DNA from: Rhizobium sp. Q54
GTDB taxonomy: Bacteria; Pseudomonadota; Alphaproteobacteria; SMXS01
NCBI GenBank assembly: GCA_945907245.1
Contig: CAMDTB010000010.1
Location: forward strand, 1 to 64,000
DNA: 64,000 nt
Reading direction: 5' to 3'
A program made the position numbers and the translations under genes. The notes beneath the pieces are model-generated. The model made no database searches, was not told the DNA's origin, and saw only the letters and a program-made list of their open reading frames with translations. This document shows, one piece after another, positions 1 to 64,000 of the stretch; the first letter of the stretch is position 1; each line of letters begins with the position of its first letter.

Positions 1-216
1 CTTGCCGCCGGTGATGACCGCGTCGTCGTTGAACCCGTCAATCGCTGACGTCGACTGACCCTCGCTGCTGTCCGTCGAACCGCTCACGTCGATGCGGGCG
101 TCATCGGTGAACACGCCGGCATAGAGTTCCCAGTCCTTGGTGTCGAGGCCGCGGAAATAGCGTGCCTTGAGCTGCTTGATCTCTTCGATGGCGAGCAGTC
201 GTTCGATGTCCGTCAT
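1..216 (-). CDS. SnoaL/NTF2-like domain protein (partial, runs off window start)
   Basis: Reverse-strand reading from ATG at 216: MTDIERLLAIEEIKQLKARYFRGLDTKDWELYAGVFTDDARIDVSG..., typical of SnoaL-like polyketide cyclase/NTF2 fold proteins; open to the window edge. Confidence 0.75.
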   Translation of the reverse strand, partial: MTDIERLLAIEEIKQLKARYFRGLDTKDWELYAGVFTDDARIDVSGSTDSSEGQSTSAIDGFNDDAVITGGK

Positions 217-328
217 GAAATGGCTCCGGCGAGAAGAGCAAGGGCGACCAGCCTAACAGGCGCCACCGGATCGCTCCAGTCAGCTTGACGGAACCTGCCG
301 GGTATTCCGCTACCAGGGGGAGGCTAGT

Positions 329-373
329 GGGGCGCACCTGCGCAAGAGGGGGTCTCCGAAGCAGGTGCGCCCC
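329..373. repeat. Perfect 13-bp inverted repeat, 19-nt loop
   Basis: GGGGCGCACCTGC (329-341) and GCAGGTGCGCCCC (361-373). Confidence 0.85.
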
Positions 374-480
374 TGGAAACGATTAAGCCTCGCTTCCGAG
401 AACATCATGACAGTTCCGCAATGAACCGCAACGGCGGAAATCCATCCTTAATCATCCAAGCAAACTCTTCATATTCGCGT

Positions 481-510
481 CCAAATCCTGACGGTCCGGT
501 CAGGATTTGG
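481..510. repeat. Perfect 12-bp inverted repeat, 6-nt spacer (candidate operator upstream of SDR gene)
   Basis: CCAAATCCTGAC (481-492) GGTCCG GTCAGGATTTGG (499-510). Confidence 0.85.
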
Positions 511-568
511 TTGTTGCGTCCCGGCGTTTACGTCAGGATCGGCGCCCGGAAAAAGAAGGGGGAGCTAG

Positions 569-1396
569 ATGGATCTCGAACTGGCCGGCAGGAAGGTGAT
601 CATCAGCGCGGCGACGCGCGGCGTCGGACGGGCCATCGCGGAACGGTTCCTCAGGGAGGGCGCCATCGTCTCGATCTGCGGCCGCACGGCCAGGTCGGGC
701 GATCCCAGCACCACCGAGCCGGAGGTGATCCGCAACGACCTGCCCGGTGACGGCGTCGAGGAAGCGGTCGCGGCCATGAGCAGCCTCGGAACGATTTATG
801 GCGACGTGGTCGACTGCGGCTATTTCGACCAGGTGACCGCGTGGGTCGAGAAGGCGGCGCAGCGGATGGGCGGCATCGACATCGTCGTGTCGAACGCCAG
901 CGCCCTGGGCGGCATCCCGCGGTCGAAGAAGGGCTGGGACATCAGCTACAACGTCGACATGCTGTCGGCGGTGGCGATGTGGGACACGGCCTATCCGTTC
1001 CTGAAACAGTCCGACCAGGCGGCATGGGTGCAGGTGTCGACCATCAGCGCGGTGGAGCATCACGCCTTTGCCGGCAGTTCGCAGAGCTACGGCGCCATCA
1101 AGGCGGCGCTGATCAACTATACCGCGCAGCTCGCCCACGAGTTCCTGGGCGAGGGCATCCGCTGCAACTGCGTGTCGCCCGGGCCGATCTACATCAAGGG
1201 CGGCTCGTGGGACTGGCTCGACAAGAACATGCCGGACTATGTCGAGGCCAACATCGCCAAGCAGCCGTCACGCCGCTTCGGCCAAGCCGAGGAAGTAGCC
1301 GACGTCGTCGCGTTTCTCGCCAGCCCACGCGCGTCGTGGGTGGTCGGCGAGAACGTCGTGATCGACGGCGGCTACACCAAGCACGTCAAGTTTTGA
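569..1396 (+). CDS. SDR family NAD(P)-dependent oxidoreductase
   Basis: TRGVGRAIAERF nucleotide-binding motif, SQSYGAIKAAL (Y-x3-K) catalytic motif, C-terminal VIDGGYTKHVKF. Confidence 0.9.
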   Translation: MDLELAGRKVIISAATRGVGRAIAERFLREGAIVSICGRTARSGDPSTTEPEVIRNDLPGDGVEEAVAAMSSLGTIYGDVVDCGYFDQVTAWVEKAAQRMGGIDIVVSNASALGGIPRSKKGWDISYNVDMLSAVAMWDTAYPFLKQSDQAAWVQVSTISAVEHHAFAGSSQSYGAIKAALINYTAQLAHEFLGEGIRCNCVSPGPIYIKGGSWDWLDKNMPDYVEANIAKQPSRRFGQAEEVADVVAFLASPRASWVVGENVVIDGGYTKHVKF

Positions 1397-1399
1397 CGG

Positions 1400-2617
1400 T
1401 CACTCAGCCGCCTGGCTGACGGGCGGGAAGAGGCTGTTCAGGTCGCCGTCGTCGGTCTCGAGAATTTTCTGCACCCACTGGTGGAAAAGCTGGCCGCCTC
1501 CTTCGTTGCGGCCGAAGATGACGCTGTCGAGCCCGCCGGCCAGCAGCGCCTTCTGCTGGCGGAAGCCGGTATCGTAATCCTCGACCTTGACGACGTATTC
1601 CAGAAGCTCGAACTGGCGCTCGGCCTCGTCCCGCTCCTCCGGCCTGGGCTCGTGCTGCAGCAGGTAGAGCTGGGTCGTGGTCGACTCCTGCGCTGTCTCG
1701 CCCGGGAAAAGCTGCGAGATCATGACGCCGCGCCCGCCGCCGTAGAACGAGGCGATGGAGATGTGTGGGAAGATCGTCCACACGCCGCTGAGCAGGGTCT
1801 CGGTATCCCAGTCCGCCTCGGGCTTCTGGTCGAGCCGCACCGGATTGCGAGCGTCGGGGCCGGGCACCGCCACCGATGGCGAGGTTACCCGCTGGTGCGG
1901 ACCCCAGGCGAAGTAGAGGGCCCGGTTCGAGATGTCGGCGCCGAACGTCTCCCGGTGCAGCACTGGCAGATGGTAAAAGTCCGGATAGCCGTCATAGGCG
2001 ATCTTCCAGTTCGGACCCTTGAGAGTCCGCTTGGAGAACAAATGCCAGTTCTCGAAACCGAAGCTGGCCAGCAGCGCGTCGTAGCCGGAGAGGAACCGTT
2101 CGATGTCGATGGTCGAGTTCGGATCGAGAACGCCCCAGATCAGCCCGGCCTTTTCCAGCACCGGCAGCGGTTTCAGGCCCAGCGTCGACGGATCGACGTC
2201 ACCGAAATCCTCGCGCGAGGCGATCCCGACGAGCTCGCCTTCGCGGTTGAACGTCCAGCCGTGATAGGGACAGGTGAACAGGGATGTGTCGCCGCAGCCT
2301 TCCACGGCGACATAGGTGCCGCGATGGGTGCAGCTGTTGATGAAGGCCCGGACCTTGCCGTCCTTGCCGCGGGTCAGCAGCACCGGCATGCCGACGGCTT
2401 CCATGGCCTTGTAGTCGCCGTTGCGCGGCAACTCTGCGGTCGCGGCGAGCTTCAGCGGCATGCGCTTGAAGATGCGCTTCTTCTCGAGATCGTGGCGTTC
2501 GTTGTCGATATAGGCGGACGCGGGCACCCGGAACACGTCTGGCGCCTGGACGATCGTGCCTGCCTTGGCGTGCGCGATGTTCTGCTTCGCCATCCTGACC
2601 AGTTCGAGCTTGGACAT
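1400..2617 (-). CDS. Rieske-type aromatic ring-hydroxylating oxygenase, alpha subunit
   Basis: Rieske motif CTHRGTYVAVEG...CPYHGWTF; mononuclear-iron region DGYPDFYHLPVLH; likely start MSKLELVRMAK at 2617. Confidence 0.88.
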   Translation of the reverse strand: MSKLELVRMAKQNIAHAKAGTIVQAPDVFRVPASAYIDNERHDLEKKRIFKRMPLKLAATAELPRNGDYKAMEAVGMPVLLTRGKDGKVRAFINSCTHRGTYVAVEGCGDTSLFTCPYHGWTFNREGELVGIASREDFGDVDPSTLGLKPLPVLEKAGLIWGVLDPNSTIDIERFLSGYDALLASFGFENWHLFSKRTLKGPNWKIAYDGYPDFYHLPVLHRETFGADISNRALYFAWGPHQRVTSPSVAVPGPDARNPVRLDQKPEADWDTETLLSGVWTIFPHISIASFYGGGRGVMISQLFPGETAQESTTTQLYLLQHEPRPEERDEAERQFELLEYVVKVEDYDTGFRQQKALLAGGLDSVIFGRNEGGGQLFHQWVQKILETDDGDLNSLFPPVSQAAE

Positions 2618-2825
2618 GCTTTCCTCCGTGCAGTCCTGAATGTCGCGCACAGGCGACACCCGATCGGCGACGTCCGCATTGATTAGGATCAGCGGTGTTC
2701 AGAGCAGCGGCAGGTGGAGATTGGTGAACTGTCTTGTGGTCGTGACTCGACGACCGCGACGTGAATCGGGATCCTGGAAAAATGTCCTGCGGACGGGAAC
2801 GCGAGGGGGACCGGGACGCGAGAGT

Positions 2826-3473
2826 TCAGGCGTCTTCGATCTTGATGATGCCGGCGTCGACGCAGCGGTTGAGCAGCGTGGTCAGGGTCAGCAGCTGCTG
2901 ATAGTAGACGTCCATCGCATCGTCGCTCTGGAGCGTCCCCGGCTTCAGCCGGTAGCCGCCTCGTTCGTCCTCGACCAGGAAGCCGTCGGCGATCATTTCC
3001 TTGATCTTGCGGCGCACCGTCTCGCGCGGGATGCCGGTGGACTCGGCGATCGACAGGGCGTTGACGGGCACCTGAAGCTCGGCCGGCACCGGGTCGGTAA
3101 GGGCTTCGTACCGCGCGCCTTCGGGCCGGGACATCAGCCGGCTGACGCTGGCGACACCGATGGCGTGGATGATCAGCACCTTGGCGAAGTCGGACTGGAA
3201 GGCCGACTGGTAGCGCGGGAGCATTTCGCAAAGCAGAACGCCGAACTCGTAGGCGAAGACCCGCGACTTTTCGTCGAGCTTGGCGCGGTTCGATGGAACC
3301 AGACGCTTCTTGTTCACCCGTCCATCCCTGGCTTGGACCGGCATGTAGCGCCAGCCCCGGCTATCGGGCACCGTGTTCCGTGCTGACGTTGCGTCGGTCG
3401 ACACTTCGATCCCCATTCCGCACACTGCGGTAACTGCAATCGTTATGAGGCACCGGGGACTCCCGGGCAACAT
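2826..3473 (-). CDS. Winged-helix transcriptional regulator (start uncertain, possibly downstream of the ORF start)
   Basis: NALSIAESTGIPRETVRRKIKEMIADGFLVEDERGGYRL wHTH signature. Confidence 0.7.
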   Translation of the reverse strand: MLPGSPRCLITIAVTAVCGMGIEVSTDATSARNTVPDSRGWRYMPVQARDGRVNKKRLVPSNRAKLDEKSRVFAYEFGVLLCEMLPRYQSAFQSDFAKVLIIHAIGVASVSRLMSRPEGARYEALTDPVPAELQVPVNALSIAESTGIPRETVRRKIKEMIADGFLVEDERGGYRLKPGTLQSDDAMDVYYQQLLTLTTLLNRCVDAGIIKIEDA

Positions 3474-3544
3474 ATATTTTGAATTTGATCTAAATTAAAA
3501 AAATATGCTCGGGCTGACGTAGCCGCCGTGGGCACTTCCGGACC

Positions 3545-4645
3545 TCAGGTTATCACTGCCTCGCGCGTGCGCACCCTGCCGCTGAGATATTCGTTGAGCG
3601 GCCGCAGCGACGGAATGTGGCTGAAGATCACGTTCATCACCACCGTGATCGGCACCGCCATCAGCGCGCCGGGAATGCCCCACAGCCAGGTCCAGATTAC
3701 CACCGACAGGAACACGATCACCGGATTGAGGGTGAAGCGGCGGCCGAGCAGGCTGGGGGTGATGAAGCTGGCCTCGAGCACATGGAAGACCGTGTAGATG
3801 GCGGGCGCCAGCAGCGCATCGCCGATGCCGGGGAACTGCAGGAGCGCGGCCACCGTCACAAGGCTGACGCCGACCAGATAACCGATATACGGAATGAAGT
3901 TCAGCACCGCGGCCATGATGCCCCAGAACAGCGCGTTGTTCAGGCCGATGGCATAGAGTCCGCCGCCGATCACCGCGCCCAGCGCCACGTTGATCAACAA
4001 GATGGTGATCAGGTAGGCGGACACCTCGCGTTCGATATTGTTGATGATCGACACCACGGCACGCTTGTCGTGGAACGTCGGCATCAGCCGGACGGTCTTC
4101 TCCTTGAACATGTCGCCGGCGGCCAGCAGGAAGTACAGCAGCACCAGCATCATGGCGAGGTTGATGCCGATGCGCTGGATGCCGCCGACCATGCGCTCCA
4201 TGATCGACGGCGAGGCGGCGACGATCGTGGTGGTGCGCTTCTTGCGGTCGGCATTGGTCAAGTTCATGACATCGGTCGAGGCCTTCTGCACCGTCTCGAC
4301 GGACTCCCGCACCGGCCGGAACTTGCGGTCGAGCTGCTTGACGATCTTCGGAGCCCGGTCGATCCAGTCGGCCGCGGGCTTGGCGACAGCCGTCACCGCC
4401 AGTGCCGCCACGCCGATCAGCGCCGCCAGCACAACGGCGGCGAGCAGCGGCGAGGGCACGCCGCGCCGCGCCAGCGGCCGGATCAGCGGCGCGAAGGTGA
4501 ATCCCATCAGGATCGCGCCAACCAGCGGGATGAAGACGTCGGCCGCGAAATACAGGCTGGCGATCACCGCACAGACGAACAGTCCGACAAGGGAGATATG
4601 AGCCCAGCGCTGCAGCTTTTCTGGCGGGGGCGACATTGGCGTCAT
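3545..4645 (-). CDS. AI-2E family transporter
   Basis: Multi-TM protein with LNFIPYIGYLVG...LLPSLLGRRFTLNPVIVFLSVVIWTWLWGIPGALMAVPITVV-type signature. Confidence 0.85.
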   Translation of the reverse strand: MTPMSPPPEKLQRWAHISLVGLFVCAVIASLYFAADVFIPLVGAILMGFTFAPLIRPLARRGVPSPLLAAVVLAALIGVAALAVTAVAKPAADWIDRAPKIVKQLDRKFRPVRESVETVQKASTDVMNLTNADRKKRTTTIVAASPSIMERMVGGIQRIGINLAMMLVLLYFLLAAGDMFKEKTVRLMPTFHDKRAVVSIINNIEREVSAYLITILLINVALGAVIGGGLYAIGLNNALFWGIMAAVLNFIPYIGYLVGVSLVTVAALLQFPGIGDALLAPAIYTVFHVLEASFITPSLLGRRFTLNPVIVFLSVVIWTWLWGIPGALMAVPITVVMNVIFSHIPSLRPLNEYLSGRVRTREAVIT

Positions 4646-4759
4646 CGAACGGGGACCGATTTGAGGAACCGCACAATAGCACCACGGACCGTAATCGCCC
4701 GCAACTATCCAACCGGTGATGCGGCAACGATGGGTAACCGATCAGAGTTCCGTTTGTGG

Positions 4760-5641
4760 CTAGAGATCCCGCGCGTTGAAGGTGTCGCAGGCATCGAGCG
4801 CGCCGGCCTGCATGCCCTGCCGGAACCAGCGAACCCGCTGCGCCGAGCTGCCGTGGGTGAAGGCATCGGGGACGACATGGCCCTGCGCCTGCTTCTGCAG
4901 CCGGTCGTCGCCGATGGCGCTGGCGGCGGTCAGCGCCTCCTCGACGTCGCCCGCTTCCAGCATGTCGCGGCTGCGCTGGGCGTGATGGGCCCAGACGCCG
5001 GCCAGGCAGTCGGCCTGCAGTTCCAGCCGGACCGACATGGCGTTTTCCTCGGCCTGGCTGACCGTGCCGCGCAGGCGATGGACCTGCTGGGAGATGCCGA
5101 GCAGGGTCTGCACGTGATGGCCGATCTCGTGGGCGATCACATAGGCCTGGGCGAAGTCGCCAGGGGCGCCGAAGCGCTGGCCCAGTTCGTCGAAGAAGCT
5201 GGTGTCCAGATACACCTTGCGGTCGCCGGGACAGTAGAACGGCCCGCTGGCCGATTGGGCGAAGCCGCAGGCCGACTGAACCTCGCCGCTGAACAGCACC
5301 AGCCTGGGCTCCTCGTAGCCGCGGCCCATCTGCTCGAACAGGGCATGCCAGGTATCTTCCGTCTCGGCGAGGACGGTGGCGACGAAGGCCCGGTTCTCCT
5401 CCGCTTCGGGAGTGGAAGTGTCGACGGCCTGCGTCGGCGCCTGCGGCGAGCCGCCACCCAGGAAAACGGAAGGATCGACGCCGAAATAGAGGCCGACCAG
5501 CACCACGACGATGGTGCCGACGATGCCGAGTTTACCGCCGCCGCCACCACCGCCAGGCAGGCGGAACCCGCCCATGCCCGAGCCGCCCTGGCCGCGCAAG
5601 TCCTCGATATTGGCGCTCTCGCGGCGACCGCGCCAACGCAT
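4760..5641 (-). CDS. Neutral zinc metallopeptidase family protein (YpfJ/KPN_02809-like)
   Basis: AYVIAHEIGHHVQTLLG zinc motif, VYLDTSFFDEL, LQADCLAGVWAHHAQ; N-terminal Gly-rich/TM segment. Confidence 0.9.
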   Translation of the reverse strand: MRWRGRRESANIEDLRGQGGSGMGGFRLPGGGGGGGKLGIVGTIVVVLVGLYFGVDPSVFLGGGSPQAPTQAVDTSTPEAEENRAFVATVLAETEDTWHALFEQMGRGYEEPRLVLFSGEVQSACGFAQSASGPFYCPGDRKVYLDTSFFDELGQRFGAPGDFAQAYVIAHEIGHHVQTLLGISQQVHRLRGTVSQAEENAMSVRLELQADCLAGVWAHHAQRSRDMLEAGDVEEALTAASAIGDDRLQKQAQGHVVPDAFTHGSSAQRVRWFRQGMQAGALDACDTFNARDL

Positions 5642-5731
5642 GGAAGCCTCCCGAAATCGTCCGGTTCAACGGTAGTGGAGAGCATGGGACGCCACAAGCG
5701 GGCCGAAGGTTCCGGGGCCCGGAAGAAACGC

Positions 5732-5914
5732 CTATTTCTTAGGGCCGAACAACAGCCACAGGATGAGGCCGAGCACCGGCAGCAGCAGGATCACCACGAT
5801 CCAGATCGCCTTCGCCAGCGCACCCGCGCCGCTCTGAATCACGCGGATGATGGCGTAGATGTCGAGTACGAGGATGATGAGGCCGAGCAGGCCGGAATAC
5901 TTGAAGTCGAGCAT
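5732..5914 (-). CDS. Small membrane protein, phospholipase D N-terminal-like (PLDc_N)
   Basis: 60 aa, LGLIILVLDIYAIIRVIQSGAGALAKAIWIVVILLLPVLGLILWLLFGPK. Confidence 0.75.
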   Translation of the reverse strand: MLDFKYSGLLGLIILVLDIYAIIRVIQSGAGALAKAIWIVVILLLPVLGLILWLLFGPKK

Positions 5915-5978
5915 GGGGCGATTCTCCGGAAATGGCGGCGGCCAGCCTAACTGGTTGCGGTGTCAGGTGTAAGCGCGT

Positions 5979-7427
5979 TCAGCCGAGGTCGTATTCCACC
6001 CACAGTTCGCGCATTGGCACCAGACCGATGGGAGCCAGGGTGACGCCGTCTACGTCCTTGGGCATGGCGTCGGGCTTGACCCGCACATTCTTCATCCGCC
6101 GGATCAGCACGCTCGAGCCCAACGTCGCTTCCTGCTCGGAAATCCACGCGCCCGGGCAGAAGTGTGGGCCGACGCCGAACGACATGTGGCTGGACTTCTG
6201 GCCATCGCTGAATCCGCTACGCAGCAGCTTGCCGCTGTAGAGGTCGTTCCGCAGGATGTTGAAGCTGTCGGCGTCCCGAAACACCCTGTCGTCCCGGTTG
6301 GCGGCATGGTTCACCATCAGCACCAGCGATCCAGCTGGTATCCTAACACCGTACATCTCGATGTCGTAGGTGGTGTTCTTGGGCTGGGCGCCGCCGGCCG
6401 GGATGGCGCAGCGCAGGCCTTCGTGGAATGCGGCGAGCCAGAGGCTTTCATTGGCCCGGACCGCGTCGAGCTGGTCCGGATGCTGCAGCAGCAGGTACCA
6501 CAAGTTCATGATGGCGCCGCGGGTGGTCTCGCCGCCGCCGCCGACCAGCAACGCGATGTTCGAGGTGATCTCCTCGGTCGACAGGTAGTCTCCGTCTATC
6601 CTGGTCTCGCACAGCGAGGTGATGATGTCCTTGCCGACCGGGTTGCCGGCCTCGTCATGGAGGAAATGCGGCCTGGCCCGCCGCGCCCGCACCAGTTCCT
6701 CGACATAGTCTTCCAGGTCCTGCCGTGCGGCGAGGCCGAGGCCGTGGGTTTCGGTCGCGCCGCCGAAGCCGTTCATCATGGCGTTGTACCAGAAGTAGAA
6801 ATTGGCGCGTGCCTCGTTGGGCAGGCCGAGCAGGTAGCCGACGACGCGGATCGGAAACTCGTTGGCGAATCCCTTGCCCAGGGCCACGGACCGGACGCCG
6901 TCGCGGTCGTGGCAGATGGTGGGGTCGTTCGCCGTGTCCCAGGAGTCGATCAGCTCCTCGGCGATTCGGGTGATGGCGGGCGTGCGCAGCTTGAGGGCCT
7001 GACCAACGAGATGCTGGCCGTAGAGGTTGCGGCGTCGCCGGTTCTCCGGACCGCTCAACTCCAACTGGGTGTTGCCCAGCACGGTGTTGGAGGCGCCCTT
7101 GCCGATGGTGTTGAACACCACGTCGTCGTTGGCGCAGGCCTTCACGTCGTCGAAGCGAGTGACGTAGTAGCAGTTGTGCAGCGCGTCGTGGAACACCGGG
7201 TAGTGGTCGCGCAGGATGCGGAAATAGGGGTAGGGGTTGCGGTTGTATTCGGCTGAGCTGAACAGCCGCGGGTCGATCAGCGGCGTGCCGTCGGGCGCGT
7301 GTCCCATGTCGGCGGCCTGGCCCAGCGGCATCAGCGGAATGTCGCCCGCACCGGGTGGCGGGCTGGCGCCGAACTCCTGGCCGATGGCGTCGGCCAGCGT
7401 GCTGGCAAAAGGACAGATGGACTCCAT
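5979..7427 (-). CDS. Cytochrome P450
   Basis: Heme-binding motif FGVGPHFCPGAWI; GGGETTRGAI I-helix; EGLRCAIP (ExxR); likely start MESICPFAS at 7427. Confidence 0.92.
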   Translation of the reverse strand: MESICPFASTLADAIGQEFGASPPPGAGDIPLMPLGQAADMGHAPDGTPLIDPRLFSSAEYNRNPYPYFRILRDHYPVFHDALHNCYYVTRFDDVKACANDDVVFNTIGKGASNTVLGNTQLELSGPENRRRRNLYGQHLVGQALKLRTPAITRIAEELIDSWDTANDPTICHDRDGVRSVALGKGFANEFPIRVVGYLLGLPNEARANFYFWYNAMMNGFGGATETHGLGLAARQDLEDYVEELVRARRARPHFLHDEAGNPVGKDIITSLCETRIDGDYLSTEEITSNIALLVGGGGETTRGAIMNLWYLLLQHPDQLDAVRANESLWLAAFHEGLRCAIPAGGAQPKNTTYDIEMYGVRIPAGSLVLMVNHAANRDDRVFRDADSFNILRNDLYSGKLLRSGFSDGQKSSHMSFGVGPHFCPGAWISEQEATLGSSVLIRRMKNVRVKPDAMPKDVDGVTLAPIGLVPMRELWVEYDLG

Positions 7428-7556
7428 GCGCGTCTCCTCCCCGCGAAAATGGTATCCGAGCAGGGCCTTCGGCGATACCGCGAAGAAGCGGCGGGGATTC
7501 CGTCCGCCGCGCCGATGCTCTAAGCTGGCGCGATCACACTGTCCAAGGGAGGGACG

Positions 7557-8564
7557 ATGCCGCGCGCCCCGTTTGCGCTGATCCTGGTGCTGGTTGCCGC
7601 CGTAGCGGGCTGCGATCGCGAGGCGCCGAAGCCGCCGCCCGCCCCGGCGCCGGTCAAGGCGGCCGCGCCGCACGTGAAGGAGGCGCCGCCCCAGGCCGAG
7701 GAGCCGCCACCGCCCCCTGTCGACCTCGCCGGGCTGGACGAAGACGCCGCGCTGGTCGCGCTGATGAAGCACGAGGTGACGGCCGATGACGACCCGGACC
7801 AGCAGGCCCTGGCCCGGTTCGCGGCGACGGACGCCGACACGCTGCTGGCGAAGCCGTCGGATTTGCTGCCGGATTATCTGAAGCCGACCGACGCCGCTGC
7901 CGCCGCCGAACTCGCCCAGTCCAGCCTACAGCTTGTCGAGCAGCAGGTGCCCGCCGACATCCGGAACGCGATCCGCGCCGGCGGCAAGGTGAAGGTGTTG
8001 ATGGCCGAGGGCTGCGGCGCCGACGTCGGCACGGTGCTCGGCGTCCCCAACGATTATGACGAAGGCTCGGCGCAGCAATATCTCGACCAGGCGCGGTTCG
8101 ACCTGGCCCTGGAGCGCGAGAAGATGAAGTCGATGGCGCTGCCCGCCGACTTCCGCGACATGGAGGGTGACCAGGAGGCGATCGCCGCCGTCAACCGGCA
8201 GCTGTTCGACCTGCACCGCAGCGGCAGGACAACGGACATCCTGGTCGTCATCGACCTGTCGGCCGGGTGCGCCACCGAGGACCGTCAGGTGACGCTGGTC
8301 ACTGATCCGCCCTTCGAAAGCCTGCGCATCCTGCCGGCGTTCTATTTCACGGTCTGCAGCCAGCGGGCCGAGGACGCCTGGGCGCCGGAGCTGTGCCGCT
8401 GGTGGGAGGGGGTGACGCAGCCGCTGACCATGGATCAGGGCACTTACTATTACGTGGCAAAATGGCCTGATGGGCTGGAAAAGCGCGGCCGGTTCGTCAT
8501 CGACGACCTGGTGACCGAGGCCATCGAGGAAGGCCAGGACACGCTGACCCTGGACATCCGCTAA
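7557..8564 (+). CDS. Putative lipoprotein of unknown function
   Basis: Signal peptide ALILVLVAAVAGC followed by Pro/Ala-rich linker; no recognised domain. Confidence 0.7.
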   Translation: MPRAPFALILVLVAAVAGCDREAPKPPPAPAPVKAAAPHVKEAPPQAEEPPPPPVDLAGLDEDAALVALMKHEVTADDDPDQQALARFAATDADTLLAKPSDLLPDYLKPTDAAAAAELAQSSLQLVEQQVPADIRNAIRAGGKVKVLMAEGCGADVGTVLGVPNDYDEGSAQQYLDQARFDLALEREKMKSMALPADFRDMEGDQEAIAAVNRQLFDLHRSGRTTDILVVIDLSAGCATEDRQVTLVTDPPFESLRILPAFYFTVCSQRAEDAWAPELCRWWEGVTQPLTMDQGTYYYVAKWPDGLEKRGRFVIDDLVTEAIEEGQDTLTLDIR

Positions 8565-8816
8565 CCGATGTCGCTGCTCGCTGGCGGCGAGGCCTGCGCA
8601 AAGGGAGGAATTGATCACCGAATTGCCGACTTTCCTTGCCCGCGGGCTCGACGGCGCGGCCAGCCTCCAACGAGGTAACACCGCAGGCTCTGATGACAAG
8701 CAGTCAGCCCTGTCCTAGACTCGGCGTAGGTCGGCTCGTCGTTCTGTCAGCTTGTTTGCGGTCGCGCGCAAAGTCCGCCGCGAGGGGAGCGGTGTGGTCC
8801 GGGTTGGAGGGACGTG

Positions 8817-10661
8817 ATGAATCCCGTCTTGATCGTGTTCGGAATCCGCGCCGCCGTTCGCCTCGGCCGTGCCGGCGCGGAAATCTACGCGCAGCGTTCT
8901 CGCGACCGGGATGTCTACCTTCCGGACATCGAGCCGCCTGCGCCGTTCAGCCCCTATCAGTTGCTGATCGACTTCTACGGCGATCCGGCCAACCTGCAGC
9001 GGCTGAAGGCCGATCCGCAGCTTGTCGTGCTCTGGGATGAAGCTGCCGAACGGCCCGTCGACAAGCTGCCGCGGACCATCGAACCGCTGCACGCGGCGTT
9101 ACTTGCCGCGCTGGCGGAGAAATCGGTCGGCGGCGGCGAGGAAAGCCGCTACGCCCGACTTGAGCTGGCCGGCGGCGCGCTGATCTCGCAGTGGAGCCGC
9201 GCCGCGGAGCCGCTCAGTCCCATCGGCCGCATCGCTCTGACCATGGCCGATATCGCGCTCGAGTTCGTCGCATCGAATCCGTCGGTGGTCGGCGTCGGCG
9301 GCAGCGGCGAGACGCTGATCGGCGCCATCGCGCTGAACCTGTCCGGCATGATCCCCGACGACACCGATGAGTTCGGCCCGCGCGCCCAGATCGCCAACCG
9401 CCTCGTCGGCATCTTCCTGCGCGCCGGCCTGTCGGCGCTGGCTGCCCATCCGGACCTGGTGCTAGACGACGACCACGCCGAAAAGCTGGTCAAGGAGACG
9501 CTGGCGCCGCTGCTTAACGTGATGCCGGCCAGCCTGAGCGAACAGCTCGAGTGGCAGGCGCTGCTGGATGCGCTGCTGGGTCCGACCGCCACGGCCGCCT
9601 TCACCGTCATCGCCGAGAAGCCCGATGCCTTCCTCGGCAGGAAGTTCGCCTCCGACAAAGCGCTGGGCGCGCTGACCGGCGCGCTGTTTACCACGCTGCA
9701 GGATGCCGACGTGCGACGGCAGTTAGGCGACGGCGGCTGGATCACGCTCTACAAGGCGTTGCTGCAGGTGGCGGCGGATCGGCCGGCGCTGTTCGTCGGC
9801 GACGGCGCCAAGCCGAAGGACGCGCTGATCCGCAGTCTGCTGGCGGGGACGGCCGGAACGCTGGCCAAGCATCCGGGCTTCGAGGGCCAGATCGGAGCAG
9901 AGCTCGCCGCCGTGGCGGTGCAGGCGCTCAACGCCAATGCGGGCGGACTGCTCAAGCTGGACAAGGACGAGGAGTGGGAAGGGATGGCGCTGGCCATGAT
10001 TGGCCAAGTGTCGGGCGGTCTGTCCCGGGCGCTTACCGGCGGCGGTGAGGCGTTGCGCCGGTTCGGCCAGGATCAGCAATTGGAACTGGGGCGCATCTTC
10101 CTGGTCCAGGCGGCGGCGACGCCGGGCATGCTGGGGATCAAGCGGACCGAGCTGCAGGGCATCGTCTCGGGTGTTGCCTCGGCGATGGCGAACGACATAG
10201 ACCTCCTGCTGTCGCCGGATGACTGGCTGAAGATCGCCGGCGTTGCCATGAGCGAGGCGGCGGCCAATCCGGGGCGGTTGTTCGGGCTGGACGACACGGC
10301 GCCCGACGAGGCCCTCGCGGCGCAGGTCATCCGCGACCTGCTGAAGGCCGCCTCGGCGGCATGGTCGAAGGGGCGCGACGGCGGCAGCCTGCTCGCCGGC
10401 GCGACACTGCGCGACGCGGTCATCGCGGCGCTGAAGGCGGCCGCGAGAAACGCGCTTGCCGCCGCATCGGACGACAAGCCCATCAAGGCCGTCGCCGAAG
10501 CGATCAACCAGGTCGTTGCCCGGTCGCCAAAGGCGTTCGGCTCGAAAGACTGGCTGCTGCTGTTCGAGACCCTGGTCGTTGAGGCACTGGCCGAGGGCAA
10601 GGTCGCCGTGCTCGACGAGGCGAAGGTCATGGCGATTCTGGGCAAGCGAGGTGTGACATGA
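8817..10661 (+). CDS. Helical-repeat-like protein of unknown function
   Basis: Long uninterrupted ORF; recurring Ala/Leu-rich helical units (see findings); overlaps next ORF by 4 nt. Confidence 0.75.
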   Translation: MNPVLIVFGIRAAVRLGRAGAEIYAQRSRDRDVYLPDIEPPAPFSPYQLLIDFYGDPANLQRLKADPQLVVLWDEAAERPVDKLPRTIEPLHAALLAALAEKSVGGGEESRYARLELAGGALISQWSRAAEPLSPIGRIALTMADIALEFVASNPSVVGVGGSGETLIGAIALNLSGMIPDDTDEFGPRAQIANRLVGIFLRAGLSALAAHPDLVLDDDHAEKLVKETLAPLLNVMPASLSEQLEWQALLDALLGPTATAAFTVIAEKPDAFLGRKFASDKALGALTGALFTTLQDADVRRQLGDGGWITLYKALLQVAADRPALFVGDGAKPKDALIRSLLAGTAGTLAKHPGFEGQIGAELAAVAVQALNANAGGLLKLDKDEEWEGMALAMIGQVSGGLSRALTGGGEALRRFGQDQQLELGRIFLVQAAATPGMLGIKRTELQGIVSGVASAMANDIDLLLSPDDWLKIAGVAMSEAAANPGRLFGLDDTAPDEALAAQVIRDLLKAASAAWSKGRDGGSLLAGATLRDAVIAALKAAARNALAAASDDKPIKAVAEAINQVVARSPKAFGSKDWLLLFETLVVEALAEGKVAVLDEAKVMAILGKRGVT

Positions 10662-11452
10662 AGATGGGGCTGGCCATTGCCATCGCCGCCATCGCCGTTC
10701 TGGCGGGCGGTTGCGGGACCGTCGAAACGGCGTCGACCATGCGCACGCTCGACGACCAGATGCGCGTGATCCTGGTGCAGCAGGCCAGCCAGGACGACGA
10801 GCTGGTGCGGCAGGTGACGGCCGACCAGGCGCTCGCCGACCTGGCGGCGCGGGCGGTCTACCAGGTGAACAGCGCGCTTGGCGATTCCGAGCGCATCGCC
10901 CTCTACCGCATCGCGGCGGTCGCCTACTGGAAGGCCGGCGCGGCGGGCGAGAAGCAGATCGGCGATGTCGTCGCGGCGGGGACTGCCGTTTGCCGGAGCG
11001 CGGTCAGCAAGCCGCCCCGGGACTGCGCCGCCATTGCCCTGGCGCTCCCCGCGGCGCAGATCGAAAGCGAAAGGAGAAAACTCGACGATCTGGAGGCGGC
11101 CGCGCGGCAGGGGCCGCTGAGCGAAGACCAGCTGAAGCAGTCGGTGCTGATCGCCGACAGGATGTTCTCGGCCACCGTCCGGCTCATTCAGATGCGCCCG
11201 CCGGGCACCGACGTCGCCGTCCCCACCGATCTCAGGGAGTATGTCGACCGGCAGGTGCTGCTGTCCTACTGCAACGCTGGCCGGGCGCGCGCGTTCGCCA
11301 TCGAGAAATCGCCGGCGGGTCTTCCGGCCGCGACCCGCGAGGAATACCGGCGCGTCCGGAGCGAGACAACCAGGGCGCTGGGCCAGGAACCGGTGTGCAT
11401 GGAGCGCAAGGATATCCGTAGCCGGGCGCTCGAGGAGGAGGCCGGCCGTTAG
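10658..11452 (+). CDS. Putative lipoprotein of unknown function, translationally coupled to upstream ORF
   Basis: ATGA overlap; MKMGLAIAIAAIAVLAGGC lipobox-type signal. Confidence 0.7.
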   Translation: MKMGLAIAIAAIAVLAGGCGTVETASTMRTLDDQMRVILVQQASQDDELVRQVTADQALADLAARAVYQVNSALGDSERIALYRIAAVAYWKAGAAGEKQIGDVVAAGTAVCRSAVSKPPRDCAAIALALPAAQIESERRKLDDLEAAARQGPLSEDQLKQSVLIADRMFSATVRLIQMRPPGTDVAVPTDLREYVDRQVLLSYCNAGRARAFAIEKSPAGLPAATREEYRRVRSETTRALGQEPVCMERKDIRSRALEEEAGR

Positions 11453-12714
11453 GCGGCCTCGACCGCCGAAAACCGCATTCCGGCGGCGGCGAACCTGTCC
11501 AGTTCGTTTGTCCCCAGCGCCAGAGCCGGTGTCAGCACGCCGGCACGGTCCGGCTTGTTGGCGTGCGGGTCGGCGAGGATGAGCGCCGCTTCCGCGATCA
11601 TGTTGGCGGTGGTGCGGTAGCCGGGGTGTCCGTCGGCGTCGAGGCGCATGGCGACGGCGCCTGCGGGTCCGCTCGCACGGCCGGTGATGTTCCAATGCCA
11701 GTTGTCCAGGTTCTCCAGGCTGGGGCCCGATCCCGGCTTGGGGAAGAACCGGTCGGCGACAGATTTCATGATCTGGCGCGGCGCCTTCAGCGGCGTGCTC
11801 ATCAACCAGCCCATGACCGAGGCGTTGGCCGACATCAGATAGGCGGCGGGGGCCTGGAACGCGCCGGCGCGGCCGCCCATGCTGAGGCGCTCCCGGTAGC
11901 GCAGCGCCGTCGACACGGGCACCTGCTCGCGCCGCAGCAGCGCGAAAGTCCGGTTGACGACTGCCGGATGAAGGTAAGGGCCGGGAAAGATCGGCATGGA
12001 CCACGGCTCCAGGTCGTCGGATCTGGGCGTCATGTCATAGGGCATGGCGCGCCTGATCTCGTCGCGGTCCGGGTCGTCGGCCGGGTTGAGCGCCGTGGGA
12101 TCCTCGGCGAGACCCGAGAAATCATTCTCCAGCATCACCCGCATGGTCTCGGCGGTGCCGCCCGAGATCATCTCGCTCAGACGTGTCGCGCCGGCCGGCG
12201 GCTGCATGGCGCCACCCAGCAGATCGATGCGCGCGGGGCTCGTTCCGTGCTTCGCCAGGTAGCCTTCCAGCAGGGCGAGCGCCATCAGATCGAAAGGCAG
12301 TGCCTCGTAGCCGGCGACAGGCGCGATCCGGGCGCCGCTTTCACGCGCCGTGTCGTGGAAGCGGTCGATGATGTCGCGCACGAACACCAGCTCGCCGGTG
12401 AGGTCGAGATAGTGGGTGCCGGCCGCCGCGCAGGCGCCGACCAGGGCCTCGGCGCGGCCGTAATAGGGACCGGCAAGGTTGGCGACGGCCGCGCCGCGGG
12501 CCGCCAGTTCCGCTGCCTCGCCGGGGACCGTGCAGTCGGCGGCGATGGCGCCCGACGCACCGTATTTCTCGGCGAGCGGCGCCAGCACCTCGGCGCGGCG
12601 TCCGGCGACGGCCCAGCGCTGTCCGGTCTCGCGCGCCCGCCTGGCCAGATATTCGCAGACGCGCTGGCCGGTATAACCGCTGGCGCCAACGATGATGACG
12701 TCGAATTCCCGCAT
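11449..12714 (-). CDS. Saccharopine dehydrogenase-like NAD(P)-binding protein (trans-acting enoyl reductase type)
   Basis: MREFDVIIVGASGYTGQRVCEYLAR...WAVAGRR; GYEALPFDLMAL. Confidence 0.85.
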   Translation of the reverse strand: MREFDVIIVGASGYTGQRVCEYLARRARETGQRWAVAGRRAEVLAPLAEKYGASGAIAADCTVPGEAAELAARGAAVANLAGPYYGRAEALVGACAAAGTHYLDLTGELVFVRDIIDRFHDTARESGARIAPVAGYEALPFDLMALALLEGYLAKHGTSPARIDLLGGAMQPPAGATRLSEMISGGTAETMRVMLENDFSGLAEDPTALNPADDPDRDEIRRAMPYDMTPRSDDLEPWSMPIFPGPYLHPAVVNRTFALLRREQVPVSTALRYRERLSMGGRAGAFQAPAAYLMSANASVMGWLMSTPLKAPRQIMKSVADRFFPKPGSGPSLENLDNWHWNITGRASGPAGAVAMRLDADGHPGYRTTANMIAEAALILADPHANKPDRAGVLTPALALGTNELDRFAAAGMRFSAVEAA

Positions 12715-12793
12715 GGCATCCTCCCGTTCCTCCCGCACCATATCATGGTGGCGGCACGTTGTGTCGGCGGGGCTGCCGTGGCAGCCTCTGGCC

Positions 12794-13405
12794 ATGAGCG
12801 CCGTGGAACTGATCGGACTGGCGACCACGCTCAGCCTGCTGGCGGGCTGGCGTCTCTATCTTTGCGTATTCGCCACCGGCCTCGCCATGCAACTGGGCTG
12901 GCTCGAGTTGCCGGAGCATTTGAATGGACTGGTCGTGCTGGCCAATCCGTGGGTGATCGGCGCGGCGGGGATCGGCCTTGTCGCCGAGTTCCTCGCCGAC
13001 AAGGTTGCCTGGGTGGATTCGGTGTGGGACGCGGTGCATACGTTCGTTCGCCCCTTGGGCGGCGCGCTGCTTGCCCTTGCCGTAGTCGATCCGGGCGACC
13101 CGGTCTGGCAGCTTGTGGCGCTGCTGCTGGGCGGCGGCGCCGCGTTCCTTGCGCACGGCGCCAAGGCTGGCGCCCGCGCCGTGGTCAACACCAGTCCCGA
13201 ACCGTTCAGCAACATCGCCGTCTCGTCGCTGGAGGACATCGTGACGGGTGGCCTGCTGGCGCTGGCCTTCGCGTTTCCGGCCGCCGCCGTCGTGATCGCG
13301 CTGTTGTTGCTGGCGGTGGTCATCGCGCTGGTGCTGCTGCTGCGCCAGCTGGTCGCCTGGATCAGGAGGCGGCAACCGGCGCCGAGGCAGACCGCCGGAC
13401 GTTGA
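12794..13405 (+). CDS. DUF4126-like membrane protein
   Basis: MSAVELIGLATTLSLLAGWRLYLCVFATGLA...EFLADKVAWVDSVWDAVHTFVRPLGGALLA. Confidence 0.75.
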   Translation: MSAVELIGLATTLSLLAGWRLYLCVFATGLAMQLGWLELPEHLNGLVVLANPWVIGAAGIGLVAEFLADKVAWVDSVWDAVHTFVRPLGGALLALAVVDPGDPVWQLVALLLGGGAAFLAHGAKAGARAVVNTSPEPFSNIAVSSLEDIVTGGLLALAFAFPAAAVVIALLLLAVVIALVLLLRQLVAWIRRRQPAPRQTAGR

Positions 13406-13455
13406 CTTGCCTGCGACCGATATCATCTTCGATAGGAGCGGACGGAGAATGGCGC

Positions 13456-13839
13456 ATGAGCGTTGACCTGAATCACACCATCGTCTGGTGCAGCGATCCG
13501 CAGCGTTCCGCCGGCTTCATGGCCGAGATGCTGGGCCTGCCCGGACCCAGGCCGCTGTATCACTTCCTGGTCATCGAGACCGGCAATGGCGTCTCGCTCG
13601 ACTTCGCCGAAAAGCAGGGAACCGTGTCGCCGCAGCACTACGCGTTCCTGGTCGGCGAGACCGAGTTCGACGGCATCTACCGGCGCATCAGGGAGAGGGG
13701 GCTCGACCATTGGGCCGATCCCGCCCGCGCCCGGCCCGGCGAGATCAACCGCAACGATGGCGGCCGCGGCGTCTACTTCCTCGACCCGGACGGCCATGTA
13801 CTGGAGGCGCTCACCCGTCCCTATGGCAGCGGAGGCTAG
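13456..13839 (+). CDS. VOC/glyoxalase superfamily protein
   Basis: MSVDLNHTIVWCSDPQRSAGFMAEMLGL...GRGVYFLDPDGHVLEALTRPY. Confidence 0.88.
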   Translation: MSVDLNHTIVWCSDPQRSAGFMAEMLGLPGPRPLYHFLVIETGNGVSLDFAEKQGTVSPQHYAFLVGETEFDGIYRRIRERGLDHWADPARARPGEINRNDGGRGVYFLDPDGHVLEALTRPYGSGG

Positions 13840-13966
13840 GCGCTTTCTCGCTTGTATGGCGGGGACTTGCGGCTAAGCTTACCCTGACGAACGCAACCGC
13901 GCGTTCGCGAGAGATGGAGCTGGGGCCATTCACGCATCGGGCAGATCGGGGCAAGCCGGAGCGCAG

Positions 13967-14968
13967 ATGAGCGGGAGGCGTCTGCTCAGCGTGGTGGCTG
14001 CCTGTTTCAACGAGGAAGACAACGTCGAAGAGCTTTACCGCCAGGTGCGGGCACAATTCGAGGCGATCGATCGCTACGACTTCGAACTCATCTTCATCGA
14101 CAACTGCTCGACCGACGGTACCGTCGCCGTGCTCAAGCGTCTCGCCGCCGCCGATCGCAACGTCAAGGTCATCGTCAACGCGCGCAATTTCGGCCATGTC
14201 CGCTCGCCCATGCACGCCATCCTGCAGGCGCGGGGCGATGCGATCATCGCCATGGCGTCGGACCTGCAGGATCCACCGTCCTTCATCACTGAACTGATCT
14301 CACGATGGGAAGAAGGCTATCCGGTCGTGCTCTGCATCAAGAACGCGAGCGAGGAATCCCCGCTGATGTTCTGGCTGCGCAAGCGCTACTACGCCCTGGT
14401 CGAGCGGCTGTCGTCGATCGAGACCATCCAGAACTTCACCGGGTTCGGACTCTATGACCGCAGGGTGATCGAGGAAGTACGCCGCTTCGGCGACCCCTAT
14501 CCCTACTTCCGCGGCATGATCGCCGAAATCGGCCTGAAGCGTTACGAGATTCCCTATGTCCAGCCGGGCCGCAAGAGCGGCATCACCAAGAACAACTGGT
14601 ACACGCTTTACGACCTGGCGATGCTGGGCATCACCAACCTGTCGAAGGTGCCGCTGCGGCTGGTGGCCGGGCTGGGCTTCGTAACGGCCGCCGGCTCGCT
14701 GGTCGTCGCGCTCGCCTACCTGTTCTACAAGCTGGTGTTCTGGAGCGAATTCGAGCTGGGCCTGGCGCCCGTCATCATCGGCCTGTTCTTCCTGGGCGCG
14801 GTACAGCTCATCGCGCTCGGCATCATCGGCGAGTATATCGGCTCGGTGCACACCACCGTGCAGAACCGGCCCTACGTGACCGAGCGCGAGCGTATCAATT
14901 TCGACGAGCCCGCCGAGGCGTTCGACGCGGAACCGGCGCGCGAGGCCGCCGGAAGCGGCCGGGCCTGA
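13967..14968 (+). CDS. Glycosyltransferase family 2 (polyprenyl-phosphate sugar transferase type) with C-terminal TM helices
   Basis: LSVVAACFNEEDNVEELYRQV...DLQDPPSFI; two C-terminal TM segments. Confidence 0.88.
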   Translation: MSGRRLLSVVAACFNEEDNVEELYRQVRAQFEAIDRYDFELIFIDNCSTDGTVAVLKRLAAADRNVKVIVNARNFGHVRSPMHAILQARGDAIIAMASDLQDPPSFITELISRWEEGYPVVLCIKNASEESPLMFWLRKRYYALVERLSSIETIQNFTGFGLYDRRVIEEVRRFGDPYPYFRGMIAEIGLKRYEIPYVQPGRKSGITKNNWYTLYDLAMLGITNLSKVPLRLVAGLGFVTAAGSLVVALAYLFYKLVFWSEFELGLAPVIIGLFFLGAVQLIALGIIGEYIGSVHTTVQNRPYVTERERINFDEPAEAFDAEPAREAAGSGRA

Positions 14969-14974
14969 CCGGCC

Positions 14975-16444
14975 TCAACCCCCGGGCGGCACGATCCGGT
15001 AGAGCGCGCCCTGCTCGCTGGTCCAGAGCGGGCGAAGCCAGCTTTCATGCGGTTGCCGGTCCCGTGGCACGCCCAACACCCAGACATGGTCGAACCGGTC
15101 GCGCGGTATCGCCGCCAGCCGGTCGGCGAGCAGCGGCTCGGGCCTGTCGCAGCCTGGCAGGCGGATGCGCCCGGAATCCTCGTAGGCGAAATCGGCTGGT
15201 ATCGATGGGCCGACCCTGACGAGCTGGGCGCCGGGCATCCTGAACTGGTCGTTGACGAAGGAGTCGCGCCGGACGATGGCCATGCTGGCGATGGTGATGC
15301 GCGGCGGCGCCCAGCCGCGCGGGCACCCGAGATCGACCAGCGCCAGCACCCGGGAGTTATTCGGCAGCGCCTCGAGCGCTTCGAGGTTGCGCTCCTGCTC
15401 GCCGGCGTAGAGGCCCATGCTGACGGTGGTCACGGCGATGCGGGCGGCGAAGAAGACCAGCGCGGCGACGGCGGCCAGGGTCATGACGCGCCCGTCCAGT
15501 CCCTCGCGCGGACGCAGCGACAGCAGCGCGATGGCGAGCAGCAGCGGGGCAAGCCTGGCGTCGGCATAGATCAGCCCGAAGAACGCATAGGGCAGGCAGA
15601 GATAGAGCACGCCGAGCGCCGCGAGCGCGGCCGCCAGACGCGGATCGAGTCTGAACGGCCGCGCCGCGCACACCAGGAACACACCGAGCAGGCCGAGCGC
15701 GCAATAGCCGTCCCAGCCGACCCAGCGTTCCCGCAGGGCGCTTTCGAGGCCGCCCCACTTGGCGCGCAGGTCGAACAGCGCCGAGATCGCGCCGCCGCCG
15801 CCTTCGCCGCGCCAGATCAGGATGAACAGCAGCGGCACCGCCAGGGGCAGGCAGTCGGCGGCGACGCCCCGTGCCGCATGCCAGACGCCGCCCGGCTCCT
15901 TCAGGCGCCGCACTGCGGCTTCGGCCACGCAAAGCAAGCCAAAGACGCCCCAGCCCATGACGTGGCTGAAATAGATGACGATGCCGCCGACGAGCAGCAG
16001 CGCGGCCCGCGCCCGCCAACGCTTCTGCCGCGCCAAGCGCAGCGCCAGCCCGAAGGCGAGCAGCGCCAGCGCCACCGACAGCGCGTAGTTCACGAACCCG
16101 AACTGGAAGGGATAGCCATAGGCCAGCGGCAGCGCGAAGGCGGCCGTGGGCGGGATCCGGCCGTGGATCTCGGCGGCGACGAACAGCATGCCCGCCGCCG
16201 TCAGCATCGGGATCGCGAGCACGACGAGCTTTGTCGCAAACTCGATCCCCAGCGCCGGTCCCAGCAGCAGCACCAGGACGTCCACGCCCAGGTTGCCGAC
16301 CGGCATCCAGTGGATCGAGAAGGCCTCGGCCAGGGTCGGCGCCCCGTCCATGCCGGCCTGGATGCGGTAACGGCCCATGTGAACGGGCAGATCGCTCAGC
16401 GGCGGCATGGCGGGCCACAGCAGCGGCACCGCCATCAGCAGCAC
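14975..16444 (-). CDS. Polytopic membrane protein of unknown function (5' end may be interrupted by an in-frame TAG)
   Basis: Multiple TM helices; upstream in-frame codons include ATG at 16498 and TAG at 16457-16459. Confidence 0.7.
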   Translation of the reverse strand: MLLMAVPLLWPAMPPLSDLPVHMGRYRIQAGMDGAPTLAEAFSIHWMPVGNLGVDVLVLLLGPALGIEFATKLVVLAIPMLTAAGMLFVAAEIHGRIPPTAAFALPLAYGYPFQFGFVNYALSVALALLAFGLALRLARQKRWRARAALLLVGGIVIYFSHVMGWGVFGLLCVAEAAVRRLKEPGGVWHAARGVAADCLPLAVPLLFILIWRGEGGGGAISALFDLRAKWGGLESALRERWVGWDGYCALGLLGVFLVCAARPFRLDPRLAAALAALGVLYLCLPYAFFGLIYADARLAPLLLAIALLSLRPREGLDGRVMTLAAVAALVFFAARIAVTTVSMGLYAGEQERNLEALEALPNNSRVLALVDLGCPRGWAPPRITIASMAIVRRDSFVNDQFRMPGAQLVRVGPSIPADFAYEDSGRIRLPGCDRPEPLLADRLAAIPRDRFDHVWVLGVPRDRQPHESWLRPLWTSEQGALYRIVPPGG

Positions 16445-16538
16445 CAGGGCGGCCGCCTAACCGGGGTGCGACCACCAGGGGCGGCCGGCGTCTGTCATCG
16501 CGGTCCGTCCCCGGCAGCGATCATGTGAAGGACCCGGT

Positions 16539-17495
16539 TCAGCCCTTGCTGGACAGCGCGTCGACTTCCGCCACTTCGTCCGGCGTCAGCTTCCAGGTCA
16601 CGGCCTGGGCGTTGCGCTCGACCTGCTCCGGCTTGGTGGCGCCGGCGATCACGCTGGCGACGCCGCGCTTGGCGAGCAGCCAGGCGAAGGCCAGGTCCAG
16701 CAGTTCCTTGCCGCGGCTCTGCGCGAACGGCACCAGCTTCTCGACGATCGCCCAGTTGGCGTCGGTGGCATAGGCGTTGCCCAGGCCGGCCAAGCGGCCG
16801 AAACGGGTGTCCTTGCCGCTTTCCTCGCCGCGCTTGTACTTGCCGGTGAGGAAGCCCGACGCGAGCGGGAAATAGGGAACCAGGCCCATGCCCGCTGCTT
16901 CCAGCGCCGGCGCCAGCTCCTTTTCGACGTCGCGGGCGACCAGGCTGTACTGGTTCTGCGAGGCGATATAGCCGTTCAGGTTGTGATATTTGGCGGTCCA
17001 GTGCGCCTCGGTCACCTTCCACGGCGACAGGTTGCTGCAGGCGGCATAGCGGATCTTGCCCTGCTTGATCAGCTCGTCGAGCGCGCGCACCGTCTCCTCG
17101 GTCGGCGTGATGCCGTCGGGGATGTGCAGGTAATAGAGGTCGATCCAGTCGGTGTTGAGCCGCTTCAGGCTGGCCTCGACCGCCTGCATGACGTAGCGGC
17201 GCGAGCTTCCAGCCAGGCCATCGGCTGGATTCATGGTCTTCAGGCCGAACTTGGTGCCGATCACGACGTCCTTGCGGCGCGGGCCCAGCAACTGGCCCAG
17301 ATAGGCTTCGGAATTATTCTCCTGGGTGCCGTCGCCATAGATGTCGGCGGTGTCGAGATGGGTCACGCCCAGGTCGAGCGCCTTGTGCAGCACGGCCTTC
17401 GACGCGGGCACGTCGATTTGCCAGCCGAAATTGTTGCAGCCGAGGCCGAGCGTGGAAACCCTCAGGCCGGAATTTCCAAGTAGACGTTCTTCCAT
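16539..17495 (-). CDS. Aldo/keto reductase
   Basis: MEERLLGNSGLRVSTLGLGCNNFGW...LDTADIYGDG...DLYYLHIPD. Confidence 0.92.
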   Translation of the reverse strand: MEERLLGNSGLRVSTLGLGCNNFGWQIDVPASKAVLHKALDLGVTHLDTADIYGDGTQENNSEAYLGQLLGPRRKDVVIGTKFGLKTMNPADGLAGSSRRYVMQAVEASLKRLNTDWIDLYYLHIPDGITPTEETVRALDELIKQGKIRYAACSNLSPWKVTEAHWTAKYHNLNGYIASQNQYSLVARDVEKELAPALEAAGMGLVPYFPLASGFLTGKYKRGEESGKDTRFGRLAGLGNAYATDANWAIVEKLVPFAQSRGKELLDLAFAWLLAKRGVASVIAGATKPEQVERNAQAVTWKLTPDEVAEVDALSSKG

Positions 17496-17590
17496 GGGTT
17501 TCCCTCCATATCCTTCATGGGCGCCGAATCCGGCGGCGCCCATCAGTGCCCGGAAGGGATGGCCTTGTCACCCGCAAAAATGGCGCGGTG

Positions 17591-18058
17591 TCAGGGATAT
17601 TTCGCCTTGGAAAGCTCGTAGTGCGGGCCGTCGAGGAAGGCTTTCTTCCCTTCGGCGCGGCGGCGGGCGCCGTAGTCGGCGACGATGTCCTCGGGAGAGT
17701 CCTGGCTGGCGGTGAAGTCGATGTCCCAGGCGCCGCCCCAGCGCAGGGAAATGCCCAGTTCCCGCGCGGCGATCCGCACCGCGTCGGCGATGCGGTAGAT
17801 CGGCTCCCATTCCCACCGCAGCTTGCCGTTGACATAGGGAACAAGGTCCACGGCGTGACCGGTGATATGCCGGGAATCCAGCGTCCGGCTGGCGCCTGCG
17901 GCGACCAGCCGCTTCTGTTCCTCGACGGTCCGGATGCCGTCGTGGACGGCGAAATCCTGCACCGTCAGCGCGATGGCGCGCTTGACCACGGCCACCAGGT
18001 CGGCGTGGACGCCATCCAGTTCGGCCAGCGACTTCCTGCCCAGTGAAAAATTGCCCAT
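17591..18058 (-). CDS. M15-family peptidase (endolysin-like L-Ala-D-Glu / D-Ala-D-Ala peptidase)
   Basis: VQDFAVHDGIRTVEEQKRLV...SRHITGHAVDLVPY...FLDGPHYEL zinc-ligand motifs. Confidence 0.85.
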   Translation of the reverse strand: MGNFSLGRKSLAELDGVHADLVAVVKRAIALTVQDFAVHDGIRTVEEQKRLVAAGASRTLDSRHITGHAVDLVPYVNGKLRWEWEPIYRIADAVRIAARELGISLRWGGAWDIDFTASQDSPEDIVADYGARRRAEGKKAFLDGPHYELSKAKYP

Positions 18059-18182
18059 GTCGTGTCCCCTCGATGCGATGAAAATCCGTCGCGCCGGCGC
18101 CGGCAACCGCCTCTCGGGCGCGTATCACGCAGGGACCGCGTCTCCTGCCCGGGAAACGCGGGGCCGCTCGCCGGTAATCGGG

Positions 18183-18317
18183 CTAATGCCGGCCAAGGAT
18201 AAGCGATGTATTGATGCCGTCGAAAGCAAAGTTGTTGGACATCACGAATTCGGCATCAAACGTGCGCGACATGCCCGTGATGTAGTCGAGCGAACCGCGA
18301 GCCCGCAGATTGGCCAT
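18183..18317 (-). pseudogene. C-terminal remnant of a beta-ketoacyl-ACP synthase
   Basis: 44-codon reading MANLRARGSLDYITGMSRTFDAEFVMSNNFAFDGINTSLILGRH*; resembles the KAS I/II C-terminal motif SNSFGFGGTNASLIF; no KAS-like sequence seen further upstream. Confidence 0.5.
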
Positions 18318-18517
18318 GGAGCTCGCGGCTGCCGTCTCGCGAGGAGGCTGCCGGCCGCCTTTACAGATTTTCCCCTATCGTACGGCGCGGGGAACGCCCA
18401 AGATAGTAGCGCAGGCGATGGGGGCGGAAAAATGCGTACCGGCGACCAGGTTTTCCCAGGCCTGCCAGCGACGGTTCACCCCAGCATCCGGATCAGGTCG
18501 GAGGCCCAGGCCAACTG

Positions 18518-19450
18518 ATGGAAAAGCGCAAACTCCATGCCCTGGTGGGCGCGGTGGTGCTGGTCGTGACCACGGTGATCCTGGTCGCGCTGTTTCTCGT
18601 CGCGCGGGCCGATTTCAGAAAGGACTACAGCTATTACACCATTTATTTCGACCGGCCGGTAAGCGGCCTGGCGCGGGCCGGCGAGGTGCGCTTCAACGGA
18701 TTGCTCGTCGGCGAGGTGCGCGACATCGCCATGGATATCAAGAAACCCGGAAGGGTCGCGGTGACGATCCGGACCTATGCCAGCACGCCGGTCACCACCG
18801 ATACAGTCGCGGCGCTCCAGGCCATGGGTTTCACCGGGGTTTCATTCATCCAGCTGCTCAATGACGACTTCGACGACAAGCCAGGCATCCCGCTTGTCGC
18901 TGCCGATGGGGAGGACTACGCGGTCATCCCGGTGCGGCGTGGCGTGGCGGGCATGTCGCGCTCCGCGGCGGAAATCCTTGCGTCGACCATGCAGACCCTC
19001 GATGCGGCCGCCAGGTACATGAGCGACGAGAACATCGCCGAATTGACCGCCACGCTCGAGGGCATCGAGGCCGCCTCGGGCGACTACGTCAGGAAAAGCG
19101 GCGGCTATAAGCAGGCGATCCTCGACGCCCGCGAGGGCATGGCCGACCTCAACCGCTTCGCCGGCGAGTGGGAGACCATGTCGGCGGAAGAGCTGCCGGC
19201 GAAGATCGCGGGCCTGCGTGAAACCACCAGGAGCTTGCAGCAGCTCAGCACGGAACTGGATGCCGCGGTGACGGAAAAGCGCGCGTCGTTCTCGCAATTC
19301 ACGTCCGGTCTTTCCGGGATCAGCGCCTTCGCGACGGACCTGCGGCGTGCGGCCGCGTCGTTCGACCGCACGCTGCAACGGATCGATGAAGACCGCGTCG
19401 AGATGCTGTTTGGGCCCGATCCGCCGGAAGTGGAACTGCCCGAGCCATAG
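18518..19450 (+). CDS. MlaD/MCE-domain protein
   Basis: N-terminal TM then YYTIYFDRPVSGLARAGEVRFNGLLVGEVRDIAMD...VTIRTYASTPVTTDTVAALQAMGFTGVSFIQL. Confidence 0.88.
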   Translation: MEKRKLHALVGAVVLVVTTVILVALFLVARADFRKDYSYYTIYFDRPVSGLARAGEVRFNGLLVGEVRDIAMDIKKPGRVAVTIRTYASTPVTTDTVAALQAMGFTGVSFIQLLNDDFDDKPGIPLVAADGEDYAVIPVRRGVAGMSRSAAEILASTMQTLDAAARYMSDENIAELTATLEGIEAASGDYVRKSGGYKQAILDAREGMADLNRFAGEWETMSAEELPAKIAGLRETTRSLQQLSTELDAAVTEKRASFSQFTSGLSGISAFATDLRRAAASFDRTLQRIDEDRVEMLFGPDPPEVELPEP

Positions 19451-19577
19451 GGTGCTCGTCACCGGGCCCAGCCCATCAAAATGCTCCAGCGATCGGATGT
19501 TTCCTGCAACGGGCCATGGCGGGAACAACATCCGGTCCTACCTGTTTCTGAGCGATGCAGCACAGAAGGTTTTCCCG

Positions 19578-19889
19578 GTGACCAGGATCGAGCGCGCCAT
19601 CGTCGCGGACACGGACAGCGGCCCGCCGCCCGCCGAAGCGGCGCCGTCGAGCAGTGCCTGGTCCGACAGCCGCTCCTTCAAGGCGTCCGCCGGCCTTCGC
19701 CGGCTCGACGACTATATCAGGCGCGACGAAACCAGCCTGGTGCGGCAACGGGCCATCCTCGCCGAGTGCGAGGGACCGGCGCGGGCGATCGCCGAAGCGA
19801 CAGTGGCGGAATATGAGCAGGCGCTGGCGGCGCTGTACCGGCGCCGGGCCAAGCTGCTCGCAAAGGCCTGGCTGCTCGCCAAGGCCTGA
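19578..19889 (+). CDS. Hypothetical protein (GTG start proposed)
   Basis: VTRIERAIVADTD...LRRLDDYIRRDETSLVRQRAILAECEGPARAIAEATVAEYEQALAALYRRRAKLL. Confidence 0.5.
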   Translation: MTRIERAIVADTDSGPPPAEAAPSSSAWSDSRSFKASAGLRRLDDYIRRDETSLVRQRAILAECEGPARAIAEATVAEYEQALAALYRRRAKLLAKAWLLAKA

Positions 19890-19919
19890 CGCGAACGGCA
19901 CGCCTCGCGGAAGCCGCGA

Positions 19920-20231
19920 TCAGGGTTGCCGGGCGCAGGTAAGCTCGTCGGTGCCGTTGCCGGTGGTGCGCGTCATCCGGTTCTCCTTCGGGAAGAACTC
20001 GAATTCCAGGCCGGACTTCCAGAAGACATAGTCGTCGCTGATGACGATGTCGGAGACGATCTCGCGCCCGGCGCCGCGGTCGAAGATCAGCTTGCCGGCG
20101 ACGAAGTGCAGCTTCACCTGCTGCTTCTGGTTCGGGTCCTTGTAGCTGCACAGCCACTTGCCATCCGGGCTGGCGGCGTGGGCCGAAACGGGCAGTAACG
20201 TCAGAAGCAGAACAGTGAGCATTCGGCGCAT
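19920..20231 (-). CDS. Secreted hypothetical protein
   Basis: MRRMLTVLLLTLLPVSAHAA signal peptide; SPDGKWLCSYKDPNQKQQVKLHF. Confidence 0.65.
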   Translation of the reverse strand: MRRMLTVLLLTLLPVSAHAASPDGKWLCSYKDPNQKQQVKLHFVAGKLIFDRGAGREIVSDIVISDDYVFWKSGLEFEFFPKENRMTRTTGNGTDELTCARQP

Positions 20232-20347
20232 GGAGACCCTCCCGGTTTCGATGCGACAGTGTAACAACGACCGTGCGCGGCCGGGCAATCATTCGGCTGC
20301 GAATGTGCCGGATACCGCGGCAGTAACCAAACAATTGTCCGGCGTTC

Positions 20348-20410
20348 TGTACATTTTCTGTCATAATATTGACTTTCATGCAGATCATGTACATATTGTG
20401 TCGGTGAAGG
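20348..20410 (+). promoter_or_regulatory. Candidate promoter/operator of Xre-RES module
   Basis: TGTACAT at 20348-20354 and 20388-20394; TTGACT (20369-20374), 17-bp spacer, CATATT (20392-20397); GAAGGA Shine-Dalgarno at 20405-20410. Confidence 0.6.
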
Positions 20411-20420
20411 AACGTTGACG

Positions 20421-20807
20421 ATGTCCAGAACCGCCACAGCCAGGGTGTTCGATCGGAAGAGCCTCACGGGTCCGGCCCTGAGGACGTTCTTCCGCATTGC
20501 CGACGCCTGGGGGCTCAGGGAGCAGGAGCAGATGCATCTGCTCGGACTGGATAGCCGGTCCACCTTCCAGTCGTGGAAGCGTGGCCTCGTCTCCGCCATT
20601 CCCAAGGACGCGCTCGAGCGGATTTCCTACGTGATGGGCATCTACAAGGGACTGCACATTCTCCTGCCCCGGACGGCCGACGAGTGGGTGCGCAAGCCCA
20701 ACAAGGCCGCTCTGTTCGGCGGCCGGTCGGCCCTGGACCGCATGATTTCCGGCAATGTCGCCGACCTGTATGTGGTGCGGCAGTACATCGACGCGCAGCG
20801 CGGGTGA
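20421..20807 (+). CDS. MbcA/ParS/Xre-type antitoxin
   Basis: LTGPALRTFFRIADAWGLREQEQMHLLGLDSRSTFQSWKRG ... ISYVMGIYKGLHILLP...WVRKPNKAALFGGRSALDRMISG. Confidence 0.88.
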   Translation: MSRTATARVFDRKSLTGPALRTFFRIADAWGLREQEQMHLLGLDSRSTFQSWKRGLVSAIPKDALERISYVMGIYKGLHILLPRTADEWVRKPNKAALFGGRSALDRMISGNVADLYVVRQYIDAQRG

Positions 20808-21490
20808 TCGACTCGATATCAACCGCCGCCATCCGCTGGCAGCCCTGCTACCGCATCGTCCCCAGCCGGTTTCCGCCGATCTCCCTGTTCGAGGCGGTCG
20901 CCGACCCGGCGGACCTGGACGCGGTGTTCCGGATCGAGGCGATGACCAACGACCGCCTTCGCGACGAGGTGGGGGAGCTGTCGCTGGTTCCCGCCGAGGA
21001 CCGCGTTTCGGGGCCGGGGGCGACGCCGGTCATGGCGGCCTTCACCCATCTCAATCCCACGGGCGATCGGTTCACCGACGGCACCTTCGGCGCCTTCTAC
21101 GCCAGCCTGACGGTCGAGACGGCGGTCGCGGAGACCAGCCATCACCGCGCGACGTTCATGGCGGCGACCGACGAGCCGGCGCAGGAACTGGACATGCGCG
21201 TCTATGCCGTCGACCTGCAGGCCGACCTGCACGACATCCGCGGCATGCGGGACAGCCATCCGGCCTGGTACCATCCGTCGAATTACGCCGTGTCGCAGCA
21301 GCTTGCCGGGGAGCTCCGGGCGGCGGGATCGGACGGCATCGTCTATCTCAGCGTCCGCGACCCGTCCGGGCAGTGCGCGGCCGTCTTCCGGCCAAGGCTG
21401 CTGTCGAACTGCCGGCAGGAACGGCATCTCTGCTACGTCTGGGACGGAACGGCGATCGCCATGATCTACGAGAAGAAGAGCTTCGGCTAG
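20804..21490 (+). CDS. RES-domain toxin (NAD+-targeting family)
   Basis: GTG start overlapping antitoxin stop; YRIVPSRFPPISLFE, FTDGTFGAFYASLTVETAVAETSHH, AAGSDGIVYLSVRDPSGQCAAVFRP. Confidence 0.88.
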   Translation: MIDSISTAAIRWQPCYRIVPSRFPPISLFEAVADPADLDAVFRIEAMTNDRLRDEVGELSLVPAEDRVSGPGATPVMAAFTHLNPTGDRFTDGTFGAFYASLTVETAVAETSHHRATFMAATDEPAQELDMRVYAVDLQADLHDIRGMRDSHPAWYHPSNYAVSQQLAGELRAAGSDGIVYLSVRDPSGQCAAVFRPRLLSNCRQERHLCYVWDGTAIAMIYEKKSFG

Positions 21491-21535
21491 GACCGCCGGA
21501 TTTCGAAGCGTTGGGGACACATCGGGAAGAAGTGA

Positions 21536-21611
21536 TGGTGCCCAGGGGCGGAATCGAACCACCGACACCGTGATTTTCAGTCACGTGCTCTACCAACTGA
21601 GCTACCTGGGC
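21536..21611 (-). tRNA. tRNA-Phe(GAA)
   Basis: GCCCAGGTAGCTCAGTTGGTAGAGCACGTGACTGAAAATCACGGTGTCGGTGGTTCGATTCCGCCCCTGGGCACCA; anticodon GAA, encoded CCA. Confidence 0.97.
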
Positions 21612-21718
21612 CCACGCATCGGGGCCGCTTGGTTCCGGCCCGGGACGGCGGTTTATAGGGCCTGAGTTCCGGCTTGTCCAGATGCCTGACGGGGTTTTTG
21701 CCGGTTGAATTTCTGGCG

Positions 21719-21904
21719 CTAGTTCTCGCCGTCTTCCCCGGCGGGGCCGTCGTCGCTTTCGACGACATAGTGGCCGTGCAGCCAGCGGCCCAGATCGACG
21801 TCGCTGCAGCGCTTGGAGCAGAACGGCGCGTAGCGGTCCACCGCCGGCTTGCGGCAGATCGGGCAGGGGCGGATGTGCTTGTGCGGGTCGGACATTTCGT
21901 TCAT
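21719..21904 (-). CDS. yacG: DNA gyrase inhibitor YacG
   Basis: RPCPICRKPAVDRYAPFCSKRCSDVDLGRWLHGHYVV. Confidence 0.93.
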   Translation of the reverse strand: MNEMSDPHKHIRPCPICRKPAVDRYAPFCSKRCSDVDLGRWLHGHYVVESDDGPAGEDGEN

Positions 21905-21911
21905 GGCGGGC

Positions 21912-23384
21912 TCACGACGTCGCTCGGATCTGGGCCTGGACTTGCGGTTCGTCGACCGGGCACGTCGGGTCCGCGTTCAGCGCGGGCGGCTTGCCGGCGA
22001 TCTCGGCGAGCGCCGCGGGGCGGCCGGCGGCATTGAGCCAGTCTACCACATCCGGGTGCGCGGTGACGGCGAGTGTCGCGCCCGGCCTTGCGGCGGCCTC
22101 GGCGCGCAGGCGGCGCATGGCGTCGTAGCCCGCCGATTCCACCGACTTGCGGCGGCGCTTGCGGGCCGGGTCGGGGCGGGCGGCGAGGAAGTCCGGCAGG
22201 GTGGCGCGGCTGCGCCGGCGGGTCAGCTCGCACAGTCCCATGCGCGACCAGCCCAGCACCGAGCAAGGCGAGCGGTCGCGGGCGAGGGCGTCGCGCAGGG
22301 CGTCGATCACCCGGTCGCGGTGCTTGGGGCTTTCCATGTGGATGAAGTCCACCAGCACCATGCCGCCAATATCGCGTAGCCGCAGCTGGCAGGCGATGGT
22401 GTCGACGGCGCGCAGATTGGTGGTGAAGCTGGTCTGCTCGCGGCTCGACTCGTTGGTTCCGTCGCCCGAATTGACGTCGACGGCGGTCAGCGCCTCGACC
22501 GCCTCGATGGTCACCCAGCCGCCGCCCGGCAGGTCGAGCCTCGTCTCCAGGGTGGACTCGATGGCAGCCTCGACTCCGGCGGCCTCGAACAGCGGCGTCA
22601 CCGCCGCATGCACCTTCAGCAGGTCCAGCAGGTCCTCGTTGTGGGACGCCAGGTAGCCGCGGGCCTCGGCGAACAGGGCATGGCCGTCGATGGCGATGCT
22701 GGTCAGGCCCGGCCGGGCAAGATCGCGCAGGGTCCGCTGCAGCGGCGGCAGGTCCGGTTGCAGGCAGGCGGGCTCGGTGGCATGGCCGGCGGCCTGCTTC
22801 AGCGCCTCCCAGCGGAAATGCAGCTCGCGCGCCTCGCGCAGCAGGGCGGGAACGTCGGCGGACTGGGCAGAGGTGCGGACGATGAAGCCGCCTTCGCCGA
22901 TGCCGTCGACCGCCCGCTTCGCCGCGTCCTCGAGACGCAGGCGCTGGGTCTCGTCGCGGATCGCGCCGGACAGCACGTTGTCGGCGCGGAACGGGTGATA
23001 GACCAGCAGCCGGCCGGGCAGGGTCACCAGCGTGGTCAGCCCGGGGCCCTTGTCGCCGACGGCATCGCGGGTGACCTCGACCATCACCAGCTGGCCCTGG
23101 TGCAGCAGGCGCTCGATCCGGCGCGGGCCTTCCGTCTCGACCAGCGCGCCGGCGTGCTTGACCGACAGGAAGCCGGGCGCGGCGACGCCGGGCAGCGCGA
23201 CGAACGCCGCCTGCAGCGACGGCTCCACCGCCGCGACCCGCCCCAGATAGATGGTGCCGATCAGGCTCTGGTGGCCGTCGCGGTCGATATGAATTTCGGC
23301 GACCTCGCCATCCTCGACCAGCGCTGCACGTACCTCGCCGGGCACCGCGTCGATCAGCAGTTCACGGTTGATGTCCCGGTTCAT
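21912..23384 (-). CDS. rng: Ribonuclease E/G family protein
   Basis: MNRDINRELLIDAVPGEVRAALVEDGEVAEIHIDR...TIYLGRV; ALTAVDVNSG; LRDIGGMVLVDFIHM. Confidence 0.92.
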   Translation of the reverse strand: MNRDINRELLIDAVPGEVRAALVEDGEVAEIHIDRDGHQSLIGTIYLGRVAAVEPSLQAAFVALPGVAAPGFLSVKHAGALVETEGPRRIERLLHQGQLVMVEVTRDAVGDKGPGLTTLVTLPGRLLVYHPFRADNVLSGAIRDETQRLRLEDAAKRAVDGIGEGGFIVRTSAQSADVPALLREARELHFRWEALKQAAGHATEPACLQPDLPPLQRTLRDLARPGLTSIAIDGHALFAEARGYLASHNEDLLDLLKVHAAVTPLFEAAGVEAAIESTLETRLDLPGGGWVTIEAVEALTAVDVNSGDGTNESSREQTSFTTNLRAVDTIACQLRLRDIGGMVLVDFIHMESPKHRDRVIDALRDALARDRSPCSVLGWSRMGLCELTRRRSRATLPDFLAARPDPARKRRRKSVESAGYDAMRRLRAEAAARPGATLAVTAHPDVVDWLNAAGRPAALAEIAGKPPALNADPTCPVDEPQVQAQIRATS

Positions 23385-23995
23385 CTGAGACGCCGGGCCG
23401 GGCCGTAACCCGCGCCCGCCAACAGCGAGACCACCTCGAACACCGGCAGGCCGACGACGTTCGTATAGGATCCGTTCAAGGCCCGGATGAAGGCGGCGGC
23501 AAGGCCCTGGATGGCGTAGCCGCCGGCCTTGCCATGCCACTCGCCGGACGCGAGGTAGGCGGCCAGCTCGGTTTCACTCAGCCGTTTGAAGGTGACGGCG
23601 GTGTCGACCGTGCGGCGGCGCGCCGTGCCGTCTGGGCCGATCAGGGTGACGCCGGTGAAGACATGGTGTCGGCGGCCGGACAGCAGTTCCAGGCATCGTC
23701 TCGCGTCCGCCTCGGTTTCGGCCTTGGGCAGGATGCGGCGGCCAACGCCGACGACCGTGTCGGCGGCCAGCACGAAATCGCCGGGACAAGCCGGCGCGGC
23801 GGCGGCGGCCTTCTCGTCGGCGAGGCGTTCGGCATGGGGGCGCGGCAGTTCGCCTTTGTGCGGCGTTTCGTCCACGTCGGCGGGCGTTACGGCATCGGGC
23901 GGCAGCAGCACCTGCTCGAGCAGCTGCCTGCGCCGGGGCGAGGCGCTGGCCAGGACCAGGCGTGCCTTCGGAGCGGTGCCGCCGGGCGTCGCCAC
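23381..23995 (-). CDS. maf: Maf-family nucleotide pyrophosphatase
   Basis: RLVLASASPRRRQLLEQV; LAADTVVGVGRRILPK; GGYAIQGLAAAFIRALNGSYTNVVGLPVFEV. Confidence 0.94.
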   Translation of the reverse strand: MATPGGTAPKARLVLASASPRRRQLLEQVLLPPDAVTPADVDETPHKGELPRPHAERLADEKAAAAAPACPGDFVLAADTVVGVGRRILPKAETEADARRCLELLSGRRHHVFTGVTLIGPDGTARRRTVDTAVTFKRLSETELAAYLASGEWHGKAGGYAIQGLAAAFIRALNGSYTNVVGLPVFEVVSLLAGAGYGPARRLR

Positions 23996-24000
23996 GGCGC

Positions 24001-24219
24001 TTACTTGTAGCGGTAGGTAATCCGACCCTTGGTCAGGTCGTAGGGGGTCATTTCGACCAGCACCTTGTCTCCCTGCAGCACGCGGATGCGGTGCTTGCGC
24101 ATCTTGCCCGCGGTGTGCGCCAGCAACTCGTGTTCATTGTCCAGCTTCACGCGGAACATCGCGTTGGGCAGCAATTCGATCACGGTACCGGGAAACTCGA
24201 GCAGTTCTTCTTTCGCCAT
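24001..24219 (-). CDS. infA: Translation initiation factor IF-1
   Basis: [72 protein letters not shown]. Confidence 0.98.
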
Positions 24220-24321
24220 GGGCGGGTGTTCTAGCCTTTTCTGGTAGCAAGGTGGCGTATAAATGAGCGACCCGGCGCGGATATGCAAGGCTTTTGGCGC
24301 TCGTGCAAGGCTGCCGACGGC

Positions 24322-24657
24322 TCAGCGTGCGCAGTGGGCATGGACCAGCGGCATCGCCTCGTTGATCGCGGTCTGGGCGGCGGCCAGTTCCTCGGGCGCC
24401 AGTTTGTGCCTGTCGATCAGCCGCAGCACGTCGTCGCGGGTCGCCTTGCCGGTGCCGCCCAGAAGGATGAAGTCGGTGAACACCGCATAGCGCGCGGTGC
24501 CCAGCGCCTGCTTCATGCCGTCGGCCTGGCATTCGCAATATCGGCGGCTCTCGCCGTCCTTCACGCATTCGGCGACGACGACTTCCTCATAGTCCGGTCC
24601 GCAGGCCGCCAGCAGGGCGAGCGCCGCAAACAGGCCGGCGCGCAGGCCTAGCGGCAC
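24322..24657 (-). CDS. Small Cys-containing lipoprotein (paralogue A)
   Basis: Lipobox LLAAC; CVKDGESRRYCECQAD; C-terminal HCAR. Confidence 0.75.
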   Translation of the reverse strand: MPLGLRAGLFAALALLAACGPDYEEVVVAECVKDGESRRYCECQADGMKQALGTARYAVFTDFILLGGTGKATRDDVLRLIDRHKLAPEELAAAQTAINEAMPLVHAHCAR

Positions 24658-24983
24658 TTTTCCTCCGCCTTCATCAGCGGCGCCATCAGGGCGAACTGGA
24701 ACGCCATCAGCCGGGCCGGGCCTTCTTCTTTGAACAGCTTTTCCTGGGCCTCCTCGGCGCTGATGTTCTCGTCCATCTGCAGCCGGGTCATCTTGACCAG
24801 CAATTCGCGGTCCGAGTCACTGGTGTCGGCGACCAGCGAGTCCGCGCGGCAGCTGCAATAGGTCCTGTCGCCGCCTTCCTTGACGCAGGCGTCGACCAGC
24901 ACGCCGTCGTCGCTGCTGCCGCAGGCCGCCAGCAGGACGGGCAGCAGGGCGAGGCCGAAACGGGTGGTGCGCGGCATGAGCAT
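24648..24983 (-). CDS. Small Cys-containing lipoprotein (paralogue B)
   Basis: Lipobox LLAAC; CVKEGGDRTYCSCRAD; C-terminal KCR; overlaps paralogue A by 10 nt. Confidence 0.75.
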   Translation of the reverse strand: MLMPRTTRFGLALLPVLLAACGSSDDGVLVDACVKEGGDRTYCSCRADSLVADTSDSDRELLVKMTRLQMDENISAEEAQEKLFKEEGPARLMAFQFALMAPLMKAEEKCR

Positions 24984-25010
24984 CTCCTGCGAGGACCGGA
25001 CGGCCCCTTT

Positions 25011-25472
25011 TTAGCCCGAAGGAGCGTATCCGGTCGAGAACCGTTCCTTGATCCGCTTCATCAGCGTGTCGCGGACATCGCGGTAGGCGTCGAGGATCTG
25101 CTCGCGGCTGCCGGTCATCAGGGTCGGGTCCATGGTCGGCCAGTATTCCACGTCGCAGGCCATAGTGCGTGTCAGTTCCATGGCGTTGTGCTGGGCCTCG
25201 GGCGTGAGCGTGATGACCAGGTCGAACGAGCTGTCCTCCAGGTCGTCGAAGCTCTTGGGCTTGTGCTTTTCCAGGTCGACGCCGATCTCGTCCATCACGG
25301 CGATGACGAACGGGTCCGGCTCGCCGGCGCGCACGCCCGCCGAATCGAAGAAGATCTTCTTGCCGAACAGGTAGCGGGCGATTCCCAGCGCCATGGGCGA
25401 GCGGACGGCGTTGAGGTTGCAGGCGAACAGCACGCTGTCCGGCAGGTCCTCGTCGCCCCGGGCCTGGCTCAT
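25011..25472 (-). CDS. Low molecular weight phosphotyrosine phosphatase / arsenate reductase family
   Basis: CNLNAVRS (Cx5RS) P-loop; WPTMDPTLMTGSREQILDAYRDVRD. Confidence 0.9.
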   Translation of the reverse strand: MSQARGDEDLPDSVLFACNLNAVRSPMALGIARYLFGKKIFFDSAGVRAGEPDPFVIAVMDEIGVDLEKHKPKSFDDLEDSSFDLVITLTPEAQHNAMELTRTMACDVEYWPTMDPTLMTGSREQILDAYRDVRDTLMKRIKERFSTGYAPSG

Positions 25473-25478
25473 GCGGCG

Positions 25479-25943
25479 TCAGCCCCGGATATGCAGGACG
25501 CAGATCAGCGTGAACAGCCGGCGCGCGGTGGCTAGGTCCATGTCGACCTGCTGGGCCAGCCGCTCGCGCAGCATCTCCGATCCCTCGTTGTGCAGGCCGC
25601 GGCGGCCCATGTCGATGGCCTCGATCTGCGACGGGCTCGAGGTCTTGATGGCGCTGAAATAGCTCTCGCAGACCATGAAGTAATCCTTGATGATCCGGCG
25701 GAACGGCGAAACCTGCAGCCTGATCTCCTCCAGCGGATTGGCGCCGTCGTCGCGCACCTCGATGATCAGCCGCGTCTCCTCGAGCCGCAGGACGAGGTCG
25801 TAGGGACCCGGCACCGATTTCAGGCCGAACCGGTTGTCCTCGAGCAGGTCGAAGATGGCGACCTTGCGCTCGTGCTCGATATCCGCGTTACGGCGGACGA
25901 TCGATTTCTCGTCGAGCTTGATCCTGATGATGTCGCCTGGCAT
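25479..25943 (-). CDS. UPF0262 family protein
   Basis: DEKSIVRRNADIEHERKVAIFDLLEDNRFGL; synteny with hisD. Confidence 0.85.
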   Translation of the reverse strand: MPGDIIRIKLDEKSIVRRNADIEHERKVAIFDLLEDNRFGLKSVPGPYDLVLRLEETRLIIEVRDDGANPLEEIRLQVSPFRRIIKDYFMVCESYFSAIKTSSPSQIEAIDMGRRGLHNEGSEMLRERLAQQVDMDLATARRLFTLICVLHIRG

Positions 25944-26009
25944 GCCCGCACGCTAAAGCGGAACGAGTTTCGGGGGAATGGCAAAGGTTGAAAACCTAGC
26001 TACTCCAAC

Positions 26010-26107
26010 CGTCTTTGCGAGGAGCGAAGCGACGCGGCAATCCAGCCTTTTCCTGCAACGACTTCGCTGCGGCTGGGCTGGATTGCCGCGCTTCGCTCGC
26101 AAAGACG
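26010..26107. repeat. ~98-bp imperfect palindromic repeat element (REP/MITE-like)
   Basis: Left arm CGTCTTTGCGAGGAGCGAAGCGACGCGGCAATCCAGCC; reverse complement of right arm CGTCTTTGCGAGCGAAGCGCGGCAATCCAGCC (two 3-nt indels). Confidence 0.85.
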
Positions 26108-26116
26108 AAAAAGGGG

Positions 26117-27406
26117 TTACCGCCGCCGGATTTCCATCGACAGCGCGTGGGCGTCGAGGCCTTCCAGATGCGCCAGCGCTTCGGCGGCTGGCGATATGGC
26201 GGCGAGGCTCGTCGCGTCGCATGAGATCAGCGAGGTGCGCTTCATGAAGTCGAGCACCGACAGGCCCGAGGCGAAGCGGGCGGTGCGTGACGTGGGCAGC
26301 ACGTGGTTGGGGCCGGCGATATAGTCGCCGATGGCCTCGGGCGTGTGGCGGCCCAGGAAGATGGCGCCCGCATGCCGGACCATGCCGGCGAGGCGCTGTG
26401 GGTCCTCGACCGCCAGTTCCAGGTGCTCGGGCGCGACCCGGTCGACCAGCGCGGCGGCGTCGTCGAGCTTGCGCACGACAATGATCGCGCCGTTGGCGTT
26501 CCACGAGGCGCGGGCGATCTCGGTGCGGCTCAGGCTCTGCAGGTGGATCTCGATCGCGCGCTCGACGGCATCGGCGAACGCCGCGTCGTCGGTGATCAGG
26601 ATCGACTGGGCGGCGGTGTCGTGCTCGGCCTGGCTGAGCAGGTCGGCGGCGATCCACGCCGGATCGTTCCGGCCGTCGGCGACCACCAGGATTTCCGAGG
26701 GGCCGGCGATCATGTCGATGCCGACGGTGCCGAACACCTGCCGCTTGGCGGCGGCGACGAAGGCGTTGCCGGGGCCGACGATCTTGTCGACCGGCGCGAT
26801 GCTCTCGGTGCCATAGGCGAGCGCCGCCACGGCCTGGGCGCCCCCCACCTTGTAGATCTCGCCCACGCCGGCTGTGCTCGCGGCGGCGAGGACCATGGGA
26901 TTGAGGATGCCGTCGGGCGCCGGGACGACCATGGCGATGCGCGGCACGCCGGCCACCTTGGCCGGGATGGCGTTCATCAGCACCGAACTCGGATAGGCCG
27001 CGGTACCGCCGGGCACGTAGAGGCCGGCCGCATCGATGGGTGTCCAGCGGTAGCCGAGCACGACGCCGGCATCGTCGGTGTAGAGCAGGTCCTGCGGCTT
27101 CTGCTTCTCGTGAAAGAACCGGATGCGCTCGGCGGCGGTGTTCAGCGCGGCGAGCGCCTCGTTCGAGACGGCTTCGCGGGCTTCCAGGATCTCGTGCGGC
27201 CGGACGTGGATCGTCTCGGCGGACATGTCGATGCGGTCGAAACGGGCGGTGTAGTCGAACAGCGCCTCGTCGCCACGGGCGCGCACATCGGCGAGAATCT
27301 CGGAGACGATCTCGGCCACGTCCGGATCGGATTCGCGCTTCAGGCCGAGAAGCGCCTCGAACGCCCGCTCGAAATTCAGGTCGCTGGCGTCAAGCCGCTT
27401 TGGCAT
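26117..27406 (-). CDS. hisD: Histidinol dehydrogenase
   Basis: [62 protein letters not shown]. Confidence 0.97.
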
Positions 27407-28058
27407 TGACCACCTCGCGGAACCGTTCGATGCGGGCGGCGATCTCTCCGGGGCGGGTCTTGAACGCGGCGCGGTTGACGACGAGGCGGGAGCTGATCTC
27501 GGCGATGCGCTCGATCTCCACCAGGCCGTTGGCCTTCAGGGTGACACCCGTCGAGACCAGGTCGACGATACGGCGGCACAGACCCAGCGCCGGCGCCAGT
27601 TCCATGGCGCCGTTGAGCTTGATGCACTCCGCCTGCACGCCGCGGGCGGCGAAATGGGCGCGGGTGATGTTGGGATATTTGGTGGCGACACGGACATGGC
27701 TCCAGGTGCGCGGGTCGTCGCTCTGGCTCAGCTCGACCGGCTCGGCGACCGACAGCCGGCAGTGGCCGATGTTCAGGTCGAGCGGCGCGTAGATGCCGTC
27801 ATAGTCGAACTCCATCAGCACGTCGTTGCCGCAGACGCCGAGCTGGGCGCCGCCGAACGCCACGAAGGTGGCGACGTCGAAGCTGCGCACCCGGATGATC
27901 TCCAGGCCCGGATCGTTGGTGGCGAAGCGCAGCTTACGCGAGTTCTCGTCGTCGAAGTCCGGCTCCGGCTCGATGCCGGCCGCATGCAGCAGGGGACGCA
28001 CCTCCTTGAGGATGCGCCCTTTCGGCAGGGCCATGACGATCGGGTCCGTCGCGCTCAT
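27390..28058 (-). CDS. hisG: ATP phosphoribosyltransferase
   Basis: [37 protein letters not shown]; short-form HisG. Confidence 0.95.
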
Positions 28059-28187
28059 GGTCGTTTCCGCTGTTTCTCGTGGGTCATTGGGTGCCCTAAC
28101 TGGGCCGTGTTCCGCGCGCGGCAAGGTTTAGTGACGAAAGGTGCGGAAATCAACGATGCTCACTGCTCGAGCGTTGAAGGGCGAGCC

Positions 28188-28427
28188 ATGAATTCACGTT
28201 TTTGGTTGCTCCGGATTGTCGTTGGCGCGTTCGTCGTGTCGGCGATACTCGGCCTTACCCCGATACATTGGTACGTGGAAAAAACGCTGTTCGGCGTGCC
28301 CGATGAATACCATCCGGAATTCCTGTGGTTGGGCTTTGGACTGCCGGTGGCTTTGGTCCTGATCATGATAGGTGCATACCCCGCTTGGCGGAGGCGCCCA
28401 AGTGCGAGCAAGTGTGACGCGCGATGA
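28188..28427 (+). CDS. Small membrane protein
   Basis: Two TM helices: MNSRFWLLRIVVGAFVVSAILGLTP...WLGFGLPVALVLIMIGAYPAW. Confidence 0.55.
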   Translation: MNSRFWLLRIVVGAFVVSAILGLTPIHWYVEKTLFGVPDEYHPEFLWLGFGLPVALVLIMIGAYPAWRRRPSASKCDAR

Positions 28428-28538
28428 ATTATCCTCGCACTTGCGCACGCCCCGGACCGGCCAAACCTGCCGATGATGTACACGCTGCGGGCGGTATGAG
28501 AGGAATGCTGACGAATTCCCGCTCGGATGACTGATGTC

Positions 28539-28569
28539 TGTGGTAGAATGTCGGGAAAATTCTACCACA
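28539..28569 (+). promoter_or_regulatory. Perfect 11-bp inverted repeat (9-bp spacer), candidate VapB operator
   Basis: TGTGGTAGAAT (28539-28549) and ATTCTACCACA (28559-28569), 10 bp upstream of vapB ATG. Confidence 0.75.
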
Positions 28570-28578
28570 TGGTGTCCG

Positions 28579-28824
28579 ATGGGACTGAACATTAAAAAGG
28601 AAGAGACACACGCCCTTGCCGCCGAGGTTGCCGAGCTTGCAGGTGAAACACTGACGCAAGCCGTCACCGTCGCACTTCAAGAGCGTTTGGAAAGGCTGAG
28701 ACAACGGCAGGATGCCGACGCCAAGATCCGGCGTGTGAAGCAGCTCCTTGATGAACTGGGTCCGATCGGTCCTCTTCCCGATCACGGCGAGCTTCTTTAT
28801 GACGAGCTGGGGCTCCCGAAATGA
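28579..28824 (+). CDS. vapB: VapB-type antitoxin
   Basis: MGLNIKKEETHALAAEVAELAGETLTQAVTVALQERLERL. Confidence 0.9.
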   Translation: MGLNIKKEETHALAAEVAELAGETLTQAVTVALQERLERLRQRQDADAKIRRVKQLLDELGPIGPLPDHGELLYDELGLPK

Positions 28825-29216
28825 TCGTGGATACCTCTGTACTCGTGGCCTTGGTCCGTAGGGAGCCCGAAGAGGATGCCTTTCTCGGCGCGTTGGCGAG
28901 TAGTCCGCGACCGGTTATCGCAAGTGCGAACTTTTTCGAAGCATGTATCGTCATCGACAGCGCCAAGCGTGACGACCTCAGCGAAACACTGGACAGCATC
29001 GTTGCGACACTCGATCTGGATATAGCGCCGGTCACCCGTCTCCATGTGGCAATAGCGCGAGATGCCTACCGAAAATTCGGCAAGGGTAACCATCATGCCC
29101 GGCTGAATTTCGGCGACTGCATTGCCTATGCCATGGCCAAGGCAAATGACGACGTATTGCTGTTCAAGGGCGACGACTTTTCCCAGACCGACATAAAGCC
29201 TGCGCTCAAGCGCTGA
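28821..29216 (+). CDS. vapC: VapC PIN-domain ribonuclease toxin
   Basis: MIVDTSVLVALVRREPE; ASANFFEACIVID; ARLNFGDCIAYAMAK; overlaps vapB by 4 nt. Confidence 0.95.
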   Translation: MIVDTSVLVALVRREPEEDAFLGALASSPRPVIASANFFEACIVIDSAKRDDLSETLDSIVATLDLDIAPVTRLHVAIARDAYRKFGKGNHHARLNFGDCIAYAMAKANDDVLLFKGDDFSQTDIKPALKR

Positions 29217-29351
29217 ATCCAACCGTTCCCTACTCGGGAATCTCTGTTATCCTCGCACCCGAAACGGGTGAGCTTCATGGCTTGCCGCTCCGCGCCTTCC
29301 TCTCTAGGATCGCGCGTGACTTTTATCGTGCTTCAAGGGGAGAGCCATCCA

Positions 29352-29780
29352 ATGGCCAAGCAGCAAGTTCCGGTCCAGGAAGGTCTGTTCACATGGCCGT
29401 CCGACAACCCGCAGCTCATCGCGCGGCGGGAGAAGAAGACGGGCCGCGTGTATTTTCCGGCCATCCACAACTACGTCGCCGACGAGGATTCCGAAGAGGT
29501 GCTGCTGGGCACCCGCGGCAAGCTCTATACCTGGACCATCCAGGGCTTCCTGCCGAAGAATCCGCCCTACAAGGGCCCGGAGACGGTCGAGACCTTCAAG
29601 CCCTACGGCGTCGGCTATATCGAGCTGCCGGGCGAGGTGATCGTGGAATCGCGCCTGACCACGGCCGATCCCAAGGAGCTGAAGATCGGCATGGAGATGG
29701 AAATGACCATCATTCCGTTCCGTGAAGACGAGAAGGGCAATGAGGTAGTCACTTTCGCGTTCGCCCCGGTCAAGGGCTGA
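29352..29780 (+). CDS. DUF35/OB-fold protein associated with thiolase
   Basis: MAKQQVPVQEGLFTWPSDNPQLIARREKKTGRVYFPA; immediately upstream of thiolase. Confidence 0.8.
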   Translation: MAKQQVPVQEGLFTWPSDNPQLIARREKKTGRVYFPAIHNYVADEDSEEVLLGTRGKLYTWTIQGFLPKNPPYKGPETVETFKPYGVGYIELPGEVIVESRLTTADPKELKIGMEMEMTIIPFREDEKGNEVVTFAFAPVKG

Positions 29781-29804
29781 GCGGACATATAGAGGAGACG
29801 GGAC

Positions 29805-30950
29805 ATGACGGACGTCTGCATCATCGGTATCGGTATCCACAAGTTCGGCCGCACGGACGGCATGAGCGGCCGCCAGCAGGGCGCCTACGCCGTGCGCGAG
29901 GCGCTGAAGGATTGCGGCCTGGAATGGCCGGACATCCAGTTCGCCTTCGGCGGCTCGGCCGCCGGCGGCAACGCTGATTCTCTGGTCAACGAGCTGGGCC
30001 TGACCGGCATCCAGTTCGTCAACGTGTCGAACGGCTGCGCCACGGGCGGCTCGGCCCTGCTGTCGGCCTATTCGGCGATCAAGGCGGGCCAGTACGACGT
30101 CGGCGTCGCGGTCGGCTTCGACAAGCACCCGCGCGGCGCGTTCAACGCCGATCCCAAGTCGTCGGGCCTTGAGACCTGGTACGGCGAGACCGGCCTGATG
30201 CTGACGACCCAGTTCTTCGGCATGAAGATCCAGAAGTACCTGCACGACCACGACCTTTCGCCGGAAGTCCTTGGTCTCGTGGCCCAGAAGGCGTTCCGTA
30301 ACGGCAAGCTCAACCCGAATGCATGGCGCCGCGAGGAAGTCGACCTCGGCACCATCATGAATTCGGAGATGCTGTCCGATCCGTTGACCAAGTACATGTT
30401 CTGCTCGCCGGCCGAAGGCGGCGTGGCGCTGATCCTGGCCAGCGAGAAGGTTGCCCGCCGCTACACCAACCGTCCGGTGTTCCTGCGCGCGGTGTCGATG
30501 AAGACCCGGCATTACGGCTCGTTCGAGGTGTTCAGCCCGTACCTGGCGCTGCAGCGCGCCCCGGCGCCGACCGTGTTCGCGTCGAAGGCTGCCTACGAGA
30601 TGGCCGGCCTGGGCCCGGAGGACATGCATGTCATCCAGATCCAGGACACCGAGTCGGGCGCCGAGATCATGCACATGGCCGAGAACGGCTTCTGCAAGGA
30701 TGGCGAGCAGGAAAAGCTGCTGCGTGAAGGCGCCACCGAGATCACCGGCCGCATGCCGATGAACACGGATGGCGGCTGCATCGCCAATGGTGAGCCGATC
30801 GGCGCGTCGGGCCTGCGCCAGGTCTACGAGGTCGTCCTGCAGCTCCGTGGCGAGGCGGGCGCGCGTCAGGTGCAGAACAACCCGAAGAGCGGCTACACCC
30901 ACGTGTACGGCGCACCGGGCCTGTCGGCCTGCACGATCCTGCAGAACTAG
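29805..30950 (+). CDS. Thiolase family protein (SCP-x/lipid-transfer type)
   Basis: VCIIGIGIHKFGRTDG; NVSNGCATGGSALL nucleophile region; NTDGGCIANGEPIGASGLRQVYE; GLSACTIL. Confidence 0.92.
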   Translation: MTDVCIIGIGIHKFGRTDGMSGRQQGAYAVREALKDCGLEWPDIQFAFGGSAAGGNADSLVNELGLTGIQFVNVSNGCATGGSALLSAYSAIKAGQYDVGVAVGFDKHPRGAFNADPKSSGLETWYGETGLMLTTQFFGMKIQKYLHDHDLSPEVLGLVAQKAFRNGKLNPNAWRREEVDLGTIMNSEMLSDPLTKYMFCSPAEGGVALILASEKVARRYTNRPVFLRAVSMKTRHYGSFEVFSPYLALQRAPAPTVFASKAAYEMAGLGPEDMHVIQIQDTESGAEIMHMAENGFCKDGEQEKLLREGATEITGRMPMNTDGGCIANGEPIGASGLRQVYEVVLQLRGEAGARQVQNNPKSGYTHVYGAPGLSACTILQN

Positions 30951-30972
30951 TCCGCGGGACAGAGTTGGAAGG

Positions 30973-31001
30973 GGCCCGGGCGGAAACGTCCGGGCCTTTT
31001 T
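30973..31001 (+). terminator. Rho-independent terminator after thiolase gene
   Basis: GGCCCGGGCG GAAA CGTCCGGGCC TTTTT. Confidence 0.85.
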
Positions 31002-31058
31002 CGTTTTGGCGCCGTGCTGCTATGCTTGACGGGTGTTGCGAGAAAAAGGGGACATTCC

Positions 31059-33230
31059 ATGGCCGAGATCAAGACGGCGATCTGCCGCTTCTGCCATTCC
31101 TTCTGCGGCATCAAGGTGACGATTGAGGACGGCAAGGCCGTCAAGGTGGTGGGCGACAAGGATAACCCGATGTATTTCGGCTACACCTGCGTCAAGGGCC
31201 GCCAGCTTCCGGCGCAGCACGACAATCCGGAACGCCTGCTGCACGCCCAGCGCCGCACGGGCGACGGCCACGAGCGCATCGCCTCCGAGGCGGCGCTCGA
31301 CGAGATCGCCGCCACCATCGGCCGGCTGATTGCAGAGCACGGCCCGCGTTCGGTGGCGCTGTATGCGGCGACGTACACTTTCCCTTATCCGGCTGGCCGG
31401 GCCATGGCGATGGCGTTGATGGATGCGATCGGCTCGCCCATGCGGTTCACCTCGGCCACCATCGACCAGCCGGGCAAGCCCATGTCGATGGCGCTGCACG
31501 GCCGCTGGCACGCGGGTCCGCAGCCCTATGCGGAGTCCGACGCCTGGATCCTGGTCGGCGCCAATCCCGTCGTTTCCAAATGGGGCGGCATTCCCCAGTA
31601 CAACCCGGCCAAGCGACTGCACGACGCCCTGAAGAACGGCCAGAAGCTGGTGGTCATCGATCCGCGCCTGACCGAGACCGCCGAGAAGGCGCACCTGCAC
31701 CTGCAGTGCAAGCCGGGCGAAGACCCGGCCATCCTGGCAGGCATCGCCAATGTGATGATCAGCGAAGGCATGATCGACGAGGCGTTTCTCGCCGCCGAGG
31801 TTGACGGCTTCGAGGCGTTCAGGGCAGCGGTCGCGCCGTTCACGCCCGACTATGTTGCGCGGCGCGCCGGCGTGCCAGCCGAACAGATCGTCGAGGCGGC
31901 CCGCATCTTCGGCTCGGCCCGGCGCGGCATGATCACCGCCGGCACCGGCCCCAACATGGCGCCGCGCGGCACGCTGACCGAATATCTGGTGCTGGCCATC
32001 AACACCATCGCCGGCCGCTGGCTGCGCGAGGGCGAGAAGGTGCCGAACCCGTTCGTGCTGATCCCGGAGCGCCACGGCAAGGCGCAGGCCGAGAAGAAGC
32101 CGAAGCCGTGGGGCTATGGCGAGCAGCTTCGCGTGCGCGGCCTTGGCGAGAACGCCAGCGGACTGACACCGGCGGCGCTGGCCGAGGAGATCCTGCTCGA
32201 CGGCGAGGGGCAGGTCAGGGCGCTGATGTGCGTCGGCGGCAACCCGATGGCGGCGTGGCCCGACCAGATGCGGACCTACGAGGCAATGAAGAAGCTGGAG
32301 CTACTCGCGACCATCGACATCAAGATGTCGGCAACGGCCAAGGTGGCGCATTACGTGCTGCCCGCGGCCTTGGGCCTCGAGGCGCCGGCCATCACCATCT
32401 CCAACGAGAACGCCTGGTTCTACGGCTCGGCGACCGGCTATCCGGATCCCTATGCCCAGTACCAGCCCAAGCTGGTCGAGCCGCCGGCCGGCGCCGACGT
32501 GCTGGAGGAATGGGAGGTGTTCTACGGCATCGGCCAGCGGCTGGGGCTGCAGCTGCGCATCAACGGCCAGGACGTCGACATGGTGAACAAGCCGACCACG
32601 GACGACCTGTTCGAGATGATCTGCCGCGGCTCGCGCATCCCGCTGTCCGAAGTGAAGAAGTACCCGCACGGCCACATCTTCGACGATCCGGACATGATGG
32701 TGCTGCCCAAGGACGAAGGCTGGGCGGAGACGCTGGACGTCGGCCATCCGGAGATGATGCAGGAACTGGCCGAAGTGCTCGCCGAGCCGGAGACGAACGA
32801 CGCCGGTCACACGCTCGTGGCCGACTTCGGCTACCGGCTGGTCAGCCGCCGCCTCAACGACGTCTACAATTCATCGGGACGGGACCTGCCAGCGCTGACC
32901 CGCAACCACCATTACAATCCGGCCTTCATGAACCCGGGCGACCTGGCCGCGCTGGGCCTGCGCGCCGGTGACGTCATCCGCATCGCGTCGGACCACGGCT
33001 CGATCCTCGGCGTTGCCGAGGAAGCGGCCGATGTCCGGCCGGGCGTGATCTCCATGGCCCACTCGTTCGGCGACGCGCCCCAGTTCGACAACCAGCTGTT
33101 CTTCATCGGCTCGAACACCGGCCGCCTGACCGACGTGACCAGGGACTTCGATGCCCGCACCGGCATGCCGCGCATGAGCGCCATTCCCGTCAGCATCACG
33201 CGGGCGGAAGCGAGCTGGGCGGCGGAGTGA
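31059..33230 (+). CDS. Molybdopterin-dependent oxidoreductase (formate dehydrogenase/DMSO reductase superfamily)
   Basis: CRFCHSFCGIKVTIEDG...GYTCVKG Fe-S motif; WILVGANPVVSKWG; C-terminal molydopterin dinucleotide-binding region. Confidence 0.92.
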   Translation: MAEIKTAICRFCHSFCGIKVTIEDGKAVKVVGDKDNPMYFGYTCVKGRQLPAQHDNPERLLHAQRRTGDGHERIASEAALDEIAATIGRLIAEHGPRSVALYAATYTFPYPAGRAMAMALMDAIGSPMRFTSATIDQPGKPMSMALHGRWHAGPQPYAESDAWILVGANPVVSKWGGIPQYNPAKRLHDALKNGQKLVVIDPRLTETAEKAHLHLQCKPGEDPAILAGIANVMISEGMIDEAFLAAEVDGFEAFRAAVAPFTPDYVARRAGVPAEQIVEAARIFGSARRGMITAGTGPNMAPRGTLTEYLVLAINTIAGRWLREGEKVPNPFVLIPERHGKAQAEKKPKPWGYGEQLRVRGLGENASGLTPAALAEEILLDGEGQVRALMCVGGNPMAAWPDQMRTYEAMKKLELLATIDIKMSATAKVAHYVLPAALGLEAPAITISNENAWFYGSATGYPDPYAQYQPKLVEPPAGADVLEEWEVFYGIGQRLGLQLRINGQDVDMVNKPTTDDLFEMICRGSRIPLSEVKKYPHGHIFDDPDMMVLPKDEGWAETLDVGHPEMMQELAEVLAEPETNDAGHTLVADFGYRLVSRRLNDVYNSSGRDLPALTRNHHYNPAFMNPGDLAALGLRAGDVIRIASDHGSILGVAEEAADVRPGVISMAHSFGDAPQFDNQLFFIGSNTGRLTDVTRDFDARTGMPRMSAIPVSITRAEASWAAE

Positions 33231-33269
33231 CGGTCGAGGACAGGGATATGACTGCCATATTCTGAGTTC

Positions 33270-34466
33270 ATGCTGCTCCGAATCCTCGTCAGCCTGCTTC
33301 TGGTCTTCACTGCCGCGCCGGCCGCCGCCGACGTTCGCGTATCGGGTAGCGACATTCTGTTGAACGGCAAGCCTTTCCAGGCGCGGGGCGCGGGCGGAGA
33401 AGTGCGGCTCGACGTGCTGAAGCAACTCGGTGCGACCGTGGTGCGCACCTATGGCGACCCGCCGGATGCCGTTCTCGACCAGGCGCAGAAGCTGGGGCTG
33501 AAAGTCATCGTCGGCTTCTGGCTGGAGCATCCGCGGCGCGGCTTCGACTACGACGAACCGGTCCAGGCCAATGCCCAGCTGGAACGGCTCGCCGCCTTCG
33601 TGAAGCGCTACAGGGACCATCCGGCGCTGCTGATGTGGGGCGTCGGCAACGAGGTCGAGGCGGAGCTGGACGACGACAGCCAGGTGTGGCCCGGCATCGG
33701 CCAGGCGGCGCGGCTGGTCCGCCGGCTCGATCCCCACCATCCTGTCATGGCGGTGCTGGCGGAGGCGGGCGACGGCAAGGTCGCGAAGCTGATGCGGGCG
33801 GCGCCCGACGTGGACGTGCTGGGCGTCAATTCCTATGGCGACGCGCTGCCCAGCCTTCCCGAGCGGGTACGGGCGCAGGGCTGGAACGGACCGCTGGTCG
33901 TCACCGAGATGGGCGCGATCGGCCAGTGGCAGGCCCAGCGCAAGCCCTGGGGCGCCATGATCGAGCCGTCCAGCACAGCCAAGGCCTCGCTGTTGCGCAG
34001 CTACCTGTCGGCGCTCGGCCCGGCGACACAGGGCCAGATCCTGTTCTACTGGGGCCAGAAGCAGGAGGTGACGCCCACCTGGCACAGCCTGCTGCTGCCC
34101 GACGGCTCGTGGACCGAGACCGCCGAGGCCATGGCGCAGGCCTGGGGTGGTCGCACGCCGGGCGGCAATCGCGCGCCGCGGATCGGCCGCTTCGACATGG
34201 AGGCGGGCCGCGCAGTGCTCGAGGCGGCCGATCCAGACGGCGACACGCTCGCCGTGCAGTGGTCGGTGATGGCCGAGAGCACGGATTTGCGCAAGGGCGG
34301 CGATATCGAGGCCGTGCCGCCCGGCCATGCCGAGGCGCTGCTGTCGTCGGACCATGCCGGCGCAAGGCTGGGCACGCTGCCGGCCGGGCAATACCGTCTG
34401 TTCGTCACGGTGAGGGACGGCAAGGGCGCCGCTGCGACGGCGAACCTACCCTTCCTGGTGAACTGA
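33270..34466 (+). CDS. Secreted clan GH-A-like TIM-barrel glycoside hydrolase with C-terminal Ig-like domain
   Basis: Signal peptide; LLMWGVGNEVE (acid/base NE) and LVVTEMGAIG (nucleophile E); ADPDGDTLAVQW...YRLFVTVRDGKGA. Confidence 0.75.
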   Translation: MLLRILVSLLLVFTAAPAAADVRVSGSDILLNGKPFQARGAGGEVRLDVLKQLGATVVRTYGDPPDAVLDQAQKLGLKVIVGFWLEHPRRGFDYDEPVQANAQLERLAAFVKRYRDHPALLMWGVGNEVEAELDDDSQVWPGIGQAARLVRRLDPHHPVMAVLAEAGDGKVAKLMRAAPDVDVLGVNSYGDALPSLPERVRAQGWNGPLVVTEMGAIGQWQAQRKPWGAMIEPSSTAKASLLRSYLSALGPATQGQILFYWGQKQEVTPTWHSLLLPDGSWTETAEAMAQAWGGRTPGGNRAPRIGRFDMEAGRAVLEAADPDGDTLAVQWSVMAESTDLRKGGDIEAVPPGHAEALLSSDHAGARLGTLPAGQYRLFVTVRDGKGAAATANLPFLVN

Positions 34467-34523
34467 CCAGTGGCGCGTTTTGCCCGCTGCTCCTAAGCTC
34501 TTCGTCGAACAGGGGAGAACCAC

Positions 34524-35096
34524 ATGAGCGATCTGGACGACGTGCTGGCGCGGCTGGCGGCGGTGGAAGCAGAACTGGAGCGGCAGAAGGACCTGCGCGC
34601 CATCGAGGATCTGCTGGTGCGGTATTCGCGGGCGCTGGACTGGCTCGACGACGCCATGCTCGATTCCGTGTTCTACGATGACGCCGAGATCGACTACGGC
34701 TTCTTCAAGGGCAGCGGCAAGGACTTCAAGCCGCGGCTGATGGAGGTCGAGCACGGCGTCGGCCGGCGCTGGCATTTCACCAGCCAGCTCAAGATGGACC
34801 TGCATGGCGATACCGCCGAGGTGGAAAGCTACAATCTCAGCCTGTCGCTGCCGAACGAGACACCGGCGGACAAGGCGCCCTATGCGATCTTCTTCGGCTT
34901 CTACAAGGACCGGGTGCTGAAGCGGGGCGGCAAGTGGGGGATCATCGCCCGCAAGCACATCCTGGTCAGCGGCTCGCCGCTGGCCGAGATCGCCATGGAC
35001 GGCGACATGGGCATGCTCAACCAGATCGGCATGACCGGGCCGAGCCATCCGGACTATCGCCCGCTGACGCGCGCGCCGAAGCTCGACGCGGCGTAG
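34524..35096 (+). CDS. SnoaL/NTF2-like domain protein
   Basis: LRAIEDLLVRYSRALDWLDDAMLDSVFYDDAEIDYGFFKG. Confidence 0.85.
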   Translation: MSDLDDVLARLAAVEAELERQKDLRAIEDLLVRYSRALDWLDDAMLDSVFYDDAEIDYGFFKGSGKDFKPRLMEVEHGVGRRWHFTSQLKMDLHGDTAEVESYNLSLSLPNETPADKAPYAIFFGFYKDRVLKRGGKWGIIARKHILVSGSPLAEIAMDGDMGMLNQIGMTGPSHPDYRPLTRAPKLDAA

Positions 35097-35099
35097 GCG

Positions 35100-36494
35100 T
35101 CACTGGGAGATCTGCTCCAGCTCGAGCCTGCGGGTGCGCGGGCCCCAGAAGCCGATCGACAGCACCACCATCAGCATGGCGAAGGCGATCAGGCCGAAGA
35201 CCGCGGCCGTGCCGCCCACATACAGCATGTAGCCGATCATGAAGCTGATGAAGATGGTGCTGAGCCGGCTGAGCGAATAGGTGAAGCCAACGGCGCGGGC
35301 GCGGATGCGCGTTGGGTACAGCTCGGCCTGATAGCCGTGGAACGCATAGGACATGATGTTCTTCGACAGCGTGATCAGCACGCCGCACAGGATCAGCGGC
35401 GCCATGGCGCTCTGCATGGCGAACAGCACGCCGAAAACGCCGACGCCAGCGGCCGCGCCCACCAGCTGCCACTTGCGCTCGAACCGGTCGGCGAAGGCGA
35501 TGGCGAGCAGCGGACCGAACGGCGCGGCGATGGCGATGATGAAGGCATAGTGCAGGCTGCGCTCGACATTGATGCCGGTCTGCTGGGCGATCAGCGTCGG
35601 CACCCAGGACGAGAAGCCGTAGAAGCCGATGGTCTGGAAGAACTGGAACACCATCAGCATGATCGTGCGGCTGCGGTAGGCCGGGGAAAAGATCTCCATC
35701 AGGTTGCCCTTGGGCTCGACCTTCTCGACCGAGTGGGCGGCGGGCTCGGGCAGCGGCGCGCCTTTCAGGTCGGCGGTCACCTTGGCTTCGATGGCGGCGG
35801 TGATGGCCTCGGCCTCGTCCAGCCGGCCCTGGTTGATCAGCCACCGGGGGCTTTCCGGCACGGCGCGGCGAATGAACCATACGGCGAGCGCCCCGGCCGA
35901 GCCGATGATCGCCACCCAGCGCCAGCCGTCGAGGCCGAGCGGCGACAGCGGCACCAGCAGCCAGGAGACGAAGGCCACGATGGGCACGACCGTGAACTGC
36001 ACGACATGGTTGAAGGCAAAGGCGCGGCCCCGGACCTTTTTCGGCGCCAATTCGGAGATGTAGGTGTCGATGGTCACCAGCTCGACGCCGATGCCGATGC
36101 CGGCGATCAGCCGCCACAGGCAGATGCTCGTGCCGGTGTCCTGGAAGGCCATCACCAGCGTGGCGGCGCTGTACCACAGCATGGACCAGGTGAAGATGGT
36201 ACGGCGTCCATACCGGTCGGCCACATAGCCGAACAGGAAGGTGCCGATGAACAGCCCGGCGAAAGTGGAGGCGACGAACAACGCCGGGCCGGTGAAGATG
36301 GCGACCTTCACGTCGGCGAACAGCCCGGCCTTCACCATCCCCGGCATGACGTAGGCGGTCATGAACAGGTCGTAGAACTCGAACATGCCGCCGAGCGACA
36401 GCAGGCCGATCAGCACCCAGACATGCCGCGTGCCGGGAAGCCGGTCGAGCCGCGCGAGTATAGCCGCTGAGCGGGCCGGGTCGTTGACAGTCAT
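35100..36494 (-). CDS. MFS transporter (sugar/aromatic acid porter type)
   Basis: 12-TM pattern; FLFGYVADRYGRRTIF; RLIAGIGIGVELVTIDTYISELAPKKVRG. Confidence 0.92.
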   Translation of the reverse strand: MTVNDPARSAAILARLDRLPGTRHVWVLIGLLSLGGMFEFYDLFMTAYVMPGMVKAGLFADVKVAIFTGPALFVASTFAGLFIGTFLFGYVADRYGRRTIFTWSMLWYSAATLVMAFQDTGTSICLWRLIAGIGIGVELVTIDTYISELAPKKVRGRAFAFNHVVQFTVVPIVAFVSWLLVPLSPLGLDGWRWVAIIGSAGALAVWFIRRAVPESPRWLINQGRLDEAEAITAAIEAKVTADLKGAPLPEPAAHSVEKVEPKGNLMEIFSPAYRSRTIMLMVFQFFQTIGFYGFSSWVPTLIAQQTGINVERSLHYAFIIAIAAPFGPLLAIAFADRFERKWQLVGAAAGVGVFGVLFAMQSAMAPLILCGVLITLSKNIMSYAFHGYQAELYPTRIRARAVGFTYSLSRLSTIFISFMIGYMLYVGGTAAVFGLIAFAMLMVVLSIGFWGPRTRRLELEQISQ

Positions 36495-36640
36495 GAACTC
36501 TTCCCCTCGCGGCCTGGCGCCATGGCAGGCTCTTGTGCCGGCCACACTTTATCCGTGTCGCCGGGCTTGTCGAGGGGTTGGGCTTGCATCGGGTGACGGC
36601 CGCCGCCTAATGTCGCGGCCTGAACCAGCAGGGGTGAACG

Positions 36641-37432
36641 ATGTCCTACGAAACCATCCTCTATGAAACCGACGGCCCGGTTGCGGTCGTCACCCTGAAC
36701 CGTCCCGAGCGGCGCAACGCCTGGACGCGGGTCATGTCCCGCGAACTGGTCGATGCCTTCGAGACGGCCAACGCCGACAAGGCGATCGGCGCCATCGTGC
36801 TGACCGGCGCGGGCAAGGGCTTCTGCGCCGGCGCCGACATCGAACAGGCGTTCAAGGCGCGCATCGATGGGGCGGGCGACAAGCAGGAGGAAGAGACCGG
36901 CATGCCGGGCGGCACCGACTGGGCCGACCTGTGCCGCCGGTCGAAGCCGCTGATCGCGGCGGTCAACGGCGCCTCGGTCGGCGTCGGCGCGACCATGATC
37001 CTGCCCTTCGACGTGATCATCGCGTCCGAGGAAGCCAAGTTCGGCATGTTCTTCGTCAAGATGGGCCTGGTGCCGGAGCTCGGCTCGTCCCACTTCCTCG
37101 AGCGCCGGGTGGGCTTCGGCACGGCGAACGAGCTGTGCCTGACGGCGCGGCTGATCGATGCCCGGGAAGCGGGCCGCATCCGGCTGGCCGACCATGTGGT
37201 GCCGGCGGACGAATTGCTGGCGAGAGCCAAGGGGCTGGGGCGCGAGATCGCGGCGAACCCGGACCGGCAGCTGCGGCTGATCAAGGGTCTGCTGCGCGAC
37301 CACGGGCCGGCATCGGACCTGAACGCGGTGCAGCGCCGCGAGGGTGAGTTGCTCAAGGAGTGCTACGCGTCGGCCGAGCACAAGGAAGCGGTGGACGCCT
37401 TCCTGAACAAGCGGACGCCGGCTTTCCGGTAG
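36641..37432 (+). CDS. Enoyl-CoA hydratase/isomerase family protein
   Basis: VAVVTLNRPERRNAW; GAGKGFCAGADIEQ; KPLIAAVNGASVGVGATM. Confidence 0.94.
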   Translation: MSYETILYETDGPVAVVTLNRPERRNAWTRVMSRELVDAFETANADKAIGAIVLTGAGKGFCAGADIEQAFKARIDGAGDKQEEETGMPGGTDWADLCRRSKPLIAAVNGASVGVGATMILPFDVIIASEEAKFGMFFVKMGLVPELGSSHFLERRVGFGTANELCLTARLIDAREAGRIRLADHVVPADELLARAKGLGREIAANPDRQLRLIKGLLRDHGPASDLNAVQRREGELLKECYASAEHKEAVDAFLNKRTPAFR

Positions 37433-37448
37433 CCAGTTCCGGCAGGCG

Positions 37449-38186
37449 CTACTGCCCCGGCTGCGGGAACTCGCCGCCGATGGGGCGATCGCCATCGTCG
37501 CCGCGACGCGGGCCGGGGCCGGTCTTGCCGTCCTCGCCTTCCTTCAGGTCCTCGACCGCGCTGCGTTTGGCGGCGGCGGGCGGCGCCCAGGTGACCGGCA
37601 CGAAGGTCGCGGCGTTGGCCTGCCCCTTGGCGAGCTGCTCTGGCGTGATCCTGGCTCGAATGCGGGCCAGCTTGTCCGGTGGCAATGGCGTGAAGCCCAG
37701 CCGCTTCATCCTCGGATTGTTCTCGTAAAGGGTCAGCCAGCGCGCCGCTTCGACCGGGTCGATCATCAGGCCGGTGGCGTATTCGTAGGCCAGGGAGCCT
37801 TGCGCTTCCGGCCAGCCCGCCTCGGCGGCACGGCGCAGCCAGACGATGCCGTCCATGTACCGGGTCTGTTCGCCATTCGCCGTGGCGATGGTGCATTCGC
37901 CGAGACGGCGCTGGGCGTCTTCGTATCCGACTCCCTGCATGGCGACCCGGTAGAGAAGCCGGCTGGCCTTGGCGCAATCGCCCTGGTTCTGCAGTTCCAC
38001 GGCGCGCACATAGGCGTCGCTGATCCGGTCGACGGCGTTGCGATCCTTCGGCAGCGGGCTGCGCTGCGGCTTGGACGAGCAACCGGTGACAGCTATCCCC
38101 AGGACAAGAGCGGCGGCAAGCAGTCTGATGGCGGTCAAGAACGTCTCCCCGGCGGCGTTGTCCCGTGGCCTATGAACTAGCACCAC
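37449..38186 (-). CDS. Sel1-like repeat lipoprotein (start uncertain)
   Basis: LAAALVLGIAVTGCSS lipobox; YMDGIVWLRRAAEAGWPEAQGSLAYEYATG. Confidence 0.75.
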   Translation of the reverse strand: MVLVHRPRDNAAGETFLTAIRLLAAALVLGIAVTGCSSKPQRSPLPKDRNAVDRISDAYVRAVELQNQGDCAKASRLLYRVAMQGVGYEDAQRRLGECTIATANGEQTRYMDGIVWLRRAAEAGWPEAQGSLAYEYATGLMIDPVEAARWLTLYENNPRMKRLGFTPLPPDKLARIRARITPEQLAKGQANAATFVPVTWAPPAAAKRSAVEDLKEGEDGKTGPGPRRGDDGDRPIGGEFPQPGQ

Positions 38187-38214
38187 ACCGGGGCCGCGCC
38201 ACCAAGATTCTTTT

Positions 38215-38511
38215 TCAGCCCAGGAACGACGGCGCGAAATGCTCGACGGTGGGGAAGGGGTCGTAGAAGTCGTGGAGCAGCGTCCGCCACTGCTGGTAGC
38301 GTTCCGAGCTGCGAAAGCCGACGGTGTGGTCCTCCAGCGTCCGCCACCAGACCAGCAGCAGGTAACCGGCCGGGCGCTCGATGCTGCGGCGGACTTCGAT
38401 GCCGCCGAAGCCGGGGGACGCCTCGATCAGCGGCCGGGCCTGCCGCATGGCCGCCTCGAAGGCTGTCTCGCGGCCGGGCTTGATGGAAAGTTGCGCGGCT
38501 TCGAGGATCAT
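38215..38511 (-). CDS. Antibiotic biosynthesis monooxygenase (ABM)-domain protein
   Basis: MILEAAQLSIKPGRETAFEAAMRQARPLIEASPGFGGIEVRRSIE. Confidence 0.88.
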   Translation of the reverse strand: MILEAAQLSIKPGRETAFEAAMRQARPLIEASPGFGGIEVRRSIERPAGYLLLVWWRTLEDHTVGFRSSERYQQWRTLLHDFYDPFPTVEHFAPSFLG

Positions 38512-39593
38512 GGGCTCTCCTTCCACTGGACGAACGCGCCGTGCGGATGCGCCTGGCCGAGCAGCCGTTCCTCGCCGCCGGGCCAGAGCGTCAGGGTGAT
38601 GTCCGGCAGGACGGCGAGATGCGGCGCTTCCATGCGCAGCCAGGCGATGGGCGCATCAGGTGTCGCGCGTTCGCCGGCACGGGTCAAGGCGGCATGCAGG
38701 GCAGCCTTGGTTTCCGGGCTGAAATACTGCGCCGCGATGGAGTGGTAGACCACCGTCGCGACGCCGGGGCGCGGTTCGGCGAGCTGCCGCGAGACCCAGT
38801 CGCCGGCGTCGGCGGTTTCCAGCTTCGGCGGATAACGCCTCGCCACGGCGAGCGCGCCGTCCAGCGCGTGGAAGCGGTCGAGCTGGTCGGGCCAGACATA
38901 GGACTTGAGGCGCAGCGCCGCCTCGGGCCGCGACAGGTCGATGGGGCTGATGTCGCAGCCCGCGCGCTCGGCGACGGTCGCGGCGACGTCGGCGTCGGGC
39001 GCATGAGCGCGCCAGTCCGTGCCGATCAATACCGGGCTTGCCGGATCGCCCCAGGTTCTGCCGTCACCGAAATCGTAGCGAAAGCGGTCCCAGTTCAGGT
39101 TGAGCCCGGCGCTCGCGCCGATCTCGAGGCAGCGCAACGGCAGTCCGGTTTCCTTCGCGACGGTTAGGAAGCCGCCGATCAGTACGCCGGTGCGGCGCAC
39201 TTCGTTGGTCTGCGGCGTGTTGTGCAGGAAGCGTTCGAAGAACGGGGCCTCGGCGCGCAGCATCGCCTCGGCGGCGTCCCACAGGCCGTCCTCGCGGAAC
39301 GTGCCGCCGGCGCTGGCGTAGAAGTCGGCGAGGGCCGGGGCGCGGCCGGTGAGCACCAGGTAATGCAGGCCGCCCACAAGGCGCAGGCTCAGCACGGCGT
39401 CCCTCGGTGCGCGGGTTTCCCAGCCGGACAGCATGGCGCGGGTCACGCCGCCCGCCCTGTAGTCCGCGGCCATGCCGTGCAGCAGCAGGGCGGTGAGTGG
39501 CGAGCCCATCATCTCGCAGGCCTGGGCCTGGAAGTCGAGGGCGGCGGCGACGGAGCTGCCCGAGTGGTTGTCGGTCGCGATACTGTCGGACAT
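38508..39593 (-). CDS. DUF2332 family protein
   Basis: FQAQACEMMGSPLTALLLHGMAADY; NTPQTNEVRRTGVLIGGFL; LRCLEIGASAGLNLNWDRF; VVYHSIAAQYF. Confidence 0.88.
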   Translation of the reverse strand: MSDSIATDNHSGSSVAAALDFQAQACEMMGSPLTALLLHGMAADYRAGGVTRAMLSGWETRAPRDAVLSLRLVGGLHYLVLTGRAPALADFYASAGGTFREDGLWDAAEAMLRAEAPFFERFLHNTPQTNEVRRTGVLIGGFLTVAKETGLPLRCLEIGASAGLNLNWDRFRYDFGDGRTWGDPASPVLIGTDWRAHAPDADVAATVAERAGCDISPIDLSRPEAALRLKSYVWPDQLDRFHALDGALAVARRYPPKLETADAGDWVSRQLAEPRPGVATVVYHSIAAQYFSPETKAALHAALTRAGERATPDAPIAWLRMEAPHLAVLPDITLTLWPGGEERLLGQAHPHGAFVQWKESP

Positions 39594-39652
39594 TGCGATC
39601 TCCACTGAAACGGCGGTAATCATCATCTGGCCGCAGGGAGTTGCGTGCATCA

Positions 39653-39669
39653 ATATTGATCAATATAAT
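39653..39669 (+). promoter_or_regulatory. 14-bp perfect palindrome overlapping a TATAAT -10 box
   Basis: ATATTGATCAATAT (39653-39666); TATAAT (39664-39669); ATG at 39676. Confidence 0.7.
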
Positions 39670-39675
39670 CTATAT

Positions 39676-40827
39676 ATGTCCATGAAAATGATCCCCGCCG
39701 AGGATGTCTGCGCGCGCCTGCGCATCCGGCCGCAAACACTCTACGCCTATGTGAGCCGCGGACTGCTGGAGGCGTTGGCGGACGCGTCCGATTCCCGCCG
39801 CAGCCTGTACCGTGAAGCGGACGTCGAGGCGCTGGTCGCGCGCAAGAAAGCCGGACGCAGCCGCACCGTGGTCGCCGCGAAAGCGATCGATTGGGGGGAT
39901 CCGGTACTGGAGACCCGTATCTCGACGGTGGTGCGCGGCCGGCTGATCTACCGCGGGCATGACGCCGTTGCGTGGTCCGGAATGGCGACGCTCGAGGAAA
40001 CGGCGGCGTTGCTGTGCGACGTCAAGGCATGGCCCGATGCGCCGATGCTTTCGGTTGCTTCCGGGGACGCCGGGATCGCGGGCGCTTTCAGTTATCTGGC
40101 GCGGGCCGCCAACGAGGCGCCGCCCATGTTCGGGCGCAGCCGGCAGTCCATCGTTGCCGAGGGCGCCGCCCTGCTGCGTGGTCTCGCGACGGCCGTGCTG
40201 GGGCGCGAGGCGCATGGTCCCGTTCACGAATCCGCCGCCGAAGCCTGGCGGCTGAAACCGAAGGGCGCTGACCTAGTGCGCCGCGCGCTGGTGCTGCTGG
40301 CCGATCACGAGCTGAACGCCTCGACCTTCGCGGTGCGCGTGGTTGGATCGACGGGCGCGAGCCTGCCGGCTGCGCTCATGGCGGGCCTCGCGGCGCTGAC
40401 CGGGCCGAGGCATGGCGGCATGACCATGCGCACGGTCGTCATGTTCGCCGACGCGCTCGCAGCCCCCGATCCCGCCGCGTTCTTTGCCGCGCGCCTTGCG
40501 CGGGGGGAGCCGATCTGGGGACTGCATCACGAACTCTATCCTGACGGCGACATCCGTGCCCGGGCGCTACGGGCCGTGCACGAACCTTCCGGAGCATTGC
40601 TGCGGACGATCGACGCGGCCGAGGCGGCGGGCGGCATGCGGCTTAACGTCGACGGCGCGCTGGCGGCGCTGGCGCACACGCTGGGGCTGTCGCAGGAGGC
40701 GGCATTTGCGATTTTCGCGCTGGGCCGGGCGACGGGCTGGATCGCCCACGCGATCGAGCAGACCGAGACGGGGGCGCTGATCCGGCCGAGGGCACGCTAC
40801 GTGGGACCGGAAGCGGCCGGCGGCTGA
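39676..40827 (+). CDS. Citrate synthase-like protein with N-terminal MerR/excisionase-type HTH domain
   Basis: AEDVCARLRIRPQTLYAYVSRGLLEALADASDSRRSLYREADVEALVARKK then LTGPRHGGM, GLHHELYPDGDIRARAL, NVDGALAAL, FALGRATGWIAHAIEQ. Confidence 0.88.
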   Translation: MSMKMIPAEDVCARLRIRPQTLYAYVSRGLLEALADASDSRRSLYREADVEALVARKKAGRSRTVVAAKAIDWGDPVLETRISTVVRGRLIYRGHDAVAWSGMATLEETAALLCDVKAWPDAPMLSVASGDAGIAGAFSYLARAANEAPPMFGRSRQSIVAEGAALLRGLATAVLGREAHGPVHESAAEAWRLKPKGADLVRRALVLLADHELNASTFAVRVVGSTGASLPAALMAGLAALTGPRHGGMTMRTVVMFADALAAPDPAAFFAARLARGEPIWGLHHELYPDGDIRARALRAVHEPSGALLRTIDAAEAAGGMRLNVDGALAALAHTLGLSQEAAFAIFALGRATGWIAHAIEQTETGALIRPRARYVGPEAAGG

Positions 40828-40830
40828 GGA

Positions 40831-41241
40831 TCAGTCCTGATGCACCGGGCGGTGCAGCGTCTCCCAGGGCTCGCCCAGATCGTCCATGCCCGCCTCGACC
40901 AGTTCGGCCTCGAGGCGGATATCGGCGCCGCCGGCGAAGCTGAGGGTGATCAGGGCGCGGCCCTGCTGCTCGACGGCATGGATGGTCAGCAGTTCAAGCA
41001 CATGATCCTTCGACTGCTGCGGCACGCCGCGTACCTTGGCCACGCTGACGGTCTCGAAATGCAGTCCGGCCCGGGTTCGGTAATGCGGCGGGCCGGGCCG
41101 TTCCCACATGAAGCGGTTGCACACCAGCGCGAAGCGGTTGGCCGCGGGCAGCCAGGCCAGGTCGGACACCTTGAGCGCGGCGTCCTGCAGATAGCCGCCG
41201 ATCACGGCGATGTCCTCGGCATTCTCGGCGCGTAGCTTCAT
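40831..41241 (-). CDS. DUF2948 family protein
   Basis: [47 protein letters not shown]; adjacent to murA. Confidence 0.85.
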
Positions 41242-41254
41242 GGCGAAACCTTCT

Positions 41255-42547
41255 TCATGGAACGATCGCCCTGTCGTCCTGGGTGCGGCGGATGTCCGCG
41301 CCCACCGCGCGCAGCTTCTCTTCAAGTTTCTCGTAGCCACGGTCGAGGTGGTAGACGCCGTTGACCACGGTCTCGCCCTCGGCGGCCATGCCGGCCAGCA
41401 CCAGGCAGACCGAGGCGCGCAAATCGGTCGCCATCACCGGCGCGCCGCGCAGCCGCGGGTTGCCGCGCACCATGGCCGAGCTGCCGTGCACGGTGATGTC
41501 GGCGCCCATGCGCGCCAGCTCGGGCGCGTGCATGAAGCGGTTCTCGAAGATCGTCTCGGTGATCAGCGAGGCGCCGTCGGCCACCGCCATCAGCGCCATG
41601 AACTGAGCCTGCATGTCGGTGGGGAAGCCGGGGAAGGGATGGGTGATGACGTCGAATCCCTTGCAGCGTCCCGTCGGATGGGACACGCGCACCTTGCCCA
41701 GGCCGTTGGAGATGTTAACGCCGGCCTTGGCCAGCGATTCGAACACCGAGCCGAGATGATCCACATTGGCGCCGTCCAGCACCAGCTCGCCGCCGGTGAT
41801 CGCCGCAGCGACCGCGTAGGTGCCGGCCTCGATCCGGTCGGGCATCACGGTGTATTCGGCGGCGTGCAGCGCGTCGACGCCCTGGATCACCAGGCACTCG
41901 GTGCCGATGCCGTGGATGTTGGCGCCCATGGCAACGAGGCACTGGGCCAGGTCGGTGACCTCGGGTTCGCGCGCGGCGTTCTCCATGATGGTGGTCCCAT
42001 TGGCGAGGGCGGCGGCCATCAGCAGGTTCTCGGTGGCGCCCACCGACACGAACGGAAAGCGGATGGTGGCGCCCTTCAGGCCGCCGGGCGCATGGGCGAT
42101 GACGTTGCCGCCCTTCAGCTCGATCTTGGCGCCCATGGCCTCCAGGCCCTTCAGGTGCTGGTCGATGGGGCGGATGCCGATGGCGTCGCCGCCGGGCATG
42201 GAGACGGTCGCCTCGCCGGTGCGCGCCAGCAGCGGACCCAGCACCAGCACCGAGGCGCGAATGCGGTTGACGATCTCGTACGGCGCGACGGTCGACAGCG
42301 GCGGCTTCGCGGTCAGCTTGAGGGTGCGGCCCCGGTTGGAGCCTTCGACTTCCTCGACGGTGGCGCCCAGACTGGTGAGCAGGTCCGACATGGTGGCCAT
42401 GTCGTCGAGCGCCGGGATGTTGTGGAGCGTCAGGGTCTCTTCGGTCAGCAGGCTGGCGGCCATCAGCGGCAGCGCCGCGTTCTTGGCGCCGCTGATCGAG
42501 ATCTTGCCGCGCAGCGGCCTGCCGCCGCGGATGACGAGCTGATCCAT
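41255..42547 (-). CDS. murA: UDP-N-acetylglucosamine 1-carboxyvinyltransferase
   Basis: [79 protein letters not shown]. Confidence 0.97.
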
Positions 42548-42549
42548 GG

Positions 42550-43104
42550 CTACAGCTTTGGCAGGGTCACGCCCCGCTGTCCCATGTATTTGCCTGCCTT
42601 GTCCTTGTAGGACGTTTCGCAGGGCTCGTTGCCCTTGAGGAACAGGAACTGGCAGGCGCCTTCATTGGCATAGATCTTCGCCGGCAGCGGCGTGGTGTTG
42701 GAGAATTCCAGGGTGACGTGACCTTCCCATTCGGGCTCGAGCGGCGTGACGTTGACGATGATGCCGCAGCGGGCATAGGTGCTCTTGCCCAGGCAGATCA
42801 CCAGGATGTCGCGCGGGATGCGGAAATACTCGACCGTGGTGGCGAGGGCGAAGGAGTTGGGCGGGATGACGCAGACGTCGCCCGGCCGGTCGACGAAGCT
42901 CTGCTTGGAAAACTCCTTGGGATCGACGATCACCGAATCGACGTTGGTGAACACCTTGAACTCATCCGACACCCGCGCGTCATAGCCATAGGACGACAGG
43001 CCGTAGGAGATCACGCCCTGGCGCTGCTGCTTCTCGACGAACGGCTCGATCATGCCGTTCGCCAACGCCTGCTCGCGGATCCAGATGTCGGACATGATGG
43101 CCAT
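42550..43104 (-). CDS. dcd: dCTP deaminase
   Basis: [93 protein letters not shown]. Confidence 0.97.
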
Positions 43105-43289
43105 GGGGGGACTCTTTGGGGAGTGAATGCGAACAACACTTCTAATGGAGCAGGTGGCGTATCTCAACGCCTGCGCGCATGCCGGCCGAGCGCGGTGGGC
43201 CATTACGATAGCGCTACTGACTCGGACTGCGATTTGTGACAGGATTTTTTCGGGCAAATGGCGCTGGGCGGCGCCGGGAGATTTCGCAC

Positions 43290-43538
43290 ATGGACTGGTT
43301 GGCCAAACTTTCAGTGGGCCTCGTGACAGGCCTGTTGGTTTACTTCTTCTACCCGGTCGAAAAGACCGCGCGGCCGATCACCGCGGCAGCTTTCGGGGTA
43401 GCGGGCGCCGCGATGGGGGCGCTTCTCTCCATGAAGATACAGGCGCTGGGCGGTCCCTATCTGACGCCGACGAGCCTGGCGACCTCGGCCGCAGGCGCGG
43501 CGCTGTTCGCGATTTCCTACATGAACATCTCGCACTAG
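43290..43538 (+). CDS. Small membrane protein
   Basis: [47 protein letters not shown]. Confidence 0.6.
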
Positions 43539-43711
43539 GCGGGATCGTCCTTCTCCTCCGGGCCGGGCGTCGGCGCCTGTTTGCGCTGCTGCTCCTTTCG
43601 GCGACGCAGGTTCTCCCTCAGCGCTTCCGCGGCGCGGCGCTGGTGCTCGGCCTTGTTCGGATGGGCCTTGTTGTCCTGCTTCGGCATGGTGTGCTGATCG
43701 ATCCCGTTCAT
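43535..43711 (-). CDS. Small basic hypothetical protein
   Basis: [58 protein letters not shown]. Confidence 0.55.
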   Translation of the reverse strand: MNGIDQHTMPKQDNKAHPNKAEHQRRAAEALRENLRRRKEQQRKQAPTPGPEEKDDPA

Positions 43712-43770
43712 CGCGTTTTCCTGCCCCGGCGCTTGGATGGTCCGCATGGACCTGCGCGGAGTACCATATT

Positions 43771-45933
43771 ATGCATAGAACAGCCCGCGCCGGAAAAGGC
43801 GCGGCAACGGAGATGCCGATGAAGCCTTCATTGCGGCGCTGGGCGGGATTAATGGCGGCCGCGCTCGCCGGCCTGTTGCTGGCCTTGCCCGCGGGCGCGG
43901 CGCCGGTCAAGACCGAAAATGCCCGGGCCGAGCTCGTCGCCGACGTGGCGTCCGTGGCGGCGGGCGAGCCGTTCCACGTGGCGCTGAAGCTGACACCGCG
44001 CGAGCATTGGCACACCTATTGGCTCAATCCCGGCGATTCGGGACTGGCGACGACGCTGGAATGGACGCTGCCGGCCGGCTTCACGGCTGGCGACATCGCC
44101 TGGCCCGCGCCAAAGGCGCTGCCCTTCGGCCCGCTGACCAATTACGGATACGACGCCGAGCACTGGCTGCTGGTGACGGTGACGCCGCCCGCCGACATAG
44201 GTCAGGGCGAGGTGACGCTGAAGGCCCGCGCCGACTGGCTGGTCTGCGAGGACATCTGCATCCCGGAGGGCGCCGACCTGGAGCTGACCTTGCCGGTGGC
44301 AACCGACGCGGTGCGTGACCCGCTGCACACCGCGGGCTTCAGAAAGGCGCGTGAGGCGCTGCCCGCGGCGTTCCCCGGCACCGCCGAGTTCCGGGTCGAC
44401 GGCAAGACACTCGCGTTGCGCTTCACCGATGCCGGCGACGGCGTGCTGCGATTCTTTCCCTTCACCGAGACGCTGATCAGCAACAGCGCCGCCCAGACCG
44501 AAAGCGCCGATGGTGCCGCGCGCGTTCTCGCCATACCGATGGGTAGCGGCAAGCCCGATGAAACCGTCGAGGGCGTCCTGAGAGTCGGCGACAAGGCCTA
44601 TTCGGTCAGTGCGCCGGCGGGGACCTTTTCTCCGCCGGCGGCGGTCCGGGCCGAACCGCCGGGCGCAGCGGCCGACGCTGGCGGCGGCATGGCGGGCGGC
44701 ATCGACCAGCTGCCGATCTGGCAGGCCATGCTGTTCGCATTCCTCGGCGGTGTGCTGCTCAACCTGATGCCCTGCGTGTTTCCGGTGCTGTCGCTGAAGG
44801 CGCTTGCGGTGGTGAAGGCGTCTGGGCTGTCGCTGCGCGAGAAGCGGATGGAGGGACTGCTCTATACGGCGGGCGTCATGGTCAGCTTCCTGGCGCTGGC
44901 CGGTGCGCTCCTGGCGTTCCGCGCGGGCGGCGTGGCGGTGGGCTGGGGCTTCCAGCTGCAATCGCCGGAAGTGGTCGCCGTGCTGGCGGTGATCCTGTTC
45001 GCCGTCGGCCTCTCGCTGTCGGGCTATTTCGAGCTTGCCGGCAGTTTCACCGGCTTGGGGCAGGGTCTGGTCGACCGGGGCGGCGCCGTCGGCGCGTTCG
45101 CGACCGGCGTGCTGGCCACCATCGTGGCGACGCCCTGCACCGCGCCGTTCATGGCCTCGGCGCTGGGCGCGGCGCTGCTGTTGCCGCCGCTGGGGTCGCT
45201 GTCGATCTTCGCGGCGCTGGGCTTCGGGCTGGCGTTTCCGATGCTGCTGATCAGCGAGGTGCCGGCCATCGGCCGCCTGCTGCCGCGGCCCGGGCCGTGG
45301 ATGGACCGGTTCCGCCAATTCCTGGCGTTTCCCGTATACGCCACGGTGATCTGGCTGGTGACCGTGCTGGGCCAGCAGGCCGGCATCGCCGCCGTCGCCG
45401 CGCTCCTCGCCATCCTGATGCTGGTCGTATTCGCGATCTGGCTATGGCGGATCGCGCGGGGTGCGCATGGTTTCGGCAAGGCGCTCAGCCATGGGCTGGC
45501 GGTGCTCGCGCTGGCGACCTGCGCCTGGCTGGTCTGGTACGCCGGCGAGCAGGATGCGCCCACCGCCGCGGCCGATGCCGGCGTGCTGGCCGCCGAGCCC
45601 TATGACGAGGCCAGGCTGGCGGCGTACCGGGCGGCGGGCGAGCCGGTGTTCGTCAACATGACGGCGGCCTGGTGCATCACCTGCCTCGCCAATGAACGGG
45701 TCGCGCTGACCACTGACGCGGTCGCCGCCGCGTTTCGCGACAAGGGCATCCGCTACATGAAAGGCGACTGGACGCGTCGCGACCCAAAGATTACCGAAAT
45801 ATTGACAAACTATGGCCGAAGCGGCGTGCCGCTCTATCTGTACTTTGCGCCTGGTCGCGCCCAGGCCGTCGTGCTGCCGCAGTTGCTCACGCCGGACATC
45901 GTGCTGGACGCCATCGGCCAGGCCGAGGGGTAG
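43771..45933 (+). CDS. DsbD/ScsB-type protein-disulfide reductase
   Basis: N-terminal TlpA/DsbD-like domain, LLNLMPCVFPVLSLKALAVVK TM core, MTAAWCITCLANE thioredoxin-like CxxC. Confidence 0.92.
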   Translation: MHRTARAGKGAATEMPMKPSLRRWAGLMAAALAGLLLALPAGAAPVKTENARAELVADVASVAAGEPFHVALKLTPREHWHTYWLNPGDSGLATTLEWTLPAGFTAGDIAWPAPKALPFGPLTNYGYDAEHWLLVTVTPPADIGQGEVTLKARADWLVCEDICIPEGADLELTLPVATDAVRDPLHTAGFRKAREALPAAFPGTAEFRVDGKTLALRFTDAGDGVLRFFPFTETLISNSAAQTESADGAARVLAIPMGSGKPDETVEGVLRVGDKAYSVSAPAGTFSPPAAVRAEPPGAAADAGGGMAGGIDQLPIWQAMLFAFLGGVLLNLMPCVFPVLSLKALAVVKASGLSLREKRMEGLLYTAGVMVSFLALAGALLAFRAGGVAVGWGFQLQSPEVVAVLAVILFAVGLSLSGYFELAGSFTGLGQGLVDRGGAVGAFATGVLATIVATPCTAPFMASALGAALLLPPLGSLSIFAALGFGLAFPMLLISEVPAIGRLLPRPGPWMDRFRQFLAFPVYATVIWLVTVLGQQAGIAAVAALLAILMLVVFAIWLWRIARGAHGFGKALSHGLAVLALATCAWLVWYAGEQDAPTAAADAGVLAAEPYDEARLAAYRAAGEPVFVNMTAAWCITCLANERVALTTDAVAAAFRDKGIRYMKGDWTRRDPKITEILTNYGRSGVPLYLYFAPGRAQAVVLPQLLTPDIVLDAIGQAEG

Positions 45934-45957
45934 TATTCTCAACTCAGGGAGTTTGCG

Positions 45958-46572
45958 ATGATCGGACGACTTTCCGCGGCGCTGGCCGGAGGATTGGCGC
46001 TTTGCGTGATGGCGGCTCCGGCGTACGCCGCGCCGGAAATCGGCCAGAAGGCGCCCGCGTTCACGGGCAAGGATGCGGCCGGCAAGACGGTCAGCCTCAG
46101 CGACTATGCGGGCAAGACGGTGGTGCTGGAATGGACCAACCATGAATGTCCGTTCGTGGTGAAGCATTACGACAGCGGCAACATGCAGGCGCTCCAGAAG
46201 GAACTGACCGGCAAGGGCGCGGTGTGGCTGACGGTCGTCTCATCGGCGCCGGGCAAGCAGGGTCATGTCTCGGCGGCCAAGGCGAACGAGCTGACCAAGT
46301 CGCGCAACGCCGCCCCGTCGGACGTGATCCTGGACGAGGACGGCACGATCGGCATGGCGTATGGCGCGACCGCCACGCCGCAGATGGTGGTGATCACGCC
46401 GGCGCAGACCTTGGCCTATATGGGCGCCATCGACAGCATTCCGTCGGCCAAGCAGTCGGACATTCCGAAGGCCGACAACTACGTGCGCGCGGCCTATGAC
46501 GCGGTCGCCGCCGGCAAGCCGGTGCAGGTGGCCCAGACCAAGGCTTATGGCTGCTCGGTGAAGTACCAGTAG
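45958..46572 (+). CDS. Secreted redoxin/thioredoxin-fold protein
   Basis: Signal peptide; PEIGQKAPAFTGKDAAGKTVSLSDYAGKTVVLEWTNHECPFVVKHY. Confidence 0.9.
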   Translation: MIGRLSAALAGGLALCVMAAPAYAAPEIGQKAPAFTGKDAAGKTVSLSDYAGKTVVLEWTNHECPFVVKHYDSGNMQALQKELTGKGAVWLTVVSSAPGKQGHVSAAKANELTKSRNAAPSDVILDEDGTIGMAYGATATPQMVVITPAQTLAYMGAIDSIPSAKQSDIPKADNYVRAAYDAVAAGKPVQVAQTKAYGCSVKYQ

Positions 46573-46695
46573 CTACGGCGCGACGCGGGTTTTCGCGGCC
46601 GGCGGGCACGGCGCGCCGGCCGGCCCGCCATGCGGACAGACGGCGGGCAAAAGGGCTTGCGCCTGTCCGGTTTCCTTGGCATAAGCCCTCCCGCT

Positions 46696-46770
<75 letters not shown>

Positions 46771-46806
46771 GTTTCCCCGAGATACCCCAGAGGCTTGGCG
46801 CGGCGG

Positions 46807-47349
46807 CTAGTTCAGCACCCGCGTTGCCGGCTGGTCGTCCTTCGTCGCCGCGGCATCGCCCGCGAGGGCGCCGAGATCCAGGCCCCAGCCGGCCTTCCCG
46901 GCGGCGTTGCGGATCAGCCGGACCATGGAGTGCAGCAACACATCGTCGAGCGCCATGGTCACCGGCCGGCCGTCCTTGGCCATGAAGGCGACCTGGTTCG
47001 GTCCCTTCGGCGCATCGATGCGCTTGATGCTGCCCTGGGTGATCAGCACCGGCTCCTCGCCGAAATACTGGCTGACGACCTTCTCCTTGTCGTACTTGTT
47101 GGTGAAGTTGCTCGCCGCGAGCGCCTTCTCGTGCTGGAAGCGGACGATGCTCTTGCGGGCTGCGTCCGACTGCTGCGCGGCGGCCTCGGGAGTCGATTCG
47201 GCCAGCTTCACCAGATTGGGCCACAGCAGCTTAACGAAGCGCCGCGTGAACCACATGCGGAACTCCTTGCCGTCCTTCGAGATGATGGACATCAGCAGCC
47301 GGTCTTCCGGCGGGTCGAACTCGACACGCATCTGGTGGATGGTGGACAT
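46807..47349 (-). CDS. Conserved hypothetical protein
   Basis: 180-aa ORF with plausible coding composition; no domain recognised. Confidence 0.6.
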   Translation of the reverse strand: MSTIHQMRVEFDPPEDRLLMSIISKDGKEFRMWFTRRFVKLLWPNLVKLAESTPEAAAQQSDAARKSIVRFQHEKALAASNFTNKYDKEKVVSQYFGEEPVLITQGSIKRIDAPKGPNQVAFMAKDGRPVTMALDDVLLHSMVRLIRNAAGKAGWGLDLGALAGDAAATKDDQPATRVLN

Positions 47350-47419
47350 GGCAACTCCGTCGTTCGCGGCAGAATGGCGGCAAACGACGCGCAGGTAAAC
47401 CGTCAGGCATCCGGCAGGG

Positions 47420-48511
47420 TCAACCGGCCGGGTTCTCCTTGGCCCAGAGGGCGATGCTGGCGTTCATCATCTTCAGCGCGTGCAGCACCTTGGCTTTGAA
47501 CTTCTCCCGGTCCGGATTGATCTGGACGATCGTTGTCCGTTCATACGCAGGGGTGAAGTAGCTCTTGTCGACCGTCTTGTCGTCGACCAGCAGCTCGCCG
47601 TAGTCATAGCCGTAGTTGAACTCCATGGACGAATTGAAGCGCAGTGCTCCGATCTTCGACGGCACCTTGCCGATCGGCGTGTCCCGGTAGGTCTGGATGA
47701 TGATCGGCTCAGGCAGCACCACCAGATAGGGATCGGCCTTGACCGTGGCGGCGCGCAGCATCTTGCCCCGCGCGCCCATCACCCAGGCCGGCCGGACCCG
47801 GGCTGAGACATCGACGATGACCGCATCGGCGGCGGCGCCGAGCGCCATCAGCGGCTTGATGTTCTTCTGCGAGAAGGCGGAACTCACCTTGGACATGGCG
47901 CCGCCCTTGTCGAGCGGGCTTGCCGGCAGAAACCACATGGGGATGTCCGCCGGCGTCCTGGCGACATAGCTGACGTCAGCGAGCCCGCCATTGTCGTCGC
48001 GGCTGGAGAACTGTCCGCTGGGGTCAGCCTGTGCGAGTTCCAGCGCGCGGTAGCCTTCCGAATCCTTCAGGGTGTCCATCGACACGACATCGCGGCCGAT
48101 TGCCTGGAGCCGGGCGCGCAGGTCGGCATACGCCTCTTCCGTGATCTCCTGCGCCAGCGCTTCGTCATAGGCGAAGCGGGCGATGGCGACCAGATGCTTG
48201 TCGGGATTCTGGGAGTAATAGGTGACGCTGTCCTGGCCACTGAAGTTGCTGATCTGGCTTCTCGATCCCTCCTCGTGCACCCCCGCTATCGCATGCGTCA
48301 TAAATCCGATCCGGTACCCGGTGATCAGGACCTTCCGTTTTTCGGCGAAGGCGCCGGCGACATCGGCCTCCTTCTTGAAGATCTTCTGTGATTCCTTGAG
48401 GGTAAGCTGCTCGGGATCCACATCCGCCAAATTCTTGAGGTCCGCAGCGTATAGCGTGCTGCTGAACGCAAATATGAGCGCAGCGATAACGCCGGTACGT
48501 CTGGTGAGCAT
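47420..48511 (-). CDS. Secreted hypothetical protein
   Basis: MLTRRTGVIAALIFAFSSTLYAA signal peptide; no domain recognised. Confidence 0.65.
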   Translation of the reverse strand: MLTRRTGVIAALIFAFSSTLYAADLKNLADVDPEQLTLKESQKIFKKEADVAGAFAEKRKVLITGYRIGFMTHAIAGVHEEGSRSQISNFSGQDSVTYYSQNPDKHLVAIARFAYDEALAQEITEEAYADLRARLQAIGRDVVSMDTLKDSEGYRALELAQADPSGQFSSRDDNGGLADVSYVARTPADIPMWFLPASPLDKGGAMSKVSSAFSQKNIKPLMALGAAADAVIVDVSARVRPAWVMGARGKMLRAATVKADPYLVVLPEPIIIQTYRDTPIGKVPSKIGALRFNSSMEFNYGYDYGELLVDDKTVDKSYFTPAYERTTIVQINPDREKFKAKVLHALKMMNASIALWAKENPAG

Positions 48512-48669
48512 GGGTTTTCCATCCCGGTTTGTCGTCGATTGTCAAAATCATTAAATAACCGCAACGAATTGTCCGCGGCAATGCGGTTCTGCGCCTCGTG
48601 CAGGATTTTCCGGGGCAATCGACGCGGACCGACAAGCAACGCGAACCGGTCAGAGGCAGACAGCCTGCT

Positions 48670-49221
48670 TTACGCCGTCGGCAGCGGGAACTGCTCGAGA
48701 TAGGTGAGGTAGTCGGCCTCGACGTCGATCTGGAGCGCGCCGAGGATGCGGACGACGCCGTTATAGGTGGCGATCGCCAGGATCAGGTCGATCAGCCGCT
48801 CGGTGCCGAGTTCGTCCAGCAGCAGGGCGAAGGTGGCGTCGGAGATCGTCAGGTCGGTGGTCATCTCGCGCGCCGCGCGGATCACGGCGCTCGACAGCGC
48901 ATCGAGGCTGGACGGCTTTCCCGCCGTCTCGGCGGCGATGGCGCGGATGTCACCTGCGCTGACGCCCATGTCCATGCCGATCTTCACGTGATGGGAGTAT
49001 TCGTAGGGCGACCGTGTCAGGTAGCCGACCTGGATGATCGCAATTTCGCTCAGCCGGGAGTCCAGCGTGCTGCCGTGGCGGATGTAGTTGCCCAGCGCGC
49101 CGAACTTGCGCGCGGCCTTGGGGCTGTGCACCAGCGCCCGCGTGACGTTGATGCTGCGGTTCAGCAGTTCCTGGTATTCAGGCGGCAGGTCGTGCTTGTC
49201 GAGATACGGTACGCGGGCCAT
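48670..49221 (-). CDS. Carboxymuconolactone decarboxylase (AhpD-like) family protein
   Basis: LSEIAIIQVGYLTRSPYEYSHHVKIGMDMGVSAGDIRAIA. Confidence 0.88.
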   Translation of the reverse strand: MARVPYLDKHDLPPEYQELLNRSINVTRALVHSPKAARKFGALGNYIRHGSTLDSRLSEIAIIQVGYLTRSPYEYSHHVKIGMDMGVSAGDIRAIAAETAGKPSSLDALSSAVIRAAREMTTDLTISDATFALLLDELGTERLIDLILAIATYNGVVRILGALQIDVEADYLTYLEQFPLPTA

Positions 49222-49246
49222 GGCAATCTCCCCAGATCGCCGCAGT

Positions 49247-49885
49247 CTACCGCAATCCGGCGATATCCAGCACCTTGGTGAGATCGCGCTCGTCGATGCG
49301 ATACTTTGCCGCTTCGGCGACCTTGGGTTTGGCGCAGAAGCCGATGCCGTAACCGGCGGCCTGGATCATCGGCAGGTCGTTGGCGCCGTCGCCAATGGCG
49401 ATGACCTGGTCGAGGCCGATGCCCATGTCGGCGGCATAGCGTTGCATGGTCGCCAGCTTGGCGTCGGCGCCGAGGATCGGTTCCGCGACCGTGCCGCTCA
49501 GGGCGCCGTGCTCGACATTGAGCGTGTTGGCGTGGTCGGCGTCGAAACCGGCGGCCTGGGCGATCCGGCTGGTGAAGAAGCTGAAGCCGCCGGAGACCAG
49601 GATGCACTTGATGCCCTTGGCGTGCAGCGCGTCGGTCATCTCGCGGGCACCCTTGGTCAGCCGGATACGGCTGTCATAGACCTCCTGCAGCGCGGCTTCC
49701 GGCAGGCCCTTGAGCATGCCGACCCGCTCGCGGAGCGCGGCCTCGAAATCAAGTTCGCCGCGCATCGCCCGTTCGGTGATGGCGGCGACCTGATCCTTGA
49801 TGCCGACGGCGTCAGCCAGTTCGTCGATGCATTCGTTTTCGATGATCGTGGAGTCCATGTCCGCGATCAGCAGGCGGATGGACAC
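49247..49885 (-). CDS. serB: Phosphoserine phosphatase, HAD catalytic domain (GTG start)
   Basis: LLIADMDSTIIENECIDELAD; CILVSGGFSFFTSRIA; AIGDGANDLPMIQAAGYGIGF. Confidence 0.93.
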   Translation of the reverse strand: MSIRLLIADMDSTIIENECIDELADAVGIKDQVAAITERAMRGELDFEAALRERVGMLKGLPEAALQEVYDSRIRLTKGAREMTDALHAKGIKCILVSGGFSFFTSRIAQAAGFDADHANTLNVEHGALSGTVAEPILGADAKLATMQRYAADMGIGLDQVIAIGDGANDLPMIQAAGYGIGFCAKPKVAEAAKYRIDERDLTKVLDIAGLR

Positions 49886-50121
49886 TAGTCCTTGTTCGCG
49901 ATCACGAGACCCGAACCCTTCACGGCGCCGTTGGCGACCTCGATGGCCTTGTCGCCCTCGATGCCGTCATAACGCAGTTCCGCCTGTACGTTCTTGGTGA
50001 CCCACCTGGGCTTCAGGCCCGACGCGCCAGCGCGCAGCAGGGCGGCGGAAACCAGTTCGAGATGCACCGGCGTAAGCCGCGCGATGCCCGGCGTGGCCTG
50101 GAAAGTCAGTGTGTTAGCCAT
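49885..50121 (-). CDS. Detached SerB N-terminal-domain-like small protein
   Basis: MANTLTFQATPGIARLTPVHLELVSAALLRAGASGLKPRWVTKNVQAELRYDG...; stop TAG overlaps serB GTG. Confidence 0.65.
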   Translation of the reverse strand: MANTLTFQATPGIARLTPVHLELVSAALLRAGASGLKPRWVTKNVQAELRYDGIEGDKAIEVANGAVKGSGLVIANKD

Positions 50122-50223
50122 GTTTGTCCTCTCCTGTCAGGACCGGGGCCCGACGCTGGTGCGATTCCCTGCTATCGTCAGCAGCGTCTTGTCCCCGTTC
50201 AGTATTTACCGAAGTATGGTGTG

Positions 50224-51180
50224 ATGACACCCGAGACGCGGCCTCAAGTTATTCTTATTGCCGGCCCAACCGCAAGCGGCAAATCGGCGGTCGCGCTGGT
50301 CCTTGCCCGGCGTCTGGGTGGCGAAATCGTCAACGCCGACAGCATGCAATTATATCGTGAGCTACCGCTGCTCAGCGCCGCGCCGGACACCGCCGACAGG
50401 GCGCGGGCGCCGCATCATCTCTACGGCGTCGCCGGCGTCGCGGAGCCGTTTTCGGTGGCATGCTGGGCCGCGCTCGCCGGCGCGGCCATCGAGGACATCC
50501 GGACAAGGCGGAAGGCGGCCATCGTGACCGGCGGCACCGGGCTCTATTTCCGCGCTCTGTTGGGCGGCCTTTCCGAGGTGCCGTCCATCGACGAGAGGAT
50601 CCGCGGCGAAGTGCGGGATCTGGTTCTCGCATCGGGCGCGGCGGCCGGGCATGCAGCGCTGGCCACCGAGGATCCGGTCATGGCCGAGCGGCTTCGGACC
50701 ACCGACGGGCAGCGGATCGCGAGGGCGCTGGAGGTTGTCCGGTCCACCGGCCGCTCGCTGGCCGCGTGGCAGGAGACGACGCTCGACGGGCCGCTGACGG
50801 CGCTGGACCGGCAGGGCGGCGTCGGCAAGTTCGTGCTGCTGCCGCCGCGCGACTGGCTCTACGAACGCTGCGACCGCCGCTTCGACCTGATGATGCAGAC
50901 CGGTGTGCTGGATGAGGTGGCGGCATTGCCGCCCGCCGATCCCAACCTGACGGCGCTGAAGGCGCTGGGCGTGCCGCAGCTTCGCGCGGCGCTGGCCGGC
51001 GAGATGGCCATGGACGAGGCGGTGACCCTGGCCAAGACCGCGACACGGCAATACGCCAAGCGTCAGATGACCTGGTTCCGCAACCAGTGCCGCGATTGGG
51101 ACATTATCGACGAGAAACAAACGGAAAGAATCGTCGATATTATCTTTTCAAAAATTACACATAATGGGTTGACGAGGTAA
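50224..51180 (+). CDS. miaA: tRNA dimethylallyltransferase
   Basis: VILIAGPTASGKSAVALVLARRLGGEIVNADSMQLYRELPLLSAAP; TGGTGLYFRALLGGLSEVP. Confidence 0.96.
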   Translation: MTPETRPQVILIAGPTASGKSAVALVLARRLGGEIVNADSMQLYRELPLLSAAPDTADRARAPHHLYGVAGVAEPFSVACWAALAGAAIEDIRTRRKAAIVTGGTGLYFRALLGGLSEVPSIDERIRGEVRDLVLASGAAAGHAALATEDPVMAERLRTTDGQRIARALEVVRSTGRSLAAWQETTLDGPLTALDRQGGVGKFVLLPPRDWLYERCDRRFDLMMQTGVLDEVAALPPADPNLTALKALGVPQLRAALAGEMAMDEAVTLAKTATRQYAKRQMTWFRNQCRDWDIIDEKQTERIVDIIFSKITHNGLTR

Positions 51181-51316
51181 TAAAGCATCAGTAGGGTGCG
51201 CGCCTCTCGGCCCTGACCGGGGCGGGGAAAGCGTTGCGCGGCCTGCCTTACGATGCTATTGGGCCGCGGTTGGATCGCCGGCCCTTTCGCGGGCGGCGCA
51301 GGAATGAGGACAGGGC

Positions 51317-53083
51317 ATGCCGCCGGAAGCACAGGGCAACATGATGTCGGGCGCCGAGATGATCATCCGGGCGCTGAAGGAACAGGGCGTCGATACCATT
51401 TTCGGGTATCCGGGCGGCGCCGTGCTCCCGATCTATGACGCGCTGTTCAAGCAGAACCACATCCGCCACATCCTGGTGCGTCAGGAAGGCGGCGCGGTGC
51501 ATGCGGCGGAAGGCTATGCCCGCTCGACCGGCAAGCCTGGTGTCGTCCTCGTCACCTCGGGCCCGGGCGCGACCAACGCCGTCACCGGCCTGGTCGACGC
51601 GCTGATGGACTCGATCCCGATCATCTGCATCACCGGCCAGGTCCCGACCCACCTGATCGGCTCGGACGCGTTCCAGGAAGCCGACACGGTCGGGATCACC
51701 CGTCCGGCGACCAAGCACAACTACCTCGTCAAGAACGTGGCGGATGTCGGCCCGGTGATGCACGAGGCGTTCTACGTGGCGACCAACGGCCGCCCCGGAC
51801 CGGTCGTCATCGACATGCCGAAGGACATCCAGGTCGAGACCGGCCTGTATTCGGGTTCGCCCAAGACCAAGCACCGCAGCTACCAGCCGCAGGTGAAGGG
51901 CGATCTCAATGCCATCAAGCAGGCGGTCGAGCTGATCGCCGCGGCCAAGCGGCCGGTGTTCTACACCGGCGGCGGCGTCATCAATTCGGGCCCGAACGCC
52001 TCGCAGCTGCTGCGCGAGTTCGTCCGCATGACCGGCTTTCCCATCACCACCACGCTGATGGGTCTGGGCTCCTATCCAGCCTCGGACAAGCAGTGGCTGG
52101 GCATGCTGGGCATGCACGGCACCTACGAGGCCAACCTGGCCATGCATGACTGCGACGTGATGATCAACATCGGCGCCCGCTTCGACGACCGGATCACGGG
52201 CCGGCTGAACGCGTTCTCGCCGAACTCGAAGAAGATCCACGTCGACATCGACCGGTCCAGCATCAACAAGAACGTGCATGTGGACGTCGCCATCGTCGGC
52301 GACGCGGGCCATGTGCTCGAGGACATGATCAAGGTGTGGAAGGCGGGCGTACACCGCCCCGACAAGCAGGCGCTCGCCGACTGGTGGACGCAGATCGACC
52401 AGTGGCGCGCCAAGGACTGCCTGAAGTACGAGCCGAACCAGGACGTGATCATGCCGCAATACGCGTTGCAGCGGCTGCATGCCCTGACCAGGCACCTGAA
52501 GCCGTTCATCACCACCGAGGTCGGCCAGCACCAGATGTGGGCGGCCCAGTTCATCGGCTTCGACGAACCCAACCATTGGATGACCTCGGGCGGCCTCGGC
52601 ACCATGGGCTATGGCCTGCCCGCTGCCGTCGGCGTGCAGATCGCCCATCCGAACGCGCTGGTCATCGACGTGGCGGGCGAGGCCTCGACCATGATGAACA
52701 TCCAGGAATTCAGCACCGCCGTGCAGCACGACGCGCCGATCAAGGTGTTCATCCTGAACAACGAATACATGGGCATGGTCCGCCAATGGCAGCAGATCAG
52801 CTACGAGGGCCGCTATTCCCATTCCTATTCGGACTCGCTGCCTGACTTCGTCAAGCTGGCCGAAGCCATGCACGGCGTCGGCCTGCGCTGCACCAAGCCG
52901 GACGAGGTCGACGGCGTCATCGAGGAGATGATGGCGATCCGCAAGCCGGTGATCGTCGATTGCCAGGTGGCGAAGCTGGAGAACTGCTTCCCGATGGTGC
53001 CGTCGGGCGCCGCGCATAACGAGATCCTGCTCAACGCCAGGGATGCCGGGATCGAGCGCGCCGACGATCTGGCGCTGGTCTGA
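51317..53083 (+). CDS. ilvB: Acetolactate synthase large subunit
   Basis: MSGAEMIIRALKEQGVDTIFGYPGGAVLPIYDALF; TPP-binding GEASTMMNIQEFSTAVQHDAPIKVFILNNEYMGMVRQWQ. Confidence 0.97.
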   Translation: MPPEAQGNMMSGAEMIIRALKEQGVDTIFGYPGGAVLPIYDALFKQNHIRHILVRQEGGAVHAAEGYARSTGKPGVVLVTSGPGATNAVTGLVDALMDSIPIICITGQVPTHLIGSDAFQEADTVGITRPATKHNYLVKNVADVGPVMHEAFYVATNGRPGPVVIDMPKDIQVETGLYSGSPKTKHRSYQPQVKGDLNAIKQAVELIAAAKRPVFYTGGGVINSGPNASQLLREFVRMTGFPITTTLMGLGSYPASDKQWLGMLGMHGTYEANLAMHDCDVMINIGARFDDRITGRLNAFSPNSKKIHVDIDRSSINKNVHVDVAIVGDAGHVLEDMIKVWKAGVHRPDKQALADWWTQIDQWRAKDCLKYEPNQDVIMPQYALQRLHALTRHLKPFITTEVGQHQMWAAQFIGFDEPNHWMTSGGLGTMGYGLPAAVGVQIAHPNALVIDVAGEASTMMNIQEFSTAVQHDAPIKVFILNNEYMGMVRQWQQISYEGRYSHSYSDSLPDFVKLAEAMHGVGLRCTKPDEVDGVIEEMMAIRKPVIVDCQVAKLENCFPMVPSGAAHNEILLNARDAGIERADDLALV

Positions 53084-53116
53084 GTTCAACAAGGTTTCCG
53101 GAAGAAGAGGCCCACA

Positions 53117-53629
53117 ATGCGCCCGCAGCAACCCATCGAGCGGCACACCATGGCCGTGCTCGTCGACAACGAAGCTGGCGTTCTCGCCCGCGTCATCGGC
53201 CTGTTCTCGGGCCGCGGCTACAACATCGAGAGCCTGACCGTGGCCGAGGTGAACCATGCCGAGGGCTTGTCGCGCATCACCATCGTGACGCGGGGCACGC
53301 CCGCCGTGATCGACCAGATCGAGGCGCAGCTCGAGCGGCTGGTGCCGGTCCACAAGGTGTCGGACCTGACGACGGAAGGCCCGGCGGTGGAGCGCGAGCT
53401 GGCGCTGGTGAAGGTCGCCGCGACCGGTGATCCGCGCGTCGAGAGCCTGCGCCTCGCCGACGCGTTCCGGGCGCGGGTGCTCGACACCACGACAGACAGC
53501 TTCACATTCGAGGTCACCGGCAGCTCGGAGAAGATCGACGCCTTCATCGAGCTGATGAAGCCGCTCGGCCTGGTCGACGTCTCGCGCACCGGCGTCGTCG
53601 CCATCAAGCGCGGCGCGGGGGCCATGTAA
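53117..53629 (+). CDS. ilvN: Acetolactate synthase small subunit
   Basis: HTMAVLVDNEAGVLARVIGLFSGRGYNIESLTVAEVNHAEGLSRITIV. Confidence 0.96.
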   Translation: MRPQQPIERHTMAVLVDNEAGVLARVIGLFSGRGYNIESLTVAEVNHAEGLSRITIVTRGTPAVIDQIEAQLERLVPVHKVSDLTTEGPAVERELALVKVAATGDPRVESLRLADAFRARVLDTTTDSFTFEVTGSSEKIDAFIELMKPLGLVDVSRTGVVAIKRGAGAM

Positions 53630-53667
53630 CGACTCTAAACCTTGCGCGCACGGCCTTGTGACGCTAA

Positions 53668-54735
<1,068 letters not shown>

Positions 54736-54764
54736 GTTTTCCGGCAAACGCCGCGAGACACGAG

Positions 54765-54792
54765 CCCCCGCCCGAAAGGCGGGGGTTTTTTG
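54765..54792 (+). terminator. Rho-independent terminator after ilvC
   Basis: CCCCCGCC CGAAA GGCGGGGG TTTTTT. Confidence 0.92.
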
Positions 54793-54852
54793 TTTGTGCA
54801 CTGTCCGGGCGACGTTGGTAGGCTCGGTCCAACGAAACGGGAACCGGCAGCG

Positions 54853-56019
54853 ATGGAACCACAAGCCTCGGCGCGTCAGCTTCGCACGCGGGCGCGCATC
54901 GCCGCCCATGCGCTGTGGGACCTGATGGCGCGACCCGAGGCGATGCCGGGCACGGTGCCGTTTCATGCGGAGGCGATCACCGCGCCGTGGGTCACCAGCG
55001 TGTTCGCGGACGCTACGCCTGGCGCGAAGGCCGAGACGGTACGCATCGTTGGCGGCGATGACGGCTCCAGCGTCAGGCGCGGACTACAGGTGGTCTGGAA
55101 CGATGCCGGCGCCGGCCTGCCCACGCGGCTGTTCGCCAAATCGACACCGACGCTGGCGACCCGGCTGTCGGCGGGCATGGCGGCGCCGTCCGAGGGGCGG
55201 TTCCTGGTGGAGGTGAGGCCGTCGCTCGACATCGAGGCGCCGGTCTGCCGCTATTCCGGCCGCGATCCTGACTCCGGACGGTCGCTGCACCTGTTCGACG
55301 ATCTCACGGTCACGCGCGGCGCGAGCTTCTGCCAGGTGGATACCGTCATCGGCCCCGCACAGGCGGAAGGCATGATCGATACGCTGGCCACGCTGCACGG
55401 CTCGCTGCGGCAGGCGGCGGCGACGGATACGCTGGCGTGGCTCAATACCTACGAGGCATTCTTCGAGGCGGGACGGCGCAGCGGCATCCAGGACGGGCAC
55501 GAGCAGGCGCTGACCAAGGCCGCAGCCGTGATCCCTGGCCGGCTGATGGCGCGGCGTAGCGAGATCTGGCCGGCGGCGGCGCGGGCGGCGGCCGCCCATG
55601 CGGACCAGCCGCGCACCGTGATCCATTCGGACGTGCATCTGGACAACTGGTACGTCACCGGCGACGGCCGCATGGGGCTGAGCGACTGGGCGCGGGTCTG
55701 CCGCGGGCTGTGGGCGCGCGACGTGGCCTACATGCTGACCGCGGCGCTGTCGGTCGAGAACCGGCGGGCCTGGGAGCACGACCTGATCGACCGGTACCTG
55801 CGCCGGGTGCAGGACGGCTTCGGCATCGAGATCGGCCGCGAGGACGCCCTGCGGGCCTATCGGCAGCAGACCTTCACGGCGTTGCTGATGTGGACGCCGA
55901 CCTTGTGCCCGCCGCCCATGCTGCCGGACATGCAGCCCGAGCGCATGTCGCTTGCCATGATCGAGCGCATCTGCGCGGCCATCGACGACCATCAGGCCCT
56001 CGACAGCTTCGGAGGATGA
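54853..56019 (+). CDS. Phosphotransferase (aminoglycoside phosphotransferase/ecdysteroid kinase-like) family
   Basis: RTVIHSDVHLDNWYVTGDGRMGLSDWARVCRGLWARDVAYML Brenner-type motif. Confidence 0.85.
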   Translation: MEPQASARQLRTRARIAAHALWDLMARPEAMPGTVPFHAEAITAPWVTSVFADATPGAKAETVRIVGGDDGSSVRRGLQVVWNDAGAGLPTRLFAKSTPTLATRLSAGMAAPSEGRFLVEVRPSLDIEAPVCRYSGRDPDSGRSLHLFDDLTVTRGASFCQVDTVIGPAQAEGMIDTLATLHGSLRQAAATDTLAWLNTYEAFFEAGRRSGIQDGHEQALTKAAAVIPGRLMARRSEIWPAAARAAAAHADQPRTVIHSDVHLDNWYVTGDGRMGLSDWARVCRGLWARDVAYMLTAALSVENRRAWEHDLIDRYLRRVQDGFGIEIGREDALRAYRQQTFTALLMWTPTLCPPPMLPDMQPERMSLAMIERICAAIDDHQALDSFGG

Positions 56020-56243
56020 CGATGACGAACACCGATACCGCCGACCTGGAAAGCTGGGGCCGCTCGGTGCTGGAGGAGGTGCTTTTGCGCGCCGGCCTTG
56101 CCCTATCAAACGCGCGCGGCCGCGCGCGTGCCGGGGCGAGCCTGGAGTTCCGGCTGACCGCGAACCCCGATCGCTCTCTGATGCTGGAGTTCGAGCGCGT
56201 GGGCGGTACGCCCGAGCGGCTCCGGATCACCCTGGACGGATGA
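56016..56243 (+). CDS. Small hypothetical protein, coupled
   Basis: ATGA overlap with upstream ORF; LEFRLTANPDRSLMLEFERVGGTPERLRITLDG. Confidence 0.6.
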   Translation: MTMTNTDTADLESWGRSVLEEVLLRAGLALSNARGRARAGASLEFRLTANPDRSLMLEFERVGGTPERLRITLDG

Positions 56244-57862
56244 CGCGCATGACGACGCAACAGGAAATCCGCACGGCGGCCGAGCTTTTCGAGCGTGCGG
56301 CGCGTCTTTGGCCCGGCAACGACGCGGTGATCTTCTCCGATCGCCGCCGCACCTATGCCGAACTCGAGGTGAAGGCCCATGAGCGGGCACGCAGCCTGGC
56401 GGCGCTGGGCGTGGGCAGGGGCGATCATGTGGGGCTGCTGATGCCGAACTGCGTCGAGTTCGTCGAACTGGTCTGGGCGGTCGCGCTGCTGGGCGCTGTG
56501 CTGGTGCCGCTGAACACCCGCTACAAGGCGCGCGAACTGCATTATGTGCTCGAGAACGCGGATGTCTCGGTGCTTGTCACGTCCGACGCGCTCAAGCCGC
56601 ATGTGGATTTCGCTGGGTTGCTGATGGCGGCGCTGCCCGACCTGGCCGGCAAAGCCGATCCCCGGTCGTTGCACCCCAGGGAAGCGCCGGTGTTGCGGTC
56701 CATCGTGATGTTCGGCGCCGACGCGCCCGCCGGCTTCATCGGGCAGGCCGACTTCGAGGCTATGTCCGATGACGCGCTCGCGCTGCCCGTGCCGGTCGAT
56801 CCGGCCGATACCGGCATCATCATGTATACGTCCGGCACCACGGCGAATCCGAAGGGCTGCATGGTGCCGCATCATGCGCTCGTCGGCAGCGCGGTCGACC
56901 TGTGGCGCTACCGCTATTCGATCGGCCCGCAAGATCGCATGTGGGATCCTTTGCCGGCGTTCCACATCTCGTACCTGCTGCCGTTCATGTGCGTGGCCCA
57001 TGGCGGCGGCGCGATGATCTCCCAGTTGCATTTCGACGCGGGCGAGGCGCTGCGGCTGATCGAGGAGGAGCGGGCGACATGGATCTGGCCCAGCTTCGAG
57101 GCGATCTGCGCCGACCTGATGAACCATCCGGATTTTTCCCGCCGCGACCTGTCGTCGGTGAAGCGGATCAACGCGGTCGGCGGACGCGGCCTGCTGGCGC
57201 GGTTCCAGGAGGCCTTTCCGGGCGCGGTGCAGACGGCGGCCTATGGCCTCACCGAATCCTGCGGCATCGTCTGCGCCAACCTGCCCGAGGACGACCTGGA
57301 ACACCGGCTGACCAGCAATGGCGCCGCGCTGCCTGGCGTCGAGCTTCGGGTGATCGACAAGGAAACCGGCGAGACGCTGGGCCCGGACCAACAGGGCGAG
57401 TTGCTGATCAGGTCGGGCGCCATCTTCTCGGGCTACTACAAGGACCCGGTGAAGACCGCCGAGACGCTGCGGGACGGCTGGCTGCACACCGGCGATTTGT
57501 GCTCGCTGGACGAGGGCGGCCGGGTCCGCTTCCACGGCCGGGTGAAGGACATGCTGAAGGTGGGCGGCGAGAACGTCGGCGCGGTGGAGATCGAGAGCTA
57601 CCTAATGACCCATCCGGCGGTGAAGCTGGCGCAGGTCATCGGCGTGCCGGACGACAGGCTGGGCGAGGTGCCGGCGGCGTTCGTCGAACTGGTGCCGGGC
57701 GCGGCGCTGGAGCCGGCCGAACTGGTCGGCTACTGCAAGGGCCAGATCGCCAGCTACAAGATCCCACGCTTCGTTCGGTTCGTGACCGAATGGCCCATGT
57801 CGACCACGAAGGTCAGGAAGCCGGATTTGGCGAAACTACCGCTGGGCATGCGGCTGATCTAG
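56240..57862 (+). CDS. AMP-binding acyl-CoA synthetase
   Basis: DTGIIMYTSGTTANPKGCMVPHHAL; GWLHTGDLCSLDEGGRVRFHGRVKDMLKVGGENVGAVEIE. Confidence 0.95.
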   Translation: MTRMTTQQEIRTAAELFERAARLWPGNDAVIFSDRRRTYAELEVKAHERARSLAALGVGRGDHVGLLMPNCVEFVELVWAVALLGAVLVPLNTRYKARELHYVLENADVSVLVTSDALKPHVDFAGLLMAALPDLAGKADPRSLHPREAPVLRSIVMFGADAPAGFIGQADFEAMSDDALALPVPVDPADTGIIMYTSGTTANPKGCMVPHHALVGSAVDLWRYRYSIGPQDRMWDPLPAFHISYLLPFMCVAHGGGAMISQLHFDAGEALRLIEEERATWIWPSFEAICADLMNHPDFSRRDLSSVKRINAVGGRGLLARFQEAFPGAVQTAAYGLTESCGIVCANLPEDDLEHRLTSNGAALPGVELRVIDKETGETLGPDQQGELLIRSGAIFSGYYKDPVKTAETLRDGWLHTGDLCSLDEGGRVRFHGRVKDMLKVGGENVGAVEIESYLMTHPAVKLAQVIGVPDDRLGEVPAAFVELVPGAALEPAELVGYCKGQIASYKIPRFVRFVTEWPMSTTKVRKPDLAKLPLGMRLI

Positions 57863-58181
57863 CCGTCAGGCTCCCCAGGGTGTCGAGCCTAGCGTCCGAA
57901 GTCGAAGCGCATTGGGCACTCTCGCTTCCTTTCCCTCTTGCCCCGTTCCTTCGAATTCGCTACATCCCGCCTGCGCTGGAAATGGGTCCGAGGAGGGGCG
58001 GGCCCGTTTCATCCCGAAGTGGGATATCGATGCCCTTCCTGGAGCCGGGATTAATCAAATCCCCTCTGAGGAAAATGGTATAAAGTCGCGCACTCGAAGG
58101 CTGATTCGCCTGACGGCGACTCCTAAGGGCAAATCTGCAACCCGAGAGTTTGGGGCAACTCCCGCAAGAGACAGGGCATAG

Positions 58182-59225
<1,044 letters not shown>

Positions 59226-59297
59226 GGCTTTTAGCGGACGGCAAAGGCGGTTCCCGGGCGCGGTCCCGGGCGCGGCCTTCCTCGGTTCAACTGGGAG

Positions 59298-60434
59298 ATG
59301 CAGCCCGTGAGACGGTCAGGCGGCCGTGCGGCGCGCACAGCGAATCCGGAGCGCGGTCTGGCGCAGCGGCTTCCGTTCGCCATCTTCGTCGCGGTCTCAT
59401 TTGGCCTGCTCATTTTTTCCAAGATCTATCCGACGCTCAACGAGCAGGTGCAGGGCGTGCTGATCGATGTGGCCGCGCCCGTGGTCGATGTGCTGGGTGA
59501 GCCGGTCACCGCGATCCGCGGCTTCGGCACGGTCGTGGCGGACACGCTGAACGGCGCCGAGAAGGTCGAGGCACTGCGCGCCGAGAACGAGCGCCTGCAG
59601 CGGTGGCGCAACGTCGCCATGCGGCTCGACGGCGAGAATGCCCAGCTCCGTGCGCTGATGCGGGTCAGCGACGAGATGCAGATCCCGTCGATCTCGACCC
59701 GGGTGGTCAGCGATCCGGGCGGGCCGTTCGTGCGCGCCATCCTGCTCGACGCCGGGGCCGGCAAGGGCGTCGGCAAGTTCCAGCCGGTGATGGATCCGTC
59801 TGGCGTGGTCGGACGGATCGTCACGGTGGGGCGCCAGTCCTCGCGGGCGCTGCTGCTGACCGACCTGAACAGCCGGATCCCCGTGTTTATCCGCCGTACC
59901 GGCGACCGCGGCATCCTGGTGGGCGACAACAGCGACCGGCCCAAGCTGGCCTATCTGCCCATGCAATCCTCGGCCAGGATCGGCGACGAGGTGTTCACGT
60001 CCGGAGACGGCGGCATCTTTCCCTCGAAGCTGCCGGTCGGCATCGTCGACTTCGTCGACGGAGACACGGTGCGCGTGAAGCTGGCCGCCGACCTGTCGCG
60101 GCTCGATTTCGTCAATGTCATGGCCTATGTGCCGCTGGAGAAGCCGGAGCAGAGCCCGGTGGCGCAGCCGCTGGCGCTGCCTTCCGGACCGTCCGTGGCG
60201 GTCGAGACGGGGCCGGAGCGGCCGCCGGTAGCCTTCGCGCCGCCCGCCGATCCGGTGTTGCCCAGTCCGTCGCTAATTCCCGCGCTCAGGCCGCCCGCGC
60301 CCGCCGATCCAGCGGCGATGCCGGAAGCTTCGGCGACGCCGGAAAGCCCTCCTCCTGCTTCCGCCGAGGACGCCGCGCCAGCCGAGGCGGAAAGCCTCGA
60401 CGAGACACCCGCGCCGAGCGGAGGAGGCACTTGA
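59298..60434 (+). CDS. mreC: Rod shape-determining protein MreC
   Basis: EALRAENERLQRWRNVAMRLDGENAQLRALMRV; VSDPGGPFVRAILLDAGAGKGV; Pro/Ala-rich C-terminal tail. Confidence 0.95.
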   Translation: MQPVRRSGGRAARTANPERGLAQRLPFAIFVAVSFGLLIFSKIYPTLNEQVQGVLIDVAAPVVDVLGEPVTAIRGFGTVVADTLNGAEKVEALRAENERLQRWRNVAMRLDGENAQLRALMRVSDEMQIPSISTRVVSDPGGPFVRAILLDAGAGKGVGKFQPVMDPSGVVGRIVTVGRQSSRALLLTDLNSRIPVFIRRTGDRGILVGDNSDRPKLAYLPMQSSARIGDEVFTSGDGGIFPSKLPVGIVDFVDGDTVRVKLAADLSRLDFVNVMAYVPLEKPEQSPVAQPLALPSGPSVAVETGPERPPVAFAPPADPVLPSPSLIPALRPPAPADPAAMPEASATPESPPPASAEDAAPAEAESLDETPAPSGGGT

Positions 60435-60946
60435 TGGCGGCGACCTTGCACCGCGCGGCCGTGGCCATGCGCGCCGGCGTACCCTTCCTGCTCGGGCTGC
60501 TGCTGGCGGTGCTGTCCTTCGTGCCCTATGGCTCGCCGGAGTTCAGCGTCATCATGCCGTCGTTGACGCTGCCGCTGGTCTACTACTGGACGCTGTACCG
60601 CGCCGAAGCCATGCCGCTTGCCGCCGCCTTCGCCATCGGCCTGTGGCAGGACATCCTGGTGGGCGGCCCGCTGGGATTGATGGCGCTGCTGCTGGTAGTG
60701 ACGCGCGGCGTGATCGAGAGCCAGCGCCAGGTGCTGCTGACCCAGCCCTTCGCCGTCGGCTGGATGGGCTTCGCGCTGATTTCGGCGGCGCTGTCGGCGC
60801 TGGCCTGGTCGCTCGCCGGTCTCTGGTGGGACCATGCGTTCGCGGTGTGGCCGTTCATCGCCCACTGGGGCCTTGGCACGGCGGCCTATGTGCCGCTCGC
60901 GGTGGGTTTCCGCCAGATCGACAAGCTGCTGTACGAGAAGGCCTGA
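60434..60946 (+). CDS. mreD: Rod shape-determining protein MreD
   Basis: Polytopic; LVYYWTLYRAEAMPLAAAFAIGLWQDILVGGPLGLMALLLVVTRGVI; starts at the mreC stop (ATGA-type overlap). Confidence 0.9.
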   Translation: MAATLHRAAVAMRAGVPFLLGLLLAVLSFVPYGSPEFSVIMPSLTLPLVYYWTLYRAEAMPLAAAFAIGLWQDILVGGPLGLMALLLVVTRGVIESQRQVLLTQPFAVGWMGFALISAALSALAWSLAGLWWDHAFAVWPFIAHWGLGTAAYVPLAVGFRQIDKLLYEKA

Positions 60947-60947
60947 G

Positions 60948-62879
60948 ATGGACATCAAGGGCGAGCGCTACCGCAAGCTGAGCCGCCGGGCGATGATCCT
61001 GGGCGGGGTGCAGGCGCTGGGGCTGCTGACGCTGGTCGGCCGCATGGTCCACCTGCAGATCATCAATGCCGACCAGTACAAGCTGCTGGCCGAGGAGAAC
61101 CGCGTCAATCTGCGGCTGATCAGCCCGCTGCGCGGCCGCATCCTCGACCGGCACGGCAAGGAGATCGCCAACAACCAGCTCAACTACCGGGTGTCGGTGA
61201 TCCCGGAGCAGGCGCGCGACTTCAAGGCGACCCTGGCGCAGCTGTCCGGCATCATCCCGCTGCCGCCGCAGAAGCTGGAGGCAGTGCTGCGCCAGGCCGA
61301 GCGGTCGCGCCGGTTCCTGCCGGTGACCGTGTCGGACAATCTCACCTGGGAGGAGTTCGCCCGGGTCAACAGCATCGCCCCGGAGCTTCCCGGCGTGCAG
61401 CCGGACGCCGGCCGCAGCCGGTTCTACCCCTATCCGGCCGATTTCGCGCACCTGTCCGGCTATGTCGGCCAGATCACCGACGACGACCTGAAAAAGCTGC
61501 CGGACGATCCGCTCTACATGCTGCCCGAGTTCCGCATCGGTAAGCGCGGCCTGGAGCATTACCACGACAAGGCGCTGCGCGGCGTGCCGGGCCTGCGGCG
61601 GGTCGAGGTGAACGCGCTGGGCCGCGAGGTGCGCGAGTTGACCCGCGACGACGGCACGCCCGGCCAGGACCTGGTGACCAGCATCGATGCCGACCTGCAG
61701 CGCTTCACCATGCAGCGGCTGGCCGACCAGAGCGCCGCGGTCGTGGTGATGAACGTGCACTCCGGCGAGGTGGTCACCCTGGCGTCGGCGCCGGGTTTCG
61801 ATCCCAACGACTTCAATTTCGGCATCAGGACCGATGTCTGGAAGGCGCTGCTTGCCGACGAGCGCACGCCGCTGATGAACAAGACCGTGCAGGGCCAGTA
61901 TCCGCCGGGCTCCACGTTCAAGCCTATCGTCGCCATGGCGGCGCTGGAGGCGGGGCTGATCCATCCCGACGACACGGTGTTCTGCGGCGGCGGCATGCGG
62001 TTCGGCAGCCGGACGTTCCATTGCTGGAAGCGGGGCGGGCACGGCTCCGTGAACATGATCAGCGCGCAGGAGCAGTCCTGCGACGTCTATTTCTACGAGC
62101 TCGCCCGGCGCATGGACGTCGACACCATCGCGAACATGGCGAACCGTTTCGGCCTTGGCCATAGCCACGGCATCGAGATCGACCACGAGAAGGACGGCCT
62201 GGTGCCGACCAGGGCCTGGAAGAAAACCCGCAAGCGGGACCGCAAATGGCACGACGGCGAGACGCTCAGCGTGTCGATCGGCCAGGGCTACATGCTGGCG
62301 ACGCCGCTGCAGCTCGCGGTGATGACCTCGCGCATCGCCAATGGCGGCTACGCGGTGACGCCGACGCTGGTCAAGAGCAAGGCCAGACCGGGACGGGCTG
62401 CCGACAACTTCCCGTCTGTCGGCGTCACGCCGGAGGTGCTCAAGGTCGCGCATGACGGCATGATCGCGGTCATGGAAGGTGGACGCGGCACGGCCGGCAA
62501 AGCGCGCATCCGCGACTGGCCCCGGGGGCTTGCCGGCAAGACCGGCACCTCGCAGGTGCGCGCGATCACCGCCGCCCAACGCGCGGGCGGCGTGCCCAAG
62601 AACGAAAGCCGGCCATGGAAGGAGCGTGACCACGCGCTGTTCATCGCCTATGGACCCATCGACAACCCGGCCTATGCAATCGCGATCATCGTGGAGCATG
62701 GCGGCGGCGGCTCGGCCGTGGCGGCGCCCATCGCCCGCGACATCATGCGCGAGGCGTTCATCCGCGATCCGTGCGGGCTGACCGGAGGCCGGCCCATGAT
62801 GGTCGAGGCGGCGCTGCAGGAACTCGACCTGGACCGACACGATCACGACCACGACCACGAAGACCATGACCATGGCTGA
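60948..62879 (+). CDS. mrdA: Penicillin-binding protein 2
   Basis: LISPLRGRILDRHGKEIANNQLNYRVSV; YPPGSTFKPIVAMAALEAG; SxN/KTG motifs (KTGTSQ); His/Asp-rich C-terminus. Confidence 0.97.
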   Translation: MDIKGERYRKLSRRAMILGGVQALGLLTLVGRMVHLQIINADQYKLLAEENRVNLRLISPLRGRILDRHGKEIANNQLNYRVSVIPEQARDFKATLAQLSGIIPLPPQKLEAVLRQAERSRRFLPVTVSDNLTWEEFARVNSIAPELPGVQPDAGRSRFYPYPADFAHLSGYVGQITDDDLKKLPDDPLYMLPEFRIGKRGLEHYHDKALRGVPGLRRVEVNALGREVRELTRDDGTPGQDLVTSIDADLQRFTMQRLADQSAAVVVMNVHSGEVVTLASAPGFDPNDFNFGIRTDVWKALLADERTPLMNKTVQGQYPPGSTFKPIVAMAALEAGLIHPDDTVFCGGGMRFGSRTFHCWKRGGHGSVNMISAQEQSCDVYFYELARRMDVDTIANMANRFGLGHSHGIEIDHEKDGLVPTRAWKKTRKRDRKWHDGETLSVSIGQGYMLATPLQLAVMTSRIANGGYAVTPTLVKSKARPGRAADNFPSVGVTPEVLKVAHDGMIAVMEGGRGTAGKARIRDWPRGLAGKTGTSQVRAITAAQRAGGVPKNESRPWKERDHALFIAYGPIDNPAYAIAIIVEHGGGGSAVAAPIARDIMREAFIRDPCGLTGGRPMMVEAALQELDLDRHDHDHDHEDHDHG

Positions 62880-64000
62880 CGCCCGCGCCGCCCGCGACCG
62901 CTATCGGCTGCTGATGTCCAAGATCATGGATCTGCACGGCAGCATGATGATCGTGCTGCTGTGCATCGCCGGCATCGGCTTCGCCATGCTGTACTCGGCC
63001 TCCTCCGGCGATTTCACCAAGCTGGCGGGCCGTCAGATGGTTGTCTTCGCCATCGGCTTCACCTGCATGGTCATCATCGCGCTGGTGCACATCAGGTGGT
63101 GGTGGAAGCTGTCCTACGCCATCTATGGCCTTGGCTTGGTCATGCTGATCGCGGTCGAGATTCTCGGCGATATCGGCGGCGGCGCCCAGCGCTGGCTGGA
63201 CCTGGGTTTCGTGCGGCTGCAGCCGTCGGAGATCATGAAGATCGGCCTGGTGATGGCGCTGTCGCGCTACTATCACGGCCTCACCCTCGATGACGTGAAG
63301 AACCTGAAAAGCCTGATCAAGCCCGCGCTGCTCATCGGCCTGCCGGCGATCCTGGTGCTGCGCCAGCCGGACCTGGGCACCATGCTGCTGATCGCCGCGG
63401 GCGGCACGACGATCCTGTTCGTCGCCGGCGTGCCGCGCAAGGTGTTCATCGTCGGTGCTGTCGTCGGCGTCCTGGGCGCCATCGGTGGATTCTACCAGCT
63501 TCACGACTACCAGCGCGACCGCGTGTTCACCTTTCTCGATCCGGACAGCGATCCGCTCGGCACGGGCTATCATATCCAGCAGTCGAAGATCGCGCTGGGC
63601 TCGGGCGGCGTCAGCGGCAAGGGCTTCATGCAGGGAACCCAGTCGCACTTGAACTTCCTGCCCGAGAAGCATACCGATTTCATCTTCACCGCGCTGGCGG
63701 AGGAGTTCGGATTCGTCGGCGGCATTACGCTCGTAATCCTTTACGCGGTGCTGATCGGCTACGGCTTCCTGATCGCCCTGTCGGCACGCAACCATTTCGC
63801 GCGGCTGCTGGCGGTGGGAGTCACCACCACGTTCTTCCTCTATGTGTTCATCAACATCGCCATGGTCATGGGATTGATTCCGGTGGTGGGCGTGCCGCTG
63901 CCGCTGGTGTCGTTCGGCGGTTCGGCGATGATGACACTGCTGATCGGCATGGGCTTGCTGATGAACGTCTACGTCCACCGCAACGTGCTCCTGTCTCGCC
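62872..64000 (+). CDS. rodA: Rod shape-determining protein RodA (partial at window end)
   Basis: GGGAQRWLDLGFVRLQPSEIMKIGLV; LRQPDLGTMLLIA; GKGFMQGTQSHLNFLPEKHTDFIFTALAEEFGF; VVGVPLPLVSFGGSAM. Confidence 0.97.
   Translation, partial: MADARAARDRYRLLMSKIMDLHGSMMIVLLCIAGIGFAMLYSASSGDFTKLAGRQMVVFAIGFTCMVIIALVHIRWWWKLSYAIYGLGLVMLIAVEILGDIGGGAQRWLDLGFVRLQPSEIMKIGLVMALSRYYHGLTLDDVKNLKSLIKPALLIGLPAILVLRQPDLGTMLLIAAGGTTILFVAGVPRKVFIVGAVVGVLGAIGGFYQLHDYQRDRVFTFLDPDSDPLGTGYHIQQSKIALGSGGVSGKGFMQGTQSHLNFLPEKHTDFIFTALAEEFGFVGGITLVILYAVLIGYGFLIALSARNHFARLLAVGVTTTFFLYVFINIAMVMGLIPVVGVPLPLVSFGGSAMMTLLIGMGLLMNVYVHRNVLLSR

Follow-up and report, generated by a model that had tools for sequence, protein, structure and literature searches.

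Whether a citrate synthase that carries a DNA-binding domain acts as an enzyme or as a regulator of transcription is the question raised by a gene located at 39676..40827 (+) in the window, the 64,000-nucleotide stretch of DNA that was analysed. The open reading frame runs from an ATG at 39676 to a stop at 40827 and encodes an HTH-citrate-synthase fusion protein (HTH-CS) of 383 amino acids. HTH-citrate-synthase fusions are an existing annotation. The earlier note on this DNA, which was made from the sequence alone, knew of no described regulatory function for them, and likewise none was found in the open-access literature (subscription papers were outside the search).

The answer favoured here, with good confidence, is that a citrate synthase has given rise to a local regulator of transcription. 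HTH-CS would repress its own gene, control the divergent one as well and sense its ligand through the citrate-synthase site. DNA binding, the sign of the regulation, the effector and the leaderless start are inferred; the domain architecture, the conservation and specificity of the operator, the divergent layout and the intact ligand-site residues can be read in the sequence. HTH-CS is very probably a widespread and little-noticed switch protein in which an enzyme fold serves as sensor, controlling itself and the adjacent gene.

Domain structure of HTH-CS

The N-terminal part of HTH-CS contains a MerR/HTH_17-like winged HTH domain (residues 5-58; 39688..39849, +) that includes the family signature QTLYAYVSRG. 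The window protein matches Pfam HTH_17 at 7.9e-6 (26.5 bits, just under the 27-bit cut-off) and does not reach the Pfam cut-off of MerR_1 (15.6 vs 21.6 bits). At E up to 0.01, HTH_17 is matched by 34 and MerR_1 by 21 of the 43 family members. The signature residues TLYA and SR are invariant across the 43 members, and the window protein has the LYAYVSR signature. In the AlphaFold model (mean pLDDT 91), residues 5-58 are arranged as strand-helix-helix-strand-strand-helix. Residues 62-76 (39859..39903, +) are disordered in the model (pLDDT <50) and form a low-confidence, probably flexible linker to the citrate-synthase-fold domain (39904..40824, +). This domain matches Pfam Citrate_synt (PF00285) at 3.2e-52, and its predicted fold is complete and mainly helical; the best structural match found by Foldseek is M. 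tuberculosis CitA (E 1e-14). The earlier note had read the protein as a MerR/excisionase-like HTH fused to a citrate-synthase-like domain and had named structure prediction as a check, and this architecture is borne out by Pfam and AlphaFold, with an HTH fold predicted.

HTH-CS shares its fold and active-site residues with the type II citrate and 2-methylcitrate synthases (M. tuberculosis CitA, PrpC). It differs from them in that the N-terminal HTH replaces the usual start, in the change of the HRVYK motif of type II synthases to HxLYP, and in forming a separate clade on the tree (SH-aLRT 100). No NCBIfam citrate-synthase equivalog or subfamily cut-off is reached by HTH-CS (best TIGR01800, 139 vs 421 bits). 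The source genome encodes one other citrate synthase, which is full-length. A second, diverged HTH-CS paralogue was seen in the same genome in G106, G111 and G117 (Caulobacter genus) and in L180 (Pandoraea).

Active site of the citrate synthase domain

The candidate catalytic residues that had been recognised earlier are indeed present in the window protein (H246, H285 and D326), as are R294, R351, R370 and H211. In the residue table, the catalytic His/His/Asp and the oxaloacetate/citrate-site Arg residues are kept in 42-43 of the 43 HTH-CS members. The equivalents of the conserved residues in pig citrate synthase are presumably H238, H274, H320, R329, D375, R401 and R421. Position 289 is Pro in 42 of the 43 members, whereas type II synthases have Arg or Lys there; this residue after HRVY is what we take to be a CoA contact in the pig enzyme. 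The invariant citrate-site residues, together with the replacement of the HRVYK Arg/Lys by Pro, suggest, from the alignment only, selection on the oxaloacetate/citrate site and an altered handling of CoA.

A different change, from Arg to Glu after the second catalytic His (HRVY to HELY), had been singled out in the earlier note. At this position (286), 30 of 43 relatives have Pro and the others vary; the HELY change is therefore no special feature and was rejected as a functional signature, the family-wide change being the Pro at 289. In one degenerate HTH-CS (L017 in G071), several active-site residues are gone, and neither the operator nor a divergent partner is present.

Caulobacter CitB and CitC

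HTH-CS was found in almost all Caulobacter genomes searched, and a second citrate synthase (CS2) adjoins it in most of them. In most closed Caulobacter genomes the pair is located near the chromosome end, with CS2 on the left (minus strand) and HTH-CS on the right (plus strand). This is the layout expected for CCNA_03757/03758 (CitB/CitC), which resemble the divergent CS2/HTH-CS pairs both in gene order and in identity to CitA. The published identities to Caulobacter CitA are 30% for CitB and 32% for CitC (PMC7083601); in G149, the identities to the genome's CitA are 30.5% for CS2 and 32.5% for HTH-CS. The best solved relative of a CS2 is B. subtilis CitA, as expected from the 37% identity reported for CitB (PMC7083601). 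The Caulobacter homologue of HTH-CS is thus almost certainly CitC, an inference from gene order and identities in which the NA1000 sequence was not compared.

CitB complemented E. coli gltA, and CitC did not (PMC7083601). In its main text, that paper regards CitC as a putative citrate synthase and says nothing of an HTH, the operator or a regulatory role. The failure of CitC where CitB succeeds is counted in favour of a regulator, although it could reflect poor expression. A regulatory function would also be a likely reason why CitC looked enzymatically dead.

Conserved operator upstream of HTH-CS

Phylogenetic footprinting identified a conserved predicted operator, TCAATATTGATCAATATAATCTAT, at 39650..39673 (+). 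It is composed of the half-sites TCAAT (39650-39654), TTGAT (39656-39660) and ATC(T)A (39668-39672), the last of which (ATCTA) deviates once from the consensus found upstream of HTH-CS homologues, TCAAT[C/A]TTGAT-N7-ATCAA[T/C]. The predicted operator ends 2 nt before the ATG of HTH-CS, and on its other side 56 bp separate it from the start of the divergent DUF2332 gene.

A total of 92 HTH-CS loci from alpha-, beta- and gammaproteobacteria were collected by protein similarity (12 from a genome search and 80 from public genomes). When up to 13 kb were scanned on both strands, the best hit of the operator profile lay upstream of HTH-CS in 87 of 92 loci. All these hits had the orientation of the HTH-CS gene and were no more than about 130 bp away from the start of the matched protein. 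Since the profile had been trained on the sites of the same loci, a fixed 15-position consensus was applied in addition; at least 13 positions were matched in 86 of 92 upstream windows (66 exact) vs 0 of 4031 control windows. In an unbiased scan of 386 alphaproteobacterial genomes, the exact pattern occurred at 29 sites and the reversed pattern at none, and 26 of the 29 sites directly precede an HTH-CS gene. The source genome contains a single zero-mismatch site, at 39650, and no one-mismatch copy; the next-best sites have at least 2 mismatches. Two Caulobacter genomes likewise have one zero-mismatch site each, and so do most of eight further genomes.

The element proposed as operator in the earlier note was a 14-bp palindrome, ATATTGATCAATAT. 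Its sequence and its position (39653..39666) are exact, but only 7 of 92 loci contain it unchanged; it was rejected as the operator and is a lineage-specific part of the longer, shifted element with three half-sites. Footprinting upstream of orthologues, which the same note had suggested, did reveal a conserved element, though not this 14-mer. The proposal of an autoregulator with an operator of its own gains strong support from this footprint, which stands in fixed orientation and position before HTH-CS in three proteobacterial classes, usually as one site per genome, and accounts for most of the exact sites in the scan.

Three exact sites of the 386-genome scan have no HTH-CS nearby (L185, L191 and L202). 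Five HTH-CS loci have no operator (L017, L046, L066, L082 and L106), and all five are also without a recognised divergent partner; L106 does have a CoA-transferase III gene upstream, but in tandem with HTH-CS and not divergent. In L118 (Nitrospirillum), two adjacent operator copies are present in one intergenic region, possibly as separate sites for two divergent promoters.

Promoter and translation start

A -10-like TATAAT (39664..39669, +) is located inside the operator, at profile positions 14-19 and 6 nt before the ATG. It is preceded by 17 nt and a weak -35-like TTGCGT (39641..39646, +; 3/6), of which TTG is kept at the same spacing in relatives of the genus. A strict sigma-70 scan reported no promoter. 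There is no Shine-Dalgarno sequence before the ATG at 39676, whereas the divergent DUF2332 gene has GGAG; the overlap of the TATAAT with the palindrome, the ATG and the missing Shine-Dalgarno sequence are all as they had been described.

All six inspected members of the genus share this arrangement, with the TATAAT contained in the operator and the ATG 2 nt past the operator end. Across the family the start codon is at most 4 nt from the operator in 39 of 87 loci and 6-43 nt away in the others, sometimes with a possible Shine-Dalgarno sequence. Because of these distances, leaderless initiation of the HTH-CS mRNA, which the earlier note had claimed, is judged likely in the window and not universal in the family, where other loci have short leaders; the inference has no 5'-end data behind it. 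Such a position of the predicted operator, over the -10 box and right next to the ATG, is consistent with autorepression and with an mRNA that has no leader or almost none.

Divergent partner genes

The divergent gene in the window (38508..39593, -) encodes a DUF2332 protein of 361 amino acids (Pfam DUF2332 7e-107) and is a probable second target of the operator. Its ATG is at 39593, the position at which the earlier entry began; that position does hold a start codon, that of the DUF2332 gene, but HTH-CS itself starts at 39676. A gene with an antibiotic biosynthesis monooxygenase (ABM) domain (38215..38511, -; Pfam ABM 1.6e-12) overlaps the end of the DUF2332 gene and is probably co-transcribed with it.

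The divergent partners in the 92 loci include CS2 (52), CoA-transferase III (19), PrpB (4), DUF2332 (4), cupin (3) and methyltransferase (2), and the remaining 8 loci have another partner or none. Several of these partners, namely CS2, CoA-transferase III and prpB(-prpC-acnD), are genes of tricarboxylate or acyl-CoA metabolism. In the genus of the window the partner is DUF2332 or cupin; DUF2332 is also divergent from HTH-CS in Roseomonas (L119). HTH-CS and prpB flank the operator in the Luteimonas loci, and prpB-prpC-acnD is found in Luteimonas and relatives. NCBIfam equivalog matches are the basis of these functions; the match for PrpB was scored on L111, those for the neighbouring PrpC and AcnD on L089. 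The methyltransferase partner in Arenicella resembles trans-aconitate methyltransferase (E 4e-10). A Cupriavidus locus with no partner listed (L052) has an SDR gene in the divergent stretch.

HTH-CS forms one clade on the tree. Within it the divergent partner has been exchanged on at least 14 occasions, yet the operator is retained, and it therefore tracks HTH-CS and not the partner. That one site could control both genes had been suggested before, and the conserved divergent layout supports it, with no expression data.

Two exact operators with no HTH-CS nearby were found in Paraburkholderia bryophila (G156; L175 and L181). One fronts a cupin gene, with a beta-lactamase-family gene on its other side, and the other lies between a 2-hydroxyacid dehydrogenase gene and an SDR gene. 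The cupin is 40% identical to the cupin partner in the genus of the window. These extra sites look like candidate trans targets.

Proposed mechanism

As an obligate dimer typical of citrate synthases, or as a higher oligomer, HTH-CS would present at least two winged-HTH domains to TCAATnTTGAT-N7-ATCAA. The predicted operator in the window extends over the spacer and the -10 box as far as the gene's own ATG, and binding would most likely repress the promoter of HTH-CS and also control the divergent gene. The citrate-synthase domain would act as the sensor: on binding oxaloacetate or a tricarboxylate (citrate or 2-methylcitrate), perhaps together with an acyl-CoA, it would close, and DNA binding would change. 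The resulting mRNA would be leaderless or nearly so. The functions of the partners are diverse, and therefore no single effector is obvious.

Several points stand against a regulator. There are no binding, expression or 5'-end data, and invariant catalytic residues would also be expected of an active enzyme. The HTH_17 score under the cut-off, the ATCTA deviation, the weak -35 and the negative promoter scan count on the same side.

The balance also tips, with less assurance, towards a broader claim. HTH-CS proteins would make up a transcription-factor family that spans the proteobacteria and has so far gone undescribed. With an intact citrate-synthase active site they would gauge the levels of citrate, 2-methylcitrate or oxaloacetate/acyl-CoA, and their targets would be a second citrate synthase (Caulobacter citB), CoA-transferases or the methylcitrate operon, the regulator-operator cassette having been re-used with new neighbours many times. 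If true, hundreds of genes now annotated as additional citrate synthases would gain a function and a DNA target that can be tested, and HTH-CS would be a candidate regulator of the methylcitrate (propionate) operon in Luteimonas and relatives.

Alternative explanations

HTH-CS may instead be a MerR-style activator that distorts the promoter spacer and switches on the divergent gene. This is possible but doubtful: many members have a MerR_1/HTH_17-like domain, and the operator lies within the -35/-10 spacer of the gene's own promoter, but the spacer between TTGCGT and TATAAT, an unproven promoter, is 17 bp. MerR promoters have a spacer of 19-20 bp. The extension of the site past the -10 box to the ATG is moreover a repressing position for HTH-CS itself, which leaves activation of the divergent gene possible. 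Another explanation, regarded as unlikely, is that HTH-CS has kept its citrate or 2-methylcitrate synthase activity and binds DNA when its substrate is scarce, as a trigger enzyme like PutA. Its citrate-synthase fold is complete, and the catalytic and oxaloacetate-site residues are more strictly conserved in the 43 members than a pure sensor needs. Such an enzyme would nevertheless have Pro at the presumed CoA-contact position of the pig enzyme in 42 of 43 members, and its activity is already supplied by the adjoining full-length CS2. The Caulobacter complementation results, in which CitB replaces E. coli gltA and CitC fails, also speak against it (PMC7083601).

The operator, too, has been considered in other ways. 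It is very improbable that it belongs to another regulator and that the HTH of HTH-CS serves something else: direct binding data are lacking and the two Paraburkholderia sites lie away from HTH-CS, but the location of 26 of 29 exact sites directly before HTH-CS, the fixed orientation and distance, and the persistence of the site as the partner gene changes all oppose this. Promoter or start-region signals common in AT-rich intergenic DNA might also produce such repeats, as the site overlaps a -10 box and the GC content of 39640-39679 is 27.5%. This can practically be dismissed, with 13 of 15 positions reached by only 4 of 17400 shuffles of the same AT-rich 65 bp and by no control window, and with usually one exact copy per genome. 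The reading of HTH-CS as an autorepressor with a citrate-synthase sensor is retained.

Relation to known regulators

HTH-CS would belong with the enzyme-derived regulators such as BzdR; what is new is the citrate synthase as the sensor fold, ligand-dependent binding being inferred. BzdR contains a shikimate-kinase-like domain that binds the effector benzoyl-CoA and has been described as an enzyme turned regulator (PMC3602430). BzdR/BoxR and HTH-CS both consist of an N-terminal DNA-binding domain and a linker to an effector domain descended from an enzyme. BzdR differs in its HTH class and enzyme fold, and it is no longer enzymatically active; in HTH-CS all citrate-site residues are retained. 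MocR/GabR regulators carry a winged HTH and a complete aminotransferase fold that senses substrate-like ligands, and they are often divergent from the target gene. They are like HTH-CS in joining a winged HTH to a whole metabolic-enzyme fold and unlike it in combining a GntR-type HTH with a PLP enzyme instead of a MerR-like HTH with a citrate synthase. The best, though weak, sequence relatives of the HTH are the MerR family and BldC-like small DNA-binding proteins (6ama/6amk, E about 0.05), from which HTH-CS differs in its citrate-synthase effector domain, its 17-bp spacer and its operator with three half-sites. If the proposed function is true, citrate synthase joins the few enzyme folds known as transcriptional sensors. 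Most ligand-site residues are still intact, and the step from enzyme to sensor would therefore be open to direct study.

Neighbouring genes in the window

For the DUF2332 protein, no PDB relative was found and the literature search returned no paper. The protein contains the motif EIGASAGLNL, which is reminiscent of the SAM-methyltransferase motif I. Its structural model is poor (pLDDT 62, three sequences), and the best Foldseek hits include many SAM methyltransferases; on this weak, model-based evidence, the protein may be a methyltransferase. On the 3' side of HTH-CS, DUF2948 and MurA-like genes are located in convergent orientation (40831-42547, -), and the same neighbours are present in several members of the genus.
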